NCBI RefSeq assembly: GCF_900186535.1
Contig: NZ_FYDE01000005.1
Span: forward strand, 472,895 to 536,894
From: Marasmitruncus massiliensis
GTDB taxonomy: Bacteria > Bacillota > Clostridia > Oscillospirales > Ruminococcaceae
Direction: 5' to 3'
Length of the DNA stretch: 64,000 nucleotides
In this document: piece after piece, positions 1 through 64,000 of the stretch
How the letters are laid out: each line of letters opens with the position of its first letter
Numbering within the stretch: the stretch's first letter is position 1
Notes under the pieces: model-generated
Told to the model about the DNA's origin: nothing
Databases searched by the model: none
Seen by the model: the letters and a program-made list of their open reading frames with translations, nothing else
Program-made: the position numbers and the translations under genes

Positions 1-867
1 TTCAGCGGTTTCCACCAAAAGTTTCTGCTGTTCCGGAGTCAGGCTGTTAAAAAAGTCTGTGCCCACTGTCCAGGTTGTAAAATTCTTTACATGTCCGTCC
101 AGAACAAGATATTTTGCAACTTCCTGGAATTTTCCGTTATAAAGAACCGGCAGCGGATTTTCCAGCCCGTCAATGGTTCCCTGCTGTAACGCGGTATAAA
201 CATCTCCCAGCGCCATAGGGGTAGGGGTTGCACCAAGAACATCGAAGCCCTTTATGAAGATAATGCTGTTCGCAACACGGATCTTCATTCCCTTTAAGTC
301 ATCCGGAGTATGTACCGGCTTTTTCGTCAGGGTGTGCCGTTCGCCATAAACCCAGTTGGATGCCAGTATTTTCAGCCCCGCATCCTCGAGCTTTTTACTT
401 TGCTCCTGATACCAGTCGCTCTTTGTCAGCTTCCAGCATTCGTCCCAGGAATCGAAAAGATAAGGGCCAAAGACGATTCCGAAATCAGGAACGCCACGCT
501 CTGCGTAAAACGCACCGTCCGCTATGGTGCATACCGGTGCACCTGCAAGCATCTGGTCGATCAGATCGGTTTTACTTCCCAGCTGGCTGGAAGGAAACAG
601 CTCGACTTTCATGGACCCGCCGCTTTTTTCTTCCAGAAGCTTTTTCCACTCGTTGCATGCAAGGTCAATCGGTTCGCCAGGATTATTCTCATACGCAATT
701 TGCAGCAGGACGGGCTCGGCCCCTTCCGCCGCCGACTGGCTGGCAGAGGATGGCTGCTGCTGTGAAGAAGACGCGGAGGATGCCGGCTTGGAACCGCAGG
801 CACTCAATAAACCGGCAGTCAATGAGATTGCCAAAACAGAAGACAAGAATGCTTTTAATTTCATAGT
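1..867 (-). CDS. TRAP transporter substrate-binding protein, DctP family (3' end beyond window)
   Basis: This is the extracytoplasmic solute receptor of a tripartite ATP-independent periplasmic (TRAP) transporter. Reading from the ATG at 867, the protein opens with a lipoprotein signal peptide (MKLKAFLSSS..., lipobox LLSACGS), then a Ser/Gln/Ala-rich linker. The DctP fold follows: LQIAYENNPGEP, the RVANS segment and an ALGDVYTALQQGTIDGLENP stretch typical of the family. The frame stays open for 289 codons to the window edge, so the C-terminus and any DctQM permease genes lie to the left. It is 28 bases downstream of the alcohol dehydrogenase on the same strand and probably co-transcribed with it. 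The neighbours suggest a sugar acid as ligand, which is inference. Confidence 0.9.
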
Positions 868-895
868 TTCTCCTCACTTTCAATAGCTGGTGATG

Positions 896-1915
896 TCATT
901 CCATGGTTATAACGGCTTTAAAGACTTCTCCTCCTTTAGAAATCCATTCTTCAAGAGCTTCTTTTGATTGATTAAAAGAAGCTTCATGGGTAATAAATCG
1001 TTCCGGGAACAGCTTTTTCTGGGCAATGCAGTCGATCACATATAAGAAATCTTCCCTGCGGGCACCACGGCTCCCAACCAATTCTGCCTCACGCTTATGA
1101 AAATCCAGATGGCGGAAGGTCAGATCAGCCTGCCAGATTCCAACATATACCATGCGTCCGCCCTGGCAGAGGTTTTGAATGTTGGCCTCCATTGAACGGT
1201 TGTTTCCTGTTGAATCAATAATTTTATCAGGGAAATCACCGTTTGTTAACTCGGCAAGCAAATTGCGATAGTCAGATGCAAGCGGATTGAGCGGCTGTTC
1301 ATATCCAAAGCGTTCTTTTACAAATGCTCTTCGCTTTTCATCTGTATCAGCGATTAACACACGGGCGCCATAGGTTTTCGCTATTTCTGCCGCGCCCAGA
1401 CCAATTGGTCCGGCCCCTGCTACAAGCACCGTTTCTCCCGGGTGTATTTGCGCTCTCCAGACCGCATGCGCGCTGATTGCAAGAGGCTCAATCACAGCCG
1501 CAGCACGCGCATCCATTCCATCCGGTATTTTAATTAAGTGCGAAATGGGGGCAGTGATATATTCTGCCATTGCGCCGTCCTTATGAACACCGTAAACAGT
1601 CAGATCTTCACAGCAGTTGCTTTTTCCTTTTCGGCACGCTATGCAGTGTCCGCAATTTAAATATGGTATCAGTACAACCCGATCACCCGGCAGAAATCCA
1701 CCATCGGCAGGAGCTTCAGCAATTTCACCGCAAACTTCATGCCCCATCACGCGCGGATAGGTAAGAAGTGCGTTTTCTCCTTTATAGGAATGAATATCGG
1801 ATCCGCAGACACTGACTGCGATTACACGAATCAGGGCTTCCTGCTCTCCCCTGACTGGCTTGTCATATTCCGCCATTTCAAGCTGATATTTCTCTTTCAG
1901 CAATAAAGCTTTCAT
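896..1915 (-). CDS. zinc-dependent alcohol/polyol dehydrogenase (MDR family)
   Basis: A medium-chain dehydrogenase/reductase of 339 residues. It shows the catalytic-zinc Cys in CGSDIHSY, the GHEVCGE zinc signature, a structural-zinc lobe with clustered cysteines (NCGHCIACRKGKSNCC) and a Rossmann motif VAGAGPIGLGAAE. Its overall shape resembles sorbitol, L-gulonate 5- and L-galactonate 5-dehydrogenases. It probably oxidises a secondary hydroxyl of a sugar acid or polyol with NAD. The start at 1915 is chosen over an upstream ATG at 2005 because GGGAGGG lies just before it. A TGATATATTTGA operator at 1931 overlaps the leader. The gene is divergent from the GntR regulator and leads into the TRAP binding protein. 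The exact substrate is not deducible. Confidence 0.88.
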   Translation of the reverse strand: MKALLLKEKYQLEMAEYDKPVRGEQEALIRVIAVSVCGSDIHSYKGENALLTYPRVMGHEVCGEIAEAPADGGFLPGDRVVLIPYLNCGHCIACRKGKSNCCEDLTVYGVHKDGAMAEYITAPISHLIKIPDGMDARAAAVIEPLAISAHAVWRAQIHPGETVLVAGAGPIGLGAAEIAKTYGARVLIADTDEKRRAFVKERFGYEQPLNPLASDYRNLLAELTNGDFPDKIIDSTGNNRSMEANIQNLCQGGRMVYVGIWQADLTFRHLDFHKREAELVGSRGARREDFLYVIDCIAQKKLFPERFITHEASFNQSKEALEEWISKGGEVFKAVITME

Positions 1916-1930
1916 TTTTTCCCTCCCGAT

Positions 1931-1942
1931 TGATATATTTGA
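1931..1942. promoter_or_regulatory. putative GntR operator, copy 1
   Basis: TGATATATTTGA directly upstream of the dehydrogenase ribosome binding site. It is one of five near-identical sites around the first GntR locus. A repressor bound here would block transcription of the dehydrogenase-TRAP operon. The assignment rests on repetition and position only. Confidence 0.55.
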
Positions 1943-2046
1943 TTCATTTTTCAAAATGTTAAAAATTGTAACATTATAGATGATTCGCAACCTGATTTGC
2001 TGCAAAATGCATAAATTATTCTGGATTTACTAAGTTTTAAAAATAT

Positions 2047-2058
2047 CTGATATATTAG
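2047..2058. promoter_or_regulatory. putative GntR operator, copy 2
   Basis: CTGATATATTAG sits within the near-palindrome ATCTGATATATTAGAT (2045-2060), in the divergent region between the dehydrogenase and the GntR gene. It is the most symmetrical of the five copies. Confidence 0.6.
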
Positions 2059-2173
2059 ATTGCCTCTATTCTATCATCCCGTTTATTCAAATTCAATATC
2101 CAAGTTGCTGTTTTTTCATTTCTCTTTTTGTTTATGATTGCTATTTTATCAATTTCTGCTATACTATTCTTAT

Positions 2174-2185
2174 CTGATATATTTG
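2174..2185. promoter_or_regulatory. putative GntR operator, copy 3 (autoregulatory)
   Basis: CTGATATATTTG lies 16 bases before the GntR start codon and immediately upstream of its GGAGGGG ribosome binding site. Binding here would give autoregulation. Confidence 0.55.
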
Positions 2186-2201
2186 CCGGAGGGGATCAGT
2201 T

Positions 2202-2867
2202 ATGGAGGCAGCTGCCAATCTGAAAGATACCGCTTATAAGTTTATAAAAGACAAGGTGCTTAACTGCGAGTTCTACCCCGGACAGGAAATCAGTGAAAAA
2301 CAGATCGCCGAGACTATCGGGGCTGGCCGTACGCCCGTAAGGGAAGCCCTGCTGATGCTGCAAAAAGAAAACCTGATCGAAATCTATCCGCGAAGCAGCA
2401 CCCGTGTAAAACGAATCCTCCCGGAAGAGACTGCTCAAACCTATCAGATACGCAAGCTGATTGAGCCTACTGTCGCAATAAAATATAAGAACCAAATGAA
2501 CAGCATCATACTTTTGAATTTTGAAAAACGATTCGATGAAATGAAGCATCGCACAAATCTGGAGGATGAACGGCAGTTTTATTCGTTGGATATAGAATTT
2601 CATCAATTTATCGTAGACACGCCCGGTAATGCCCGCCTTTCGCGTTATTTCCATGAGCTCATGCAGGATACCTATCGCGTAGGAATTTTAAGCATGCTTC
2701 AGCACCGCAACTCGACCCGTCAGGAAACCCTGTCTGAACACCGGCGCATCATCCGTGCAATCCTTATGGAAGATGACCGCGAGATTGAGGCCGCCTTTGC
2801 AGAACATATTAACCATTCCTTACTTTCGTCTCTCGAAACCCTGAAGTATGAGGAAAATCCGGATTAA
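2202..2867 (+). CDS. GntR family regulator, FadR/FCD subfamily
   Basis: A 221-residue repressor-type regulator. An N-terminal winged helix (about residues 5-75) contains the GntR signature GRTPVREALLMLQKENLIEI, followed by an all-helical FCD ligand-binding domain (about 90-215) with His residues that in this family often hold a metal for carboxylate ligands. Start ATG follows GGAGGGG at 2188. It lies between a divergent dehydrogenase/TRAP operon and a convergent enolase-superfamily gene. It is clearly paralogous to the regulator at 61615 (shared GRTPVREALL, RKEN/QKEN and PRSS-RVK segments). The repeated TGATATAT sites around both genes are the likely operators. The effector is probably a sugar acid or a dehydratase product. 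Confidence 0.92.
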   Translation: MEAAANLKDTAYKFIKDKVLNCEFYPGQEISEKQIAETIGAGRTPVREALLMLQKENLIEIYPRSSTRVKRILPEETAQTYQIRKLIEPTVAIKYKNQMNSIILLNFEKRFDEMKHRTNLEDERQFYSLDIEFHQFIVDTPGNARLSRYFHELMQDTYRVGILSMLQHRNSTRQETLSEHRRIIRAILMEDDREIEAAFAEHINHSLLSSLETLKYEENPD

Positions 2868-2875
2868 GTTTCTTG

Positions 2876-2911
2876 AAAAAACCACGGTGGACAAGTTCCA
2901 CCGTGGTTTTT
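2876..2911. terminator. bidirectional rho-independent terminator
   Basis: A 10-bp perfect stem CCACGGTGGA/TCCACCGTGG with loop CAAGT, flanked by an A tract on the left and a T tract on the right. It serves the convergent GntR and enolase-superfamily genes. Confidence 0.9.
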
Positions 2912-2927
2912 CATCATATGACTCTTT

Positions 2928-4013
2928 TTATTGGATCGGATTGAGACATTCCTCTTTAAAGCTGAATCCCCAACCGGCGCCATCGCGCAAGATTGCATAA
3001 CCATTTTCAATACGCATGGTATTGTCGATGATTCCGTCGATCCAATCAAAGCTTTCTGCGCCGCATGGATTTGCAATTGTTGCAAGCAAAGGCACATCAT
3101 AGTCCTTATAATAATGCGGCAGGCAGGGGATATGATAGGCATTTGCAAGTGCCGCGGATTCACGCCATGCCTCCACACCGCCAATTCGGATGATATCCGG
3201 CTGCCAAAGATCAAGCGCATTGCGGCGAATGAGGTCAAGCAGGGCGGTATCGCTGTATTCGCGTTCGCCCATTGCCAGACTGATGCCGGTTTTTGCGCGG
3301 ACTGTTTCATAGCCGGCAAAGTCTGTATTTGCGACTGGCTCCTCAAACCAGTGGATGCCGATGTCTTTGGCAAGGTTCGAGAGTTTAATTGCGCTTGGAA
3401 CATCCATTCCCTGGTTGGCGTCGATCATGATGCGCATGGAATCTCCAATCGCTTCACGCACCATACGCATCCTGCGCAGATCGCGCTCCATATCAGGGCT
3501 CCCCACTTTTACCTTAACTGCGGTGAAACCGCGTGCTTTATACCGGCAGACCTCGTCAAGCAATTCTTCGTCGGTGTAATTGAGCCAGCCGCCGCTGCCA
3601 TATACCGGGATTTTTTTTCCGTTGCTTCCGAGCAGCTTCCAAATCGGCTGACCCAGCGTTTTTGCCCATGCATCCCACATTGCAACATTAGCGGCGGCCT
3701 GCGCCCAGCGCAAAAGACCGGGATTCCCAAAGTATTCGCATTCCGCCTCGTACAGCTGCTTCATGCGGATCACTTCATTCACTTCAAACCGGTTTTCTGT
3801 TAAAAAGCGCTTCAGGTCTTTGAGAGCTCCCTCAATTGCTTCGGGAGAATAATGGAAGCTTAGCAAATATCCCTGACCTTTGATTCCTTTTTCCGTGACC
3901 AGTTCCACGACGTAAAATTTGATATCTGAAATCTCATGGGTCGCATCGGCGATTGGCCGGCTCATTTTTGAAACCGCACTGTAAAGATGAATGTCTTTAA
4001 TATAATTTGACAT
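2928..4013 (-). CDS. mandelate racemase/muconate lactonizing enzyme family protein (acid-sugar dehydratase-like)
   Basis: A 361-residue enolase-superfamily enzyme. It has the N-terminal capping domain and a TIM barrel with KVKVG (catalytic Lys of the KxK motif), DANQ, WFEEP and MGERE (the three metal-binding acids) and LPHYYKDYD, whose His is the likely second catalytic base. That residue set matches the mandelate-racemase subgroup, most of whose bacterial members dehydrate aldonic or aldaric acids to 2-keto-3-deoxy acids. Substrate cannot be told from the sequence. It is convergent with the GntR gene and is preceded by two operator-like sites at 4054 and 4172. Start ATG has a modest GGGG ribosome binding site. 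Confidence 0.9.
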   Translation of the reverse strand: MSNYIKDIHLYSAVSKMSRPIADATHEISDIKFYVVELVTEKGIKGQGYLLSFHYSPEAIEGALKDLKRFLTENRFEVNEVIRMKQLYEAECEYFGNPGLLRWAQAAANVAMWDAWAKTLGQPIWKLLGSNGKKIPVYGSGGWLNYTDEELLDEVCRYKARGFTAVKVKVGSPDMERDLRRMRMVREAIGDSMRIMIDANQGMDVPSAIKLSNLAKDIGIHWFEEPVANTDFAGYETVRAKTGISLAMGEREYSDTALLDLIRRNALDLWQPDIIRIGGVEAWRESAALANAYHIPCLPHYYKDYDVPLLATIANPCGAESFDWIDGIIDNTMRIENGYAILRDGAGWGFSFKEECLNPIQ

Positions 4014-4053
4014 ATGAAACCCCTTCTTGCTGTATAATCCAGTTCCTTTCCTT

Positions 4054-4065
4054 CTAATATATCAG
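4054..4065. promoter_or_regulatory. putative GntR operator, copy 4
   Basis: CTAATATATCAG, the reverse complement of copy 2, lies 41 bases upstream of the enolase-superfamily start codon. It supports common control with the dehydrogenase operon. Confidence 0.6.
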
Positions 4066-4171
4066 ATGATTGTATTATAACATGGCGTTTTCAAAAAAAC
4101 AAGCTATATTGAGCGGGATAATTGCAATAATGTGATATTTGATTCTCTTTTTCAAAATAAAAAGCCAAAAT

Positions 4172-4183
4172 CAAATATATCAG
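4172..4183. promoter_or_regulatory. putative GntR operator, copy 5
   Basis: CAAATATATCAG, the reverse complement of copy 3, is 118 bases upstream of copy 4. The pair upstream of one gene could allow looping or dimer-of-dimers binding, which is inference. Confidence 0.5.
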
Positions 4184-4281
4184 TGAAATTTTCTTGATTC
4201 AGGTTACTTCACCGTAAAATTCACCGCATAGTATTCTTATCAGAATAAAAATTAAGGAAAAAGACAGGGCTTTAAGAAACC

Positions 4282-4310
4282 TTGACAAAAAGCAAGGCCT
4301 GCATGATAAT
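4282..4310 (+). promoter_or_regulatory. sigma-A promoter of the CsoR-like repressor gene
   Basis: TTGACA (4282-4287), 17-base spacer, GATAAT (4305-4310). The start point would fall just before the GTACCCCTAATGGTATAT box. Confidence 0.85.
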
Positions 4311-4316
4311 ATACTT

Positions 4317-4334
4317 GTACCCCTAATGGTATAT
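4317..4334. promoter_or_regulatory. CsoR-type operator before the repressor gene
   Basis: GTACCCCTAATGGTATAT fits the TA-CCCC-N-GG(G)-TA dyad used by CsoR/RcnR/FrmR-family repressors. It lies over the expected transcription start, giving autorepression. Two related boxes precede the ATPase gene. Confidence 0.65.
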
Positions 4335-4347
4335 GGAGGCATCAAAA

Positions 4348-4623
4348 ATGAGACAATGCATGGACACTGAAAATCTGCATCGCCGCTTGAAAAAAATCAT
4401 CGGACAAGTGCAGGCGATTGACAGAATGGTGGAGGAGGATATTCCCTGTGAAGATGTGCTTGCTCAGATCAATGCGGCAAAGTCCGCATTGCATAAGGTG
4501 GGACAGGTTGTTTTGGAGGGACATATCAACCATTGTGTCAGAGATGGGATCGAGCATGGCGACGCGGATAAAACGATAGAGAACTTTACAAAAGCTGTGG
4601 AGCGTTTTGCCAATATGACTTGA
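4348..4623 (+). CDS. metal-sensing transcriptional repressor, CsoR/RcnR (DUF156) family
   Basis: An all-helical 91-residue repressor. The ATG at 4348 is preferred over the one at 4333 because GGAGG sits 8 bases before it. Counted from the upstream ATG, Cys39, His64 and Cys68 form the Cys-His-Cys pattern that binds Cu(I) in CsoR, but related sensors for other metals and formaldehyde share parts of it. LHRRLKKIIGQVQAIDRM is the DNA-contacting first helix. The gene has its own TTGACA/GATAAT promoter with an operator, and a terminator follows. It almost certainly controls the P-type ATPase downstream, whose promoter carries the same box. Confidence 0.88.
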   Translation: MRQCMDTENLHRRLKKIIGQVQAIDRMVEEDIPCEDVLAQINAAKSALHKVGQVVLEGHINHCVRDGIEHGDADKTIENFTKAVERFANMT

Positions 4624-4635
4624 TCTTTATATGGT

Positions 4636-4668
4636 AAAGCCAGCCGTGAACTCACGGCTGGCTTTTTT
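4636..4668 (+). terminator. rho-independent terminator after the CsoR-like gene
   Basis: Perfect 11-bp stem AGCCAGCCGTG/CACGGCTGGCT followed by a T6 run. It separates the repressor transcript from the ATPase, which has its own promoter. Confidence 0.92.
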
Positions 4669-4676
4669 GTGTTCAC

Positions 4677-4727
4677 TTGACAAGTGATACCCCTATAGGT
4701 ATAATGTACCTATACCCCCATGGGTAA
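4677..4727 (+). promoter_or_regulatory. metal-regulated promoter of the P-type ATPase with two CsoR-type operators
   Basis: Consensus TTGACA (4677), 17-base spacer, TATAAT (4700). The box GATACCCCTATAGGTATA (4686-4703) fills the spacer and overlaps the -10. A second box TATACCCCCATGGGTAA (4711-4727) covers the expected start point. An ideal promoter blocked by two repressor boxes implies a tight switch with strong induction. Confidence 0.85.
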
Positions 4728-4744
4728 AATAAAAGGAGGCAAAA

Positions 4745-6616
4745 ATGCAGAAATTAGAGAAATTTTTGGAATGGGGCGGTACCCCGAAGAAGATTTTCTG
4801 TTTGGCGATTTCCGGGCTTGCATTGCTGGCAAGTATCTTTGATCTTGCGCCGCTTCCGTTCGACGCGGCGTGGGCCGCTATCATTTTGTGCGGCATTCCC
4901 ATTATTTTAGAAGCAATCATCGGTTTGGTAACCGCCTTTGACATCAAGGCAGATGTTCTGGTTTCCGTTGCGCTGATTGCCTCCGTCGTGATCGGAGAAG
5001 ACTTCGCCGCGGGTGAAGTGGCCTTCATTATGCAGCTGGGCGCTTTGCTGGAGGATTTGACAGTTGCGAAGGCACGGGCCGGAATTGAGAAACTGGTTCA
5101 TCTCACGCCGCGCACTGCCCGGAAAATTGACGGCGTAGCCGAACAGATCATTCCCGCAGAACAGGTGAATATCGGAGATATACTTCGCGTGCTTCCCGGC
5201 GAAACAGTTCCTGTGGACGGGGTGATTAAATCGGGGCAGACCTCTATCAATCAGGCTGTTATGACGGGTGAATCGTTGCCGGTGGACAAGGGCATTGGGG
5301 ATGAAGTATCCAGCGGCACAGTCAATCAATTCGGTTCTTTTGATATGCGGGCGACGAAAGTCGGAGAGGATAGTTCCATCCAGCGCATGATTCGGCTCGT
5401 TCAATCCGCAGACGCAGGAAAAGCGAAAATCGTAGGAGCAGCGGACAGGTGGGCCACCTGGATTGTTGTGGCCGCCTTGAGCACAGCCGCGCTGACCTGG
5501 CTGATCACAGGGGAAGTTATTCGGGCGGTTACGATTTTGGTTGTATTTTGCCCCTGTTCTCTCGTTCTGGCCACCCCCACCGCTATTATGGCCGCCATAG
5601 GAAATGCCACGAAACACGGTTTTCTTGTCCGGGAAGGCGACGCATTGGAGCGATTGGCATCTGTAGCGAAAATCACCTTTGACAAAACGGGGACCCTGAC
5701 TTATGGAACACCGCAAGTCGTTGCAGTCCACAGCTTTCTTCCCGATATTCCGGAACAGGAGATTTATACTTACGCGGCCTGTGCTGAAGCCCGTTCGGAA
5801 CATCCGCTTGGGAAAGCAATTGTCCGCTGTTACCGGACTTTAAACCAGAAGGATATTATACAAGCGGAGCAATTTCAGATGCTGCCCGGGCGCGGCGTGC
5901 GGGCTATTGTAACAGGAAAAGAAATTGTTGCCGGAAATTTTGAACTGCTCTCTGGCCAGAACATCGCTGTGTCCCCGCAGGATGCGGCAGAGGCGAAAAA
6001 GTATATAGACGATGGCTGCACGGTCATATATCTGTCCATCGGGCAAAAGCTGTCCGGCTTTCTCGCACTGGCAGATACATTGCGGCGGGAAGCCACAGAA
6101 ATGATCGCCGCGGTGAAAACAGCGGGTGTTGCGCCTGTCTTGCTGACCGGCGACCATGAGAACGCGGCAAAACATATCGCGGGACAGCTTCAAATCAACG
6201 AAGTACACGCAAACTGCCTGCCGGAAGATAAGCTGAACTGGATCGATGCATATCAGCAGGAACACAAGCAGGTTTGCATGATTGGAGACGGCATCAATGA
6301 CGCACCTGCATTGAAAAAAGCCTTTGTCGGAATTGCGATGGGTAGGATTGGGAGCGATATCGCGATAGACGCGGCGGATGTTGTGCTGGTCAGTGATGAT
6401 ATTAAAGAACTCCCGCATTTGATGTACCTTGCAAAGAAAATGATGGCGACAATCAAGTGCAACCTCACGTTTTCCATGACCTTAAATTTTGCTGCAATCA
6501 TTTTGGCTATGGTCGGGATTTTAAACCCTGTCGTAGGCGCACTGGTACATAACGCGGGTTCCGTTCTTGTTATTCTCAACTCGGCTTTTTTATTAAAATG
6601 GAGAAAAAAGAAATGA
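4745..6616 (+). CDS. heavy-metal-transporting P1B-type ATPase
   Basis: A 623-residue membrane metal pump. Motifs in order: TGES (174-177, actuator), CPC in the transport helix (FCPCSLVLATP, 269-271), phosphorylated Asp in DKTGT (313-317), HP in SEHPLG (353-354), and GDGINDAPAL near residue 518. There is no N-terminal GMTCxxC metal-binding domain. The last helices read VHNAGSVLVILNS, with Asn where Zn/Cd pumps usually have Asp and without the Tyr-Asn/Met-Ser-Ser set of copper pumps, so the metal is unresolved (Cu, Zn, Co, Ni, Mn or Fe possible). AAAAGGAGG precedes the start. Regulation by the adjacent CsoR-type protein is strongly indicated. Confidence 0.9.
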   Translation: MQKLEKFLEWGGTPKKIFCLAISGLALLASIFDLAPLPFDAAWAAIILCGIPIILEAIIGLVTAFDIKADVLVSVALIASVVIGEDFAAGEVAFIMQLGALLEDLTVAKARAGIEKLVHLTPRTARKIDGVAEQIIPAEQVNIGDILRVLPGETVPVDGVIKSGQTSINQAVMTGESLPVDKGIGDEVSSGTVNQFGSFDMRATKVGEDSSIQRMIRLVQSADAGKAKIVGAADRWATWIVVAALSTAALTWLITGEVIRAVTILVVFCPCSLVLATPTAIMAAIGNATKHGFLVREGDALERLASVAKITFDKTGTLTYGTPQVVAVHSFLPDIPEQEIYTYAACAEARSEHPLGKAIVRCYRTLNQKDIIQAEQFQMLPGRGVRAIVTGKEIVAGNFELLSGQNIAVSPQDAAEAKKYIDDGCTVIYLSIGQKLSGFLALADTLRREATEMIAAVKTAGVAPVLLTGDHENAAKHIAGQLQINEVHANCLPEDKLNWIDAYQQEHKQVCMIGDGINDAPALKKAFVGIAMGRIGSDIAIDAADVVLVSDDIKELPHLMYLAKKMMATIKCNLTFSMTLNFAAIILAMVGILNPVVGALVHNAGSVLVILNSAFLLKWRKKK

Positions 6617-6705
6617 TGATCACAGCGGGGCATTGTTCAATCCACTGTTTCAATACGATAATAATAGCGAAAAGCTATTACGAATGACTCCTTTACCAAC
6701 GGAAG

Positions 6706-7677
6706 TTAATCAAGGAGCCGGTTTCCAAAGACAAATAACCCCCGTTTGTAATCTTCTTCAAATTCATAAGATATTTCTATCTGAGGAACAGTATGTGGCG
6801 GAAAATTTTTGACGCTCTCTTTTCGGATTTCATCGATTTTTCCGGCTATAAGATCATTGCTATAGAGAATCATACGATCCGGATTTAAAATCGCTATATA
6901 AGAACCTAGTATTCTTGCATAATAATCAACAATATCCACATCTTTAAAATGAGTCTTTGCATATTCCAAATTATGTTCAATAGGGAGGTAATGCAGTTCT
7001 CCTGCAAAGGCAGATGTACCGTGCCAGGCGTGGCCGTCTATTACGACTCCGCCGCCAATTCCCATTTTCCCGAGATAAATGCAGACCACCGCCTTTTTCG
7101 GGGGACTACATCTCGCCCAGAACCCTGTAGATACAATTTGCATGTCTCCTTCCACCGCACATGGCAGACCTGAAATATTATTAAGATATGTGGACAGGTT
7201 TACGCCCCACAGCTCGCTGTATCCAAAGGATTTCTGAATAATGCCTCCGCAGACATTCGCAGCCAAACCCATTGTGATCGCTCCGAGCTGTGGGTAACGC
7301 GCCTGTATACGCCATATCAGCGTATCTATAGTTTTTAAAATTTCTGCTGCACAGAATTCATTCCCCTGTTCCACATTTTTTCCTGATAAGTCGCTTACAA
7401 ACCAATGCAACTCTTCCGCTTCCAAGTATAGAGACATTATCACCCTGTAAAGGGGATTTATCGCGTAAAGCTGTGCACAACGGCCTCCGGTTGAAGTCCC
7501 TACGCCTTTTTCTAACAGTTCCCCTGCGGAAAGCAAAGAATCTACAGCTCGGCTAATTGTCGGAAAGCTCAGCCCGGTTTCTCTTGCCAACGCGTTTTTA
7601 CTCATAGTTCCTTTGGCTTTCAAAGTATGCCGGATGACGCTTGTGTTGATATTTTTAAGCTCTCCTGCGTCTGCCAT
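6706..7677 (-). CDS. ROK family transcriptional regulator (NagC/XylR type)
   Basis: About 323 residues: an N-terminal winged helix (MSKNALARETGLSFPTISRA) followed by a sugar-kinase-like ROK domain with GIGGGVVIDG and a GELHYLP segment near the usual zinc/sugar site. Such proteins are sugar-responsive repressors or activators. The start at 7677 is chosen for the GGAG ribosome binding site six bases upstream. An ATG at 7698 is the alternative. It stands alone, convergent with the ATPase gene, so the target genes are not evident. The expected CxCGxxGC zinc motif of ROK proteins is not intact. Confidence 0.85.
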   Translation of the reverse strand: MADAGELKNINTSVIRHTLKAKGTMSKNALARETGLSFPTISRAVDSLLSAGELLEKGVGTSTGGRCAQLYAINPLYRVIMSLYLEAEELHWFVSDLSGKNVEQGNEFCAAEILKTIDTLIWRIQARYPQLGAITMGLAANVCGGIIQKSFGYSELWGVNLSTYLNNISGLPCAVEGDMQIVSTGFWARCSPPKKAVVCIYLGKMGIGGGVVIDGHAWHGTSAFAGELHYLPIEHNLEYAKTHFKDVDIVDYYARILGSYIAILNPDRMILYSNDLIAGKIDEIRKESVKNFPPHTVPQIEISYEFEEDYKRGLFVFGNRLLD

Positions 7678-7942
7678 AACCGCTCCATTTACAATCATAG
7701 TTTTTAATACTATGTTAATAAGTATCTGTTTTTATTATACGCCATTGAAAAAAGAATTGCAAGACTTCAACCATCTAAAAATTGATGAAATAATTACAAC
7801 AAAAAAAGTAACAACTAATGAGGCTGCTTTGTATGGCCGTAATGATTTATTGCAGCCGAATTTTGACCACATATCGGAGGGACGGTCGACTGGATGGCAT
7901 GATGGGCAAGCCCGGCAGTTCGGCGGTTGACATGAGTTGCAC

Positions 7943-8059
7943 ATTATGATTAGAGAATTATTTGCGGTCAGGCGTGAAAAAAGGCAGCTTGTGATACGTT
8001 CACAAACTGCCTGATGTTGGATAATCCCATAGTGCAGAGCCGCTGTCTATGGGAAAAGT
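7943..8059 (+). repeat. dispersed repeat, copy A (two hairpins), related to 25299-25411
   Basis: About 115 bases recur with roughly three-quarters identity at 25299-25411. Copy A holds one hairpin built on AGGCAGCTTGTG/CACAAACTGCCT and a second on CCCATAG/CTATGGG. In copy B the first part is the end of a small open frame (ERELSEVRRKKRQLV...). Here the frame is broken, ending after RRE-KRQLVIRSQTA. It could be the tail of a mobile or phage-derived gene plus its terminator. The rest of 7700-8453 shows only the inverted repeat at 8160 and the HelD leader. Confidence 0.6.
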
Positions 8060-8159
8060 ATCATTGCTCTTGCTTGATTTCTGGCAAGTATGACATCCGC
8101 AAAACTCCCGCAAATCAAGGCTTCCGCGTATGGGGGAAAAAATTATATTTTTTGATATA

Positions 8160-8198
8160 ACAAGCCCCGGCATACTGATATGGAATGCCGGGGCTTGT
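8160..8198. repeat. 14-bp perfect inverted repeat
   Basis: ACAAGCCCCGGCAT and its exact complement flank an 11-base spacer. There is no T tract after it on either strand, so it is not a clear terminator. It lies in a gene-free stretch, and a role as a structured RNA or a mobile-element end is possible. Confidence 0.5.
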
Positions 8199-8453
8199 CC
8201 CGTTAAAGCCGACGAGTCCGTCTTTGGTGACTTTTCGGATTTGTTATAGAATTTGTCACGGACAATTTTTTTAAAAGAAGGCAAGAACCTCTGTTTGTAC
8301 ATTTGCGACATAAATTTAATGAAATTTTATGAAATAATTACAATTGTTCACTGAGCCCACTGTTACAGTATCATACCTTATCTCAAAGAAAAAGTCTATA
8401 CTTTTCTAAAAAAGTCTCTATAATATAAGTTACTTCAAAAGGAGGGTTATCGG

Positions 8454-10526
8454 ATGTTGAATCAAAGTGAAGCTGAAGAACAGCGTTATCTTGAAATGAT
8501 TTTGATAAAGCTCAGAAAAGCATTTCAGGATATAGATGACAAGATTATGAACTATGCTCACGAAATCCGTGAAAAGAAAAAATACATCTGGGAAAACCTC
8601 TCCCAGCTTGACTCGGTGGAAAAAGCGGACAACCGGATTGCTGTGAGTAACACGATCGCTTTCGGAGAAAAAGCGATTCTACAGAGGCAAAAACTTTCCA
8701 AACTGATCAACTCCCCCTACTTCGGAAGGATTGATTTCGTCAGGGATGATGAGATCAAAGAAAACGCTTTTTACATTGGGATTCACAATTTCGCGGAAGA
8801 AAACGAAAATAAAATATTAATTTATGACTGGCGAGCCCCGGTTTCCAGCCTGTTTTACGATTTTGAAGCCGGGCGAGCCAACTATTTAGCGCCAGCAGGG
8901 AAAATGGAAGGGAGAATCACCTTAAAACGGCAATACAAAATTAAAGACAGCCAAATGCAATACATGATCGAGAGCGCCCTTAATATTGACGACGAGGTTC
9001 TGCAGAAGGAACTGAGCCAGACTTCCAGCGAGCGCATGAAAAATATCGTTGCAACCATACAGAGGGAACAAAATGCAATTATTCGAAACGAGCAGGCAAG
9101 AGTGCTGATCATACAGGGCGTAGCGGGCTCCGGCAAAACCTCCATCGCCCTGCACCGAGTGGCCTTCCTGCTTTACCGCTTCAAAGATACGCTGAACTCA
9201 AAAGACATCCTGATTATCTCTCCGAACAAAGTTTTTGGAGATTATATCTCCAATGTCCTGCCGGAGCTTGGAGAGGAAGAAATCACTGATATCGGATTCG
9301 AAGAAATCGCAGCAAAGGAAATCGCCGGCAAGATAAAATTTCAGACTTTTGAGGAGCAGGTATCCGGGTTAATTGATGACCCTGACCAAAAACTGACCCG
9401 GCGTATCCGATATAAAGCGTCGACAGATTTTGTAAATGCGCTCAAATCTTTTCTGGCACATGCGGATGCAGAATACTTCCATCCGACAGACCTCCATGTT
9501 GATTCGGTTGTTGTTTCCAAAGAGGAACTGCAAAAGGGTTATGAAGCGATGAGGAGGCTGCCAATAAGGCATCGGCTCGAAAAGATAGCTGCCAGCGTCA
9601 TCGTCAAAAGTAAAAATAAGATGGATGGCAAAATGAAAGGTGCGACCACAAGGAAGGTGAAAGCAGCCATTCTGGAAATGTATGAATTTCAGGATGCGCT
9701 GTCTCTCTATCGGCATTTCTTCAATGTGATCGGGAAACCGAATCTTTTTCAGCTAAAGCAGAAAAACACGCTGGAATACGCCGACGTCTTTCCTTATGTT
9801 TTTGTTAAAATATTCATTGAGGGAGCAAAAGGAGACTACCGGAAGATTAAGCATCTGCTTATCGACGAAATGCAGGATTACTGCCCTGTCCAGTACGAAG
9901 TTCTGACCAAACTGTTCCACTGCAAAATAACGATTTTGGGCGACGCCAGCCAGTCGGTCAACCCATACAGTTCTTCGACATTGGAGTCAATCAGAAGCAT
10001 CTTTCCGGATGCCGACTGTGTGGAGCTCTGTAAAAGCTATCGTTCCACGACTGAGATCATGAATTTTGCCAAGAAGCTGAAACGAAGCAGCAAATTGATT
10101 CCTATCGAACGGCACGGTGACGAGCCAACGATTGAGAGGTGTTTCTCTGCGGACGACCAACTCTGCCTGCTTCAGAAGAGGATTCTGCAATTCGCCGACT
10201 CCAATTACCATACTCTTGGGATCATCTGCAAGACACAAAGTCAGGCAGCCGAGCTTTACGAACAGCTCAAGGATCAATTCCATAAAGTCAGTTTATTGAG
10301 TTTCAGCAGTACAGAATTTCATGACGGTGTGATAGTGTCAACAGCCCACATGGCAAAAGGCTTAGAATTCGATCAGGTGATCGTCCCATTCGCGGATGCT
10401 TCCACCTACCGGACAGAAATGGATCAGAGCATGCTGTATATTGCCTGCACCCGGGCCATGCATAAGCTGGAGCTCATGTATTTCAATAACCTTTCGCCGT
10501 ATTTGAACAAGGGGAAAAGAATGTAA
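8454..10526 (+). CDS. helD: HelD-like superfamily 1 helicase (RNA polymerase recycling factor)
   Basis: A 690-residue UvrD/Rep-like ATPase. The first ~200 residues contain a long coiled coil (residues 5-60) and the YDWRAPVSSLFYDFE segment typical of HelD. Walker A is GVAGSGKTS (222-230), Walker B LLIDEMQDYCPVQYE, then LGDASQSVNPY and the C-terminal STAHMAKGLEFDQVIVP helicase motif. HelD binds RNA polymerase and frees stalled complexes using ATP. Start ATG follows AAAAGGAGGG, with TATAAT at 8419 as likely -10. It is monocistronic and looks intact. Confidence 0.92.
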   Translation: MLNQSEAEEQRYLEMILIKLRKAFQDIDDKIMNYAHEIREKKKYIWENLSQLDSVEKADNRIAVSNTIAFGEKAILQRQKLSKLINSPYFGRIDFVRDDEIKENAFYIGIHNFAEENENKILIYDWRAPVSSLFYDFEAGRANYLAPAGKMEGRITLKRQYKIKDSQMQYMIESALNIDDEVLQKELSQTSSERMKNIVATIQREQNAIIRNEQARVLIIQGVAGSGKTSIALHRVAFLLYRFKDTLNSKDILIISPNKVFGDYISNVLPELGEEEITDIGFEEIAAKEIAGKIKFQTFEEQVSGLIDDPDQKLTRRIRYKASTDFVNALKSFLAHADAEYFHPTDLHVDSVVVSKEELQKGYEAMRRLPIRHRLEKIAASVIVKSKNKMDGKMKGATTRKVKAAILEMYEFQDALSLYRHFFNVIGKPNLFQLKQKNTLEYADVFPYVFVKIFIEGAKGDYRKIKHLLIDEMQDYCPVQYEVLTKLFHCKITILGDASQSVNPYSSSTLESIRSIFPDADCVELCKSYRSTTEIMNFAKKLKRSSKLIPIERHGDEPTIERCFSADDQLCLLQKRILQFADSNYHTLGIICKTQSQAAELYEQLKDQFHKVSLLSFSSTEFHDGVIVSTAHMAKGLEFDQVIVPFADASTYRTEMDQSMLYIACTRAMHKLELMYFNNLSPYLNKGKRM

Positions 10527-10802
10527 AACGGGTACTAATGAGAAGAGTATGCAGAATAAGATTTCCTTAAGGATGTTTACCGTAAAGTATGATTTTGTTT
10601 TGGGTATACCGCAGGAGATATAATCTGAAATTTTTTCAGTCTACTGTGAAGCTCAAACAGCCCCTTAACTTAGCATGAAGCCGGTTACTGTATACTTGCA
10701 AATTTTGCATTACGTTGATATTGCTGAAACAGATTGTTCAGTCATATGTTGATATGGTAGAAATTTTCCGGAGCATGTGACGGTGAAATTTAAAGTTGCT
10801 TT

Positions 10803-10936
10803 TGACTTTGATGCGTCCCAGCCAAACAAAATTGAATATCGCTTTGAAAAGACTGCTGACCGGACAGAACTGAAAGCAAGCTAAATACCGGATACGCAAA
10901 ACAACCACCCAGCAATGGGTGTGGTTGTTTCTGTTA
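10803..10936 (+). repeat. 134-bp dispersed repeat, copy 1 (gene tail plus terminator)
   Basis: Nearly identical to 40950-41081. In copy 1 an open frame from about 10770 reads VTVKFKVAFDFDASQPNKIE... and stops at TAA (10882-10884), so the repeat appears to be the 3' end of a lost gene. It ends with the hairpin AACAACCACCCA-GCAA-TGGGTGTGGTTGTT (10899-10930). The upstream stretch 10527-10770 shows no intact gene. Confidence 0.8.
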
Positions 10937-10956
10937 ATCAGGGAGATGAAAAGTTA

Positions 10957-11349
10957 ATGAGTCTTAGAATTTTTTTAATAATTCTTGGAGCCTTTTTATT
11001 CTTTTCAGGAGTAAGAGGTTGGGTAAAACAAACTAGTATTCTTAAAAATGGAATACGGAAAACAGGAATTATTATAAGATATGAATGGTATGGGCCACCA
11101 TTTAAAAAGAGCCTATGGCCAATCATTCAATTTGATTTTGATGGACAAACTTTAGAGTTGAAGCCTGAGACGATACCAGTAAATTACTGCAAAGAAGTCG
11201 GAAGCCAAATAAAAATTATATATTGGAATAAATACCCGGAAACTGTTGCATTACAAGATCAATACTATTGGTTAATGTACGTACCAATTATGTTATTGGG
11301 TATCCTTACCCCATTAATTGGCCAATTCATTAATTTGAGTAGATCTTAG
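10957..11349 (+). CDS. DUF3592-like small membrane protein
   Basis: A 130-residue protein with one hydrophobic helix at each end (LRIFLIILGAFLFFSGV and YWLMYVPIMLLGILTPLIG). Between them is a beta-rich extracytoplasmic domain (IRKTGIIIRYEWYGPP ... IIQFDFDGQTLELKP ... IKIIYWNKYPE), the typical DUF3592 arrangement. Start at 10957 fits the GGGAGATG ribosome binding site, better than the ATG inside the upstream repeat. The gene is AT-rich compared with flanking genes and lies between two debris regions, suggesting acquisition. Function unknown. Confidence 0.7.
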   Translation: MSLRIFLIILGAFLFFSGVRGWVKQTSILKNGIRKTGIIIRYEWYGPPFKKSLWPIIQFDFDGQTLELKPETIPVNYCKEVGSQIKIIYWNKYPETVALQDQYYWLMYVPIMLLGILTPLIGQFINLSRS

Positions 11350-11394
11350 TTTAAGAAATTATAATAATTATAATAAAGTGATTCAGTATCGAAA

Positions 11395-11800
11395 TTGAAC
11401 GCAACGCAGAGATCACATCTACTGTACAGTCGTGGGACGGCCAAAACATCGTGGCGGAAGTCGTCACGACGGAACTATGACAGCGCGTTATCTGCGCGGA
11501 ATCAATCTCATTGCGCGCGAACAGGACGGCACCAACCAGTATTACCTGTTCAATGCCCACCGAGACCGTTATCCAACGCACGGACGTGTGGGGCAATGTG
11601 CTTAAAACCTGCCGCTACGATGCGTTCGGCAACGAGCAGAACCCTGAAAAGTTGGATTCTAACCCCTTCCGCTACTGTGGGGAGTACTTCGACAGAGAAA
11701 CCGGTGAACTCTATCTCCGTGCGAGGTATTATAATCCGGAAATTGGAAGGTTTAGCGAAGGCATTACAGGCTATAACTTTTTGACAGACCAGTATAAACG
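11395..11800 (+). pseudogene. RHS-repeat core domain fragment, multiply frameshifted
   Basis: Pieces of an RHS/YD-repeat protein in different frames: SWDGQNIVAEV, then MTARYLRGINLIAREQDGTN, then RTDVWGNVLKTCRYDAFGN and YCGEYFDRETGELYLRARYY, the conserved RHS-associated core. At least two frameshifts (about 11468 and 11563) separate them. RHS proteins are large secreted or surface toxins whose variable C-terminus follows this core. Only the core end remains, with no toxin or immunity gene behind it. Confidence 0.82.
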
Positions 11801-11830
11801 CCGAATAGCCGTCTGAAAAGCGGCCTGCTA

Positions 11831-11946
11831 CTCAGATTTCCTGGTTCAGCCGCTCAATGACATTGTTGGTACGGGTGCGCGTCAAATGCTCGGGTGAGAA
11901 ATCTACATAAGTGAGCGCCTCTTCAGCACCGTTTTCCACCTTTTTT
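11831..11946 (-). pseudogene. IS256-family transposase C-terminal fragment
   Basis: On the minus strand the frame reads EEALTYVDFSPEHLTRTRT then NNVIERLNQEI and stops. This matches the conserved end of Mutator/IS256 transposases (R-T-N-x-x-E-R-x-N-x-E-I). The N-terminal and catalytic parts are absent. The following bases to 12180 contain no recognisable intact gene. Confidence 0.75.
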
Positions 11947-12231
11947 CAGTCACATCCCCTGCCGTTCGGCTACCGCAGCCTTGGCTTTCTCCCTGAAGAG
12001 ATAGTATCTTGGTAAGATTCCTGCTGTAGTGGCCGCTACCGCAACCCTGGTGGTGAACTTCGGTAAATACACAAGCTGGTGTTTTATGGTTGATGAGAAA
12101 AACAACAAAAGAAGTTTACACTTAAAAATGTTGCATCGTTATTATGTTTATGTTAATGTTAATATAATAAATAGTAATATGTGATTTTGAAAGGCAGGGA
12201 AAGATGTACACGGCTGTGTGCGCGATTATAT

Positions 12232-13005
12232 ATGAGAGCAGTGCGATTAAAACAAATAGAACAGTATATCTCTGAACGAGAGTTTGTTACAATCAATGAA
12301 TTGTGTGAATATTTTGCTGTCCACAAGAATACCATGCGGGCAGATATTAACGAGTTGGCTGAACGTGGGATCGTAGAAAAACGATATGGCGGGGTATCCT
12401 ACAAATCTTACTATCTACCTACTTCATATGATGAACGAACTGCTTTGAACGTGGAATCAAAAGAGATTATTGGACGCTTAGCTGCTCCACTTTTGGACGA
12501 TGATGATGTGGTTTATGTAGACTCTGGAACAACAGCACCGATGCTGTTTCGAGAGCCTGCTCAATTGCCAAAACGACTAACGGTAATTACAAATAGCCTT
12601 TCTGTAATCAATTGGTGTTTTCAGAATTCAGATTATAATATTTTTGCCCTGCCGGGAAAGGGTGACCGGCAGCTAAACTCATTTGCCAGTCTGGAGACAA
12701 TAGAGAGTGTACGTGCCTATAATATCCAGAAAGCATTTCTTGGAATTCGTGGAATTTCAAGAAATGGGGATCTGTCATCAGCTTCTCCCGTTGATGCAAA
12801 ATTGAAGACTACAATCCTAGAGATTAGCCAACAATGCATTTTAATGGCTGGCGCTGAAAAGCTCAACAACCCGGCAATGCTGAATTTTGCGCGTATGGAC
12901 GCAATGGATATGTGGGTGTGTGATCAAGCGACTAATGCGGTGAAACAGTTGGCTGAACGAATGCATGTGCAGTTGATAAGTCCGGCCATTGCGGGGAAAA
13001 TATAA
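12232..13005 (+). CDS. DeoR family transcriptional regulator
   Basis: About 257 residues: an N-terminal DeoR helix-turn-helix (IEQYISEREFVTINELCEYF ... NTMRADINELAERG) and a C-terminal sugar-phosphate sensor domain with VDSGTT and the ITNSL motif. The start is uncertain: ATG 12232 lacks a good ribosome binding site, while GTG 12181 is in frame 17 codons earlier. It lies upstream of a degraded FGGY kinase/polyol dehydrogenase set and probably controlled it through the dyad at 13079-13123. Confidence 0.85.
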   Translation: MRAVRLKQIEQYISEREFVTINELCEYFAVHKNTMRADINELAERGIVEKRYGGVSYKSYYLPTSYDERTALNVESKEIIGRLAAPLLDDDDVVYVDSGTTAPMLFREPAQLPKRLTVITNSLSVINWCFQNSDYNIFALPGKGDRQLNSFASLETIESVRAYNIQKAFLGIRGISRNGDLSSASPVDAKLKTTILEISQQCILMAGAEKLNNPAMLNFARMDAMDMWVCDQATNAVKQLAERMHVQLISPAIAGKI

Positions 13006-13067
13006 AAATAACACTGATAAGAAATAATAATATGACAATAATATAACAAAAACAAAACAAAATCGTA

Positions 13068-13096
13068 TTGACAAAGCGCTACCAATGTGCTAATAT
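13068..13096 (+). promoter_or_regulatory. promoter of the kinase/polyol dehydrogenase operon
   Basis: TTGACA (13068-13073), 17-base spacer, TAATAT (13091-13096). It lies 60 bases upstream of the kinase start codon. Confidence 0.75.
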
Positions 13097-13123
13097 GACC
13101 ACAGTCAGTTAACACATTGGTAG
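13079..13123. promoter_or_regulatory. inverted-repeat operator spanning the promoter
   Basis: CTACCAATGTG (13079-13089) and its perfect complement CACATTGGTAG (13113-13123) flank 23 bases holding the -10 and start point. Because the left arm lies inside the -35/-10 spacer it would not be transcribed, so a protein-binding dyad is more likely than an attenuator, even though T6 follows. The DeoR protein is the natural candidate. Confidence 0.55.
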
Positions 13124-13156
13124 TTTTTTGTGATATTTGTGAATACGAGGTGTAAC

Positions 13157-14649
13157 ATGGTTCCAAGCATCCTGGCAATTGATATTGGCACGTCCTCCTG
13201 TAAGGCTGCAGTATTTTCTGAAGATGGACAGTTGCTTGCTTTGGGTAAGGGACGTTATTCCCTACTCTTTCCAGAGAAAGGGCAGGTCGAGCAGAATCCA
13301 AAGGAAATCTTTGAAGGAGTTGGGCAGGCGATCCAGGCGCTAAATAAGGGTGGAAGTGATCTGTCGCAAGTTCAAGCGATTTCTTTCAGTGCGCAAATTT
13401 TTGCACAATGCTTGGTGGACAAAGCGGGAGAGCCGCTTACAAATCTGATTTCCTGGATGGATGGGCGCGCGCGGAAAGAAGCGCAGGTGTTTACTCAGAA
13501 GTTTTCGGCAACGCGGGTGGAAGAACTGACTGGAATGGATATGGTGGTAACACCGGCCTACGGTGTTACTAAACTGTGCTGGCTCCAAAAACATCAGCCT
13601 GAACCGGTACGCTGTGCGTACCGGTTTATTCAGATCAAAGATTATGTGATTTATCGATTGACAGGCAATTGGTATCGGATCCCACCAGTTTAAAAGGATT
13701 GGTACACGCACACACTGGCCGCCCGGTTCCGGAGATTTTTTCCTTTACGGGCACATCAGAATCGTTGCTGCCGCAGGTAAAGCAGCCTTACGAAAGAGCG
13801 GGGGAACTTCGTGCAGGTGTTGCGGGATTTGAAGCCCTTCCCGTAGGAATTCCAGTTGTTGTTGGCTGGAATGATATGAATGCAGCCTTTCTGGGAATGG
13901 GGGCGCTTACAAATGGTTTTGTGGGTTTGAATTTGACCGGGACTTCAGAACATCTTGGGTGCGTGGGTCCCTGCGTTCATGTTGCAAGAGAAGCATATCT
14001 GGGTGTCAATCGTGTGCTGTTTTTAGATGACCGGGAAGCCTTCTATGGGGTTACATCTTCTGGTGGTCAGGCGGTAGAGTGGTTTGTAAAGGATCTGATG
14101 GGGGCAAAAGATGTCCATGATTACTTCAACAAACTGTTTGAAAATCAGGATGAAATCCCGCTGGCAAGCAATGACAATCTGCTCTTTCTGCCTTATATCG
14201 AAGGTGAACGCAATCCGTGGAATAACCCGGAAGTGCGCGGGGTCTTTTTTGGACTCAGCCGTAGCCATCGGCAAATTTATTTAGCAGTCGCCGTGTTGGA
14301 AGGCGTGTGTTTTGCCCTGCGGGCCATTTATGACCAGCTGCCAGTGAAGCCTGAACAGATGATTGTTTCTGGTGGGGCCAGTACGGATGATTTATGGAAC
14401 CAGATGAAGGCAAATGTGATGAATGCCCCTTTTGTCAAGCTGAATACCACCGAGGCCGGCTGTACTGGAGCAGCTATTCTAGCATTATCGATACTTCATC
14501 TGGGAATGTCGTTTAAAGAAGGCACGGCTAAGATCGTGCGTCCCATACAGACTTATCGACCGGATGCGGATAGATGTGCACGGTACGAAAAAAATATCAG
14601 CAGTTTTTGGCGCTGTATTATCACTTGGAAAAGCCGTTGTTTAACATGA
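13157..14649 (+). pseudogene. FGGY-family carbohydrate kinase, single -1 frameshift
   Basis: The first part (ATG 13157 after GAGGTG) has the phosphate-binding AIDIGTSSCKAAVF, ISFSAQ and WMDGRA motifs of xylulokinase-like FGGY kinases and ends in the wrong frame just after RLTGNW. The rest of the family continues at once in the next frame from about 13669: VSDPTSLKG, the GWNDMNAAFLG substrate region, GLNLTGTSEH and the C-terminal GGASTDDLW ATP-site motif. One missing G in the TTGG run near 13669 explains the break (TGG GTA would restore NWVSD). Either the gene is inactivated or a base was lost in sequencing. A sugar or polyol would be the substrate. Confidence 0.85.
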
Positions 14650-14662
14650 AGGAGGAGTAAGC

Positions 14663-15516
14663 ATGAATGCAATGATTTTTGGCGGTGGAAAAATAGCACG
14701 CGGATTTATTGGACATTTGCTGAGCCGCAGCGGATTTCATATTACATATGTCGAGTTAAATGAAGAACTGGTCAGAAGTCTCAACCAATGCGGAAAGTAT
14801 TATGTGAATGTGATGGGAAATCCGGACGCCTGCCAGTGGGTTACGGACTTCGACTGTATTTCGCTGCGGGATGTTCCGGCTATTGCTAAAGCCCTTGTTA
14901 AAGCTGATATCGTATTTATGGCGGTTGGCGGAAAGAATCTGGACAGTTTAGCGGCTACGATTGCGGATGCATATAAGTTGGCAGAACCGGAACTGGGTAC
15001 GAGAGAGAGAACAATTATTACCTGCGAAAACTGAGAAGAACCCGCCAGCCAGCTCCATGCAGCAATTTTACGGAACTTGAGAACTCCGGAGACGAAAGAA
15101 TCCTTTGAAGCGCATATGAGCGTTTCAGAAGCGGTTATCATGCGGTCAGGTGTTGAAGCGACAGACGAAATACTGCAGATTGATCCCAATGCGGTTTCGG
15201 TTACTGATTTTTGGGAACTGCCCATCGACCGCAGCCGCATGAAGGGGGAATTGATCGCATTGTGGGGACATTGCGCCTTGTAGAGCGCCATAAAATGACC
15301 TACACGGCACTTGCTACGACGTTGGCGGCTGCAATCTATTACCCGGCGACCAATCCGAAGGACCCAACGGCCGAAGAACTGCACAGACTGCGTGAGGAAC
15401 AGGGTATAGACGCTGTGTTAGAGCGGGTCTGCCATATTATGCCGAGTGAGCCGGCAGCAAAGATTGTAAAAGAACAAATTTCGTTTTTAAAGAAAAAGGG
15501 GTGGCTGCATGTCTGA
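14663..15516 (+). pseudogene. mannitol dehydrogenase family protein, nonsense codon plus frameshift
   Basis: Begins with AGGAGG and MNAMIFGGGKIARGF, the NAD-binding start of mannitol-1-phosphate 5-dehydrogenases. An in-frame TGA (15032-15034) follows TCEN, where the family continues. The frame then runs on through EEPASQLHAAILRN to FWELPIDRSRMKG. A second break in the G5 run near 15245 moves the remainder (GIDRIVGTLRLVERHKMTY...) into another frame, ending at 15516. One added G restores it. This would be an NAD-dependent hexitol-phosphate or polyol oxidoreductase. Two lesions make real decay likely. Confidence 0.82.
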
Positions 15517-16456
15517 ACGTGTAGTTATCATTGGTGCTGGCGGAAGTGGCCGCGGCTTTTTGGCTCGGCTGTTGCAGGCGGATGGGGCGGCCCTGTGTTT
15601 TGTAGATCAGGATGAGCGCTTAATTCGTGCATTGCAGAAAAACGGCTGCTATCGAATTCAAGTGGGAGAACAGACGCCTCGGACTGTAATCAGGGACTAC
15701 GAAGCGTTCCCGGTTTCCAGTGAAGCAGCTATTCAGCGTGTGGCGGAGACCGACTGGGTTTTTACCTCGGTGGGCGAAGAACATCTGGCGGAGTTGGCCC
15801 CTTTTCTGAAGCAGGCCAGTCAAAAACGGGGAGAACGGTCGCTGCCGGTGATCGCGTGTGAAAATGGGATTGCACCCAAAGTCACGCTGCGAAAAGCACT
15901 GGGGGAATCTGCTGAGCAGAACATCTTGGTGACACAGGGCGTCATTTTTTGCACCAGCATTCCGGTGTCCAACGGCAGTTTAGATATTTTATCCGAAGAT
16001 TATTCGGAACAGCCGTATGATGTGGATGAAGCACTGTTCCAGATGCCTTTTGCGCATTTTCCGGCAACACGGAATTTTGCACAGTTACTCCAACGGAAAA
16101 TTTATACCTATAACTGCTTGAGTGCCTGCATTGCTTACCTAGGTGCCTATTTGGGATATACTGTCTATTCTCAGGCGGCCAATGACCCCCAGGTGAGGCG
16201 ATATTGTGACCATCTAAGTGTCGGACTCAATCGTGCACTTTGTAAAAATATGGGGACGGCGCCGGAGGAACAGAAAGCATTTGCAGAGCAGGCGCTAAAA
16301 AAGTTTTCTAATCCTGCCGATTTTCCGACGCGAGAGAATAATCCCTTGCTTTTTCAAAGCGACCTTGATTTTACGACTTCCGTAGACTTTGCGGCTTTCA
16401 TTGAAAACGGTTTCCACAGTATCCTTAAGTTCGGTTTTAGCGGAAGTCCTTGTTGA
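15509..16456 (+). pseudogene. second mannitol dehydrogenase family protein, C-terminus replaced by IS3 remnant
   Basis: Overlaps the preceding gene by 8 bases. The N-terminal Rossmann motif VVIIGAGGSGRGFLARLL, the ACENG segment and YTYNCLSACIAYLGAY are intact and match mannitol-1-phosphate/fructuronate-type dehydrogenases. Family similarity stops after KKFSNP (about 16316), where the reverse strand becomes an IS3 transposase. The remaining 46 or so codons to 16456 are read-through of the insertion. The all-helical C-terminal domain is therefore incomplete and the protein is probably inactive. Confidence 0.8.
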
Positions 16457-16890
16457 TTCATAATAGTAGGTGCTGCGAGCAATGCGAAGGATTCTGCACA
16501 TCGCTGATATTGAGTATTTGTGAGCATTGCTCCGGATTACTTCTACTTTTGTGCGAATATTAGCGCTGCTTGTTTTAGAATATCATTCTCCATTTTGAGC
16601 TGCTGATTTTCCTTGCGCAACCGGATCAGTCCTTGTTCCTCCGGGGTTCTGTTATCGCACTCTTTGGCAGAACCGGTGGCATTGATCCGTTTGATCCAGC
16701 GTTCAACTACTGTAGGAGCCAGATCGTACTCACGGCAGATTTCAGATTTGGGTTTGCGTTATACAGCTGGACAATCTGGTGCTTGAATTCATCATTGAAA
16801 GATCGGCGTCGTCTTTTTCTGTTCATGCTATTAATCTCCTTTTCAACTTGATATTAGCATAGAACTAAAATTTCTGTCTAGTTTAGTGTA
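16310..16890 (-). mobile_element. IS3-family insertion sequence remnant
   Basis: On the minus strand, orfA starts with ATG at 16826 (NRKRRRRSFNDEFKHQIVQL) and shifts frame near KPKSEICREYDLAPTVVERW before its stop at 16543. It keeps the leucine-zipper-like LRKENQQLKMENDILKQAA. orfB begins at 16501 (MCRILRIARSTYYYE, VYGSRKIKVALKKQG) but is cut after about 65 codons, so the DDE catalytic part is gone. The right end near 16890 reads TACACTAAACTAGACAG inward. The left boundary lies inside the dehydrogenase gene. Confidence 0.85.
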
Positions 16891-16904
16891 GCCGATCCAC
16901 TCCA

Positions 16905-16928
16905 CCGCTCCCAAAGGGCGGCTTTTTT
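16905..16928 (+). terminator. weak terminator-like hairpin
   Basis: CCGCTCCC-AAA-GGGCGG with bulges, followed by T7. It lies after the IS remnant and before the stop of the convergent dctM. Confidence 0.45.
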
Positions 16929-16954
16929 TATGCTCTTAGAGTATATTGGGTTAC

Positions 16955-18259
16955 TTATGCACTATAACCCATCACACGAGGTAAGAAAAGTGCAATACTT
17001 GGGAATGCAATAATAATTATTAAAACTGCTAGGTAGGTAAAATAAAATGGAAGAAACCCTTTTAAGGATTTTTCAATTGGGATATTTGCAATTGCACACC
17101 CAGCCCACAGCGAAGTTCCTACAGGTGGGGTCAGGAGCCCAAGGCCCAGAGCGAGAACCATGACTAGGCCGAAATGATAGGGATTAAAACCAAACGACAT
17201 AGCAACAGGATATAGAATTGGAGTCAGAAGGATAATTAGTATTCCCATATCCATAAAACAGCCGAGAATAATCATCAGCATTACCATGAGAAACATAACA
17301 ATGGCAGGGTTGCTAGAAACTGTAGTCAATGCATTGGCCACTCTGGTTGGAACTTTTAAGTAGGAAAGAACATAGCTGAATGCACTGGAAGTTGCAATAA
17401 TAGCCATGATGGTGCTCAAGGTTTTAAGGGATTTCATGAAACAGCCTATTAATTTTTTGAAGTTCATAGTGCGATAGAAGAAAACAGTGACAATTAACGC
17501 GTAAACTGCTGCAATCGCACCAGCTTCGGTAGCAGTAAAAATACCACATACAATTCCAACCGCAACAATGAGAATTGTAACAAGTCCAAGCAGTGCTTCA
17601 CGAACAATAGAAATATTCTCTTTCCATGTCTTTTTCTCGGAAATAGGGTATTTCTTCCTTACCGCAATCGCATAGGCACAAATACAAAGTGCAGCTGTTA
17701 ACAGGACGCCCGGTATGTATCCGCACATGAACATTGTACTTATTGATAGCCCACTGCCAGCAGCTACAATATAGAATATCATATTCTGGCTTGGAGGAAT
17801 GATAACTCCTTCAACCGAACTAGTACAAGTAACAGCCACGCTATAGTCGGCATCATAGCCTTCTTTTATCATTGCGGGAATCAGAAAGGAGCCAATTGAC
17901 GAAACGTCAGCAATCGAGGACCCAGAGATTCCCCCAAAAAACATTGAAACTACGCAGTTTACAATCGCTGTGCCCCCGCGCATACGACCTACAAGAACAT
18001 TACAGAATTTTGTGAGTCTATCTGATATGCCGCCGTCGGTCATAATCTGTGCCATGATAATAAAGAACGGCACACACATAAAAGTAAAACTAGTGATGCC
18101 GGTCGACATTTTCTGAAATAAATTCAAAAAAGGAATATCAAGATAGACAGCTGTAAATAGTGCAGAGAGACCGAGACAGAATGAAATTGGAATACGGATA
18201 CACATCAGAAAAATCAATGAAAAGATCAAAATAAAAGTTCCAACTACGATTTCATTCAT
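16955..18259 (-). CDS. dctM: TRAP transporter large permease, DctM family
   Basis: A 434-residue integral membrane protein with about 12 hydrophobic helices. It carries family landmarks SGSSIADVSSIGSFLIPAM and VIIPPSQNMIFYIVAAG, and near the end LGLGLLTPPVGTSLWAGCAI. It is the sodium-coupled transport subunit of a TRAP system. It overlaps dctQ by 4 bases (18256-18259), so the two are translationally coupled. Intact. Confidence 0.94.
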   Translation of the reverse strand: MNEIVVGTFILIFSLIFLMCIRIPISFCLGLSALFTAVYLDIPFLNLFQKMSTGITSFTFMCVPFFIIMAQIMTDGGISDRLTKFCNVLVGRMRGGTAIVNCVVSMFFGGISGSSIADVSSIGSFLIPAMIKEGYDADYSVAVTCTSSVEGVIIPPSQNMIFYIVAAGSGLSISTMFMCGYIPGVLLTAALCICAYAIAVRKKYPISEKKTWKENISIVREALLGLVTILIVAVGIVCGIFTATEAGAIAAVYALIVTVFFYRTMNFKKLIGCFMKSLKTLSTIMAIIATSSAFSYVLSYLKVPTRVANALTTVSSNPAIVMFLMVMLMIILGCFMDMGILIILLTPILYPVAMSFGFNPYHFGLVMVLALGLGLLTPPVGTSLWAGCAIANIPIEKSLKGFLPFYFTYLAVLIIIIAFPSIALFLPRVMGYSA

Positions 18260-18828
18260 ACGGTACCACCTCGTTCAATGTTCAGATCATCTATCGTTTT
18301 TTCCTTTTGGGATTCTTTTTGATATTCACTGAGCGGTTTCTCTAGCACAATGATAAAATTGAGTATAGAATAAACAACCATTAGAATGCCACCGACAACA
18401 AGTGGAGCAAATAACCAGCCTTGGGAAAACTGGGTGGCTGGTTGTCGCTTTGCCATGTTGAGCTTCGTAATTTGTCCGCCGTATTTGACCATTTCAACAA
18501 ACAACCAAGTTAGTAAGCCATGGCGAATAAGATCAGCCGCTTTTCGGATTGGCGCAGGCATCTTATTATATAAAAAATAAAGTGCGGCGTGCGAGTCAGT
18601 ATGGATGTCCAAAGCCATACACAAATAACCAAACCAGACAAGAAACATAAGAGTAACTTCTTCTGCCCAGCTAAATGGAGAGTTAAATAAAAAACGCATG
18701 CAAACCTGGGCAAATGTTATTAAAACTAGAATAATTAGCAGATAGCAGCAAATAAAACTCTCCAACGAAGACAATTTGTTGAAAAAACTGTTTATCTTTT
18801 CTATTCCAGTGCGAAAAGTATTCTTCAA
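18256..18828 (-). CDS. dctQ: TRAP transporter small permease, DctQ family
   Basis: A 190-residue protein with four hydrophobic helices (LESFICCYLLIILVLITFAQ; PFSWAEEVTLMFLVWFGYL; a third near LIRHGLLTWLFVEM; a fourth APLVVGGILMVVYSILNF). The WAEE motif in helix 2 is characteristic of DctQ. It pairs with DctM and sits 100 bases after the binding-protein gene, with a strong hairpin between. Confidence 0.92.
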   Translation of the reverse strand: MKNTFRTGIEKINSFFNKLSSLESFICCYLLIILVLITFAQVCMRFLFNSPFSWAEEVTLMFLVWFGYLCMALDIHTDSHAALYFLYNKMPAPIRKAADLIRHGLLTWLFVEMVKYGGQITKLNMAKRQPATQFSQGWLFAPLVVGGILMVVYSILNFIIVLEKPLSEYQKESQKEKTIDDLNIERGGTV

Positions 18829-18856
18829 TTAGTATACCCCCCTATAAAGTAACTAG

Positions 18857-18893
18857 AGAGTTTCCCGTGCCGGTTTTAAGGCACGGGATACTC
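18857..18893 (-). promoter_or_regulatory. intercistronic hairpin between dctP and dctQ
   Basis: A stem of AGAGT plus CCCGTGCC with its complement (one short internal mismatch). No long T tract follows on the minus strand. It probably protects or partly terminates the transcript so that the binding protein is made in excess over the permease. Confidence 0.6.
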
Positions 18894-18928
18894 TTTGAGG
18901 ATAATCGCGTAAATTAAAAATTCTATTT

Positions 18929-19972
18929 CTATGCTACATTTTTGATTGCTGCGATTATGTCAGCGTACTGGGGATACATATCATAAATTGCTGAAACTGA
19001 ATTTTGGAACTCTTTCACATCAACGTCAAAAACTTCGCATCCAGCTTCCTCAACTTTCTTCCGTGCTTCTTCCTGATAATCATTCATCGCCTGGCGCTGC
19101 CATGTGCATGCTTCCAATGCAGCCTCAGTGACAGCTGCTTTTTGATTGTCACTTAATTTATCCCAGGCAGTCTTGCTCATCAAAACCATTGCAGGAGGAG
19201 CCATATGTCCATCGAGCGTATAGTTTTTAGCAACTTCATAATGTCCGGAAGTATAGTAAGAAACGAAATCATTTTCTGCGGCATCAATAACACCCGTTTG
19301 TAATCCCTGATAGACCTCGCCATATGACATAGGTGTTGCAGCTGCGCCTAACAATTCAACCATCTTGATTGCCACATCAGATTGCTGAACACGGACTTTT
19401 AGTCCTTTCATGTCTGCAACCCCTTTTATTGGCTTCTTTGTGGAATAGAAACTTCTCGAGCCGGATTCCCAGTAACCGAGACCGATCATATTATACTTCT
19501 CAAGTGAGTCGATAACGCCTTGACCGATCTTTCCGTCTAAGACTTTATATTTGTGCTCAGTGGAAGTAAAAATGTAAGGCAATGTAAAGACACCAACCTC
19601 ATCGGCTGTAGATGAGAGCGCAGAAGTATTGATACGAGCGAAATCAAGCGTACCAGCCTGAATCTGATCAATGGTTTCGTTCTCTGATCCAAGCTGCGCA
19701 TCCAGGTAAACTTCAATATTTACCGTTCCACCAGATTTTTCTTTTGCCAGTTCAGCAAATTTTTGCATTCCTTTAGATATTGGGTTATCAGCTGGTTGGT
19801 TCTCCGCCAGCTTAAATTCAAATACCTCATCAGCGGAAGCTGATTCAGAGCTGGCAGGGGCAACGACAGGTGGAGTGGTGCTAGATGTAGCTGCGGGGGA
19901 AGCTCCTCCACATCCGGATAACACGCTGGTAAACATCGCCGTTACAAGCATTGCCGATAGTACTTTTTTCAT
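18929..19972 (-). CDS. dctP: TRAP transporter substrate-binding protein, DctP family
   Basis: A 347-residue solute receptor with a lipoprotein signal (MKKVLSAMLVTAMF, lipobox VLSGCGG) and an Ala/Ser/Pro-rich linker. The DctP fold follows with LKVRVQQSDVAIKMVELLGA and YGEVYQGLQTGVIDAAEND, containing the conserved Arg that binds the ligand carboxylate. The start at 19972 is chosen because AAGGAG lies seven bases upstream. Two earlier in-frame ATGs overlap that site. First gene of dctPQM, just downstream of the LacI regulator. The adjacent nag genes hint at an amino-sugar-derived acid such as a sialic acid, which is inference. Confidence 0.93.
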   Translation of the reverse strand: MKKVLSAMLVTAMFTSVLSGCGGASPAATSSTTPPVVAPASSESASADEVFEFKLAENQPADNPISKGMQKFAELAKEKSGGTVNIEVYLDAQLGSENETIDQIQAGTLDFARINTSALSSTADEVGVFTLPYIFTSTEHKYKVLDGKIGQGVIDSLEKYNMIGLGYWESGSRSFYSTKKPIKGVADMKGLKVRVQQSDVAIKMVELLGAAATPMSYGEVYQGLQTGVIDAAENDFVSYYTSGHYEVAKNYTLDGHMAPPAMVLMSKTAWDKLSDNQKAAVTEAALEACTWQRQAMNDYQEEARKKVEEAGCEVFDVDVKEFQNSVSAIYDMYPQYADIIAAIKNVA

Positions 19973-20072
19973 TTTCATTCTCCTTAACATTTATTATTAT
20001 TTTCCTTTAAAAGAAAATAAAAATTCAGGAACGACCAAGGCGAGAAGGGCTTATTATCTAATTTTATTAAAA

Positions 20073-21137
20073 TCAAATTCTTTCTTCGAAATAGCAAAGA
20101 TTATTCTTCATAATAATACTAATTGGTACAGTTACTGATTCTGCAGGCGGATCAATTTTTTTCACAATATAGGAAAACAATAGTCTGAAGCCACGCTTCC
20201 CTTTGTCATACGCATTTTTATAAATCAATGCTTGAATAACATCATCTTTAAGTAGTTGTGCGCTTTGCTTGTATAGGTCACTTCCAACGCCTCGAATTTT
20301 TCCTGCAAGGCCGTAATCAACAACGGCTTTTGCAAGCGGCAGCGTTTCGCGAGCCGTTACAGAATAGAAAGCGACTATATCATCTGTTGATTTTAATATT
20401 CTTGTTGCTTCTTTATAAACCTGTTCACAGTCCTGATAATTATAAATAATCAGTGGTTCAAGGGGACTGTTGTGTTCATTCAGATAATCCTGAAAACCAC
20501 GCAGATTATGCACATGAGAGGCTCTTTCTTCAAAACCGCCGGCAATTAAAATACGCCCCGGTTCATGAGTCAGATAAGAAAGAACTTCCGCGCCCAGACG
20601 CCCCGTCAATGTATCATGCGGGGCGACACAACAGAGCCGGCCAGAATCCGGAATGTCATTATCAATAAGAACAACTGGTATGCCACTATAAGTAAAACGC
20701 TCAATTGCGCGGCGCATGGCTTCGTCCTGCTTGGCCGGCATAGTCAATAATCCGGAAAGATTCCCGCCACTACTGTTATAAAGATTTTCCAGAACCGCTA
20801 TTTGACTGTCAGAAGTTTCATCAAAGGCATAGTAATTAACATGGACATTTAAACTATTTGCCTCTGCTTCACAGGAACTTATTGCATCCCAAAAATACTT
20901 ATTATAATATTGTCCATTGCCAGTTTTTAATGGGAGAACAACCGCCACCTGCATAGCATGACGTTTAAGAGAAGAGGCCACATAGTTTGTTGTATAGCCT
21001 AACTCTTTGGCTCTTTGCAGGATTGTTTCGCGCATAGCAGTACTCACGCCATCTTTATTATGGATAGCGCGATGCACTGTTGTCATGGAAACACCTAATT
21101 CATCTGCAATGTCTTTTAATGTTACTTCTGTACCCAT
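20073..21137 (-). CDS. LacI family transcriptional regulator
   Basis: A 354-residue repressor with a LacI helix-turn-helix and hinge (VTLKDIADELGVSMTTVHRA ... AKELGYTTNYVASSLKR) and a periplasmic-binding-protein-like sensor domain (VAVVLPL, IPVVLIDNDIPD, GFEERASHVHNLRGF, AFYSVTARETLPLA) as in RbsR-type regulators. GAGGG precedes the ATG. It reads toward dctPQM and away from nagA. A dyad at 21170 in the divergent region is the probable operator. Confidence 0.9.
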   Translation of the reverse strand: MGTEVTLKDIADELGVSMTTVHRAIHNKDGVSTAMRETILQRAKELGYTTNYVASSLKRHAMQVAVVLPLKTGNGQYYNKYFWDAISSCEAEANSLNVHVNYYAFDETSDSQIAVLENLYNSSGGNLSGLLTMPAKQDEAMRRAIERFTYSGIPVVLIDNDIPDSGRLCCVAPHDTLTGRLGAEVLSYLTHEPGRILIAGGFEERASHVHNLRGFQDYLNEHNSPLEPLIIYNYQDCEQVYKEATRILKSTDDIVAFYSVTARETLPLAKAVVDYGLAGKIRGVGSDLYKQSAQLLKDDVIQALIYKNAYDKGKRGFRLLFSYIVKKIDPPAESVTVPISIIMKNNLCYFEERI

Positions 21138-21169
21138 ATTAATCCCTCATGATCTAGATTATCGATTAC

Positions 21170-21193
21170 GTAAATGTTAACGTTATCGTTTAC
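21170..21193. promoter_or_regulatory. putative LacI-family operator
   Basis: A 24-base dyad, symmetrical at 20 positions: outer arms GTAAA/TTTAC and core TTAACGTTA with the central CG typical of LacI-family sites. It lies between the divergent lacI-type gene and nagA and could control both. Confidence 0.55.
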
Positions 21194-21375
21194 TTAATTC
21201 TAACATCAAGGTTCACTAAATTACAATTGATTTAAGTGACAAATATGTCATTATTTGTTTGTATGAATTGACATTCCTTTCGAAAAATAAAGTTATTTGT
21301 CGTTTTCGAGTTGACAATTGTGTTCGGACTAGTTATATTGAAAATAAAGTTACAAACCGAAAGGGGGTATCCTTT

Positions 21376-22572
21376 ATGAAAACTTTTATAAACGCGAAGC
21401 TCGTTTTAGTTGACTCAATCATACTACATGGCTATTTGAAAGAAGACCATGGCAAAATTGTGTCTTTTGGACATATGGACGATTGTATTATTGAAGGCAA
21501 TGCAATTGACTGTGAAGAAAAGTATCTTGCGCCTGGTTTTATTGACATTCATTCACACGGCGGTGGCGGGTTTGATTATATGGATGGCACTGTTCAAGAT
21601 ATAGTAGGTGCAGCTCGAGCACATTTACATTACGGTACCACCAGTGTATTGCCTACTACAATGACAAGTAATGATGAAGATCTTTTTCGTACGATCTCAA
21701 GCTTTAAAGAAGCTTGTAAAGTTACCACTGATATGCCAAATTTATTAGGCTTGCATTTGGAAGGCCCATATTTTAGCAAATTGGAATTAGGTGCTCAGAG
21801 CAATAATCATATACTGAATCCATCTCCAGAGCATTACATGAAAGTGATGGAGCATGCCGATGGTTGTATTAAGCGTTGGTCGTTTGCACCAGAACTACCT
21901 GGGGCGCTTGAAATGGCAGATCGGCTAGCTCCTATGGGAGTTGCGCTTGCAGCAGGACATACTGCGGCGACCTATGATCAAATGAAAGAGGCATTTGATC
22001 ATGGAGTCCATCATTTGACCCATTTTTATTCCGGCATGTCAACTATTGTACGCAAAGACGGATTTCGTGTTTTAGGCGTTGTTGAAAGTGGCTATTTAAT
22101 CGATGGACTTACTGTTGAATTGATTGCAGATGGGCTGCATTTGCCACCTTCCCTTCTTCGTATGATCTTAAAATGTAAAAGCCATGACGAAATTTGCTTA
22201 TGTACAGACAGTATGCGTGGTGCAGGCATGCCAGAAGGCCCGTATATTCTTGGCCCTTACAAAGGTGGTCAGGAAGTTATTGTCGAGGACGGAATCGCCA
22301 AGATGCCAGATCGTGCTTCTTTTGCAGGAAGTGTCGCTACTTCTGACCTATTAGTGCGTGTAATGGTTTATGAGGCCGGGCTCTCTATTTGGGAGGCTGT
22401 GAAAATGATAAGCATTAATGCCGCAAAAATTATTGGTTGTGACAGCTCAAAAGGCTCTATCCATGTTGGAAAAGACGCTGATCTTGTAGTATTTGATGAT
22501 AGTATTTCTATTTCATCAGTGTATGTGAATGGTATAAAGTGCGCGTTTAACGAAACGCAATCTAGTATATAA
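21376..22572 (+). CDS. nagA: N-acetylglucosamine-6-phosphate deacetylase
   Basis: A 398-residue amidohydrolase. Metal-binding HSHG (in PGFIDIHSHGGGG), GLHLEGPYFS (Glu ligand), AAGHTAA and LTHFYSGM (His ligands) and CTDSMRGAGMPEG (catalytic Asp) are all present. It hydrolyses N-acetylglucosamine-6-phosphate to glucosamine-6-phosphate and acetate. Start at 21376 follows AAGGGGGT. An upstream in-frame extension from 21259 has no ribosome binding site. It is followed after 24 bases by nagB, giving a complete amino-sugar route. Confidence 0.93.
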   Translation: MKTFINAKLVLVDSIILHGYLKEDHGKIVSFGHMDDCIIEGNAIDCEEKYLAPGFIDIHSHGGGGFDYMDGTVQDIVGAARAHLHYGTTSVLPTTMTSNDEDLFRTISSFKEACKVTTDMPNLLGLHLEGPYFSKLELGAQSNNHILNPSPEHYMKVMEHADGCIKRWSFAPELPGALEMADRLAPMGVALAAGHTAATYDQMKEAFDHGVHHLTHFYSGMSTIVRKDGFRVLGVVESGYLIDGLTVELIADGLHLPPSLLRMILKCKSHDEICLCTDSMRGAGMPEGPYILGPYKGGQEVIVEDGIAKMPDRASFAGSVATSDLLVRVMVYEAGLSIWEAVKMISINAAKIIGCDSSKGSIHVGKDADLVVFDDSISISSVYVNGIKCAFNETQSSI

Positions 22573-22596
22573 TAGAAAACAGGAGGTTCTATATCC

Positions 22597-23337
22597 ATGA
22601 ATATTAATGTAAACATATCACCAAATCCCGAAACCCTAGGTGCACATGCTGCAGCTTCCATTGCCCAATTGCTACGGGAGGCTGTTGATAAGAATGGTTC
22701 TGCCCGTATTATTCTTTCAACCGGTGCATCTCAGTTTGAAACAATTGACGCACTAGCTAAAATGGACTTGCCTTGGAACAAAATTGAAATGTTCCATTTG
22801 GATGAGTATGTGGCGCTACCTGAAACTCACATTGCATCTTTTCGCAAATATCTTAAAGAACGCTTTGTTAACAAAGTTGAGCTAAAAGCCTCCTATTTTG
22901 TTAATGGAGAAGGTGATACTGCCGCAAATATTGCAGAGCTAACAAAGCAACTTCGTAGTGCACCTGTAGATGTAGGTGTTATAGGTATTGGGGAAAATGG
23001 CCACATAGCATTCAATGACCCACCGGCAGACTTTGATACAGATGAAGCTTATAAAGTTGTCAACCTTGATGAGCGCTGCAAGAAACAGCAGGTTGGGGAG
23101 GGTTGGTTTGCGACTATAGATGATGTTCCGACGCAAGCTATTACTATGACAATCAAACAGATTATGGCTTGCCGCCATATTGTAACTGCCGTGCCCCATT
23201 CTGTGAAGGCAAACGCAATTTATGATACGGTAACTCAACCTGTGAATCCTATGGTTCCCGCAACTATCTTGAAAACTCATCCAGATTGGAAACTATTTAT
23301 CGATGATGCATCAGCACAAAGTCTGTTTAAAATATAA
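22597..23337 (+). CDS. nagB: glucosamine-6-phosphate deaminase
   Basis: A 246-residue NagB/RpiA-fold enzyme. It has ILSTGASQFE (phosphate loop), FHLDEYV (catalytic Asp), GVIGIGENGHIAFNDP (family signature) and a VPHSVKANAI phosphate-binding segment. It converts glucosamine-6-phosphate to fructose-6-phosphate and ammonia. AGGAGG precedes the ATG. Likely co-transcribed with nagA. Confidence 0.93.
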   Translation: MNINVNISPNPETLGAHAAASIAQLLREAVDKNGSARIILSTGASQFETIDALAKMDLPWNKIEMFHLDEYVALPETHIASFRKYLKERFVNKVELKASYFVNGEGDTAANIAELTKQLRSAPVDVGVIGIGENGHIAFNDPPADFDTDEAYKVVNLDERCKKQQVGEGWFATIDDVPTQAITMTIKQIMACRHIVTAVPHSVKANAIYDTVTQPVNPMVPATILKTHPDWKLFIDDASAQSLFKI

Positions 23338-23439
23338 TTACTTATATTATTTTGGATGCGACAAAAGCCGACCTATAAAGAAATTAAGGATATTGAATGC
23401 TAAAAGCCGCCTATGTGAAGTGACTCCAAGAAGTTAAAC

Positions 23440-23860
23440 AAATATTAAAATAAAGCAGTTTGAAAGGTCAAGAAAAACTGACACAGAGTTAAACATTTTA
23501 AGAATATTGTATTTCAAACTGAACAGGGCTAAGCCAGCCCAGAGTAGAGTAGATGCGCTTCGTGTTGAGTAGATTTCAATATACTTGAAAATATCCATGT
23601 GAGCTTGTTCGGGATCGTCATAACTGGCATCCTGAACAAGCTCACTTTTTAGAGTGCTATAGAAGGATTCCACGACAACATTGTCGTAAGGATTGCCTTT
23701 GCGGCTCATGCTCTGCCGGCATCCATACCGAAGCAGCAACGCTTGAAAGCGTTGTAAATGTATATTGAGAACCACGGTCGGTATGTACAACCAGTCCTTT
23801 GTCAGGATGCTCTTGTAAATGCGGGAAACCGTCAATCACTCATTCATACTCGGCTAAGCC
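23440..23860 (-). mobile_element. IS3-family orfB C-terminal remnant, frameshifted
   Basis: The minus strand holds HTDRGSQYT in one frame and QSMSRKGNPYDNVVVESF, then YSTLKSELV and FKYIE, in another: the D and E parts of the IS3 integrase core. The end is scrambled (YSTRSASTLLWAG in place of the usual YN-KRIHSTLGW). It belongs to a different copy from the one at 16310. The plus strand from 23960 to 24120 carries a further unrecognised fragment. No intact gene lies between 23338 and 24200. Confidence 0.8.
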
Positions 23861-24189
23861 AAACAGCTCCTTTAGTTCTATTTCAACCAAACGCTCTGTA
23901 ATACCTCGCTTTTAAGCGGCCTCCCGAATAGTTCCTGTTAGCACATATAAAACAGTGTATTGGGCTGCTTGTTAATACCATTTACAAGTGGGCCGAGCAG
24001 TATAAATCCGATTCGGAAATCTTCCGAAAGCAGCACAAGATTTTCTATCATCATTTTTCTACATATGGTGTAGTGTATAGTCACAATGCCCCAATATTTA
24101 ATGATATTGTAAACCATTAGGCAGAGGATGAAATATTGTTTGTGACTAATCGGGGGCTTCTAAACGGCACTGAAAACGGACAATTCAGC

Positions 24190-24746
24190 CCAGACATGAC
24201 AATACTCGGAGAACGCTTGTAACCACACTTGGCAAACACCCCCAACTACCCAGTGTTGAGGAGCTGTGTGCCGGAGCACGTCGAGTGGCTATACTGGAAG
24301 GTATTGCTGACTCTACCAATGTAGGTGCTATTTTTCGCTCGGCTGCGGCGCTCAATATTGATGCCGTGCTGGTTACGCCCTCATGCAGTGCCCCACTGTT
24401 ACGGCGTGCGGTGAGGGTCAGCATGGGCACCATCTTCCAGGTGCCATGGACCCACATTGGCAATAAACCCTCGGAGTGGCCGCAACCAGGCATCGAACAT
24501 TTGCGAAGGCTGGGCTTTAAGACCGTTGCCATAGCTTTAAGTGATACTGCTGTTAGCATAGATAATCCGCAGCTTATGGCAGAGGAGAAGCTTGCTATCG
24601 TACTGGGTACAGAAGGCAATGGACTAGCACCCTGCACGATTGCCGAATGTGGTTATATCGTGCGCATCCCCATGTCCCACAACGTGGACTCTCTGAACGT
24701 TGCTGCAGCCAGCGCTGTCGCCCTCTGGCAACTCAGAGCCCGGTAA
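24190..24746 (+). pseudogene. SpoU/TrmH-family RNA 2'-O-methyltransferase, N-terminus lost
   Basis: The frame carries VAILEGIADSTNVGAIFRSA, MGTIFQVPW, LGTEGNGL and RIPMSHNVDSLNVAAASA, the three SPOUT motifs that bind S-adenosylmethionine in the trefoil knot. Similarity begins only at about RRTLVTTLGKHPQLPSVEEL. The roughly 90-100 residue N-terminal substrate domain is missing, and no ATG with a ribosome binding site precedes it (a GTG at 24285 lies inside the domain). The 5' end seems to have been removed by the rearrangement that left the IS3 debris upstream. Confidence 0.75.
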
Positions 24747-24828
24747 CCTTTCATATGATAGTGAGAGCCGCTTTGTCGGGGTAACACAGATTCTCATAAC
24801 ATAGATATGTGCAAAACTAAGAAAAGTT

Positions 24829-24993
24829 ATGGACATTCAGTGTGATTTACTACCTATGCTACAAAGTGCAGATATTTTGGATAGTGTTGTTTGTTTACTA
24901 GCTGCAAAAGATTTTTTAAATAGTGATGATTATTTCCCCAGTGACTCTAAAAAAGCAAAAAAAAGAAGGTTGGATTTGGGTAGAGAAAATTGA
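24829..24993 (+). CDS. small ORF, possibly a gene tail
   Basis: Encodes 54 residues (MDIQCDLLPMLQSADILDSV...) ending in a Lys/Arg-rich tail. No ribosome binding site of note. The ILDSVVCLLAAKDFL stretch resembles the end of DUF429-type proteins, but the match is by eye only. It may be a remnant. Confidence 0.3.
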   Translation: MDIQCDLLPMLQSADILDSVVCLLAAKDFLNSDDYFPSDSKKAKKRRLDLGREN

Positions 24994-25091
24994 TCCCTAA
25001 TAAACTTCGCATAATGTTTATGACCAACCTAAGCATTTAAAATGCATTATCTATATGATAAGCAGATGAACAAAGATTTGGAGGCAATACC

Positions 25092-25268
25092 ATGAGAATT
25101 TGTCAACAATGCCAATGCCAGATGGACGAGGGGTATAGGCTTAAAGTAAATACTTATGGCGCAATCAGAATCGAGTGCGGAATACCAAAAGCAGATGAAA
25201 TAAAAGTAGCGATATGCCCTTCCTGCGGCGAAATGTCAATGTATCATGACAAGGGTATGAGAAAGTGA
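25092..25268 (+). CDS. small zinc-ribbon-like protein
   Basis: A 58-residue protein starting MRICQQCQCQM and ending in ICPSCGEMSMYHDKG. The paired CxxC motifs (CQQC and CPSC) would form a zinc ribbon, suggesting nucleic-acid or protein binding. GGAGG lies just upstream of the ATG. Its last codon overlaps the GTG start of the next ORF (GTGA), so the two seem coupled. Similar very short Cys-rich proteins are common in Clostridia. Function unknown. Confidence 0.6.
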   Translation: MRICQQCQCQMDEGYRLKVNTYGAIRIECGIPKADEIKVAICPSCGEMSMYHDKGMRK

Positions 25269-25378
25269 ATTTCGATTCCACGAACAAGCCAACATCTTAT
25301 TATGAGAGAGAATTATCCGAGGTCAGGCGTAAAAAAAGGCAGCTTGTGGCACTGCACAAACTACCTGACTTTGGATAA
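25265..25378 (+). CDS. 37-residue basic micro-ORF coupled to the zinc-ribbon ORF
   Basis: Starts with GTG within the GTGA overlap and reads VNFDSTNKPTSYYERELSEV then RRKKRQLVALHKLPDFG. It is strongly basic and helical in appearance. Its second half coincides with the dispersed repeat whose other copy (7943-8059) has lost the frame. It might be a real micro-protein or the tail of a mobile gene. Confidence 0.4.
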   Translation: MNFDSTNKPTSYYERELSEVRRKKRQLVALHKLPDFG

Positions 25379-25411
25379 TTCCATAGCACGGAATCACCGG
25401 ATATGGGAAAA
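25299..25411 (+). repeat. dispersed repeat, copy B
   Basis: Partner of 7943-8059. Here the coding frame is intact while the first hairpin (AGGCAGCTTGTG/CACAAACTACCT) carries one mismatch. The second hairpin is reduced to CCATA/TATGG. Confidence 0.6.
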
Positions 25412-25534
25412 CTACAATTCCACTTTTGCAATTGAAGAAGTTGAAATGGATGGCGTAATTATACTAATGTGGATTTTCGGTGATGTGTTCCCTTCAAAGC
25501 TTTAGCTGGATAACTTTTTGAAACATAAAAATGT

Positions 25535-25595
25535 AAAAACGACCAAAGAGCTAGCCTCCATCCACTGACGCACGGACTGAATCTTTGGCCGTTTT
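25535..25595 (-). terminator. terminator-like inverted repeat after the DUF554 gene
   Basis: AAAACGACCAAAG and CTTTGGCCGTTTT pair with one mismatch across a 34-base loop. On the minus strand the stem ends in a T run, just after the DUF554 stop. Confidence 0.5.
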
Positions 25596-25599
25596 GTTG

Positions 25600-26295
25600 T
25601 TAAAAAATTGCGTTGAACAAAAAAGAAATTGGCATGACCGCAAGGAGGGACGGCAGCATATTGACAATGGAAATTTTTTTAATTTCCGCAATGCGGATAC
25701 CCGTAGCCAACATAATCATTCCCCCACAGGCTGAGAAATCTTGTAGCATCTCAGCGGAGGTGTAAGGCGCAATCAGTCCGGACAGAAGGAATATGGTACC
25801 CAGAATGACAAATTGGGGGATGGCAATCCAACAGACCACGCTGCCAAGAACCATTGCAAAAATCATGGAGGTAAAGAAGTCCAGCAATGATTTAGTGAAC
25901 AACAGCGTATGGTCACCCAGAAGCCGGGATTCCATCGCTCCGAAAATTCCCGTACCGGAAGCACAGAACAATACTGCCACACCCATAAGAACACCGATGT
26001 TTATTCTGTGGGCGCGGTACCGGTAAATTCGATGTATCAGGCGTTCCGCCCAGGCGTAAAGCCTGTCTTCCAGCCGAAATAGTTCCCCCAGCAAGGTTCC
26101 TGTCAGAAGGGACAGCGCCACCGAAGGCAAATGATGCACTTTAAAAATGCCGATGATTCCCATAGCCATGGAAATAATTCCAAAGATGAGGGGAAGGGAG
26201 GTTTTTAGCCTTTCCGACATCCGGCTGCGAAGCAAAAGTCCGATCAGTCCTCCGGTTACCAGACTCAAACAGTTTGTAATAACACCAATTGGCAA
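25600..26295 (-). CDS. DUF554 family membrane protein
   Basis: A 231-residue protein with seven or so hydrophobic segments and the family opening PIGVITNCLSLVTGGLIGLL, followed by GTLLGELFRLEDRL and FCASGTGIFGAMESRLLGDH. Function unknown; a transporter role is often assumed. The best start is TTG at 26295, eight bases after GGAGG. It begins only 16 bases after the TAXI permease stop, so it is probably the last gene of that operon. Confidence 0.85.
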   Translation of the reverse strand: MPIGVITNCLSLVTGGLIGLLLRSRMSERLKTSLPLIFGIISMAMGIIGIFKVHHLPSVALSLLTGTLLGELFRLEDRLYAWAERLIHRIYRYRAHRINIGVLMGVAVLFCASGTGIFGAMESRLLGDHTLLFTKSLLDFFTSMIFAMVLGSVVCWIAIPQFVILGTIFLLSGLIAPYTSAEMLQDFSACGGMIMLATGIRIAEIKKISIVNMLPSLLAVMPISFLFNAIF

Positions 26296-26311
26296 CGGCT
26301 TGTCCTCCAGT

Positions 26312-28216
26312 TTACAGGGTATCCGCTTGGGCAGAATCTTTGTGCTTATTGCGCGTCAGAATCATCATCAGCGTGCCGGCTCCCAGGACAATACCCGCCA
26401 GATCCAACACCCATCCTGTCTGCATAAACATCATGGCCACGCTGGCAAACAGAAAAATGCGCGTCGGCACGGAAATCTTTCCCCGAAGCCATCCCATAAT
26501 GGCCACGGACATCAACAGCACCGCAAAGACGGTAACCGCCATGACATACAGAACTTGGCCGACATTACTGTTTACCATCAGCATGGCGGGGTTGTAAACA
26601 TAGATGTATGGAATTATAAAACCGGTGAGACCAAGCAAGAATGCCTCTACGCCTGTTTTGGTGGCATTAGCGCTGGAAATACCGGCCGCCGCATAGGCTG
26701 CCAGTGCAACCGGCGGGGTAATAAAGGACATGATGGCAAAATAGAACACAAACATATTCGCCGCAAGGGGATCGATGCCGGCCTGGGTCAGAGAAGGTAC
26801 GCCTACGGTGGCTGCAATGATATAAGCCGCGGTGGAAGGAAGCCCCATGCCCATAATGATGCAGGCGATCATAATCAGGAACAGCATGGCGAAAATATTA
26901 CCGCCGGAAAGCTTAAACACGATGCTGGTAAACTTGACGCCGATACCTGTCATGCTGACGATGCCGATGACAACACCGGCGCAGGCGCAGGCCATAGCCA
27001 CGGGGATGGTGTTTTTCATGGCGGACACCAAAGCGTCGTAGATAGTGCACAGTGGGAATTTCTTCTCCTGCATCAGGCTTTTGATGGTGCCGATTACCAG
27101 CAGGACGGCAATGGCAAAGATAGCCGCGAAGTTGGCGGAAAGTCCCCGGCCCAGCAGTGCCACAATCAGGACAACGATGGGAATAGCGTAGTACCAGCCT
27201 TCTTTGAGTACCCTTTTGATCTGGGGCAACCGGTCGGCAGGCTCCGCCTTGATCCCCACTTTGTCAGCCTCCAGATACACAGAAATGCCAAGGCTCAGAT
27301 AATAGAGGATTCCAGGAATAATTGCTGCAATGATAATGCGGGAATAGGGAATACCGGTGACGTCGGACATAACAAAGGCGGCGGCTCCCATCACCGGAGG
27401 TAGCAATTGTCCGCCGGTAGAGGCCACTGCCTCCACCGCCCCTGCAAAGGTGGGGGAATAACCTACCTTTTTCATCAAGGGGATGGTAAAGGTACCGGTA
27501 GTGACTACATTGGCCACCGCGCTGCCATTGATGGAGCCCATCAGCGCGCTGGACACTACGGCAGCCTCGGCGGGGCCGCCCTTCATTCGACCTGTGAGGG
27601 CATAGGCCACATCGATAAAGAACTTACCCGCTCCGAATTTTTCCAAAAGCTCGCCGAAAATAATGTACAGCGCCACAAAAGAAACCGATGCGCCGATGGG
27701 GGTGCCGAAAATACCCTCCATGGTCCAGGTTAGATAGTTGGTAATGTAAGGAACTGTATACCCCTTATGGGCAATAATATCCGGCATATAGGGGCCGAGC
27801 AAGGCGTAAAGGTAAAAGATTCCGGCAATAATCGTCAAGGAGAGCCCCACTACCCGTCTGGCAATATCCAGAACCAGCAGGGTCAGAATAACTCCAAAAA
27901 CAATATCCATTTGGGAAGCACCCGTTACACTGCGCTGCATCATGGCCTTGGTACCGGTATTCATCAGAAAATAGATACCCGATACCACAGCCACCGCGGT
28001 GATAAACAAAAAGTATAACAAACTTTTTTTGTTTTTTTGCAGCCGGTCGACGGATTGATACAGCCCAAATATGGCAATCAGCATAAAGACGTGAAAAACA
28101 CGCTGCTGAATAACACTGATCGAGGTGCTGCACGCAATGTAGATCTGAAACAGTGCCAAAGTCAGGGACAGCGCTGCAATCAGGCTCTTACTGCCTTTTA
28201 TGACACTTTCCTTCAT
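26312..28216 (-). CDS. TAXI-type TRAP transporter, fused DctQM permease
   Basis: A membrane protein of 634 residues. A DctQ-like part with four helices (about residues 1-150) is joined to a large DctM-like part with VVSSALMGSINGSAVANVVT, STGGQLLPPVMGAAAFVMSD and FYFAIMSFITPPVALAAYAA. This fusion is the usual permease of TRAP systems that use TAXI binding proteins. The start at 28216 is preferred because GGAAAGGG lies upstream; an ATG at 28252 is possible. It follows the TAXI binding protein by 82 bases. Confidence 0.9.
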   Translation of the reverse strand: MKESVIKGSKSLIAALSLTLALFQIYIACSTSISVIQQRVFHVFMLIAIFGLYQSVDRLQKNKKSLLYFLFITAVAVVSGIYFLMNTGTKAMMQRSVTGASQMDIVFGVILTLLVLDIARRVVGLSLTIIAGIFYLYALLGPYMPDIIAHKGYTVPYITNYLTWTMEGIFGTPIGASVSFVALYIIFGELLEKFGAGKFFIDVAYALTGRMKGGPAEAAVVSSALMGSINGSAVANVVTTGTFTIPLMKKVGYSPTFAGAVEAVASTGGQLLPPVMGAAAFVMSDVTGIPYSRIIIAAIIPGILYYLSLGISVYLEADKVGIKAEPADRLPQIKRVLKEGWYYAIPIVVLIVALLGRGLSANFAAIFAIAVLLVIGTIKSLMQEKKFPLCTIYDALVSAMKNTIPVAMACACAGVVIGIVSMTGIGVKFTSIVFKLSGGNIFAMLFLIMIACIIMGMGLPSTAAYIIAATVGVPSLTQAGIDPLAANMFVFYFAIMSFITPPVALAAYAAAGISSANATKTGVEAFLLGLTGFIIPYIYVYNPAMLMVNSNVGQVLYVMAVTVFAVLLMSVAIMGWLRGKISVPTRIFLFASVAMMFMQTGWVLDLAGIVLGAGTLMMILTRNKHKDSAQADTL

Positions 28217-28298
28217 ATGAATCCCAACCCTTTCCGTTAGATACGAGAGCAATCGCAGCCTGCATAGGGACTGCGATTGCCCGCTATATCATTGATTC

Positions 28299-29348
28299 TT
28301 ATTGACGCAGTGCGTCGGGGATTTCCATTCCAATTTCTTCAAAGTAGCGGATGGCGCCGGGGTGGAGGGGAATATCGATTTCTTCCAGTGCATGCTCCAG
28401 TATAACCTGCTTTTCCACGCTGGCATTAGAGCCTTTCCACTCGTCACGGTTTTCCCAGATGACCTTGACAATGTTGTAGTAATCATCGTCGGATAGGCCG
28501 GAATTGGTAGAACCACAGACAATGATTCTGGAACGGGGGATGACCACGTCCACATCAATACCGGTATAGGTGCCGGCGGGAACAGTGTACTTGGAGTAGG
28601 CGGAGTAATTAGCGTAGAATTCGTCATTTTCAATAGGGAGCAGTTTGGTATCCATAGTGGAGGTAAGTTCAGTCAGCGCGGCCGAGTTGATAGGATGGGT
28701 TACAATTATCGCCGCAATCTTGCCGTCCTTCAGGGCACTGGTCGCTTCGGAGTCGGGCATAAATTGGGGACTGACATCATCGTAGCTCAGACCGTAGGCT
28801 TCCAGAAGCGCCCGGGCTGCCAACTCGCCGCCGCTGCCAGCCGCGCCAACCGCTACGGTCTTGCCCTTCAGATCGGCTATGGTCTGAATGTCGCTGTTAG
28901 CCGGCGCAAAAACCTGGAGGTAGTTGTAGATGGTGGAAAAGAGAGCACGGATGTCGGTAAAGGCATTTCCCTCATAGTCCAGCTTTCCGTAGTAGGCGAA
29001 GGAAGCAACCTCGGTCTGGGAAATGGCAAGTCCCATATTGCCTTGGTGTAGGCCTCGCAGGTTTTCTACCGAGGCAGCGGTAGCTTCGCCGGTTGCGGCA
29101 ATGCCATTCGCGTGGTTGGTGATGGTTTCGGACATGGCCACACCCATGGGATATAGTGCACCGGCGGTTCCGGCTGTACCAAAAGTGATACGTTTTATAT
29201 TGCCGGATTGGGCAGGCTGCTGTTCAGCTGGAGCGGAAGCTCCTTCACCCTGGGATGTTTGCTGTTGGGAATTGCTGTTGGATTGGCCGCAGGCAGCCAA
29301 GCTGAATAAAAAAATGACAGCAAGTAAAATGGCAAGACTCTTTTTCAT
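28299..29348 (-). CDS. TAXI family TRAP transporter solute-binding protein
   Basis: A 349-residue lipoprotein (MKKSLAILLAVIFLFSLAAC) with a Gln/Ser/Pro-rich linker, then the TAXI motif GTAGTAGALYPMGVAMSE and KGKTVAVGAAGSGGELAARA. The C-terminus has the LHPGAIRYFEEIG motif typical of the family, near the end. It binds a small anionic ligand outside the cell and delivers it to the fused permease. GGAGGGAT precedes the ATG. The nearby EPSP-synthase-like gene suggests an aromatic-pathway or other cyclic acid ligand, which is speculation. Confidence 0.92.
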   Translation of the reverse strand: MKKSLAILLAVIFLFSLAACGQSNSNSQQQTSQGEGASAPAEQQPAQSGNIKRITFGTAGTAGALYPMGVAMSETITNHANGIAATGEATAASVENLRGLHQGNMGLAISQTEVASFAYYGKLDYEGNAFTDIRALFSTIYNYLQVFAPANSDIQTIADLKGKTVAVGAAGSGGELAARALLEAYGLSYDDVSPQFMPDSEATSALKDGKIAAIIVTHPINSAALTELTSTMDTKLLPIENDEFYANYSAYSKYTVPAGTYTGIDVDVVIPRSRIIVCGSTNSGLSDDDYYNIVKVIWENRDEWKGSNASVEKQVILEHALEEIDIPLHPGAIRYFEEIGMEIPDALRQ

Positions 29349-29379
29349 GATATCCCTCCGTTATTATAATGGTTAGTGT

Positions 29380-30684
29380 CTATTCCTCGATCAAACGCGT
29401 AATGTTCGCGCCAATACCAGACATTTCTTCATAGAACCGGGGGAAGGAAACGCCTACGGTTTCCGCGCTGTCGATGAGGGTTTCCCCTTCGGCAGCCAGA
29501 GCGGCGCAGGTGGATGCCATGACAATCCGGTGGTCGTGGTGCCCACTGAGGGTAGCCCCATGGAGCTTGGAGTGGTGAATGGTGAGGCTGCCGTGGGTTT
29601 CCTCAAACTTACCACCCATTTTGGTGAGTTCTTCCACAATTGATTTGCACCGGTCGGTTTCCTTCAGGCGGCAGGCTTCAATGTTCTTTAGTACCGTTTT
29701 GCCCTGAGCATAACTGCCCAAAACCGCAAGGGCGGGAATGGCGTCGGGCATGTTTTTGCAGTCGATCTCAATGCCGGTCAGGGGCTTGCGGCCCTCGATA
29801 ATAATGCCGTCTTTACCGCCGTTGAGCACCTGCACTGATCCGCCCATGTCGCGGATAATATCCACAAATACCCGCTCTCCCTGAAAGTCGTTGACATCCA
29901 TATTGAGCAGCTTGATTTTAGAGCCCTCGGTAATGGCAGTTGCTACTATGGGATAGGTGGCGCCACACCAGTCGGAGGGAGCCATCTTGGTAAAGGGTTG
30001 GTAGGTCTGACCGCCCGGAATGATGAATTCCTCAAAGTTGTTATTGATTACCGTAACGCCGGCGGCCTTAAGCCAATCGATGGTCAATTCCGCATAGGGG
30101 CGTTCGCCCAGGTTGTCCACCCGCAGGACAGTGTCCTTTTCCAGGCTCGGGCAGCAGACCAGCAGGCCAATTAACCATTGAACGTTGACACCGGGAAAAT
30201 TCACGGTGTGCCCACCCTGAATTTTTCCTTCAATCGCAAGGGGGGCAAGCTCATTGTCCCGTGTGGAGATCGCCTTGCCACCCATTTCCCGGATAGCCTT
30301 GAGCAGTGGAGCAATGGGACGGTAGCATATCTGGTAATCACCGGTGATGACAGTTAGACCCTCGATAATAGAAGCCAGAGTGGTGAGCAGGTAATAGCCG
30401 GTACCGGAATTTCCCACATCCAAAACAGCGGCCGGAGCTTTCAGGTTTTTCACACCAACACCTTTGATAATCCATTCATCGTCGCTGTTACAGTCAATTT
30501 CCGCACCCAGTGCCTTGCAGCAATCAATAATGGAGTAACTGTCAATTCCGGGCATAGGGTTGTAGATACGGCTAACCCCTTCCGCCATGGTCCCTAGCAA
30601 AATGCCTCTTGCCGTTCCCGACTTGGATCCCGGAATCTTGACGTCACCCTGCAGACCGTTGGTGGGCTTGACGATATAGTACAT
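29380..30684 (-). CDS. EPSP synthase (AroA)-like enolpyruvyl transferase, divergent
   Basis: A 434-residue member of the EPSP-synthase family. Conserved: PGSKSGTAR (18-26; Lys, Ser and Arg that bind phosphate and PEP), YRP (PEP Arg), MPDAIPALAVL (catalytic Asp), RLKETDR and DHRIVMA. Divergent: GNSGTGYYLLTTL, where the family has GN-A-G-T-x-x-R, an Asn-Val-Gln where Ser-Ser-Gln normally holds shikimate-3-phosphate, and VSFPRFYEEM, where K-T/S-F-P carries a PEP-binding Lys. It sits with a TAXI TRAP transporter, not with aro genes, behind an AGGAGG site. It may act on a different substrate or be a housekeeping AroA that has drifted. Confidence 0.78.
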   Translation of the reverse strand: MYYIVKPTNGLQGDVKIPGSKSGTARGILLGTMAEGVSRIYNPMPGIDSYSIIDCCKALGAEIDCNSDDEWIIKGVGVKNLKAPAAVLDVGNSGTGYYLLTTLASIIEGLTVITGDYQICYRPIAPLLKAIREMGGKAISTRDNELAPLAIEGKIQGGHTVNFPGVNVQWLIGLLVCCPSLEKDTVLRVDNLGERPYAELTIDWLKAAGVTVINNNFEEFIIPGGQTYQPFTKMAPSDWCGATYPIVATAITEGSKIKLLNMDVNDFQGERVFVDIIRDMGGSVQVLNGGKDGIIIEGRKPLTGIEIDCKNMPDAIPALAVLGSYAQGKTVLKNIEACRLKETDRCKSIVEELTKMGGKFEETHGSLTIHHSKLHGATLSGHHDHRIVMASTCAALAAEGETLIDSAETVGVSFPRFYEEMSGIGANITRLIEE

Positions 30685-30810
30685 GTTTTTTCCTCCTATA
30701 GTAATCTTGGATAATTATATAGTATCGTCGGCATTTACTTTTGTAAAATAGCAATGTATAATATCATTTATAAGCAGTGGCTATAAATTGCAGAATCAAC
30801 GGGGGATTTT

Positions 30811-31707
30811 ATGGATTATAACCAAATTCGATATGTGCTTTCAGTGGCACAGACCAAGAATTTTTCCCGGTCAGCTGAGCAGTTGTTTATCACCCAACCC
30901 GCTCTGTCGCAGCAGATCAGCCGACTGGAGCTGGAACTGGGCGTGGAGCTGTTTAATCGCACCACTCGTTTCGTGCATCTCACGCAGGCGGGCGCCGCTT
31001 TTGTGGACAATGCCCGGGCTGTGGTTGTGGCATGGGATCAACTGGAGAAAACGACAAAGTACTATAAGGAAATCGGAACGGTTCGGATCATTGTGGGACT
31101 GCTCCCCACTCTGGGCAGAACCAATTTGGTGGAATGCATCTCGGAGTTTACAACAAAATACCCAAATGTGAACATTGATTTGGTGACATCGTATAGTTAT
31201 GACCTTTTGGTGAAACTGAATAATCACAAAATTGATGTGGGAATCATCAATATCCTGCCGTTCCCCACTCCAAATACTGATGGATGCGATATTTTTCCAT
31301 TGGAGGAAAATCCCATTATGGTCATTATGAACAGGAAGCATCCCCTGGCTGACCGACAGAGAGTTACACTGGAGGATATTCGTACCCAGCCGGTCGTTGC
31401 ATTGGGAAATAATGCCAGTGTACGTGTGTGTATGGATTATGTATTTAAAAAGTACCACATTCAGCCCCACATTGTCTGCGAATGCGATATCGAAACATTG
31501 GCCGATCTGGTATCGGCCAATATGGGAATTTCATTTTTAACGGCAAGAGTGGCCAAAAATCAATGCAACGTGTGTGCCCTGCCGCTGTATCCGCCTGTTG
31601 CCACCTATACCTCAGTTGTCACCAAAAAAGGAATAAACAAAAAGCCCGTTATTGTGAAAATTAAGGAGCACATTCTGTCTTCCTTCCAGACTGATGTTAC
31701 CCCCTAG
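30811..31707 (+). CDS. LysR family transcriptional regulator
   Basis: A 298-residue regulator. The N-terminal helix-turn-helix reads FSRSAEQLFITQPALSQQIS with RLELELGVELFNR, followed by a periplasmic-binding-like effector domain (RIIVGLLPTLGRTNLVECIS, VMNRKHPLADRQ). It is divergent from the EPSP-synthase-like gene with 126 bases between, the classical arrangement for an activator of its neighbour. Start ATG follows GGGGGA. Confidence 0.93.
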   Translation: MDYNQIRYVLSVAQTKNFSRSAEQLFITQPALSQQISRLELELGVELFNRTTRFVHLTQAGAAFVDNARAVVVAWDQLEKTTKYYKEIGTVRIIVGLLPTLGRTNLVECISEFTTKYPNVNIDLVTSYSYDLLVKLNNHKIDVGIINILPFPTPNTDGCDIFPLEENPIMVIMNRKHPLADRQRVTLEDIRTQPVVALGNNASVRVCMDYVFKKYHIQPHIVCECDIETLADLVSANMGISFLTARVAKNQCNVCALPLYPPVATYTSVVTKKGINKKPVIVKIKEHILSSFQTDVTP

Positions 31708-32341
31708 CAAAGCATTTGCCGGACTGTTTCTGCCTGGTGCATCTATAACGACTCTGCCCTGCATGCCGTTTTGTATTCGGTATTTCATCAGAAGCTAAGG
31801 CTAAAACATTAAGAATGGAAAGCACTGATTCATGGTGGAACACAAGTCATCAATGCCCCCAGCATTTATAATGCTGGGGGCAAAAAGTTATTGCAAAATT
31901 TACCAGCGCGTGGTATATATATCCCTATAGAGTTATATTATGACAACAAAAAAACTCCCACAGCATACCGATTGCTGACAACAACCGGTATGCATCCGCC
32001 TTAAAGATGTGTTACACGCTCGTCTTTAGGTTCTCTCTTTTTTTGGTGTTAACGTCTGCACGGCGTTTTCACATACATAAAACTGAATTACCCATACAAA
32101 ATGGATACAAAGTGCTTTTGCTCAGCGTGCATTCTGCCCACCAAAAGCTAAAATGTTATACGGTAACGACTGTGCATACGCTCTAAGATGGCCATAACCT
32201 GCTGTATTGCTAATTTAGGCTGAGGAGTAGGAACAGATTTTGAGCTGGATGGGAAATCATATTCTACGTATGTATCTATGAAACGGCAGGGCGTTGTTTG
32301 CCCAATGCCCTGCCGTTTACATACTGAATTCAATAGAAAAT
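31708..32341. other. gene-poor interval between LysR gene and island
   Basis: Holds a perfect 12-bp inverted repeat GCCCCCAGCATT/AATGCTGGGGGC (31855-31881) with no T tract. A second pair GCATACCG/CGGTATGC (31963-31993) is followed on the minus strand by a T7 run and could be a terminator. A third pair AAACGGCAGGGC/GCCCTGCCGTTT lies at 32281-32318. A 61-codon minus frame (32148-32333) is not recognised and overlaps the third hairpin. No convincing gene. Confidence 0.5.
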
Positions 32342-32353
32342 TGGTGCGGGTAA
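32342..32353. repeat. putative island attachment repeat, left copy
   Basis: TGGTGCGGGTAA is identical and in the same orientation to 42907-42918, the 3' terminus of the tRNA-Leu gene including its CCA. Similarity continues weakly (TTGAACC at 32370-32376). It could mark the far end of an element integrated at the tRNA 3' end. Confidence 0.5.
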
Positions 32354-32590
32354 AACGAACCAGTTTGAACCCTCACACTCTAGTAATTTTAAATCACTAA
32401 ATAAATTGGGCCAATAATTAAAAAATTCGGGAGTTACTATAGTTTTATTGAACACAACAAATTTGCATTAAGTGTTTAGCCATGACTATATATGTAAAAT
32501 AAACTTACTTAATTTGTATAATAAAAGTTTAGACGTTAACATGAAATCGCATTCTATGATTGATAAGTATCACATAAAAAGTAAAATCGA

Positions 32591-33460
32591 TTATAAAATT
32601 TCTATAAAATTACAAAATGCAGAAAAAGGGACAATTACTTCCTGCCAATTTCCTCTCCCATGATTCTTTGGTATATGTTTACTCATTTCATCGACAGAAA
32701 GAATGCACAGTTTTTTAGCGCTTGAAAACGACCATAAATGAAACTGAAAGTGCTTAGCCGATGTCGCAGTATTCCATTCATTTTTTGATAACCGGAGTAC
32801 CGCTTTTCCTATTGGCAGAGATGAAGCCTTAACTTCAATTAAAAGCCTGTCATGATTTGAAGGAGAAACAACTGAAATAATATCATATCCAGTCAAGTTC
32901 GTTTCAATCGATTCCCATATAGGCTTGAATGCAGTGCGCTTATGCTCAAAAATAATAGATTCATATTCTCCTTTTCTGCCTGTCTCGAGCACTTCAACCC
33001 CTCTTTGATAGCGAATACATTCAGCTAGGTTATCCCACCATAATATACAAGATTCTGTAATATCATCAGATAACAATAATGCTTCCAAGAAACAACGGCG
33101 TTCATCATTTGACATAAAAATAGAAGCTTCTCGACGACCACTTGGAACCCTATAGACCCATGCTGGTCGACACTTTAAAGAATATGTCATTAACATACGC
33201 CGGAGCAAATCCATAGTTAATTGATTTTCGTTAAAAGAAGCCTTTAGTAAATTACCATCCTCAGTAATGGTAATATTTGAAGTTTTTTCATTAAGGATTA
33301 TCCATTCGCAATTTAATGCCAATTCTATTACATCTTTTGCATTTGCATTAGAAATATATGCATATTCCTTGATTTGAATTGCAGTCTGTAATTGCAATTT
33401 ACTTATTTGATCTAAAAGACTTAAAACAGCAGAAAACATTCCTAACGAAGCACGTGTCAT
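32591..33460 (-). CDS. DUF3883 domain protein (PD-(D/E)XK nuclease-like)
   Basis: A 289-residue protein. The C-terminal third carries the DUF3883 pattern GYDIISV (191-197), LLIEVKAS (206-213) and VLRLSKNEWNTA (221-232). The Asp of GYD and the Glu and Lys of EVK match a PD-(D/E)XK nuclease core. Residues 1-150 are helical and not recognised, perhaps a recognition domain. DUF3883 is frequent in anti-phage and restriction loci. The ATG overlaps the helicase stop (ATGA, 33457-33460), so it is the last gene of a coupled operon. AT-rich. A nuclease effector role is inference. Confidence 0.75.
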   Translation of the reverse strand: MTRASLGMFSAVLSLLDQISKLQLQTAIQIKEYAYISNANAKDVIELALNCEWIILNEKTSNITITEDGNLLKASFNENQLTMDLLRRMLMTYSLKCRPAWVYRVPSGRREASIFMSNDERRCFLEALLLSDDITESCILWWDNLAECIRYQRGVEVLETGRKGEYESIIFEHKRTAFKPIWESIETNLTGYDIISVVSPSNHDRLLIEVKASSLPIGKAVLRLSKNEWNTATSAKHFQFHLWSFSSAKKLCILSVDEMSKHIPKNHGRGNWQEVIVPFSAFCNFIEIL

Positions 33461-35253
33461 GATTCATCACCGCTAAAAAAATAGTTAAGCACGGCTTTGG
33501 CGTCTTCTGGAGTAATATCAGAAGATTCATCGCCAAATCCTTCAAAATCATAAGGTATAGTATCTACGATTAGTGAAGGATCATTTAGTGCCTCAGACAT
33601 TTTAGCAACTTTATCTTGTAGCCTCCTGCGAACAACTTGATCAATAGTACCACTACATTCTACAATTTCAACAATTGGATGTTGATTTTGTTTTAGTCCT
33701 AATCTATGAATCCGATCTTCAGATTGTAAATAATGTGCCGCATTGAAAGATCTATCAACATAAATGGCATATTGACACACTTTATGAAGACTTATTCCTT
33801 CCGATGCTGCAGATGGATTGGCCACTAAAACCATTGCATTGGGATCGTTATGAAAACGCTTAATTTTTCCTTCCCTTGTATCATCTATGTTTTCATCACC
33901 AGTATCAACTCCACCATGTATATAATCTGCTCCTAAATCTTGCAAACGCTCAGAAATCAATTCAACATTTTCCACAAACGTTGACCAGATAATAACTTTT
34001 TTCCCCTCAGAAGCAAGTATTCGAGCACGCTTACATGCATATTCAATTTTAGGACCGTTACATGTTAAGAGTAGCTGCCCCATCCTTGGATCAAAGGCGT
34101 AATTCATATCATTGGCTAAAAGCGCTGGATTAGAGACAAATTGTAATATTTTCATAGAGCTTTTCCCAATATGGCGAAGGGCGTATTTAGAATCATCACT
34201 TAAAGCACTGTTGAGTTGTCGTTTTAACTCTGATTTTAATACGCCATAAATTTTTAGCTGTATTTCATCCATATTAAGCAAAATTAGCCGATGTTCCAGC
34301 TTGGGAATACCTAGCTGATCTTTTGTTGTGCGCACAAATATTGGCTGCATTAGATTTATCGCTGTATCTTCTGTTACAGCTTTCTCTGGATATAAAAACT
34401 TAAATTGCGGCACCAAGTCTTTAGCGCTTTGCGGCATTGGAGTACCACTCATAATAAGTTTTTTTGTCGGCAAGTAGGACACTTCTAAAATCGATTCAGC
34501 AGTTACTCCAAGTTTTCCACTTTTAATACGATGGCTCTCATCTAAAAACATATAGACAGAACTTCGGGTTAGTTCTTGAGAAATTAATTTTTTTACCTTA
34601 AGGAATTGTTGGTAAGTAATAAGCATAAATCTAGGATTTTCAGCAAGTAAATTTCTAATTCTTGATTCTCCACCTGTAAGTCTTATGAATTTATCAGTTT
34701 CAGATGGAACACATATTTCCAATTGCTCATCCCAAGCACCGAAAGCATTTTTAGGTGCAACCACTAGCAATCGCTCTTTAAGATTGGAATTGCAATAAAA
34801 ATATGCTAATGCTTCTGTTGTCTTACCTGCGCCGGGTACAGAAAAAGTTGCTCCAGCAGGTAATGTTATTAGCTTTCGAAGATTACTTAGTTGATTAGAT
34901 GTCAAATTTCTTGCAAATCCAGCTGACGCCAAGTGCATCTTAACAAATTGCTCGCTTGCTAATCCTTTTTTAACGGCAACATTATATGATAATGTTTGAG
35001 CATTTTTTAGTAATTCAGTGGCTTTTTGTGAAATGCTTAAATTAACTTGATGAACCTGTACAAAGGATGCGACATCTCCTTTTATACTTAAGAAATTTCG
35101 CCATGCAAATTGCATTGATACACGGTTTTGTATTATTTCTGGGATATAATCACCAATAATACGCTTTAACGATTTCCATTCTAATGACTCTGGCGTATCA
35201 GTGTATATTACAACATTACCTTGATGCCAATTATAATCAATTTCAATTTTCAT
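33457..35253 (-). CDS. SNF2-like superfamily 2 helicase/translocase
   Basis: A 598-residue DNA-dependent ATPase. An N-terminal region of about 115 residues precedes the motor. Walker A is VPGAGKTTE (139-147), motif II FLDESH (236-241), motif III MSGTPMPQ (268-275), motif V ASEGISLH (483-490) and motif VI SEDRIHRLG (511-519). These are SNF2-family hallmarks, implying translocation on duplex DNA. It overlaps both neighbours (11 bases with the ParB-like gene, 4 with the DUF3883 gene), so stoichiometric expression is likely. Such motors feed nucleases or modify target access in several defence systems. Confidence 0.88.
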   Translation of the reverse strand: MKIEIDYNWHQGNVVIYTDTPESLEWKSLKRIIGDYIPEIIQNRVSMQFAWRNFLSIKGDVASFVQVHQVNLSISQKATELLKNAQTLSYNVAVKKGLASEQFVKMHLASAGFARNLTSNQLSNLRKLITLPAGATFSVPGAGKTTEALAYFYCNSNLKERLLVVAPKNAFGAWDEQLEICVPSETDKFIRLTGGESRIRNLLAENPRFMLITYQQFLKVKKLISQELTRSSVYMFLDESHRIKSGKLGVTAESILEVSYLPTKKLIMSGTPMPQSAKDLVPQFKFLYPEKAVTEDTAINLMQPIFVRTTKDQLGIPKLEHRLILLNMDEIQLKIYGVLKSELKRQLNSALSDDSKYALRHIGKSSMKILQFVSNPALLANDMNYAFDPRMGQLLLTCNGPKIEYACKRARILASEGKKVIIWSTFVENVELISERLQDLGADYIHGGVDTGDENIDDTREGKIKRFHNDPNAMVLVANPSAASEGISLHKVCQYAIYVDRSFNAAHYLQSEDRIHRLGLKQNQHPIVEIVECSGTIDQVVRRRLQDKVAKMSEALNDPSLIVDTIPYDFEGFGDESSDITPEDAKAVLNYFFSGDES

Positions 35254-36538
35254 TTAAATTATTTAACCAAGCCAAAATAATATTAACTTTTTGTTGAATA
35301 GTTTTTAGATGCTTAGCCACACCTTGAGTATTTATATCTGAGGCGTCTAGCCCAATGGTAGCCGCCTCTGTAAGCAACGAAGCAGCTTTGCTTACTTGAT
35401 TCAACAAAAAATTACCGGCATCCCTTTCTTGTTTTATTTGTTGTTGTGTTGTAATAATATTTGTAGTTATCTTCCTAACAAGATCAAGATTATTGCTATT
35501 CTTTATAACTGACGCAACAATAGCTGGCTTATCAATAGGTATATCTCCGGGATCAGCTAACAAAGAAATTTCTTCAGTTTGCAAAGTAGTTGGTGTTATG
35601 TTAAGTTTTTCTTCTAAACCCTGAGCGATCTTATTCAGATTTTCTGCGATGTTTGGTATGACTTCATATAAACGCCCATCATCTTTTGATCCTTCAACAA
35701 AAGCAAAAGACAATGTTTCAAATAATTCTTTTTCTCCTGAGGTGTCAAGCCTTTTTCTGCCTTTAACAATCTTTTCAAATGCATAATAATCTTTATCTAC
35801 CAAAGACCATTCATCAGGATGACCTTTCTTTTTTAAATAAGTTTCTGCATATTCGCGACATTCAATTAGTAAATTCATGGCTTGAACACTTTTATCAAGG
35901 GACTCAGCCACATCTTTTGAAGGAATACCTTGTGCGATATCTTCGCTTGCCATTAATGCTATAGCGTGCCATCTATATTCCGCACGCATCGAGTTTTGAA
36001 CTTGAAGCCTTTTTTCTAAGTCTCTAATCGCTCTTTCATCACATTCGGGCAAAATAGCCATTTTAATTGTTTCGAAGTGTTTATATTTTATCCTGTCTGA
36101 ATAATAAAGTTCACGCCAAGCACAGAGCCTGCGATTCCCATTTACAACTACACCGGAATTAGTTGAAATAATGGGTTCTGTCTGATGCAGATTATCTGAC
36201 CGAAAGGCTTTTAACAAGCCTTCTTCTTCAACAAGTTGTTTGAGTATTTCATGCTGAGCGTATTGGGCGTCTATTGAATCATGATCTTTGATAAAAATAT
36301 CTCGTTCAATGTCAGGATTTTTGACAAGATACTCTTGTTGGAATGGTCTAGTTCTTCCATTTGCCAATCTATAGACGGCAAATTCTATTCTAACTTCAAT
36401 CACAGGAAGTGCACGATATTCACCCATAAATTCAACGTAATGTGATGTTTTAGTTTCATCACATTTTTTACGAATCTCTGATTTTCTTTTAAGAAATGGT
36501 GCCCCAAAATTATTCAATTCTTTAACTTCAAAACCCAT
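35243..36538 (-). CDS. ParB-like domain protein in defence-type operon
   Basis: A 431-residue protein. The N-terminal ~150 residues resemble the ParB/Srx fold, with GVVVNGNRRLCAWREL (129-144) standing for the VVDGNRR box of ParB-like nucleases and CTPases. The middle part has a helix-turn-helix-like segment (GIPSKDVAESLDKSVQAMNL, about 193-212). The C-terminus (about 330-431) is helical with coiled-coil character. It could be a DNA-loading clamp, a specificity factor or a nuclease. AAGGAG lies upstream of its ATG. AT-rich like its neighbours. It is not near an origin or a ParA gene, so a chromosome-partition role is unlikely. Confidence 0.7.
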   Translation of the reverse strand: MGFEVKELNNFGAPFLKRKSEIRKKCDETKTSHYVEFMGEYRALPVIEVRIEFAVYRLANGRTRPFQQEYLVKNPDIERDIFIKDHDSIDAQYAQHEILKQLVEEEGLLKAFRSDNLHQTEPIISTNSGVVVNGNRRLCAWRELYYSDRIKYKHFETIKMAILPECDERAIRDLEKRLQVQNSMRAEYRWHAIALMASEDIAQGIPSKDVAESLDKSVQAMNLLIECREYAETYLKKKGHPDEWSLVDKDYYAFEKIVKGRKRLDTSGEKELFETLSFAFVEGSKDDGRLYEVIPNIAENLNKIAQGLEEKLNITPTTLQTEEISLLADPGDIPIDKPAIVASVIKNSNNLDLVRKITTNIITTQQQIKQERDAGNFLLNQVSKAASLLTEAATIGLDASDINTQGVAKHLKTIQQKVNIILAWLNNLNEN

Positions 36539-36552
36539 ATATTTTACACTCC

Positions 36553-37011
36553 TTATTCATAAAATCCAACCAGTAAAATAGGCATAGTTATTACTTGTTT
36601 GAAAATAGGGAGTTCCCGTGATAGTCGTTCAAATGATGCAAGATTGCCACCAAGCTTTTTTGCAGCACTAGACATGGGGACGATTATTATACCTACACGA
36701 ACAATCTCTTTCATATAAAGCGTTTGCAATTTTAAAAGATCTGCATATGTACGGCTTACATTGCCTGTTTGTAAACACAGACCTATACCGTGCAACATAG
36801 ATGTTATTGATATTTTTGAAGAGTTGTCAAGCCTGACTGAATCTGACCATCCAAATTGTTTTAATTTGGAAGATAATGACTTGTTAATAGCGGATGCAGC
36901 ATAGGATTTTACATCTATATTGGTTGACTGAAAAATGTCCTTAATATCTTCAACTATGCCATGTGGTACTACATCTAGTCCACTTCTATAACTTTTAAGT
37001 TTGATCATCAT
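36553..37011 (-). CDS. restriction endonuclease-like protein (BglII/BamHI-type), possibly inactive
   Basis: A 152-residue protein next to a DNA methyltransferase. The segment GLCLQTGNVSRTYADLLKLQ (77-96) followed by GIIIVPM and SFERLSRELPIFKQ resembles the core of small type II endonucleases of the BglII/BamHI kind, which have E-x-Q-x-GN. Here the acidic position is Cys79, and His74 sits where an Asp would be expected, so catalysis may be lost. It could be a regulatory or DNA-binding subunit. Its stop is 15 bases before the ParB-like ATG, and its ATG overlaps the methyltransferase stop (37008-37011). Confidence 0.6.
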   Translation of the reverse strand: MMIKLKSYRSGLDVVPHGIVEDIKDIFQSTNIDVKSYAASAINKSLSSKLKQFGWSDSVRLDNSSKISITSMLHGIGLCLQTGNVSRTYADLLKLQTLYMKEIVRVGIIIVPMSSAAKKLGGNLASFERLSRELPIFKQVITMPILLVGFYE

Positions 37012-37970
37012 CCGTCAAGCCCTTCTTTCTTCCACTCGTCGGGAACCTTGGATAAGCCGCTTTTTGTATGATCATAAATTGGTTTATTAAATGGTCGGTA
37101 TTTTATTGTACCAGCAATTGAATCATTCAAACGCTGCTCTCCAATTTTTACGTAGCTATTGTCCAATTCACATCCCCAAAAAGACCGGTTATGTATTATT
37201 GCAGCTACTCCTGAAGATGCAACACCACAAAATGGATCAAACACAAGCTGCCCTTCATTAGTTAATGCCAATACTAAACGTTCTATTAGCCCTACCGGAA
37301 ATTGACACGGGTGGGCAGTCTTTTCTATATGGTTTCCCTTTACATTAGGTACTTCCCATACATCTTCTGGGTTTTTCCCTTTAGGATTACCAGAAAGTTT
37401 ACCTTTGTTTTCTCCTTTAAAACTTTTCTTGCCTGGATATTTTGCGGGGATGCGAACAGGATCAAGATTAAAAACATAACTGTCAGTTTTAGAATACCAC
37501 ATTACTACCTCATATCTACCGCTAAATCGTCTTTTAGTATGCAATCCATGTCCAAAATGCCACACGATGCGATTTCGCATTTTCATGCCTAATTCCTTAA
37601 AGATAGGTGCCATTTCTATGTCTAGAGGTAATATGCTTCCATTATCTACATAATTTCCCACTTGCCAGCAAATACTTCCAGTGTCTTTTAATCGAATAAA
37701 AATTTTATTAATAATTCTCTTTTGCCATTTTAAATACTCTTCAAGTTGCATTGGTCTTTCGTACTCTTTTCCGATATTATATGGGGGAGATGTAACCACT
37801 AAATCAAAAATTGGCTCTTGAGGTAAGCAGTCTAAAAAGGTTTCTACATCTCCGTTAAAAATTATATTTTTTTGATTATCAATGTTTATTGCATTAATAT
37901 TCTTATTTGGCAAAATATTTACAGAAGAGAATTCGAATTCACTTTTGGTTAACTTATTAATATCGCTCAT
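37008..37970 (-). CDS. type II DNA methyltransferase (amino-group, beta class)
   Basis: A 320-residue S-adenosylmethionine-dependent DNA methyltransferase. Motif IV VTSPPYNIG (59-67) precedes the AdoMet-binding motif I VFDPFCGVASSG (243-254), the order of the beta class, which methylates N4 of cytosine or N6 of adenine. The intervening FGHGLHTKRRFSGRYE and SGNPKGKNPEDVWEVP with KTAHPCQFP are a conserved region in many type II modification enzymes. It is the first gene of the five-gene operon, after a good AAGGAGAT site, and should protect host DNA against the rest. Confidence 0.9.
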   Translation of the reverse strand: MSDINKLTKSEFEFSSVNILPNKNINAINIDNQKNIIFNGDVETFLDCLPQEPIFDLVVTSPPYNIGKEYERPMQLEEYLKWQKRIINKIFIRLKDTGSICWQVGNYVDNGSILPLDIEMAPIFKELGMKMRNRIVWHFGHGLHTKRRFSGRYEVVMWYSKTDSYVFNLDPVRIPAKYPGKKSFKGENKGKLSGNPKGKNPEDVWEVPNVKGNHIEKTAHPCQFPVGLIERLVLALTNEGQLVFDPFCGVASSGVAAIIHNRSFWGCELDNSYVKIGEQRLNDSIAGTIKYRPFNKPIYDHTKSGLSKVPDEWKKEGLDG

Positions 37971-38266
37971 TTTTTAATATCTCCTTATACTGAGCACCTT
38001 TAATATCTTAAATTTGATACATCATTGCATTTAATCAATATTATTTTAACACAGATCATTGTCAAGTAAAAGGGGATTACTTACAACTTAAGAGCATATT
38101 TAATAAGAGTTACAATGCGGTGAAAGGAAAAGTGCCGATATCAAACAATAGACCAAGCCAGTTGTATCCGTTTCTACATTTTTATAAAATGCAACGCTAT
38201 GCGTATCAACAAGAAAAATAAATCTATATTCTAACCTTGAATCTAAATTCAAGGAGGTTAACCCCT
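37971..38266. promoter_or_regulatory. divergent promoter region of the island
   Basis: AT-rich stretch between the leftward methyltransferase operon and the rightward DUF6809 operon. It must hold promoters for both. No sharp -35/-10 pair was identified by eye. Its right end forms the hairpin at 38235. Confidence 0.5.
38235..38254 (+). promoter_or_regulatory. hairpin overlapping the ribosome binding site of the DUF6809 gene
   Basis: CCTTGAAT and ATTCAAGG form a perfect 8-bp stem with a CTAA loop. The 3' arm includes the first four bases of the AAGGAGG ribosome binding site (38251-38257), so folding would reduce translation. It could also be a DNA operator. Confidence 0.6.
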
Positions 38267-38611
38267 ATGTCAAAATCTATCCTGCACCAACTTTATTACG
38301 GCGACCTTAGTCCATCCCAGACGATCACGCCCCCGGACCCCCAATATGAAGAAGCGCAAACCAAGGCCAGCAAACTTCTGTATCAGCTGCACAAAGAATT
38401 ATCAGACGAGCAGTTTCAACTGCTGGAACGCTATTTGGAATACCGCTCGGATTATTCTGACATGGAACTGTCCGAAACGTTTGCGGAAGCATTCAGGATG
38501 GGGGCTCAGGTGGCATTCGAAATACAAAACAGAGATGTTTCCAACTTCGGAAGCATCTCTGTTTCTGTTTGCGGGAGGAATGAGAATGATCAGGATCAGC
38601 ACATGGAGTGA
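38267..38611 (+). CDS. DUF6809 family protein
   Basis: A 114-residue soluble helical protein beginning MSKSILHQLYYGDLSPSQ, with ELSDEQFQLLERYLEYRSDY and a FAEAFRMGAQVAFE segment, the usual DUF6809 outline found in Clostridial mobile elements. The last 20 or so codons overlap a strong hairpin (38527-38560) and may not be conserved. Start chosen by AAGGAGG at 38251. First of four short rightward genes. Function unknown. Confidence 0.75.
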   Translation: MSKSILHQLYYGDLSPSQTITPPDPQYEEAQTKASKLLYQLHKELSDEQFQLLERYLEYRSDYSDMELSETFAEAFRMGAQVAFEIQNRDVSNFGSISVSVCGRNENDQDQHME

Positions 38612-38936
38612 CGTGCAATCACTCAAGCCGGATAATGACCCCGGCCTGTATTTATTGCTGTCAAACCGGTTTAAACAGCTGCATCAAATATTCTGCTCCA
38701 ATAGTTCTGTACCATTGGAGCGGTTTTCATTGCAGGAATATGGGGAACTGTTTGTCGTAGAAAACGGTTCGGAACTCACAGGCAAACTGTTTGAACAGGT
38801 CACCAAGCATACGTTTAGCCAGAAGAATTATTATGTTGCTGTTTTCCTCTTTAACAGTGAGGTTTGCAGCGACTTTTTGATTCCTGCGGAAAACTTGAAC
38901 GACCATCAAATTCAACAATTAGAACAGGAGTTATAA
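38586..38936 (+). CDS. hypothetical protein of the island
   Basis: A 116-residue acidic protein (MIRISTWSDVQSLKPDNDPG at the start, ending LNDHQIQQLEQEL). No family recognised. GGGAGGA at 38573 fits the ATG at 38586 rather than the ATG at 38580. It overlaps the end of the DUF6809 gene by 26 bases in another frame and is two bases before the DUF960 gene, so it belongs to the same transcript. Confidence 0.6.
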   Translation: MIRISTWSDVQSLKPDNDPGLYLLLSNRFKQLHQIFCSNSSVPLERFSLQEYGELFVVENGSELTGKLFEQVTKHTFSQKNYYVAVFLFNSEVCSDFLIPAENLNDHQIQQLEQEL

Positions 38937-38938
38937 CC

Positions 38939-39244
38939 ATGTTTCAAAACCCACGCTACATGACCAGAGGTATTGCAGAAACACTTCCCCTCTCACTCCA
39001 GATCATTCTATGGAGCATGATAGACAGCCTCAAACAATCGCAGGAGCTGGACTACCTCCAAGTGTTCAGCCTGTCTGCTGAGCGCAACCCTGACGGTGTC
39101 CTGCAACAGCGCATTGTACATTCGCAGGAGGTACCGCCGTATCAAAAGACGATTATGGTTGCCTGTAAATCGCCTGTGGACTGCAAGGTGTTTTGCATCG
39201 ACGATGAGACGCACGCCACCATGCTCTATGCAGATGAATATTAG
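38939..39244 (+). CDS. DUF960 family protein
   Basis: A 101-residue protein with the DUF960 layout: MFQNPRYMTRGIAETLPLSL, then QIILWSMIDSL, DYLQVFSLSA and a conserved IVHSQEVPPYQKTI. Common on plasmids, phages and integrative elements of Firmicutes. Function unknown. AGGAG lies upstream and the gene is tightly packed in the four-gene cassette. Confidence 0.8.
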   Translation: MFQNPRYMTRGIAETLPLSLQIILWSMIDSLKQSQELDYLQVFSLSAERNPDGVLQQRIVHSQEVPPYQKTIMVACKSPVDCKVFCIDDETHATMLYADEY

Positions 39245-39260
39245 AAAGGAGCTTGATACT

Positions 39261-39788
39261 ATGAACGAAAAAAGCATCATCCGAACGGAAGCATTATATA
39301 ACGATGAAAAGACACACCGTTTCAGCCTGAAGAAATCCTGGGATAATTCCAAACCCTCAGCCAGCATTATCATGATCGCTCCGTCTGTACGGGCCAATGA
39401 GATTGCTATGGACATTACCAGTCTATACGTGCTCAACAACTGTTATCAGCTTGGGTGCGGTTCTGTGGACATCCTCAATCTCTATTCAAAATTGGACGCA
39501 AACCCATTTGAAAATTGTCCTGAAAATGATGAATGGATTTTAAAAAGCTGCCATAAAGCGGATCAGGTAATTCTCGGATGGGGCAAGGGGCAGACACAAA
39601 AATCAGTGGATAACCGTATTCAGGAGGTTCTGAACATGCTGAAACCTTACAGGGACAAACTGTTTGAAATTGCGGATGTCAACGGGAAACGGGGTTTTCA
39701 TCCGCTGGGAACCAGCGTACGGCTAAGATGGTATTTGGTACCCTATCAATACCCGGAAAAAGAAAAACAGGAGCAGAAATCCGAATGA
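39261..39788 (+). CDS. DUF1643 family protein
   Basis: A 175-residue protein. The core reads RFSLKKSWDNSKPSASIIMI, APSVRAN, VDILNLYSKLDANP and VILGWGKG, matching DUF1643. Its biochemical role is unknown. AAAGGAG precedes the ATG. Last gene of the cassette, convergent with the XRE regulator four bases on. Confidence 0.82.
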   Translation: MNEKSIIRTEALYNDEKTHRFSLKKSWDNSKPSASIIMIAPSVRANEIAMDITSLYVLNNCYQLGCGSVDILNLYSKLDANPFENCPENDEWILKSCHKADQVILGWGKGQTQKSVDNRIQEVLNMLKPYRDKLFEIADVNGKRGFHPLGTSVRLRWYLVPYQYPEKEKQEQKSE

Positions 39789-39791
39789 TTT

Positions 39792-40172
39792 CTATGCTCC
39801 TGTTTCTGTGTTCCGCAGCATGTTTTTAACGCGCAGATATTGCAGAAATTCCTGCCGGTCGGATTCACTCCATTTAGAATAGTCGGATAACAACCGCATA
39901 ATCTCCAATCCATCCTCTGAATAGCATAGTTCCCGGATTATATCGGAAATCCATTGTGGGACTTTATCTGCATACGCCTCTTCTCCCATGAGATAGGCCA
40001 CGGATGTGTCCAATGCATCCGCAATTGCTTCCAAGCGTTTTAACGATGGTTTTGTGCGCCCCTGTTCAATATCACAGAGGAACGATGGGGACAGCGCAGT
40101 TTTTTCTCCCAAAGCTTTCAGCGTCATTTTCCGCTGTTTGCGTAATGTTTTGATGTGTGAGCCGACTGTCAA
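39792..40172 (-). CDS. XRE family transcriptional regulator with TTG start
   Basis: A 126-residue repressor-type protein with a Cro/CI helix-turn-helix at the N-terminus (HIKTLRKQRKMTLKALGEKT then ALSPSFLCDIEQGRTKPSLK) and a short helical C-terminal domain. The ORF is open upstream to 40385, but the only good ribosome binding site (GGGGAGGA) precedes a TTG at 40172, which also gives the normal family start. It probably binds the palindrome at 40256. Possible control switch of the island. Confidence 0.82.
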   Translation of the reverse strand: MTVGSHIKTLRKQRKMTLKALGEKTALSPSFLCDIEQGRTKPSLKRLEAIADALDTSVAYLMGEEAYADKVPQWISDIIRELCYSEDGLEIMRLLSDYSKWSESDRQEFLQYLRVKNMLRNTETGA

Positions 40173-40255
40173 CGCTGATTCCTCCCCACAATTCGGTATG
40201 ATCGTATTGATCTTAGTATAGCAAAGAATCTTTCCTGTGTAAACTGCAATGATAA

Positions 40256-40270
40256 TACGATAATATCGTA
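40256..40270. promoter_or_regulatory. palindromic XRE operator
   Basis: TACGATAATATCGTA is a perfect 15-base palindrome between the two divergent XRE genes. A related sequence (AATACGATCATACCGAAT on the minus strand) lies at 40189-40206, nearer the leftward gene, so two adjacent sites may exist. Confidence 0.6.
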
Positions 40271-40362
40271 CCGAATCCGTTATAACGTAGAAAGTGTATG
40301 GTTGTCCTTGTCTAATATTCTGTATATACGTATAATTGATCTTGTGGCAGAGGTGGTGACAA

Positions 40363-40554
40363 ATGAGTATTGGACAACAGATCAAAAATATCCGGCAGGA
40401 ACGGCATCTATCGCAGAAACAGCTTGCGCAAATGGCTCAAATCTCCCCATCCTATCTATGTGATGTGGAAAAGGGGCGATGCAATTGTTCTATTAAAATT
40501 CTGAAAAGAATCTCATTGGCGTTGAACGTGGAAATCGCGGAACTATTAAAATAA
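40363..40554 (+). CDS. small XRE family helix-turn-helix protein
   Basis: A 63-residue protein that is all helix-turn-helix: SIGQQIKNIRQERHLSQKQL then AQMAQISPSYLCDVEKGR. AGAGGTGGTG precedes the ATG. Divergent from the longer XRE regulator with the palindrome between them, the layout of a phage-like CI/Cro switch. Confidence 0.85.
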   Translation: MSIGQQIKNIRQERHLSQKQLAQMAQISPSYLCDVEKGRCNCSIKILKRISLALNVEIAELLK

Positions 40555-40580
40555 CAGACAGAAATGAGGAGACTACATAC

Positions 40581-40856
40581 GTGGATTTATATGCGCTGAT
40601 TTGCCTGATTCTGGGGCTTCCCATCGGGCTGTATTTTTATCACCTGATCAATAAGTACTTTACAATCTATTATTTTGGCTGCGGCGCGGTCTGGGGATTA
40701 TTCTGGGGATGCCTTGTTGCGGGAGCGATTATCATGTTTTTGCTGTTGGAATTTCTGAGAGCATTGGCAATCCCTGTCGCAATATTCTTTCTGGTGCTCT
40801 GGTTGTTTACGCGCGGAAAGAAAAAGAATTCGGACGATCAGCAGCAATCCAAATAA
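40581..40856 (+). CDS. small membrane protein of the island
   Basis: A 91-residue protein from a GTG start (ribosome binding site GAGGAG). It has hydrophobic segments at about 4-20, 34-56 and 58-77 and a charged tail (RGKKKNSDDQQQSK). No family recognised. Follows the small XRE gene by 26 bases and is closed by a terminator. Confidence 0.65.
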   Translation: MDLYALICLILGLPIGLYFYHLINKYFTIYYFGCGAVWGLFWGCLVAGAIIMFLLLEFLRALAIPVAIFFLVLWLFTRGKKKNSDDQQQSK

Positions 40857-40861
40857 CAAAC

Positions 40862-40887
40862 GCCCACAGCTTTTTATGGCTGTGGGC
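40862..40887 (+). terminator. terminator-like hairpin
   Basis: Stem GCCCACAGC/GCTGTGGGC with an eight-base loop. The following T run is poor (TATTATCAT), so it is either a weak terminator or an RNA-stability element. Confidence 0.55.
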
Positions 40888-40915
40888 TATTATCATACGG
40901 AAAGGTGTTTATAAT

Positions 40916-41020
40916 ATGGAATTTATCCTGTTTTTTCTTGGATTTTTACTGACTTTGATGCGTCCCAGCCAAACAAAATTGAATATCGCTTTGAAAAGAC
41001 TGCTGACCGGACAGAACTGA
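40916..41020 (+). CDS. 34-residue ORF fused into the dispersed repeat
   Basis: Reads MEFILFFLGFLLTLMRPSQT and ends KRLLTGQN. The first 11 codons are unique and hydrophobic. The rest is the dispersed repeat read in a different frame from copy 1. AAAGGTG lies upstream. It looks like a chance fusion at a recombination joint. Confidence 0.3.
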   Translation: MEFILFFLGFLLTLMRPSQTKLNIALKRLLTGQN

Positions 41021-41081
41021 AAGAAAGCTAAATACCGGATACGCAAAACAACCACCCAGCAATGGGTGGTTGTTTCTGTTA
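40950..41081 (+). repeat. 132-bp dispersed repeat, copy 2
   Basis: Near-identical to 10803-10936 from TGACTTTGATGCGTCCC to the terminator hairpin AACAACCACCCA-GCAA-TGGGTGGTTGTT (41047-41074). Differences are one base and a two-base deletion. Homology starts and stops sharply. Confidence 0.85.
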
Positions 41082-41187
41082 CCTCACAAACGTGAGGGTT
41101 TGCTGGTCGGAATGTAATTATAGGACTTGAAAAAATCTGATACATAAAGGCTTTATAGACTTTTGAATGAGTAGTATCTACAAAAAA

Positions 41188-42591
41188 TCATATGGTTCGG
41201 TCGGTAACTGTAACCTCAGTAATAATTTCACGCAGTTTTTTGCCTTCGATGATATGGTCAAGCAAATCTTCGGAATTGTCGTATAACGCTTCTGTTTCAG
41301 GTTTATATGCTTCACTAATCGATGTTATACCTTCCTCTGGTTGTGTAATGGTATAAATGACGTCGTTATAAATAAACTCAACCTCGGCATTTCTTCTCAT
41401 GCTTGTCTGAAAGTCTGCAATAGAGCTAAAAGCATTTTCCTCGGGGGAACCGCCTTTGATAATTCGGTCATATTTCATGCCTAATCCCTCTTTTCTACTC
41501 TTGAACACCGGCGCTTGTTCATCCCAATAATTGATAGGCGGACCAGGTCGCGGACTGCCATCTTCTGCCCATTTAATTTCGTGATCATGCGGATTGGAGT
41601 GCTTGTCAGAACGACGATGATCTGTATAATGCCGCTCCATTACGGCTCGGCCATCCTCACCAATTTTTGTGTCCTTCACATACTTATCTTCTGTACGAAT
41701 AATGCTTCCCGGTTTTCCAAGATACCGCTCATCTTTAATTTTACTCGGTACCCACTTCCCGCCGTAAGCGCTCCCTGCACCTAATTGTACCACATAGCCG
41801 GTATGCTTAACAATGCGGTTATCCGATATGAGCAGAGGCGGATGATTGCTTTCAACATATCCTCCATATTTTACAATGCGATAGCTTTTTGAGGAAAAAG
41901 AACGGGCTTGCTTTGGTTCTGTATCAGCAACATCGTCGCTCATATGCTGCCATGAACTCAATTCATAATTTACATAAACAATATTACCTGCCATTTCAGG
42001 AAATGGCTCGTGGTAGCAGATAATCTTTTCCGGCTCGATGCGCCGCAGCATTTCGTTATAACCCGCCATAAAAAAGTCCTTTTGTGCTTCACGGCCTTCC
42101 TTTCCCTGAACCATATAGGTGGAAAGCGCCACAACCGAACCTTTTTCAATACCCTCGAAACAAAAGCCAAAGCTATTTGACAAGCCAAAGTTAACAGTTG
42201 GGATTACCCGTATTCCCTGTGAAGCAAAGTAAGCGCCACACCATCGGTTGCGGAATACGTTGTAGAGCAGCATAGCCTCCGGCATTTCCGTGTACATACT
42301 AAAATCAGGGGCCAGAACCGCCCGATAACCTTTGAGATTGTCCAAGTCGGCATCAGGCTTTTCCCAAACCTGTTCAAATTTGTAATCGTAAAGAAAAAAA
42401 TGCACCATGCGATTTGCGTGTTTTCTGCCATCGGACTTTACCTTGTCAAAACCAATAAGCCTAAGATGATCGAAATCTTTCTCGGTAAAATTTGATTTTG
42501 GGATGATAGGAATGCCATATCTGCCAGATTGTTCAAATTGGTTTCTCAAAAAAAGTGGGTCTGTGCGATAAAGATAATGTTCCTGTGTCAT
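41188..42591 (-). CDS. DUF4417 domain protein with long variable C-terminus
   Basis: A 467-residue protein. The N-terminal half (residues about 1-230) shows DUF4417 features: a GYRAVLAPDFSMYTEMPEAM stretch, then RNRWCGAYFASQGIRVIPTV and FCFEGIEKGSVVALSTYMVQ. This family resembles replication-associated proteins of mobile elements. The C-terminal half contains GYVVQLGAGSAYGGKWVPSK, an RSDKHSNPHDHEIKW segment typical of proteins found in phages and conjugative elements, and an acidic tail. GAGGAGGAG precedes the ATG. It is the last island gene before the tRNA. Role unknown. Confidence 0.75.
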   Translation of the reverse strand: MTQEHYLYRTDPLFLRNQFEQSGRYGIPIIPKSNFTEKDFDHLRLIGFDKVKSDGRKHANRMVHFFLYDYKFEQVWEKPDADLDNLKGYRAVLAPDFSMYTEMPEAMLLYNVFRNRWCGAYFASQGIRVIPTVNFGLSNSFGFCFEGIEKGSVVALSTYMVQGKEGREAQKDFFMAGYNEMLRRIEPEKIICYHEPFPEMAGNIVYVNYELSSWQHMSDDVADTEPKQARSFSSKSYRIVKYGGYVESNHPPLLISDNRIVKHTGYVVQLGAGSAYGGKWVPSKIKDERYLGKPGSIIRTEDKYVKDTKIGEDGRAVMERHYTDHRRSDKHSNPHDHEIKWAEDGSPRPGPPINYWDEQAPVFKSRKEGLGMKYDRIIKGGSPEENAFSSIADFQTSMRRNAEVEFIYNDVIYTITQPEEGITSISEAYKPETEALYDNSEDLLDHIIEGKKLREIITEVTVTDRTI

Positions 42592-42870
42592 TTGTAGCTC
42601 CTCCTCGATAATAGTGAAAATATCCCTTCACTAATAGGGAAAAAAGGCTGGTATTTAACTTTCAGAGGAACAAAACAGCACCTAAATGAAAGAAATTCGG
42701 AATGTTTGTACGAATGCACAAGTTTGTCCTGATATGGCTTTGATTAATTGTTGTATTTTGCATGTGTGTGGGATGATTTTTGATCCTGTCACTCAATTTC
42801 ACTTTCGAGTGTCCTTATAGGATTTTAGGGCATCTTGAACTATACAAACCCGCATGGCTACAAACAATGC

Positions 42871-42903
42871 AAAAGACCGCCGATTAAAAATCGACGGTCT
42901 TTT
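42871..42903 (-). terminator. terminator of the tRNA-Leu gene
   Basis: AAAAGACCG-C-CGAT pairs with ATCG-A-CGGTCTTTT around a TAAAA loop, giving a T4 end on the minus strand a few bases after the tRNA 3' end. Confidence 0.8.
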
Positions 42904-42906
42904 CAA

Positions 42907-42993
42907 TGGTGCGGGTAACAGGACTTGAACCTGCACAGCCTTGCGACCATTAGAACCTGAATCTAACGCGTCTGCCAATTCCGCCATACCCGC
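42907..42993 (-). tRNA. tRNA-Leu (anticodon CAG)
   Basis: Minus-strand gene of 87 nt including encoded CCA. The acceptor stem GCGGGTA/TACCCGC is perfect. D-arm GCGGAATTGGCAGACGC, anticodon stem TTAGA/TCTAA with loop TTCAGGT (anticodon CAG), a long class II variable arm and T-arm GCAGGTTCAAGTCCTGT complete a normal leucine tRNA. Its 3' end faces the island and carries the 12-base repeat found again at 32342. Confidence 0.96.
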
Positions 42994-43026
42994 ATATAGG
43001 CACGTCCTTAACGACTGTGCTTGATT

Positions 43027-43055
43027 ATTATATCATCGGGCAGGACAGTTGTCAA
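43027..43055 (-). promoter_or_regulatory. tRNA-Leu promoter
   Basis: On the minus strand TTGACA, exactly 17 bases, then TATAAT, about 35 bases upstream of the mature tRNA 5' end. A full-consensus housekeeping promoter. Confidence 0.92.
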
Positions 43056-43073
43056 TAATAAGATTACAATTTT

Positions 43074-44300
43074 TTATGCTTCGGAATCAATGTCATGCAG
43101 CAGTTTTTGCATCATCAAATGGCCCTCCGGCACATAGATACCGGTTGCGGCAGCAAGCCTTTCCGTATAACGATCTGTCGGGCTGCCGCCTTCGCGGTTG
43201 CTGCGGTAAAGGACAAACGGGACCGGTTCGGCAGTATGCGTACGAATAGCAAGCGGAGTGGGATGGTCGGGCATCAGCAGGATGGAGAACGGCTCCCCGG
43301 ATTCCCGCAGGGCAGGCAAAATTCTTCCAAGAATATCCCGGTCAATCAGCTCGATGGATTTTACTTTATTCTCGATCTCATGCCGATGTCCGCATTCGTC
43401 GGGCGCCTCCACATGGATATATACAAAATCGCATCCGCCGTGCAGCAGCTTTAGAGCAGCGTCCGCCTTGCCGGCGAAATTAGTGTCGACATTTCCGGTA
43501 GCGCCTTCCACATCTACGCTTTTCAAACCGGCGCAGATAGCAATTCCTTTAATCAGGTCGACTGCGGAAATTACGCCGCCTTTCACGCCATATTTCTCAG
43601 CAAATGGTGTCAATGCGGGCTTGGTACCTTCTCCCCAGAACCAGCAGGAGGCAGCCGGACGCTTCCCTCTTGCAATGCGTGCCAGATTGACCGGATGGTT
43701 TTTCAAAAGCTCGCGGGAGCGCTTCATCAGATCCAGAAGGAGATTGCCGTAACGTCCGGAAGGCAAGTGCTCCCGAATGGGTTTGAGAGAAATATCATGG
43801 GGAGGAGTGCAGATACTTCCGGTTTGAGCATGGTGCAGCACGAGACAGTGCCGATAGCTGATTCCCGGATATAGCTTGAGCGTCTCAGACTCAAACTCGC
43901 GGTTGAGAAACTGAATCAGCTCGGTGGATTCCGCTGTCGAAATTTCGTCAGAGGAATAATCCAGCATAGTCGCGTCTTCAAAAGAATCTTCGTCCGACAG
44001 CGTGACAAGGTTGCAGCGGAAGGTGACATCATCCGCTTCCAGAGGAATGCCGATGCTGACAGCCTCAAGAGGGGAACGACCGCTGTAATAAATCTTGGGG
44101 TCATACCCCATAACCGACAGGTTGGCGGTATCCGACCCCGGGGGCATACCTTCCGGTACAGTCTTTACCATGCCAACGATGCCATGTCGGGCAAGCTCAT
44201 CCATATTGGGCTTCTCAGCGGCTTCTAGCGGGGTCCGGTTCCCAAGTTCAGGCACCGGATAGTCCGCCATGCCGTCGCCGAGCATGACTAGATACTTCAA
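43074..44300 (-). CDS. apgM: ApgM-family protein (cofactor-independent phosphoglycerate mutase or homoserine kinase)
   Basis: A 408-residue alkaline-phosphatase-superfamily protein of the archaeal-type phosphoglycerate mutase family. MLGDGMADYPVPELGNRTPL has the first metal Asp, GSDTANLSVMGYDP the nucleophilic Ser region, VYIHVEAPDECGHRHE and LLMPDHPTPLAIRTHT the other metal ligands. It starts 36 bases after thrC and is surely co-transcribed. No homoserine kinase of the GHMP type is in view. Relatives in threonine operons have been proposed as alternative homoserine kinases, which fits this place better than glycolysis. The start is a TTG at 44300. Confidence 0.85.
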   Translation of the reverse strand: MKYLVMLGDGMADYPVPELGNRTPLEAAEKPNMDELARHGIVGMVKTVPEGMPPGSDTANLSVMGYDPKIYYSGRSPLEAVSIGIPLEADDVTFRCNLVTLSDEDSFEDATMLDYSSDEISTAESTELIQFLNREFESETLKLYPGISYRHCLVLHHAQTGSICTPPHDISLKPIREHLPSGRYGNLLLDLMKRSRELLKNHPVNLARIARGKRPAASCWFWGEGTKPALTPFAEKYGVKGGVISAVDLIKGIAICAGLKSVDVEGATGNVDTNFAGKADAALKLLHGGCDFVYIHVEAPDECGHRHEIENKVKSIELIDRDILGRILPALRESGEPFSILLMPDHPTPLAIRTHTAEPVPFVLYRSNREGGSPTDRYTERLAAATGIYVPEGHLMMQKLLHDIDSEA

Positions 44301-44335
44301 GACGGTTCACCAATCCTTCCTTTTTATCTGCACGG

Positions 44336-45826
44336 CTATTTTGTCAGCCACTGCGCAACCGCATTTTTCATCTTTGCGGATTCCACAACGTCGGTAAACC
44401 GTTCTGTTTTTTCTTTTAACTCCGCGAGGGCTTTCGGTGCGGGCAGGCCCGACGCGGCGGACAATTCGTCCAGCAGGGCAAAATCGTCCCCCTGCGGCTG
44501 TACGCCGATTGCAGGCAGCACACTGCCCGCAAATTTAAACGGGCTGGCGGTAGAGGCAATGACGGTAGGAGTCTGATCGCCTGTCTTGTCTGCATAGTCC
44601 TGATAAACCTTGACGGCAACCGCGGTATGCGTATCGCACAGGTATCCTGTTTTACGGAACAGCCTGCCGATGGTTTGGCTGGTCTGTTCATCGTCGGCGA
44701 AGCCCGCCGCGAATTCCGACTGGAGGGAATCCAGCACCTCTTTTTCCACCGTGTAAGCGCCCTTTGTGGAAAGTTCCGCCATATAGGCGCGCAGCTTTTC
44801 CGCATTCCGTCCGCAGAGCAGATAGAGCAGGCGCTCCAGATTGGAGGAAATCAGGATGTCCATCGACGGGGAAGCGGTGAGGAAGAAATCACGGTTCCGG
44901 TCATAGGTCCCGGTGGTGATGAAATCGGTCAGGACATTGTTTTTGTTGGATGCACAGATCAACTTTTTGACCGGCAGGCCGCAGTGCTTAGCAAAATAGG
45001 CCGCTAATATATTACCGAAGTTGCCGGTGGGAACGACGATGTTAATGGGGTCGCCGAGGTTGATGTTTCCCTGGTTCAGCAGCTCGCAGTATGCGGAGAA
45101 ATAATAGGCGATCTGCGGGGCGAGACGTCCCCAGTTGATCGAATTGGCGGAGGAAAGCAAAAAGCCCTTTTCCGCAAGTTCTTCGGCAAACTCTTTGTCG
45201 ATGAAGATGCGTTTCACACCGTTTTGTGCGTCATCAAAATTGCCCTTTGCGGCGAACACCATGACGTTTTCGCCGCTTTGTGTCGTCATCTGACGGCGCT
45301 GGATGCTGCTGGTTCCGCCGTCCGGATAGAATACGCAGATTTTTGTACCCGGTACATCCGCGAAGCCTTCCAGTGCGGCCTTTCCCGTATCGCCCGAGGT
45401 AGCAACCAGAATGACGACAGTTTTCTGTTCACCGGTTTTTTTCAGGGAGGCCGTCAGCAGGTGTGGGAGCAGCTGGAGCGCAAAATCTTTAAACGCGCAG
45501 GTTGGGCCGTGGAACAGCTCCAGCACGCTGGCCTGCCCGTCGAGCGGACGCAGGGGAGCAACCGCCGTCGGCGGGAATTTCTCAGGCGCATAGGCGCGGG
45601 AAATGCTGTCGTGCAGTTCTTCCTTTGTAAAATCGCAGAGAAAACGCGACAGCACTTCGGTCGCGCGGCCGACATAATCGGCTTTGGAGAGCGCGCCGAT
45701 CTCCTCCAGTGTAAAAGAGGGCAGCGACTCGGGGATAAAAAGGCCACCGTCGGGAGCAAGGCCGGCAACAATTGCCTGCGCTGCGCTGACAGAATAACTG
45801 CTGTCGCGGGTGCTGATATAATTCAT
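44336..45826 (-). CDS. thrC: threonine synthase
   Basis: A 496-residue PLP enzyme of the longer threonine-synthase type. The N-terminus YISTRDSSYSVSAAQAIVAG with LAPDGGLFIPE is family-specific. PTCAFKDFALQLLPH contains the PLP Lys, with SGDTGKAALEG phosphate loop and PTGNFGNILAAYFAK downstream. It converts O-phosphohomoserine to threonine. GGAGAA precedes the ATG and a TTGTTT/TATGAT promoter lies 60 bases upstream. Forms an operon with the ApgM-family gene. Confidence 0.95.
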   Translation of the reverse strand: MNYISTRDSSYSVSAAQAIVAGLAPDGGLFIPESLPSFTLEEIGALSKADYVGRATEVLSRFLCDFTKEELHDSISRAYAPEKFPPTAVAPLRPLDGQASVLELFHGPTCAFKDFALQLLPHLLTASLKKTGEQKTVVILVATSGDTGKAALEGFADVPGTKICVFYPDGGTSSIQRRQMTTQSGENVMVFAAKGNFDDAQNGVKRIFIDKEFAEELAEKGFLLSSANSINWGRLAPQIAYYFSAYCELLNQGNINLGDPINIVVPTGNFGNILAAYFAKHCGLPVKKLICASNKNNVLTDFITTGTYDRNRDFFLTASPSMDILISSNLERLLYLLCGRNAEKLRAYMAELSTKGAYTVEKEVLDSLQSEFAAGFADDEQTSQTIGRLFRKTGYLCDTHTAVAVKVYQDYADKTGDQTPTVIASTASPFKFAGSVLPAIGVQPQGDDFALLDELSAASGLPAPKALAELKEKTERFTDVVESAKMKNAVAQWLTK

Positions 45827-45883
45827 GTGTAAAATTCTCCTTCAAATTGTGCGCAATAGACGTACATTTGTGTTTTATACTTA

Positions 45884-45912
45884 ATCATATCATATTTGCC
45901 AGGTTTAAACAA
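45884..45912 (-). promoter_or_regulatory. promoter of thrC
   Basis: Minus strand TTGTTT, 17 bases, TATGAT. No T-box leader, riboswitch or attenuator is visible in the short leader. Confidence 0.65.
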
Positions 45913-45991
45913 GAGATCGGACCGATTTGCCAAAAGAAAACGGGGAAATTTGATAGATTGACTAAATTATCAATGAGGAACATTGGTAGTG

Positions 45992-46318
45992 CTAGCGAAA
46001 CAGGAATTGCACCATCAGCATATAGGCGGCAGTTGCCACGCCGATGGAAAGCAGGTTATTGCGTTTCCACAGGTGGACAAGCACGGTGAGCACAGAGGCA
46101 ATCAGTTCCGGAGCTCCGAACGGAGATGCCGACAGGTCAATCCCACGCAGGCAGTAGACGACGAGCAGCGAGATCACCGCGTAGGGAAGTGCCAGCCCCA
46201 GATAGGTGACCGCCGGGGGGATTGGGCGGCTGCCGTGGAAGAACAGAAACGGCAGCGCCCGGCAAAAAACAGTAACCGCGGCGACGGTGCAGACAATGGC
46301 CAATGCGGAATCGTTCAT
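45992..46318 (-). CDS. azlD: AzlD family branched-chain amino acid exporter subunit
   Basis: A 108-residue protein with four hydrophobic helices (MNDSALAIVCTVAAVTVFCR, PPAVTYLGLALPYAVISLLV and two more). The small partner of AzlC. The ATG overlaps the azlC stop (46315-46318). Confidence 0.88.
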   Translation of the reverse strand: MNDSALAIVCTVAAVTVFCRALPFLFFHGSRPIPPAVTYLGLALPYAVISLLVVYCLRGIDLSASPFGAPELIASVLTVLVHLWKRNNLLSIGVATAAYMLMVQFLFR

Positions 46319-47040
46319 TTCGCCACCCCCGTTTCTTTGGGATTGATCAGCCGGTGTCCGATCTGATTCCTGCCCAGCAGCAGGGCCAATACAGTGAGCG
46401 CCAGGGCGGGAGGCAGGAAACTGTTTGCGCCGAACAGCAGCAAACATGCCAGCCCGGCCGCAATCCCGATCACAGCGGGTATCCGGCTTTTTGCGGTCAG
46501 CCACTGTTCTGTAAAAATGACCAGAAATAATGCGGTCAATGCAAAGTCAAGCCCTTTGGAGTCAAAACGCACCAGTTCCCCAAATGCCGCGCCCGCCACG
46601 CTGCCTGCCACCCAATAGCATTGGTTGAGCAGCGAGATCAGAAAAAGAAATTGATGCTTTTCGATTCCGTCAGGCGTTTTGACCGAACAGAGCAGGGAAT
46701 AGGTTTCATCGGTCAGACTGAAAATCATATATGGTTTGCGAAACCGGAATTCCCGGAACAGTTCAATCATGGAAAGGCCGTAAAAAGCATGGCGGATATT
46801 GACAACCAGAGTGATAATTGCCGTCTGCAATAGTCCTGCCGGATTGGTAAGCAGCCCAACCAGCACGAACTGCATGGAACCGGCATAAACGATGAGGCTG
46901 GTGAGAAGCGCCCACCACCAGCCGTATCCCGCCTTTTGCAGTAAAAGCCCATATGCCATGCCTACAAACACGTAGCCGCAGAAAACGGGTGCGGTTGCGG
47001 TGAAAACTGCCTGAATCATTTTTGTTGACTTGTTCGACAT
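46315..47040 (-). CDS. azlC: AzlC family branched-chain amino acid exporter subunit
   Basis: A 241-residue membrane protein with GMAYGLLLQKAGYGWWWALL, ALLTSLIVYAGSMQFVLVGL and NIRHAFYGLSM, the AzlC signatures. With AzlD it exports branched-chain amino acids or analogues. Start at 47040 after GGAGAGAC is preferred over an in-frame ATG at 47091 lacking a site. Confidence 0.92.
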   Translation of the reverse strand: MSNKSTKMIQAVFTATAPVFCGYVFVGMAYGLLLQKAGYGWWWALLTSLIVYAGSMQFVLVGLLTNPAGLLQTAIITLVVNIRHAFYGLSMIELFREFRFRKPYMIFSLTDETYSLLCSVKTPDGIEKHQFLFLISLLNQCYWVAGSVAGAAFGELVRFDSKGLDFALTALFLVIFTEQWLTAKSRIPAVIGIAAGLACLLLFGANSFLPPALALTVLALLLGRNQIGHRLINPKETGVAK

Positions 47041-47068
47041 CTTTGTCTCTCCATTAAGTTTTATAAAA

Positions 47069-47090
47069 GAATTGCCGCTTTTCAGCGGCA
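47069..47090 (-). terminator. terminator of the ABC transporter operon
   Basis: GCCGC/GCGGC stem with TTTTCA loop and a T-rich run on the minus strand. A second small hairpin CTGTCC/GGACAG lies at 47096-47113. Confidence 0.5.
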
Positions 47091-47156
47091 TAAATCTGTC
47101 CTCAAACGGACAGGTAAAATTGTGTTTTTGATTCGATGATTGATGACGAGAAAGGG

Positions 47157-47951
47157 CTAAGACAGCATCATGCGGTCGTTGGCAAACTCTCCGCCGCTCG
47201 CGGTGCCGAATTTGGCCAGCAGATCGGCGGTCTTGAGGTTTTTCTTTTCCTCGCCTTCCACATCATAGATAATGCGGCCTTCATACATCATGATCAGACG
47301 GTTTCCGATGCGGATGGCGTCTTTCATATTGTGGGTGATCATCAGAGTGGTCAGGCTGTCACGCGTAACGATTTCCTGTGTGAGTTCCAGCACCTTGCGC
47401 GCTGTTTTGGGGTCGAGCGCGGCAGTATGTTCGTCGAGAAGCAGCACTTTGGGTTTCTGGAGGGTCGCCATCAACAGGGTGAGCGCCTGCCGCTGGCCGC
47501 CGGAAAGCAGGCCGACCTTGGATTTCAGACGGTTTTCCAGCCCGAGATCAAGGCTCTTCAACTTCTCTACATAGGATTCCCGCTCCTCTTTGGTAATGCC
47601 CCAGCTTAAGCCGCGTCTTTTGCCGCGGCGGAACGCCATAGCAAGATTTTCTTCAATGCCCATGTTTGCGGCGGTGCCCATCATCGGGTCCTGAAATACG
47701 CGCCCAAGCAGCCGCGCACGTTGGTGCTCCGGCTGGCGGGTGATGTCCTGCCCATCCAGAAAGATACTGCCGCTTTCCACAGAATAGACGCCGGCAACCG
47801 CGTTCAGCATGGTTGATTTCCCGGCTCCGTTGCCGCCGATGACAGTGATAAAATCGCCCGGCTTAATATGCAGGTTCAGGTCAATCAGCGCTTTTTTTTC
47901 GTTGACAGTTCCCTGATTAAAGGTCTTACAGACATTTTCAATTTTCAGCAT
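47157..47951 (-). CDS. ABC transporter ATP-binding protein (TrpX-type importer)
   Basis: A 264-residue ATPase: Walker A VIGGNGAGKSTM, Q-loop VFQDPMM, signature LLSGGQRQALTLLMA, Walker B KVLLLDEHTAALD and switch MITHNM. An extended Q-loop region (GTAANMGIEENLAMAFRRGK) is typical of the family paired with ABC_sub_bind proteins. It follows the permease by 12 bases. Confidence 0.92.
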   Translation of the reverse strand: MLKIENVCKTFNQGTVNEKKALIDLNLHIKPGDFITVIGGNGAGKSTMLNAVAGVYSVESGSIFLDGQDITRQPEHQRARLLGRVFQDPMMGTAANMGIEENLAMAFRRGKRRGLSWGITKEERESYVEKLKSLDLGLENRLKSKVGLLSGGQRQALTLLMATLQKPKVLLLDEHTAALDPKTARKVLELTQEIVTRDSLTTLMITHNMKDAIRIGNRLIMMYEGRIIYDVEGEEKKNLKTADLLAKFGTASGGEFANDRMMLS

Positions 47952-47963
47952 GATGCTTCCCCC

Positions 47964-48896
47964 TTAACCCGCTTTGCCGACGGCAGAGCTTTTCATAGCG
48001 GCGAAAAACGGCCGCAGCGCCTGTTTAATCACCGGAATCGCCAGTGCAAACGCGACGATCACCGCTGTCAGCAGCTTGAGATCGGTGGATTTTAGCCCTA
48101 ACTGGAGCACCACAGCGATAATGACGCGATAGACAATGGAGCCAAGCACGACGGTGAACAGCTTATAGGCGAAGGAATGCTCTCCCCAGCCGAAAACGAC
48201 CTCGCCGATGATGACTGAGGCAAGACCGATGACGATTGTGCCGGTGCCCATGCCAACGTCCGCATAGCCCTGCTGCTGGGCAACCATGCCGCCGGAAAGG
48301 GCGACAAGACCATTGGAGAGAAACAATCCGGTGATTTTCATGTTATCGGTATTGCCACCCAGCGCGCGCACCATATATTCGTTGTTGCCGGTTGCCCGGA
48401 TGCAGCAGCCAAGCTCTGTGCCGAAAAACCAGTAGAGCAGGGCGATGACGATTACGCTTACTGTGATGCCAAGCGCCAGCGCGACAACCGTTTTTGACGG
48501 GGAAAGAAAGGAAAGGCGGGTCACAATGGTGTCTTCACCAAGCAGAGGCATGTTGGCCTTTCCCATTACACGGATATTGATGGAATAGAGAGCGATCATC
48601 GAAAGAATACCGGCAAGGATGCCGGGAATTTTCAGTTTGGTATGGAGCAGCCCCGTAGCCACACCCGCAAGCATACCTGCCATCAATGCAAACAGCAGCG
48701 AAAGAAAGGGATCCATTCCCTTGACGATCAGAATGGCGCTGACCGCCCCACCCAAGGCAAAGCTTCCGTCAACCGTGAGGTCCGGATAATCCAGAATACG
48801 GAAAGTCAGGTATACGCCTATGGTCATGACACTCCACAGGATGCCCTGCGACGAAGCGCTTGGAATCGCCTGCAGAATGGTGAACAGGATGCCCAT
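47964..48896 (-). CDS. ABC transporter permease (TrpX-type importer)
   Basis: A 310-residue permease of the branched-chain-amino-acid/ribose type: about eight helices, with VYLTFRILDYPDLTVDGSFA at the N-terminus and GCCIRATGNNEYMVRALGGN, characteristic of this subgroup. Downstream of the binding protein and separated from it by a hairpin. Confidence 0.92.
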   Translation of the reverse strand: MGILFTILQAIPSASSQGILWSVMTIGVYLTFRILDYPDLTVDGSFALGGAVSAILIVKGMDPFLSLLFALMAGMLAGVATGLLHTKLKIPGILAGILSMIALYSINIRVMGKANMPLLGEDTIVTRLSFLSPSKTVVALALGITVSVIVIALLYWFFGTELGCCIRATGNNEYMVRALGGNTDNMKITGLFLSNGLVALSGGMVAQQQGYADVGMGTGTIVIGLASVIIGEVVFGWGEHSFAYKLFTVVLGSIVYRVIIAVVLQLGLKSTDLKLLTAVIVAFALAIPVIKQALRPFFAAMKSSAVGKAG

Positions 48897-48923
48897 GATT
48901 AAAAACCCCTTTTACAATGACAT

Positions 48924-48953
48924 AACAGGGCGGGCTGAAAAACCCGTCCTGTT
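48924..48953 (-). promoter_or_regulatory. intercistronic hairpin between binding protein and permease genes
   Basis: AACAGG-G-CGGG and CCCG-T-CCTGTT pair with one G-T position. No T tract follows. Likely lowers permease expression relative to the binding protein or blocks exonucleases. Confidence 0.6.
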
Positions 48954-48984
48954 GTGTAATATCTTTTATATGGATGGTCGGAAA

Positions 48985-50046
48985 TTATGCCGCTTTCTCT
49001 GTCCTGACAATTTCTGCCTGATCAAGAAGTTCCTGAGGAACTGTGATGCCCAGCGCGTCAATCGTATCCTGGTTCAGCACGAGATCAGTCTGCTCGAGAT
49101 ATTCAATCGGCATATCCCCGGGGTTTGTTCCATCAACCATTACTTTAACCGCCATATTGGCAGTTTGTTTGCCAAGGTTATAGTAGTTCAGGCCATAGGT
49201 ACCCAGACCGCCGTTCTTCACCATGCCCGGTTCCGCGACAATTACGGGGAGTTTGGCATTGCTGGCGATCATTGAAACGGTGGCCATGCCGGAAGCGATC
49301 ATATTGTCCGTGGGGGTGTAAACCGCGTCGACTTTATCGACCATGGATTCGACCACCTGCTGGATTTCATTGGAGCTGGAAACCGTGAAATCAACCGATT
49401 CAATACCCATGGTTTTCAGCTGCTCTTTCGCGAGATTCACCTGGAACTCTGAATTCGCTTCGCTGGAGCAATAAAGCATACCGACTTTTTTCACATCGGG
49501 GACAAGCTGCTGGAGCAGCTCCATCTGTTCTTTAATCGGGTTCAGGTCAGAGGTTCCGGTCACATTTCCGCCGGGAGCGTCATTGGAAGCGACAAGCTTG
49601 GCATCGGCAGGGTCGGTAACAGCTGTGACCAGAATCGGGATCTCGGTGGTCGCATTGGCAACTGCCTGCGCCGCCGGAGTGGCGATGGCGAGAATCAGGT
49701 CGTCCTTGTCGTTCACCAGTTTGGAAGCGATGGTGTTGCAGTTGGCCTGCTCACCCTGCGCGTTCTGATAATCAATAGCGATATTTTTTCCATCCTCATA
49801 GCCAGCTTCTTTCAGTCCGTCCACAAAGCCCTGATAAGCGGCATCAAGCGCGTCGTGCTCAACAAGCTGCACCACGCCGATTTTATAAACTTTGTCAGCC
49901 GGCGCTTCAGACTGTGCCTGGGAGGCAGCGGGTGCCTCGGAAGAAACGGCAGCCTCCGAAGACGCGGGTGCGCCGGAAGAACCGCATCCTGCAAGAAACG
50001 CTGCCGTAAGGGAGAGCGTCAGGACTGCTGCAAGTAATTTTTTCAT
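48985..50046 (-). CDS. ABC transporter substrate-binding protein, ABC_sub_bind (TrpX) family
   Basis: A 353-residue lipoprotein: signal MKKLLAAVLTLSLTAAFLAG with Cys of AGCGSSG, a Ser/Ala/Glu linker, then KIGVVQLVEHDALDAAYQGF, IATPAAQAVAN, ITAVTDPADAKLV-type and GMLYCSSEANSE segments typical of PF04392. Several relatives bind aromatic amino acids. The ligand here is not certain. ATG at 50046 is preceded by AAAGGATGG; an in-frame ATG at 50088 is less likely. Confidence 0.9.
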   Translation of the reverse strand: MKKLLAAVLTLSLTAAFLAGCGSSGAPASSEAAVSSEAPAASQAQSEAPADKVYKIGVVQLVEHDALDAAYQGFVDGLKEAGYEDGKNIAIDYQNAQGEQANCNTIASKLVNDKDDLILAIATPAAQAVANATTEIPILVTAVTDPADAKLVASNDAPGGNVTGTSDLNPIKEQMELLQQLVPDVKKVGMLYCSSEANSEFQVNLAKEQLKTMGIESVDFTVSSSNEIQQVVESMVDKVDAVYTPTDNMIASGMATVSMIASNAKLPVIVAEPGMVKNGGLGTYGLNYYNLGKQTANMAVKVMVDGTNPGDMPIEYLEQTDLVLNQDTIDALGITVPQELLDQAEIVRTEKAA

Positions 50047-50116
50047 AAGATATCCATCCTTTCGGGTTGGCTCAGATATTCTGTTCATTTACTCTTTTAA
50101 AGCTTTTAGCTATTAA

Positions 50117-50145
50117 AGTATACTCCGTTTCACCAACACCGTCAA
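50117..50145 (-). promoter_or_regulatory. promoter of the ABC importer operon
   Basis: Minus strand TTGACG, 17 bases, TATACT. No T-box, trp attenuator or clear operator is seen in the ~70-base leader. Confidence 0.75.
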
Positions 50146-50232
50146 CCCATGAGAAGCACAAAAACGTGAAAAAGCCTGCTGCAATTTTTATGTATTCTGT
50201 GTCCGGATTTTACATTTTCCGGTTGCACGGCA

Positions 50233-50268
50233 AAGCCCGCCGCGTGCTTGGCCACGCGGCGGGCTTCT
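50233..50268 (-). terminator. terminator of the KDG kinase operon
   Basis: Very stable GC-rich stem AGCCCGCCGCGTG/CACGCGGCGGGCT with short loop, followed by TTT on the minus strand. Confidence 0.7.
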
Positions 50269-50302
50269 TATAAAAAATCAAAGTGGGATTATAAAGAAAA
50301 GG

Positions 50303-51325
50303 TTATCTTTGCACGCGGCCGGAACCGTCGCCGCCTGCAAGCTTTTTGACTTCATCAACGGAAACCATGTTCAGGTCGCCTTCGATGGTGTGTTTGAGGC
50401 AGGAAGCCGCAACCGCAAATTCGATTGTTTCCTGCGGAGCGAAACCGCTGATGCAGGAATAGATCAGGCCGGCGCCGAAGCTGTCGCCGCCGCCTACGCG
50501 GTCCACAATGTGAATGAGATAATTTTTGGAGAAGTAATACTGGCCGTCAGTGTAGAGCATTGCCGCCCAGTTGTTGTCGTTAGCGGAAATGGAGCCGCGC
50601 AGGGTAATGGCAACCTTTTTGAAACCGAAACGGTCTGCAAGCTGCCTGGCAACATCTTTATAGCCCTCGTGGTTGACTTTACCGGTGGTGACATCGGTAT
50701 CGGAAGCCTTGATGCCGAAAACGTCGGAAGCATCCTCTTCGTTCGCGATGCAGACATCGACGTATTTCATGAGGCCTTCCATGATCTGTCCGGCTTTTTC
50801 ACGGGACCAGAGGTTTTTGCGGTAGTTCAGGTCGCAGGAAACGGTGATGCCCTTTGCTTTCGCGGCTTTGCAGGCCTCGAGGCAGATTTCGGCAACATTG
50901 TCGCCCAGAGCCGGTGTGATACCGGTGAAGTGGAACCACTCAACGCCTTCAAAGATCTTATTCCAGTCAAAGTCGGCAGCGGTGGCTTTCGCAATCGCGG
51001 AACCGGCGCGGTCGTAAATGACCTTGGACGGACGCTGGGAAGCGCCTTTTTCGAGGAAGTAGATGCCCACACGATCGCCGCCGCGGGTGATCAGAGAGGT
51101 ATCAACGCCAAACTCGCGCAGCTTGTTGACAGCGGCCTGGCCGATGTCATGCTTCGGCAGCTTGGTTACAAACGCGGCGTCAATGCCGAAATTTGCGAGG
51201 GAAACAGCAACGTTCGCTTCGCCGCCGCCGTAGGTGGCGCCGAGGGACTGTGCCTGAACAAATCTATAATAGCCTTCCGGAGCCAGGCGGAGCATGATTT
51301 CGCCAAATGTAATTACTTTTGCCAT
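50303..51325 (-). CDS. kdgK: 2-keto-3-deoxygluconate kinase (PfkB family)
   Basis: A 340-residue ribokinase-fold enzyme. ITFGEIMLRLAPEGYYRFVQ at the N-terminus and GGGEANVAVSLANFG are sugar-binding, while DRVGGGDSFGAGLIYS holds the catalytic Asp and anion hole. The close match to 2-dehydro-3-deoxygluconokinases and the adjoining aldolase fix the role: KDG + ATP to KDPG. GAGGAACC precedes the ATG. Probably an operon with the aldolase upstream. Confidence 0.92.
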   Translation of the reverse strand: MAKVITFGEIMLRLAPEGYYRFVQAQSLGATYGGGEANVAVSLANFGIDAAFVTKLPKHDIGQAAVNKLREFGVDTSLITRGGDRVGIYFLEKGASQRPSKVIYDRAGSAIAKATAADFDWNKIFEGVEWFHFTGITPALGDNVAEICLEACKAAKAKGITVSCDLNYRKNLWSREKAGQIMEGLMKYVDVCIANEEDASDVFGIKASDTDVTTGKVNHEGYKDVARQLADRFGFKKVAITLRGSISANDNNWAAMLYTDGQYYFSKNYLIHIVDRVGGGDSFGAGLIYSCISGFAPQETIEFAVAASCLKHTIEGDLNMVSVDEVKKLAGGDGSGRVQR

Positions 51326-51370
51326 GAAATGGTTCCTCCCGTATATTATAATGAATGGTTAAAACAGGGA

Positions 51371-52336
51371 TTACTTCTTCTGGAGAAGGTGAACGGCGAA
51401 GCCGGCAATTTCATCCTTGAAATAGATTGCAGGATAGTTGCCTTTGGCGTCTTTCTTGGCGACTTCATAATTGAATGCAAAGCCGAGACGCTCAAAATGG
51501 GCGATTGCGCGCATCACATTGTTGGTGGCGATGGCAATATGGCCGTTTTTGCCGAGATACGGGGTCTTCATGACCTCCACGTATTTGCCGGCAAATATGG
51601 AACTGTTGCCAACCTTGGTTTCGAAACCAAACATCAACTCAAACAGTTTTGCAGCTTTAAGAGCTTCGTCTTCGTTTTCCGCGTTGATGCCGATGTGAGC
51701 AAGTTCGAAGCCCATCATGGTCTGGACGGCCTCTTTGCACAGGCGGGTGATCTCGTCGAACTTGCCGTCGTTGATCAGGTCGGCCTTGACCATCCAGGAC
51801 CCGCCGCAGCAAAGAATTTTATCAAAGGAGAGGTAATCGTTGATGTTTTTGGCGCTGACACCGCCAGTGGGCATGAACTTCATGCCGGTGTAGGGGGCGG
51901 AAATCGCCTTGATGTAGTTAATGCCGCCCGCCTGCTCTGCCGGGAAGAACTTCACGACATCCAGACCAAGCTGAATTGCCTGCTCGACATCGGAAGGATT
52001 GGCGCAACCGGGGGTAACGGGATAGCCTTTTTCCACGCAGTAAGCGACAACCTTGGGGTTGAGGCCGGGGCTGACAATAAATTTAGCGCCCGCTTTGATT
52101 GCGCGGTCGACCTGCTCGGTGGTCAGAACCGTACCGGCGCCAACCAGAACCTCGGGGACTTCCTTGGCGATGCGGCGGATCGCTTCCTCGCCCTCGGCAG
52201 TGCGGAAAGTTACCTCGGCACAGGGCAGGCCGCCGGCAACAAGCGCTTTGGCAAGGGGAACCGCTTTCTCAACATCATCAATTTTGATGACAGGGACAAT
52301 GCCGATTTGGGAAAGCTGTTTCAGGATTTCGTTCAT
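51371..52336 (-). CDS. eda: KDPG/KHG aldolase fused to a C-terminal VOC domain
   Basis: Residues 1-205 are a class I KDPG/KHG aldolase: PCAEVTFRT (catalytic Glu), VLVGAGTVLTTEQ, VTPGCANPSDV and DVVKFFPAEQ (Schiff-base Lys), then MPTGGVS (phosphate loop). Residues from about 212 to the end (FELAHIGINAENEDEALKAA ... YLGKNGHIAIATNNVMRAIA ... AVHLLQKK) form an extra VOC/glyoxalase-like unit of about 110 residues that normal Eda (about 205 residues) lacks. It cleaves KDPG to pyruvate and glyceraldehyde-3-phosphate; the VOC part may modulate or bind sugar acids. GAGGTG marks the ATG at 52336. Confidence 0.9.
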   Translation of the reverse strand: MNEILKQLSQIGIVPVIKIDDVEKAVPLAKALVAGGLPCAEVTFRTAEGEEAIRRIAKEVPEVLVGAGTVLTTEQVDRAIKAGAKFIVSPGLNPKVVAYCVEKGYPVTPGCANPSDVEQAIQLGLDVVKFFPAEQAGGINYIKAISAPYTGMKFMPTGGVSAKNINDYLSFDKILCCGGSWMVKADLINDGKFDEITRLCKEAVQTMMGFELAHIGINAENEDEALKAAKLFELMFGFETKVGNSSIFAGKYVEVMKTPYLGKNGHIAIATNNVMRAIAHFERLGFAFNYEVAKKDAKGNYPAIYFKDEIAGFAVHLLQKK

Positions 52337-52368
52337 ATTATTCACCTCATATATTTTGTTACCGTTTT

Positions 52369-52387
52369 GGTTTCATAATGTGAAACC
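52369..52387. promoter_or_regulatory. KdgR-like operator, aldolase side
   Basis: GGTTTCATAATGTGAAACC, arms GGTTTCA/TGAAACC perfectly inverted around TAATG. It lies 33 bases upstream of the aldolase start codon. A half-related GGTT/GTTCC-type sequence follows at 52390. Confidence 0.7.
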
Positions 52388-52512
52388 AAGTTCCGCAATG
52401 TGGTCACAGTTTTATTATACCGAATCCATGGATGTTTGCAACCCTTTTTTTAAAGTTTTCACAAAAATAATCCGCAAAATTTCACTTGCTTTTTTGGCAA
52501 AACCAGTTAAAA

Positions 52513-52539
52513 TGGAACTTAGTTCCACATTATGAAACC
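52513..52539. promoter_or_regulatory. KdgR-like operators, regulator side
   Basis: TGGAACTTAGTTCCA (52513-52527) is a palindrome of its own. It overlaps GTTCCACATTATGAAACC (52522-52539), whose reverse complement differs from the aldolase-side site at one base. The pair suggests control of both divergent transcripts by the IclR protein. Confidence 0.65.
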
Positions 52540-52624
52540 GACGGCCGGCCTTTTTAAAGCGGTTCAGCCCGGGTGCCTGCGTCTGCCATAAAGCCGGAAC
52601 AGACCCGAAAGGAGAAATGCCACA

Positions 52625-53407
52625 ATGGAAAATCAGCCCTCCGTCCAGTCGCTGGAGCGCGCCTTTGATCTGATAGAACGCCTTTCCCGCAGCTCGGACG
52701 GGATGCTTCTCATGGAGCTTTCCGCCGCAAGCGGCCTGCATAAAAGCACCGTCCACCGCCTGCTGTCGTCTTTGGCAGCCATGGGGTATGTGAAAAAGGA
52801 CGAGAGCTCCAACAAATACCGGCTGACACTCAAGCTGTTCGAGCTGTCGGGGCGTGTAGTGGACAACCTTGATGTTCTGGAAATCTCCAAGCCCTATCTG
52901 GAACATCTGCGCAACGCCACCCAGGAAGCGATTCATCTGGTGGTGCGGGAAGGAATCGACATTGTCTATGTCTATAAGCTGGACAGCAAAAACAGTTCCA
53001 TCCGCATGTTTTCCCGCATCGGGATGCGGCGCCCCATGTACTGCACTGCCGTCGGCAAAAGCATCCTTGCTACCATGTCCGACGACGAGGTCATTAAAAT
53101 CTGGGGCAAAAGCGATATTAAACGTTACACGGAACATACGGTGGTGGAACTTGGTCCGCTTTTCCGGGAACTGGAGGAAATTCGGCGGAAAGGCTATGCG
53201 CTGGACAACGAGGAGAACGAGCTAGGCGTGCGCTGCATCGGTGCGGTTGTGCGGGATTATACAGGACGCGGCAAGGCGGCGCTGTCTATTTCCGCCCCGA
53301 TCGCGCGCATGACGGATGCCCGCATTGCCGAGCTGTCGGGCGAAATTCTGCAAACCAGCGCAGCTATTTCTGTGGAGCTGGGCTACCGGGCAAAGCCGGA
53401 AACGTAA
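52625..53407 (+). CDS. kdgR: IclR family regulator, KdgR-like
   Basis: A 260-residue regulator: IclR winged helix (VQSLERAFDLIERLSRSSDG, ELSAASGLHKSTVHRLLSSL), then the GAF-like effector domain with RPMYCTAVGKSILA, GYALDNEENELGVRCIGAVV and ALSISAPIARMTD. Divergent from the KDPG aldolase-KDG kinase operon with matching dyads in between, so it should repress that operon and respond to KDG. Start ATG after GAAAGGAG. Confidence 0.9.
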   Translation: MENQPSVQSLERAFDLIERLSRSSDGMLLMELSAASGLHKSTVHRLLSSLAAMGYVKKDESSNKYRLTLKLFELSGRVVDNLDVLEISKPYLEHLRNATQEAIHLVVREGIDIVYVYKLDSKNSSIRMFSRIGMRRPMYCTAVGKSILATMSDDEVIKIWGKSDIKRYTEHTVVELGPLFRELEEIRRKGYALDNEENELGVRCIGAVVRDYTGRGKAALSISAPIARMTDARIAELSGEILQTSAAISVELGYRAKPET

Positions 53408-53482
53408 CGAAGACGGCATACTGCCAATTCCGTATTAGCTTTTCCCCGGAAGATGCAGGATATTCCTGAACCGGAATCGATC

Positions 53483-53522
53483 AAAAAACCGGCGCGTGGT
53501 AAATTCCACGCGCCGGTTTTTA
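53483..53522. terminator. bidirectional terminator between kdgR and adenosine deaminase
   Basis: AAAAACCGGCGCGTGG and CCACGCGCCGGTTTTT form a 16-bp perfect stem with a TAAATT loop. It overlaps the last codon of the convergent adenosine deaminase gene. Confidence 0.93.
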
Positions 53523-54524
53523 TACGTAACGGTCAATTTCCCGCAGCAGGGACTGCCTGATCTCGCCAGGGGCAAACGCCACGGCGGCCGCGTTGCGGCA
53601 CACCTGCCGAAGCTCTTCATGGGACGCACCGCAGTGTTCCTGAAGCAGCGTCATTTCGCGGGTGATGGTGGTTTTGCTCACCGTCCGGTTGTCGGTGTTG
53701 ACTGTCACCATCGCGCCCGCCTCCAGAAACTGGCGGAACGGATATTCCTGCCATCCTCCGACCGCTTTTGTCTGCAGGTTGCTGACGGGGCACAGTTCGA
53801 TTCCGACCCGCTTTTCCACACAGCGGCGGAGCAGGGCGGGATTATGGCGCATCGCGATGCCGTGGCCGATGCGCTGAGCGCCGAGATCAAGAGCGGCGGA
53901 GATCTCCTGCGGATCGCCGCATTCTCCCGCGTGGATGGTATATGGTACGCCAAGTGCCCTTGCAAGGCGGAACATCTGTGTGTGATTCGTGAGCGGATAT
54001 GCCTTTTCATCGCCTGCAATGTCGACGGCACAGACACCGGCGTTCAGATATTCTTTCGCAAGCCTCACGACCTCCAGATTCGGTTCAATGGGAAAATGGC
54101 GCATGCCGCAGAGGATTGCGGCCGCGGTGATGCCGGTTTCCTGCGCACCGAGGCGCAGACCTTCGAGGACGCCCTCTATCGTGTCCCTTGGAGTGAGCCC
54201 ATCGCGGGAGGAAAGCATCGGGGCGAAGCGCACCTCCAGATAGCGCACATGCTCGGCGGCGGCATCCCGTACCAGCGCCCGCGCCGCCAGCGAAAACTGC
54301 TTTCTGCCGCGCAGGCAGGCAAGCGGCAGATCGAATTTTTCCAGATATTCCGCGAGGCTTGCGCAGTTGTCGTCCGCGCGCAGCAGCCTGTCGAGTTCGG
54401 CATCATCCTGCGGCAGATCAACTCCGCTTTCTTCGGCCAGAAGGCGGACTGTCTCCTTGGACAGGGACCCGTCCAGATGACAGTGCAGTTCGATTTTTGG
54501 CAGCCCTTCAATCCAACGATCCAT
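53520..54524 (-). CDS. add: adenosine deaminase
   Basis: A 334-residue amidohydrolase-fold enzyme. LPKIELHCHLDGSLSKETVR has the two zinc His; TIHAGECGDPQEI supplies His and the catalytic Glu; GHGIAM and VNTDNRTVS carry the remaining His and Asp. It deaminates adenosine and deoxyadenosine to inosine. The start at 54524 follows GGAGGAAAGG; the in-frame ATG at 54647 is too far upstream. Divergent from the nucleoside phosphorylase, so the two likely form a purine salvage pair. Confidence 0.93.
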   Translation of the reverse strand: MDRWIEGLPKIELHCHLDGSLSKETVRLLAEESGVDLPQDDAELDRLLRADDNCASLAEYLEKFDLPLACLRGRKQFSLAARALVRDAAAEHVRYLEVRFAPMLSSRDGLTPRDTIEGVLEGLRLGAQETGITAAAILCGMRHFPIEPNLEVVRLAKEYLNAGVCAVDIAGDEKAYPLTNHTQMFRLARALGVPYTIHAGECGDPQEISAALDLGAQRIGHGIAMRHNPALLRRCVEKRVGIELCPVSNLQTKAVGGWQEYPFRQFLEAGAMVTVNTDNRTVSKTTITREMTLLQEHCGASHEELRQVCRNAAAVAFAPGEIRQSLLREIDRYV

Positions 54525-54703
54525 AGCCCTTTCCTCCATTTCAGATATCCAGATGATTATCATTATCATACCACATCTTGAAAAAAATAAAAGAGAGTTT
54601 CGCGGTTCTACCGTCAGCGGAGAGAAATTGATGGCATGTATTTCCACATAAAATATAGTATAATAATATTGTCATGAGAATAATGCTTCAGGAGGTCATA
54701 AAA

Positions 54704-55525
54704 ATGGAACTTTCGGCGTGTATTGAACAGGCGGCGGCATATATCCGCAGGGTGACGGATTTTCAGCCGGAGATCGGCATGATTCTTGGCAGCGGGCTTG
54801 GCGATTATGCCGGGCAAATCGAAACCCCCATCTGTATTCCCTATCATGAGATCCCCGAATTTCCGGTTTCCACAGTGGCGGGGCATGCAGGGCAGTTTGT
54901 TCTGGGAGAGCACTTAGGCAAAAAAGTGATCGTCATGCAGGGGCGGTTCCACTATTATGAGGGTTATTCCCAGCGCCAGCTGACAATGCCGGTACGGATT
55001 ATGAAGCGCCTTGGGGTGGACAGGCTCGTTGTCACCAACGCTGCGGGCGGCGTCAACCTGTCGTTCCATGCGGGAACGCTGATGATGATTTCCGACCACA
55101 TCAACTACTCCGGCAACAACCCGCTCATCGGTTCAAATTTGGACGAATTCGGTCCGCGCTTTCCGGATATGAGCAATGTGTACGATCAGCCGCTGCGCCA
55201 AAAACTGCGGGAAGAGGCAAAAAAGGCGGGGATCACGCTGGACGAGGGCGTTTACATGATGTTCAGCGGCCCCAATTATGAGACTCCTGCCGAAGTACGT
55301 ATGGCCCGTGTGCTCGGGGCGGATGCCGTTGGAATGTCTACCGTTCCGGAAGCGATCACCGCCAGCCACTGCGGCATGAGGGTACTGGGTATTTCCTGCA
55401 TTACCAATATGGCGGCAGGCGTATTGAATGCGCCGCTCTGCCATGATGAGGTGGTGGAGACCGCAAACCGCGTCCGGGCCGATTTCGTGCGGGTGCTTGA
55501 TATCATTCTGCAAAAGGTGTTTTGA
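54704..55525 (+). CDS. purine nucleoside phosphorylase (PNP-I)
   Basis: A 273-residue trimeric-type PNP: MILGSGLGDYAGQIETPI, VVAGHAGQFVLG-type and MQGRFHYYEGYS phosphate/ribose segments, TNAAGGVNLSFHAGTLMMIS, and GPNYETPAEVRMARVLGADA with SCITNMAAG. It splits inosine and guanosine by phosphate. AGGAGG is eight bases before the ATG at 54704. A terminator follows. Confidence 0.94.
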   Translation: MELSACIEQAAAYIRRVTDFQPEIGMILGSGLGDYAGQIETPICIPYHEIPEFPVSTVAGHAGQFVLGEHLGKKVIVMQGRFHYYEGYSQRQLTMPVRIMKRLGVDRLVVTNAAGGVNLSFHAGTLMMISDHINYSGNNPLIGSNLDEFGPRFPDMSNVYDQPLRQKLREEAKKAGITLDEGVYMMFSGPNYETPAEVRMARVLGADAVGMSTVPEAITASHCGMRVLGISCITNMAAGVLNAPLCHDEVVETANRVRADFVRVLDIILQKVF

Positions 55526-55540
55526 TCTATATAGGTGCGA

Positions 55541-55581
55541 AAAAGGCAGGCCGGAGGATGACCGTCTCCGAGCCTGCCTTT
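55541..55581. terminator. terminator of the PNP gene
   Basis: AAAGGCAGGC-CGGAG pairs with CTCCG-AGCCTGCCTTT around a short loop. A-rich on the left and T-rich on the right, so it may serve both this gene and the convergent one. Confidence 0.8.
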
Positions 55582-55602
55582 ATTGAGAAGTATGCATGTG
55601 AA

Positions 55603-56073
55603 TTAAATGAACCGCTGCTCAGCCTGCACGGACTGAATTTTCCGTTCTATAATATCCGCCGCGCAGACAACCAGCTCAGCGCAGGGACGTTTCCGATAAT
55701 AGGCGTCTGTCCGTTTTTCCGGAACGGGGCTGTCGGCGCCTTTGCCAAGCCCCAGCAGTTCCCGGCAGATGATCGAATGGTTTTCGGCCCGAAACTGCGC
55801 GGCAAGCTCCTGAATCAGCTGATAGTGCTTTGCCTTGGCTTCAATGTTCTTCGGGTCGGAATAGCCGAACTTCATTCCGGCGACCATAAACATGCCGCTG
55901 ACCGCGCCGCAGACCTCGCGCAGCCGCCCCATGCCGCCGCCGAAGGAGGAGGACAGCCTGAGCGCCGTTTCAAAATCGACCCCTAAATCCTCGCTGAAAG
56001 CGGCAAGTACGGACTGCGCACAGTTATAACCCTGACAAAACAGCTCCTGCGCCCGTTGTGAATGACTGGCCAA
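55603..56073 (-). CDS. C_GCAxxG_C_C family redox protein
   Basis: A 156-residue protein with the diagnostic Cys spacing: QGYNCAQSVLAAF, then SSSFGGGMGRLREVCGAVSG and a late ICRELLG and RPCAELV. The GCA-x-x-G part is slightly divergent. These proteins probably bind a metal or redox cofactor; function is unknown. The start is a TTG at 56073 about 11 bases after GGAGG, which is uncertain. Confidence 0.8.
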   Translation of the reverse strand: MASHSQRAQELFCQGYNCAQSVLAAFSEDLGVDFETALRLSSSFGGGMGRLREVCGAVSGMFMVAGMKFGYSDPKNIEAKAKHYQLIQELAAQFRAENHSIICRELLGLGKGADSPVPEKRTDAYYRKRPCAELVVCAADIIERKIQSVQAEQRFI

Positions 56074-56176
56074 ACAATGACTCGCCTCCGTATAGATATC
56101 CTGCTTTTTATTCTGATATCCCTATATTAATACGATAAAGGGTATATGTCAATAAAAAATCAGCCCTTCTTCACAA

Positions 56177-56212
56177 AAAACAAGCCTGCGAACGGTTCCG
56201 CAGGCTTGTTTT
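56177..56212 (-). terminator. terminator of the uronate operon
   Basis: AAAACAAGCCTGCG and CGCAGGCTTGTTTT form a 14-bp stem with eight-base loop, directly after the uxaC stop on the minus strand. Confidence 0.92.
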
Positions 56213-56215
56213 CAA

Positions 56216-57607
56216 TTAGAGGCCAAAATATTCTTTTGCGTTATAGTAGCAGATATTTTCCACAACGGTTTTCAGTTCTTTTTCGCCGGAAAAATATTCG
56301 CCGCGCTCCACCAGGGTTCCCAGATAGCTGCAAAGCATCCGGCGATACAGCTCATGACGCGGGTAGCTTAAAAAGCTGCGGCTGTCAGTGAGCATGCCGA
56401 CCGAAAGGCCGATGGGGTACAGGTTTGCGACGGCTTCAAACTGCCGGAGGATGCCGTAAGGCTGGTCGTTGAACCACCACGGCGCGCCGAGCTGTACCTT
56501 TGCGCGGGTGCCGCCCTCGCAGAACCCCGCCGCCAGGATGGCAAAGGTTTCAATCTGTGTGGGGTTGAGGGGGTAGAGGATGGTTTTGGGCAGCGCCCCC
56601 TCGGCGGTCAGGTAGTTCAGCAGGCAACCGACGCTCTGTACCGAGGTGGTGTCGTCGGTGCAGTCGTATCCAGTAGCGGCGCCGATTTTGCGCTCCATAA
56701 CGCGGTTGGCGCCCTGATAGGTGCCGATGTGCAGCTGCATGACGAACCCATGCTTCTGGTACATCCGCGCCATGCCGGCCAGGCAGGCGGATTTGTAAAG
56801 GTCGATCTCCTGCCTGCTCAAAGTCCCGCCTTTCGCAGCTTTGGCAAATACCGTTTCCGTCTGTTCGGGTGTAAAGTCTTCCCAGGTGAAGCTTTCAATA
56901 CCGTTATCACTGATCATCGTGCCGATGCTCTTAAAAAATACCAGCCGCTTTTCCAGCGCGGCCATCAGATCGGCAAACGACTTGATTTCCATATCCGCCG
57001 CCTTGGCAAGCTGGGGCAGATAAGCCTGAAACGCGGGCTTTTCACAGTAAAATGCTTTGTCCGGACGGTAAGCGGAAAGGATGCGTACCTTGAGAGACAG
57101 ATCGTCTTTCAGCTTCAGATGATAGTCCAGAGAATCGGTGGGGTCCTCGGTAGTGCTGGCAACCTCCACGTTGGAAACCTCCATACACCAGCGCGGCGTC
57201 ATCTGTTTTTCGGCAATCATCGCCTTGGTTCTATGGTAGATTTCCTCCGCGTTTTCTGCGCAGAGCGGCTCGTCGATGCCAAAAAAGCGCTTCAGCTCCA
57301 GAGCGCACCAGATATAAAGGGGATTGCCGATGAGCTGCGGCAGAATTTTTGCAAAAGCCAGATATTTTTCGTAGTAGCTTGCTTCGCCGGTAATATACAT
57401 TTCATCAATCCCGAAAGCGCGCATTGCCCGCCATTTGTAGTGGTCGTGCGCCAGCCACATTTCGCCCAGATCTTCAAACACCTTGTTTTCATAGATTTCC
57501 CGGGGCAGCAGGTGGCAGTGGTAATCGATGATAGGCATCTGTTTGGCATAGGCATGATAAAGATGCCTGCCGGTTTCATTGGTCAGGAACAGATTTTCGG
57601 AAAACAT
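56216..57607 (-). CDS. uxaC: glucuronate/galacturonate isomerase
   Basis: A 463-residue uronate isomerase. MPIIDYHCHLLPREIYENKV has the metal-binding HCH; further landmarks are MQLHIGTYQGANRVMERKIG with its adjoining asparagine-rich GYDCTDDTTSVQ, and LSVGMLTDSRSFLSYPRHEL with YRRMLCSYLG near the end. It interconverts glucuronate/fructuronate and galacturonate/tagaturonate. AAAAGGAGGAG precedes the ATG. Last gene of a leftward operon starting at 61455. Confidence 0.95.
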   Translation of the reverse strand: MFSENLFLTNETGRHLYHAYAKQMPIIDYHCHLLPREIYENKVFEDLGEMWLAHDHYKWRAMRAFGIDEMYITGEASYYEKYLAFAKILPQLIGNPLYIWCALELKRFFGIDEPLCAENAEEIYHRTKAMIAEKQMTPRWCMEVSNVEVASTTEDPTDSLDYHLKLKDDLSLKVRILSAYRPDKAFYCEKPAFQAYLPQLAKAADMEIKSFADLMAALEKRLVFFKSIGTMISDNGIESFTWEDFTPEQTETVFAKAAKGGTLSRQEIDLYKSACLAGMARMYQKHGFVMQLHIGTYQGANRVMERKIGAATGYDCTDDTTSVQSVGCLLNYLTAEGALPKTILYPLNPTQIETFAILAAGFCEGGTRAKVQLGAPWWFNDQPYGILRQFEAVANLYPIGLSVGMLTDSRSFLSYPRHELYRRMLCSYLGTLVERGEYFSGEKELKTVVENICYYNAKEYFGL

Positions 57608-57658
57608 AGCTCCTCCTTTTGCGGCGATTTGGCTGATGCCGCAATTAAAATTTTCCGC

Positions 57659-58429
57659 TTAGAAGCCGATCAGAGCGCCGCCGTCCACCGGCAGGCAGGT
57701 CCCGGTGATATAGCGGGCGGCATCGCTGCAGAGGAATACCGCCGCCATACCGATGTCCATCGCGTCGCCGACTGTGTTCATGGGGATACGCCCCAGAATT
57801 TTGGCGAGGCGGGGAGGATCGTTGTCGGTTGCCTTATGGAACATCGGGGTGTCAATCCAGCCGGGGGCGATGGCGTTGACGCGGACGTTGTGCGCACCGC
57901 ATTCGGTGGCCAGTGTATGCATGAGGCCGAGATAGCCTGCTTTCGCGGTGGAATAGCCCGCCACATTGGGCTGGCCGATATAGCTTGTCATGCTTGCCTG
58001 AAAGAGGATGCTTCCTTTTTTGTTGGCTTTCATATGGGGAACCAGCGATTTGGTCAGCGCGAACGCGCCTACCAGATGTACATTGAGAACGCTGCAGTAG
58101 TCCTCGACCGTCATTTCCTCAATGGGCTTTTTGCAGTGGTTGCCTGCGTTATTGACCAGAATGCTGATCGGGCCCTGTTCCGCGATGACCCGGTCGACCA
58201 TGGCCTGTGTCTTTTCGGTCTTGGTGATATTGAACTGATAATATACCGCTTTCCCCTCAAATTCCGCAAGCGCCTGCACGCCCTGCTCCGGGCTCTCAAT
58301 GCTGAGCACCACAACTTTTGCGCCCGCGCCCACCATGCAGCGGGTAATCGCAAGCCCCAAACCGGTGGACCCCCCTGTCACGACAGCGGTCTGACCCGCC
58401 AGTGAAAATAGTTTTTCCGTTGTAAACAT
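57659..58429 (-). CDS. SDR-family oxidoreductase (gluconate 5-dehydrogenase/KduD-like)
   Basis: A 256-residue classical short-chain dehydrogenase: TGGSTGLGLAITRCM (NAD site), VNNAGNHCKKPIEEM, catalytic Ser in SIL...AS followed by YSTAKAGY (Tyr and Lys) and APGWIDTPMF. It may reduce fructuronate/tagaturonate or oxidise a keto-deoxy acid, replacing the usual UxaB/UxuB, which are absent here. The start at 58429 fits GGAGA; GTG at 58435 is possible. Confidence 0.88.
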   Translation of the reverse strand: MFTTEKLFSLAGQTAVVTGGSTGLGLAITRCMVGAGAKVVVLSIESPEQGVQALAEFEGKAVYYQFNITKTEKTQAMVDRVIAEQGPISILVNNAGNHCKKPIEEMTVEDYCSVLNVHLVGAFALTKSLVPHMKANKKGSILFQASMTSYIGQPNVAGYSTAKAGYLGLMHTLATECGAHNVRVNAIAPGWIDTPMFHKATDNDPPRLAKILGRIPMNTVGDAMDIGMAAVFLCSDAARYITGTCLPVDGGALIGF

Positions 58430-58450
58430 GGCCACATCTCCAATTTCGGT

Positions 58451-59662
58451 TTATTGTTCACACCGTTTGATAACGGCTTTTTCCTGATATTTGTAGGGAA
58501 TAAAATATTCTTTGTGACCAAGCGCTTCGCTTTTGGTCTGATTGCCGCTAGCGTTTTCCGCTACCATTTCGGCAAGCCGAAGGGCAATTTCCTCGCGGGT
58601 ACACATGCCGCTGAGTACCGACCCGGCATCAAAATCCATGTCCTCCCGCATATGCGCAAAGGTTTTGCTGTTCCCGGTAATTTTAAGGACAGGGGCTACC
58701 GCCGAGCCGACAACATTGCCTCTTCCGGTGACAAGGAATACCAGCTGGCATCCGCAGGAAATCAGTGCCATGAGCCCTTCGTTATCATTTGGGTTGGTGA
58801 TTCCGAATTCCATCCAGTGCGGGTCAGGGGTGGAATCCAGCAGCCATAGCCCCGGTTGCGGCGGGCGTCCGCCTACCTTCAGCACCCCTTGAATCGGGCG
58901 GGAACCGCTTTTAATCAGTGCGCCCATGCTTTTTTCCTCGATGGTGGAAAGCCCGCCCGCGAAGTTGCCGGGGCTGACCGAATACTGCCGCACCGATTGG
59001 CAGTAGTCCATTGCCTTTTGATAAGTGAAAGAAATTTCTTCCTTCGCACGATCGTCCACGCCGCGTGCAACCAGCTGCTTTTCCAGCCCGACCGCCTCGA
59101 CGATTTCCTCGAAGATCGCGGTGCCGCCGCAATCAACCAGCAGATCATAAAAACTGCCGACAGCCACATTCCCGGCAAGGCCGCTGGTGAAGTCGCTGCC
59201 GCCGCATTCGGCGCCGATGACCAAATCGGCAAATCCCATGGGGACGCGCGGTACCTGTTCCAGCGCTTTCTGCATCGCGCGTACGCTGTCCACTCCGCGC
59301 TCTATGCTCTTTTTAGTGCCGCCCACATCCTGAATGAAGAACCAGTCTGCTTCCTTGCCGGCCTCGGCGGCCTTTTTTGCCAGCCGTTCCGGCTGGACGT
59401 ATTCACAGCCAAGCCCCACGGCGAGTACGCCGCCTATATTGGGGTGGCGGATGAGGGAGAGGAGGAGGCGCACGGCGTAATCATTGTCGGTGCAGCCTTC
59501 AAAACCAACCACTTCCACTTCGCTGTGCCCGACCTGCGATACGATCTGTTTGGCGACAAAGGCGGCGCATTCGACCGTGTAAATGACCAGCACCTTATTG
59601 CGGATGCCGATTCTGCCGTCTTTGCGCGCGTAGCCCTGCCAGCGCTTTTCTTTGAACTCCAT
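58451..59662 (-). CDS. UxaA-family dehydratase, large (C-terminal) component
   Basis: A 403-residue protein matching the catalytic part of altronate/galactarate dehydratases: GYARKDGRIGIRNKVLVIYT, CTDNDYAV, IGAECGGSDFTSGLAGN and DFDAGSVL. Conserved Cys and His presumably hold iron. Together with the small component at 59676 it should dehydrate altronate (or a related sugar acid) to KDG. GGAGGCC precedes the ATG. Split two-gene architecture is common in this family outside enterics. Confidence 0.88.
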   Translation of the reverse strand: MEFKEKRWQGYARKDGRIGIRNKVLVIYTVECAAFVAKQIVSQVGHSEVEVVGFEGCTDNDYAVRLLLSLIRHPNIGGVLAVGLGCEYVQPERLAKKAAEAGKEADWFFIQDVGGTKKSIERGVDSVRAMQKALEQVPRVPMGFADLVIGAECGGSDFTSGLAGNVAVGSFYDLLVDCGGTAIFEEIVEAVGLEKQLVARGVDDRAKEEISFTYQKAMDYCQSVRQYSVSPGNFAGGLSTIEEKSMGALIKSGSRPIQGVLKVGGRPPQPGLWLLDSTPDPHWMEFGITNPNDNEGLMALISCGCQLVFLVTGRGNVVGSAVAPVLKITGNSKTFAHMREDMDFDAGSVLSGMCTREEIALRLAEMVAENASGNQTKSEALGHKEYFIPYKYQEKAVIKRCEQ

Positions 59663-59675
59663 GGACGCGGCCTCC

Positions 59676-60017
59676 TTATTCGTATTCCGTATCGGCGGGC
59701 GCTCCGGTCAAAACATCCAGATGAGAGGAACGCTCGTCCACAAGGCTTTTCATGCAGTGCAGGTGCACCCAGCTGCCGCATGGGATTGCAGCTGTGGCAC
59801 AGCCGATGACCACGCCGTATTTGATGATTTCTTCCCCCGGCGCGATGTCCCGCAAGGCCAGCTTGTGCCCCATGGGGATTTCCTGCGCCGCGCGGACAGA
59901 AGGCCGCGCGGTATCTCCGGTCAGAGTGATCTCCCCGGGTTCCAGCGCGCTGAGCGCGGTTGCCACATTATCCGCTGTATCAATCACGAAAGCGGTCTGC
60001 TCCAGATTGTGCTCCAT
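59676..60017 (-). CDS. UxaA-family dehydratase, small (SAF domain) component
   Basis: A 113-residue SAF-domain protein (DNVATALSALEPGEITLTGD, IPMGHKLALRDIAPGEEIIK, YGVVIGCATAAIPCGSWVHL). The N-terminal part of UxaA as a separate polypeptide. GAGGTG precedes ATG at 60017; 13 bases separate it from the large component. Confidence 0.88.
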   Translation of the reverse strand: MEHNLEQTAFVIDTADNVATALSALEPGEITLTGDTARPSVRAAQEIPMGHKLALRDIAPGEEIIKYGVVIGCATAAIPCGSWVHLHCMKSLVDERSSHLDVLTGAPADTEYE

Positions 60018-60025
60018 TTCACACC

Positions 60026-60691
60026 TCACAGAATTCCGAACACGCGGAATGCTTCGGTCGCGGTCATGCTGCCTTCGATGGCTTTGCGCACTTTCTTTTC
60101 GCCCGCCGCTTTTTCCAGCGCCTTTTCCAGCACTTCTTCCGCTACTTCCTTTGGAATGGCGAGCACGCCGTCCACATCGCCGAACAGCAGGTCGCCGTCG
60201 TGAATGGTGACCTGTCCTACCTCAATGGGGCAGCGAAAGTCGACCACCTGTGTTCGCACCGAGGAATCCTGCGCATAGCAGCCGGTGCTGAATACCGGCC
60301 AGTTCTGTGAGAGCACCTGCGGGGTATCGCGGTGCCAGCCGTTGAGCACCGCGCCGACCGCGCCGCGGGTACGTGCGGTGGCGGTCAGCAGCTCGCCCCA
60401 ATAGGCGCAGCGCTTGGTGCCGCCGGTCGCGATATAGATTTCATTTTCTTCCAGCTGGTCGAGTGCCTCGGTCAGAAGGCCGAACGGCTTTTTCTGCTCG
60501 CCGAATACGTCGATCATCAGTACGGTCATCGCTTTTCCCGCCAGCTTCATATCCTCCCTGAGCGGGCGGATTTCCTGCGGCAGAAACTGATGATAGTAGC
60601 CCATGCCGTCCAGAATATCGCCCACCACGGGGGTATACAGCTTTTCTTTCATTAGTGCAAACATTTCTGCTTCATTTTTCCAAATAGCCAT
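60026..60691 (-). CDS. RraA-family protein (hydroxy-acid aldolase-like)
   Basis: A 221-residue member of the RraA/HMG aldolase family: [59 protein letters not shown] and the metal-site [20 protein letters not shown]. True aldolases of this family carry GD and an Arg in a G-x-x-RD motif; here the motif reads GWHRD, so function as a divalent-metal aldolase for a keto acid is possible. Eight bases before the UxaA small component; part of the same operon. Substrate not known. Confidence 0.82.
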
Positions 60692-60711
60692 GATCATTCT
60701 CCTTTTTAAGA

Positions 60712-61455
60712 TCAGAATCCAAATGCGAGGGCCCCGCCGTCCACGCTGAAATCCTGCCCGTTGATATATGCCGCGCTGTCGCTGAGCAAAAACTGTGCCA
60801 TGGCGCCCAGATCATTCGGGTCCCCGAACCGGTGCAGCGGCATGCGCCCTAGAATTTTCTGCCTGCGCTCCGGGGTCATCACCTGCACGGACATTTCGCT
60901 CGGGAACCAGCCGGGAGCGATGGAGTTGACCGTGATATTGTCATTTGCCCACTCCACCGCGAGACCGCGGGTCATGGCAAGTACAGCGCCTTTGCTCGAG
61001 CAATAGGGGACCACTTCGGAAAAACCAAGGTGCGCCGCCATGCTGGTAATATTGATAATGCGTCCGACGTGAGGCGACTTGGTGAGGTAGGGATAGCACA
61101 GGCAGCTGAGCTTGAAAACGCTGTTGACGTTGACTTTGTGGATACGTTCAAAGTCCTCGTCCAAAAACTCCTCCGCGCGCCGCTTCACGGTAATACCGGC
61201 GTTGTTGATCAGAAAATCGATTCCATCCTTGTTGCCGATTTCCTGAACCAGTTCCTCCATGCGCGCATAATCACAGACATCGCCTGCGAGATGGATGACA
61301 CCCGGCGCCACAGATGCGGAAGAATCTTTCACCTTTCCGCTCCGGCTTACCGCGTATACTTTTGCGCCGGCCTGCGCGAGTACATTTGCAGCCGCGTAGC
61401 CGATACCGCTGGATGCACCGGTAACAATACCGGTGCGGCCATTCAATTCAAACAT
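60712..61455 (-). CDS. SDR-family oxidoreductase, second copy
   Basis: A 247-residue short-chain dehydrogenase: [51 protein letters not shown] with Tyr/Lys, and [12 protein letters not shown]. Related but not close to the one at 57659. First gene of the leftward operon; GGAGG lies seven bases before the ATG at 61455. An operator-like TTGATATATCAC lies 38 bases upstream. Confidence 0.88.
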
Positions 61456-61492
61456 AGACAATCCTCCGTTAAGAAATTTTTTAGTCTTAATA

Positions 61493-61504
61493 TTGATATA
61501 TCAC
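61493..61504. promoter_or_regulatory. GntR operator-like site, SDR side
   Basis: TTGATATATCAC, an imperfect palindrome that matches the first-locus sites in its TGATATAT core. It lies upstream of the leftward uronate operon. Confidence 0.6.
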
Positions 61505-61575
61505 ATTGCTAGATTGTATCATTATATTATCAAAAAATCAATAAAAAAGGACATTGATTTTTTGAAAAAAACATG

Positions 61576-61587
61576 CTAATATATCAA
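61576..61587. promoter_or_regulatory. GntR operator-like site, regulator side
   Basis: CTAATATATCAA; its reverse complement TTGATATATTAG differs at one base from site 2 of the first locus. It lies 28 bases upstream of the GntR start codon, consistent with autoregulation. Confidence 0.6.
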
Positions 61588-61614
61588 TATGCAAATCGTA
61601 ACAAGGAGAAATGT

Positions 61615-62325
61615 ATGATGGACAAACAAAACGGCAGCATTGCCGACCGCGTTTTTACCCATCTGAAAACCAAAATTCAAGATTGCGATTACATGCCGGG
61701 AGCAACGCTCCACGAGAAGCAGATCTGCGAAGAACTAGGGTGTGGACGCACACCGGTGCGGGAAGCTCTATTGGCGCTCAGAAAAGAGAATCTGGTAGAT
61801 ATATTCCCACGGAGCAGCATTCGCGTAAAGCCGATTACCGGTGGTTATATTAACGAGATATATCAGATTAGAAAACTGCTGGAATCCGCGGTCGCGTCTA
61901 AGTTTTGCCAGCTGTATGATAAATCAGCGCTTATGGCGTATGATGACAAATTTCAAACAGTAGACATTTCCGATGACCACACCTATTACACCATTGATAC
62001 TGAATTTCATCTGTTTCTCATCCGTGTGACCGGAAATCAGACGCTGATTGAATTCTACAAAAGTCTGATGCAGGTACAGTATCGCATCGGAATGTATGCG
62101 TCCAGACTTCACACAGCCGTAAAAAGCGATACCTACCCTCAGCACCATACCATCATTCAGTCAATTCTCAATGAAGACCCGGCGGAAATTGAGCGTGTTG
62201 TAGCTGCACATGCAAACCGTTCTCTGGTAATTTCCTTAAAGGCAGCAAGCCTCTGTGCGGTATCTGATGATCTCGATAAACGGCAAATGAAAGGAGCATA
62301 TAAAAATGAAGATTCAAAAGTTTGA
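61615..62325 (+). CDS. GntR family regulator, FadR/FCD subfamily, second copy
   Basis: About 236 residues. The winged helix contains CGRTPVREALLALRKENLVD and PRSSIRVKPI; the FCD domain follows with TEFHLFLIR and a C-terminal His-rich segment (PQHHTIIQS, AAHANRS). Strongly similar to the regulator at 2202 in its DNA-binding domain, in keeping with the shared operators. Start at 61615 (AAGGAG upstream). Its stop overlaps the next gene by 20 bases, so the two are coupled. Confidence 0.92.
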   Translation: MMDKQNGSIADRVFTHLKTKIQDCDYMPGATLHEKQICEELGCGRTPVREALLALRKENLVDIFPRSSIRVKPITGGYINEIYQIRKLLESAVASKFCQLYDKSALMAYDDKFQTVDISDDHTYYTIDTEFHLFLIRVTGNQTLIEFYKSLMQVQYRIGMYASRLHTAVKSDTYPQHHTIIQSILNEDPAEIERVVAAHANRSLVISLKAASLCAVSDDLDKRQMKGAYKNEDSKV

Positions 62326-63424
62326 AACCTGGTGGGTGAAGCGTGAGCGCTGTTTGTTTGACGAAAAGCGCCGGGGCGGAGCCGCCATGGACTGGGATGT
62401 CGTTGTTCTGAAATTGACCTGTGACAACGGAATCGAAGGGATTGCCACCTGCCTTGCGGCGCGCAGCGGCGCAGTTACCGAAAACTATCTGCACGACAGC
62501 ATCGCGCCGGTGGTGCTGGGACGGGATCCGCATGACCGCGAAAAAATCTGGCAGGAGCTTTGGAACATTGACCGGCACCTGACGTTCTTCCCCGTCTATC
62601 TGCCCGGTCCGGTGGACGTTGCCCTGTGGGACATCTGCGCAAAGGAAGCGGGTCTGCCGCTTTATCAGTATCTGGGCGCTTACCGCGATCACCTGCCGGT
62701 CTATGCCAGCGGGCTGTTCCACGAAAAAACGGAAGATTATATCAATGAGGCGCTTTACTATAAGAACATGGGCATCCGCGCTTACAAGGCGCATCCTCCC
62801 GGACCCTGGACATTGGACATGGAAATCCACGGCAGGCTTCGTGAGGCGGTCGGAGACGACATGGTCCTGATGAGCGATCCTGTTGCCGAATACACGCTTG
62901 ATCAGGCGATCGCAGTCGGACGGCAGCTCGAAAAACTGGGCTATCGCTGGCTGGAGGAGCCGTTCCGCGACTTTGAACTGTACAAATACACGGAGCTCTG
63001 CCGGACGCTGGATATCCCGATTGCCGCCACCGAGACTACCCGGGGCTGCCATTGGGGAGTGGCACAGGTGATTGCGCAGCGTGCGGCCGACATTGTGCGG
63101 GCGGATGTGAGCTGGAAAGACGGGATTACCGGCACCCTGAAGATTGCGCATATGGCCGAAGGGTTCGGACTGAACTGTGAAATCCATACAACGACCATGA
63201 ACTATATGGATCTGGTGAATCTGCATGTAAGCTGCGCAATCCGCAACTGCGAATATTACGAATACTTTGTTCCGGAGGACGATTTCCAGTTCCCGATGAA
63301 AGGGAAACTCCCGATTGATGAGAACGGCATTATTACTGTTCCCAAAACTCCCGGCATCGGCGGAGAGCTTGATTGGGAGCTGATTGCAAGAAATTGCTGC
63401 TCCTATAGAACAGCGGAGATTTAA
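62306..63424 (+). CDS. mandelate racemase/muconate lactonizing enzyme family protein, second copy
   Basis: A 372-residue enolase-superfamily enzyme distinct from the one at 2928. It carries AYKAHPPG (Lys in a KxH pattern), MSDPVAEYT (first metal Asp), RWLEEPFRD (second metal Glu), AATETTRG (third) and CEIHTTTMNYMD (His likely acting as the acid/base). This set fits acid-sugar dehydratases. Substrate unknown. GAAAGGAG inside the GntR end precedes its ATG. It overlaps the convergent esterase at the stop codons. Confidence 0.9.
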   Translation: MKIQKFETWWVKRERCLFDEKRRGGAAMDWDVVVLKLTCDNGIEGIATCLAARSGAVTENYLHDSIAPVVLGRDPHDREKIWQELWNIDRHLTFFPVYLPGPVDVALWDICAKEAGLPLYQYLGAYRDHLPVYASGLFHEKTEDYINEALYYKNMGIRAYKAHPPGPWTLDMEIHGRLREAVGDDMVLMSDPVAEYTLDQAIAVGRQLEKLGYRWLEEPFRDFELYKYTELCRTLDIPIAATETTRGCHWGVAQVIAQRAADIVRADVSWKDGITGTLKIAHMAEGFGLNCEIHTTTMNYMDLVNLHVSCAIRNCEYYEYFVPEDDFQFPMKGKLPIDENGIITVPKTPGIGGELDWELIARNCCSYRTAEI

Positions 63425-64000
63425 GATTTACCCGGCTGCCCCGGCAGAATTTGGTCCAGCCATTGCAGCGCAAGCGGCATCCAGGTTGCGACATGTGCGT
63501 CGGGCAGCCGGTTTTTTTCGGGCTGGCCGACCTCCGGCGTAGCGAGTGAAAGGCCGTGTGCGCCATAAGGGTAAAGGTGAAGTTCTGCCGTTACGCCGCA
63601 TCGCAGCAGTTCTTCAAAAAACAGCAGGCTGTTTTGCACAGGGACACTTTCGTCTGCAATGGTATGCCACAAAAAAACAGGGGGAGTCTTTGGGGTCACC
63701 AGCTTTTCCAGAGAAAAGGCGTCCCACGCGGAGGTGTCCTTCCCCGCAAGTTGCTCAAAGCATTTCCTGTGGGCATAAGTCCCGGCTGTAATGACCGGAT
63801 AGCTCAGAATAAGAGCGTCCGGCTTTTGCGCTGCCGGATCGATTCCGGGCGCAACCAAATCCGCACGGTGCCACAAAACGCCGAGACTGGCAGCGAGGTG
63901 CCCGCCTGCGGAAAACCCGCAGACAGTGATTTCCCGCACGCCGGGAACTCCGGCGTTGCCGCTGCGTACCGCCGAAACCGCCCAGCCAAGCTGCCGGAAC
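63421..64000 (-). CDS. alpha/beta hydrolase (carbohydrate esterase-like), 5' end beyond window
   Basis: At least 192 residues of an esterase of the BD-FAE/acetyl-xylan-esterase kind. The nucleophile motif is VCGFSAGGHLAASLGVLWHR, the Asp lies in TIADESVPVQNSLLFFEE and the His in YPYGAHGLSLATPE. Only the C-terminal two-thirds is in the window. It may deacylate a plant-polysaccharide fragment feeding the uronate pathway. Its stop overlaps that of the convergent dehydratase by 4 bases. Confidence 0.88.
   Translation of the reverse strand, partial: FRQLGWAVSAVRSGNAGVPGVREITVCGFSAGGHLAASLGVLWHRADLVAPGIDPAAQKPDALILSYPVITAGTYAHRKCFEQLAGKDTSAWDAFSLEKLVTPKTPPVFLWHTIADESVPVQNSLLFFEELLRCGVTAELHLYPYGAHGLSLATPEVGQPEKNRLPDAHVATWMPLALQWLDQILPGQPGKS

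Follow-up and report, generated by a model that had tools for sequence, protein, structure and literature searches.

Restriction-modification (R-M) systems of the CglI/NgoAVII type deploy a methyltransferase, a helicase-type ATPase and a nuclease as separate proteins, the nuclease belonging to the PLD superfamily, according to excerpts of two reports (PMC4267653, PMC5737866); an excerpt of the first counts more than 95 homologues in which the PLD nuclease and the ATPase are fused (PMC4267653). SWI2/SNF2 operons with other nucleases are known as well (PMC2292703, in part), and operons with R-M components have fusions of an SNF2 helicase to DUF3883, a domain termed there a "novel REase domain" (PMC3710099, in part). 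BREX-related systems, in the partial text of their description, comprise a methyltransferase, a Swi2/Snf2 helicase and a nuclease, and their helicase harbours an inactive REase domain beside an active C-terminal REase (PMC12839542); an inactive REase fold in a machine of this kind is thus already in print.

The operon described here lies in a window of 64,000 nucleotides from Marasmitruncus massiliensis (contig NZ_FYDE01000005.1, positions 472,895 to 536,894), whose own numbering is used throughout. Five genes run leftward on its minus strand. They encode a beta-class amino DNA methyltransferase of 320 aa (37008..37970; N6_N4_Mtase, PF01555, 1e-49; PADLOC MTase_II, 7e-82), a 152-aa pseudo-endonuclease of the BamHI/BglII/BstYI family (36553..37011; Endonuc-BglII, PF09195, 5.1e-13), a ParB-like protein of 431 aa (35243..36538; AlphaFold2 model and Foldseek), an SNF2-type ATPase/translocase of 598 aa (33457..35253; SNF2-rel_dom, PF00176, 1.8e-17; Helicase_C, PF00271, 8.6e-8) and a predicted NOV_C/DUF3883 nuclease of 289 aa (32591..33460; NOV_C, PF13020, 8.3e-8). 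A preliminary description of the window had assigned the five genes in the same way, and Pfam and, for the ParB-like protein, the modelled fold agree with it. From the methyltransferase to NOV_C, the junctions are a 4-base overlap, a 14-base gap, an 11-base overlap and a 4-base overlap, as described earlier except for the gap, which had been given as 15 bases. The operon was also said to be AT-rich against its neighbours; indeed, the G+C fraction is 0.34-0.37 across the kilobases 32001-38000 versus 0.41-0.55 in the flanking ten kilobases on each side. A promoter scan gave results near chance.

No named system was matched in the libraries searched (Pfam, PADLOC, NCBIfam and PHROGs). The combination had not been recognised in the preliminary description, and PADLOC likewise returned no whole-system match, judged for the methyltransferase by the best 25 of its 61 matches. 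With the four proteins other than the ParB-like one, PADLOC found methyltransferase and REase models and the helicase parts of DpdE, ZorD, DrmA, DrmD and BrxHII; the SNF2 protein matched DpdE (5.9e-15), ZorD (4.1e-14), DrmA (3.5e-8), DrmD (3.8e-8) and BrxHI/BrxHII (1.1e-4), and weak matches were made to DruH (0.027) and TmtA (0.023). Among the matches listed, the DISARM core DrmA/DrmB/DrmC was represented by overlap of the SNF2 region with DrmA and DrmD, with none for DrmB or DrmC, and neither PglZ nor a BrxC/DUF499-type ATPase was found in the five proteins. Core genes of Zorya, Druantia and Dpd were not found in them either, apart from the SNF2 matches and the weak one to DruH.

In outline, the operon resembles CglI/NgoAVII in having a dedicated methyltransferase and a helicase-type ATPase, but none of its five proteins has a PLD match in Pfam. 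From the BREX-related systems it differs in that those carry DUF499/BrxC-type ATPases and another N6-methyltransferase, their inactive REase is a helicase domain rather than a separate BamHI-family protein, and ParB appears there in other roles, in the partial text (PMC12839542). The sets in the excerpts of the other two papers are centred on a HEPN/DUF499-type ATPase (PMC3710099) and on MORC-type ATPases (PMC2292703), and a ParB-like protein and a dead type II endonuclease are missing from both. Searches of the open-licence literature found no description of the five-gene set. On balance, we favour reading the operon as an ATP-dependent R-M system with a retired type II endonuclease that would read the site, followed by a ParB-like clamp, an SNF2 motor and a NOV_C nuclease, which supports the restriction-like logic proposed earlier.

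Conservation of the gene set

A single scan that took one ParB peptide motif as its seed gave at least 80 matching stretches and 54 loci; it is not a census, gene calls in the fetched loci are the longest ORFs picked by script, and most of the records are draft contigs without a plasmid or chromosome label. Among the matches listed, the complete order from methyltransferase through endonuclease, ParB-like and SNF2 genes to NOV_C was found in 28 of the 54 loci of other genomes. The window has it too, as do L008 of genome G042 and L080 of genome G588. Its recurrence at 28 loci suggests more than chance. The preliminary description had named two findings that would refute its reading, rare co-occurrence of these genes and a match of all five to one named system; the co-occurrence spans several phyla and PADLOC gave no such match, so that neither refuted it. 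Pairwise distances of the five proteins correlate at r 0.88-0.98 over 30 loci and at r 0.75-0.97 inside a mostly proteobacterial clade of 25 loci, and in neither case did any of 500 permutations score as high.

Against the favoured reading, one locus has the system with no methyltransferase match within its 19 kb (L013) and another lacks the endonuclease (L022). One locus has broken frames (L040) and two are cut by contig ends (L034 and L039). Of four viral contigs, L066 ends at the contig edge, and the other three (L064, L065 and L067) carry the endonucleases of genome loci over again. Among the matches listed, the ParB-like gene stands alone in eight loci. Two of these are cut by contig ends (L047 and L060, the latter carrying a cytosine-5 methyltransferase), and nine neighbour proteins of five others include no restriction genes; the ParB-only loci were set aside as another subfamily.

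A Pfam scan of the flanks covered 105 of the 124 listed ORFs of 20 loci, 19 having been dropped to shorten the list; ORFs matching the five system profiles, extra methyltransferases included, had been left out beforehand. The 25 of 80 families that were listed, each in at most two of the 105 proteins, include conjugation, relaxase, resolvase and integrase families as well as HipA, AbiEii-type AAA, DUF4435, KAP, N6_Mtase, ArdA and ArdC. By raw count, the surroundings are rich in mobile elements and not clearly in defence genes, a point against the favoured reading.

The methyltransferase and the retired endonuclease

The first two genes have their counterparts in type II R-M systems of the BstYI/BamHI/BglII class, where a member of the same endonuclease family adjoins a related methyltransferase. 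The window's methyltransferase is of the cognate amino type expected in such a system: it carries the motif TSPPY, matches the RsrI methylase in the PDB (2.5e-30), and shares 54.8%, 50.8% and 54.1% identity (blastp) with methyltransferases that each stand beside an intact BstYI-type endonuclease (L087, L088 and L089). One endonuclease beside a methyltransferase 55% identical to the window's is an orthologue of BstYI (8.6e-92). With 51-55% of residues shared with enzymes whose partner is an intact BstYI-type endonuclease, the methyltransferase likely targets a GATC-centred site.

The small protein has diverged from its relatives where they cut. Its family profile finds BstYI (5.1e-7) and BamHI (3.8e-4) in the PDB, yet the window's copy has T70 and C79 at the two acidic metal-ligand positions and Q81 at the position of BamHI E113. 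Acidic ligands at both catalytic positions, the hallmark of the BstYI/BamHI class, occur in none of 35 distinct operon-type homologues, whose aligned columns hold F/T/N and Q/C/A, versus all 10 of the other PF09195 members used as controls (D/E and E/D). The most conserved stretch (Q81, G83, N84, R87, D91 and K94), with QTGN kept, lies in the region of the active site and DNA contacts of the family. Since the acidic ligands are gone in every copy compared, the protein, earlier called endonuclease-like, is on its sequence most likely a site reader and not a cutter; we infer that DNA binding at the site persists while catalysis is lost.

An independent search with PF09195, not seeded on the operon, gave 12 places in 11 genomes out of 398. 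Just two copies lacked the acids, the window's and one other (L079), and both are in the operon. The fetched flanks (4-13 kb) of the other 10 copies held no ParB-like and no NOV_C match, and in three of the 10 a homologous methyltransferase directly adjoins the endonuclease. On the tree, a single branch with support of 100/99 separates the dead copies from the rest, subject to a long-branch warning. A type II restriction enzyme seems to have been turned from cutter to site reader in one event on the tree and kept across phyla. Unlike the described type II pairs, with their acids intact, the operon has three more conserved genes, including a motor and another nuclease.

The trio of ParB-like, SNF2 and NOV_C genes is also found at other loci without the BstYI-type front pair. 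This, together with the ancestry that the first two genes share with BstYI-type pairs, would be expected if a plain type II pair, cutting through an unusual active site, merely adjoined an independent ParB-SNF2-NOV_C system. Such an arrangement is very unlikely given the loss of both ligands in all copies, the single gene order shared by more than half of the listed loci over several phyla with agreeing protein distances, and the absence of the trio beside any of the 10 intact family members.

Elsewhere the same trio follows a different upstream protein and a cytosine-5 methyltransferase. In this branch, the protein at the gene position of the dead endonuclease has no detectable similarity to it (13 aligned). 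Two members scanned had no Pfam match, and the PDB gave one match at E 0.97; an AlphaFold2 model (pLDDT 75.5) had its best fold match at E 0.021 and none at 0.001. That a dissimilar protein can take this gene position is easier to explain for a site-specific module than for an inhibitor common to all branches. This bears on the idea that the dead endonuclease regulates or inhibits the nuclease and is released on unmodified or phage DNA, instead of recruiting the other proteins. Its small size, its gene adjoining that of the methyltransferase, and a loss of catalysis compatible with any binding role speak for such a regulator, but conservation is strongest at the active site of the family, with its presumed DNA contacts, and we regard regulation as unlikely. 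The effector (ParB-like, SNF2 and NOV_C) would be modular, working behind differing recognition front ends.

The ParB-like protein

Sequence searches with the ParB-like protein stayed at chance level in NCBIfam (E 0.03) and in Pfam, where an unrelated family came closest at E 0.097. It had no match in PADLOC or PHROGs, none in the PDB as a single sequence, and its profile drew 15 PDB matches, all helical or designed proteins and none a ParB. Modelling, suggested in the preliminary description, was more informative: the AlphaFold2 model (pLDDT 90.9, pTM 0.84) had ParB, Noc and KorB as its best Foldseek matches (6sdk, E 9.7e-4, probability 1.00). A ParB-fold core with an invariant NGNRR is followed by a helical and coiled-coil C-terminal part, and N133-R137, E175 and Q179 are invariant in 46 sequences. 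The classical ParB motif is ENxxR; its N is not kept in the alignment, while NGNRR, E175 and Q179 are. With Foldseek E-values near 1e-3, low whole-chain TM-scores and this N missing, CTP gating is uncertain; ParB/Srx proteins have, moreover, been described as nickases or NTPases (PMC12839542, in part). The protein shares its modelled fold with the CTP-dependent clamps ParB, Noc and KorB but has no sequence-profile match to them and keeps different gene company.

A ParB fold also calls to mind a cassette for DNA maintenance or partition of mobile elements, in which the ParB-like protein and its helpers would stabilise plasmids or islands. Relatives occur on five plasmid records, some flanks carry conjugation genes, and on a Kozakia plasmid (L005) an annotated ParA lies about 1.3 kb beyond the trio, beside a plasmid replication gene. 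Against this, ParA is outside the set conserved over the 28 loci (scored without a ParA profile), that set consists instead of a methyltransferase, an SNF2 motor and an intact nuclease site, and the window's contig measures 2.09 Mb; partition is the least probable of the explanations weighed here.

Motor, nuclease and proposed mechanism

The motor is intact, with the SNF2 motifs GAGKT at 141, DESH at 238, SGTP at 269 and QSEDRIHRLG at 510. All 18 homologues aligned with the NOV_C/DUF3883 protein share E165, G191, D193, E209 and K211, so that the D...ExK of a PD-(D/E)XK-like nuclease (D193, E209 and K211) is intact, in line with the earlier assignment. None of the other four proteins has an intact nuclease site, and from its residues this one is likely the nuclease of the system.

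In the ATP-dependent R-M system that we favour, the methyltransferase would mark host DNA at the GATC-centred site, and the small protein would bind that site when unmodified, without cutting. Bound there, it would load the ParB-like protein, which is modelled with the fold of sliding clamps gated by CTP; the complex would engage the SNF2 motor, which would move along foreign DNA and bring the NOV_C nuclease to cleave it. We infer from the genes and models that the site is read, the clamp loaded, the DNA translocated and cleaved, and the host defended. The nuclease of CglI/NgoAVII is reportedly also the protein that recognises the site; here recognition and cleavage are apparently on two proteins, with the ParB-like protein between them. 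That the operon constitutes a separate R-M type, in which a dead endonuclease loads a CTP-gated ParB-like clamp for SNF2 and NOV_C behind an exchangeable front end, is a possibility we raise tentatively and would not yet call probable. If true, no earlier restriction system would be known from the open-licence literature to use the ParB loading-and-sliding principle, and the operon would tie restriction to the clamp principle of chromosome segregation. With a GATC-centred site predicted, and one nuclease site lost where the other is kept, the model lends itself to simple, decisive tests.

The same recognition and motor could also serve abortive infection, with NOV_C unleashed on all cell DNA once unmodified phage DNA is sensed. 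Abortive-infection systems typically have separate sensor and effector genes, as here, and no finding confines cleavage to foreign DNA. A system with its own methyltransferase and a motor that translocates would nevertheless be expected to act on the foreign molecule, and we consider cell-wide cleavage quite unlikely.

At one locus (L009), whose first protein of 200 aa had no Pfam match and PDB matches at chance, a PLD nuclease-ATPase fusion like those counted among the CglI/NgoAVII homologues stands beside a ParB-like gene.

The five-gene operon

Five genes lie head to tail on the minus strand of the window (37970 to 32591). In order, they encode a beta-class amino methyltransferase, a 152-aa endonuclease-family protein, a ParB-like protein (431 aa), an SNF2 ATPase (598 aa) and a NOV_C/DUF3883 protein (289 aa); four of the five are named by Pfam. 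Successive genes overlap by 4 bases, are separated by 14 bases, and overlap by 11 and 4 bases. The operon has a GC content of 0.34-0.37, against 0.41-0.55 for ten kilobases on each side, and the preliminary description of an AT-rich, five-gene minus-strand operon was thus correct.

A 2.8-kb stretch adjoining the operon (38164-40961) has a 99.3% identical copy in the same genome (G000:C1:144821-147618), near an apparent type I-C CRISPR-Cas locus with a Cas3-like helicase and other Cas-like ORFs, as judged by eye. To the left, 32033-32324 has an 86% copy in G000:C2 (L104), and weaker copies occur both at other places in this genome and in genome G774. The operon is therefore placed between two repeated stretches.

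PADLOC matched the four proteins other than the ParB-like one to methyltransferase and REase models (for the methyltransferase, among the best 25 of 61 matches) and to helicase parts of DpdE, ZorD, DrmA, DrmD and BrxHII; matches to DruH (0.027) and TmtA (0.023) were weak. The systems nearest in working principle are CglI and NgoAVII (PMC4267653, PMC5737866), and neither the SNF2/DUF3883 pairing nor an inactive REase is new by itself, because SNF2-DUF3883 fusions in restriction-type operons (PMC3710099) and an inactive REase domain inside BREX-related Swi2/Snf2 helicases (PMC12839542) are already in print. No description of the five-gene set was found in the literature searched.

A retired restriction enzyme

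The 152-aa protein matches PF09195 (Endonuc-BglII; 5.1e-13), and a profile built from 25 relatives retrieves BstYI (5.1e-7), BamHI (3.8e-4) and OkrAI (0.019) from the PDB. In HMMER's own alignments, the BstYI/BamHI catalytic glutamate faces cysteine or glutamine in the operon-type proteins. Two ligand columns were scored after 35 distinct system sequences had been aligned together with 10 further PF09195 members as controls. Of these columns, the first holds F (20), T (14) or N (1) in the system sequences versus D (7) or E (3) in the controls; the second holds Q (27), C (7) or A (1) versus E (8) or D (2). The window's residues are T70 and C79. Thirty-four of the system sequences represent 38 loci, since copies that are identical over their last 110 residues were counted as one; the remaining sequence, L079, was found independently, by a search for the family.

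That search covered 398 genomes of the phylum and found PF09195 at 12 places in 11 genomes, including the window's and the 10 controls. The acids are missing only in the window's copy and L079, both inside a five-gene operon; the fetched 4-13 kb flanks of the 10 controls contain no match to the ParB-like or NOV_C proteins. In 3 of the 10 a homologous methyltransferase directly adjoins the endonuclease, which in one case is a BstYI orthologue (8.6e-92). The system copies group together on one side of a branch supported at 100/99, in a tree whose long branches the program flags. The restriction-like reading in the preliminary description holds in outline, with its endonuclease-like protein refined to a retired restriction enzyme, by its sequence catalytically dead, as both acidic ligands are gone in 35 of 35. 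Separately, a large SNF2-type protein (L088:4355-8020, minus strand) lies about 2.6 kb from one intact BstYI-type pair.

Effector proteins and proposed mechanism

The window's SNF2 protein carries GAGKT, DESH, SGTP and QSEDRIHRLG. Among 58 homologous ORFs (all above 450 aa, duplicates counted), G.GK[TS] is found in 58, DE[ASC]H in 56 and the motif VI pattern in 54. NOV_C residues E165, D193, E209 and K211 are unvarying in 18 of 18 aligned homologues, picked out of 55 profile-matching ORFs. By these motifs and residues, motor and nuclease are both intact.

The ParB-like protein is found by sequence at chance level only (Pfam E 0.097, NCBIfam E 0.03), with no match in PADLOC or PHROGs. Its AlphaFold2 model, built with 46 relatives, has mean pLDDT 90.9 and pTM 0.84. 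In Foldseek its best 20 matches are structures of ParB, Noc and KorB, of which several contain CDP or CTP analogues. NGNRR (133-137), R62, Q119, E175, Q179, Y188 and W190 are invariant. Because a single match falls below 1e-3 (6sdk, 9.7e-4), whole-chain TM-scores are low and the sequence profile finds no ParB in the PDB, we hypothesize only that the modelled protein may use CTP.

With 50.8-54.8% identity to the methyltransferases of the three intact BstYI-type pairs, the window's methyltransferase likely has a GATC-centred site. The BstYI site is RGATCY. The retired endonuclease is most likely the system's reader. The gene anatomy suggests that it would read a GATC-centred site while unmodified and load the ParB-like protein, whose loading would engage the SNF2 motor and NOV_C nuclease.

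Distribution and apparently exchangeable front ends

An alignment of six ParB-like proteins, used to scan genome_contigs, yielded at least 54 loci, whose genes were called by local profiles; a peptide pattern matched at least 80 stretches. The complete order is present in 28 of the 54, one of them (L032) with an extra NOV_C gene upstream. Single loci have the five-gene order with broken frames (L040), lack the methyltransferase (L013), lack both the endonuclease and NOV_C genes (L022), run from endonuclease to SNF2 before a contig edge (L034), or hold only the ParB-like and SNF2 genes (L053). The ParB-like, SNF2 and NOV_C trio occurs in 13, including L039 at a contig edge, and the ParB-like gene by itself in 8. 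By record title, complete loci include Mogibacterium, Ruminococcus, many Alphaproteobacteria, Gammaproteobacteria and Opitutaceae, as well as a Bacteroidia MAG and Latescibacterota, MAG binning being fallible. Genomes G042 and G588 hold further complete systems, as does a Paracoccus plasmid (L004), whose endonuclease is identical to that of L037; three of four viral-collection contigs carry one, repeating genome loci. The ParB-like protein matched 3 of 391 genomes of the window's class, its own included. At the DNA level, 10 other genomes of the genus were searched for the operon and 0 contained it. The distribution is rare and patchy, as that of a transferred cassette would be.

The distances of all five proteins are correlated with one another (r 0.88-0.98 over 30 loci; 0.75-0.97 within a mostly proteobacterial clade of 25), and in each set 0 of 500 permutations reached so high a value; part of this agreement is owed to shared ancestry of close loci. 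Extra ORFs scoring high to the methyltransferase profile lie downstream of two complete loci (L027:8239-9501, L036:13338-16036), and a related second methyltransferase may travel with the system.

A second branch of 15 loci (L005-L007, L048-L052, L054-L057, L059, L061, L062) has the trio but not the operon's methyltransferase and endonuclease genes. A cytosine-5 methyltransferase is present in 14 (queries from L006, L007 and L049; Pfam confirmation for L049 and L054), the exception being L005, a 10-kb locus. A protein of about 280 aa upstream of the trio aligned in the 13 loci compared (all but L056 and L061); it does not detectably resemble the dead endonuclease. Conserved Cys, His and Trp residues abound in it (L049:5529-6380 and relatives), and it occupies the endonuclease's place. 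At another locus with a cytosine-5 methyltransferase, an SNF2 motor that carries a PLD nuclease domain at its N terminus adjoins the ParB-like gene (L009:1883-4543). This fusion is a natural swap of nuclease and possibly a bridge to CglI/NgoAVII-like systems. On this evidence, the trio appears to be a general effector served by differing recognition parts.

Three cyanobacterial ParB-like relatives (L058, L063, L043), with SNF2 and NOV_C absent, all have a 7TMR-HD or PGM1_C/ATP-grasp gene close by.
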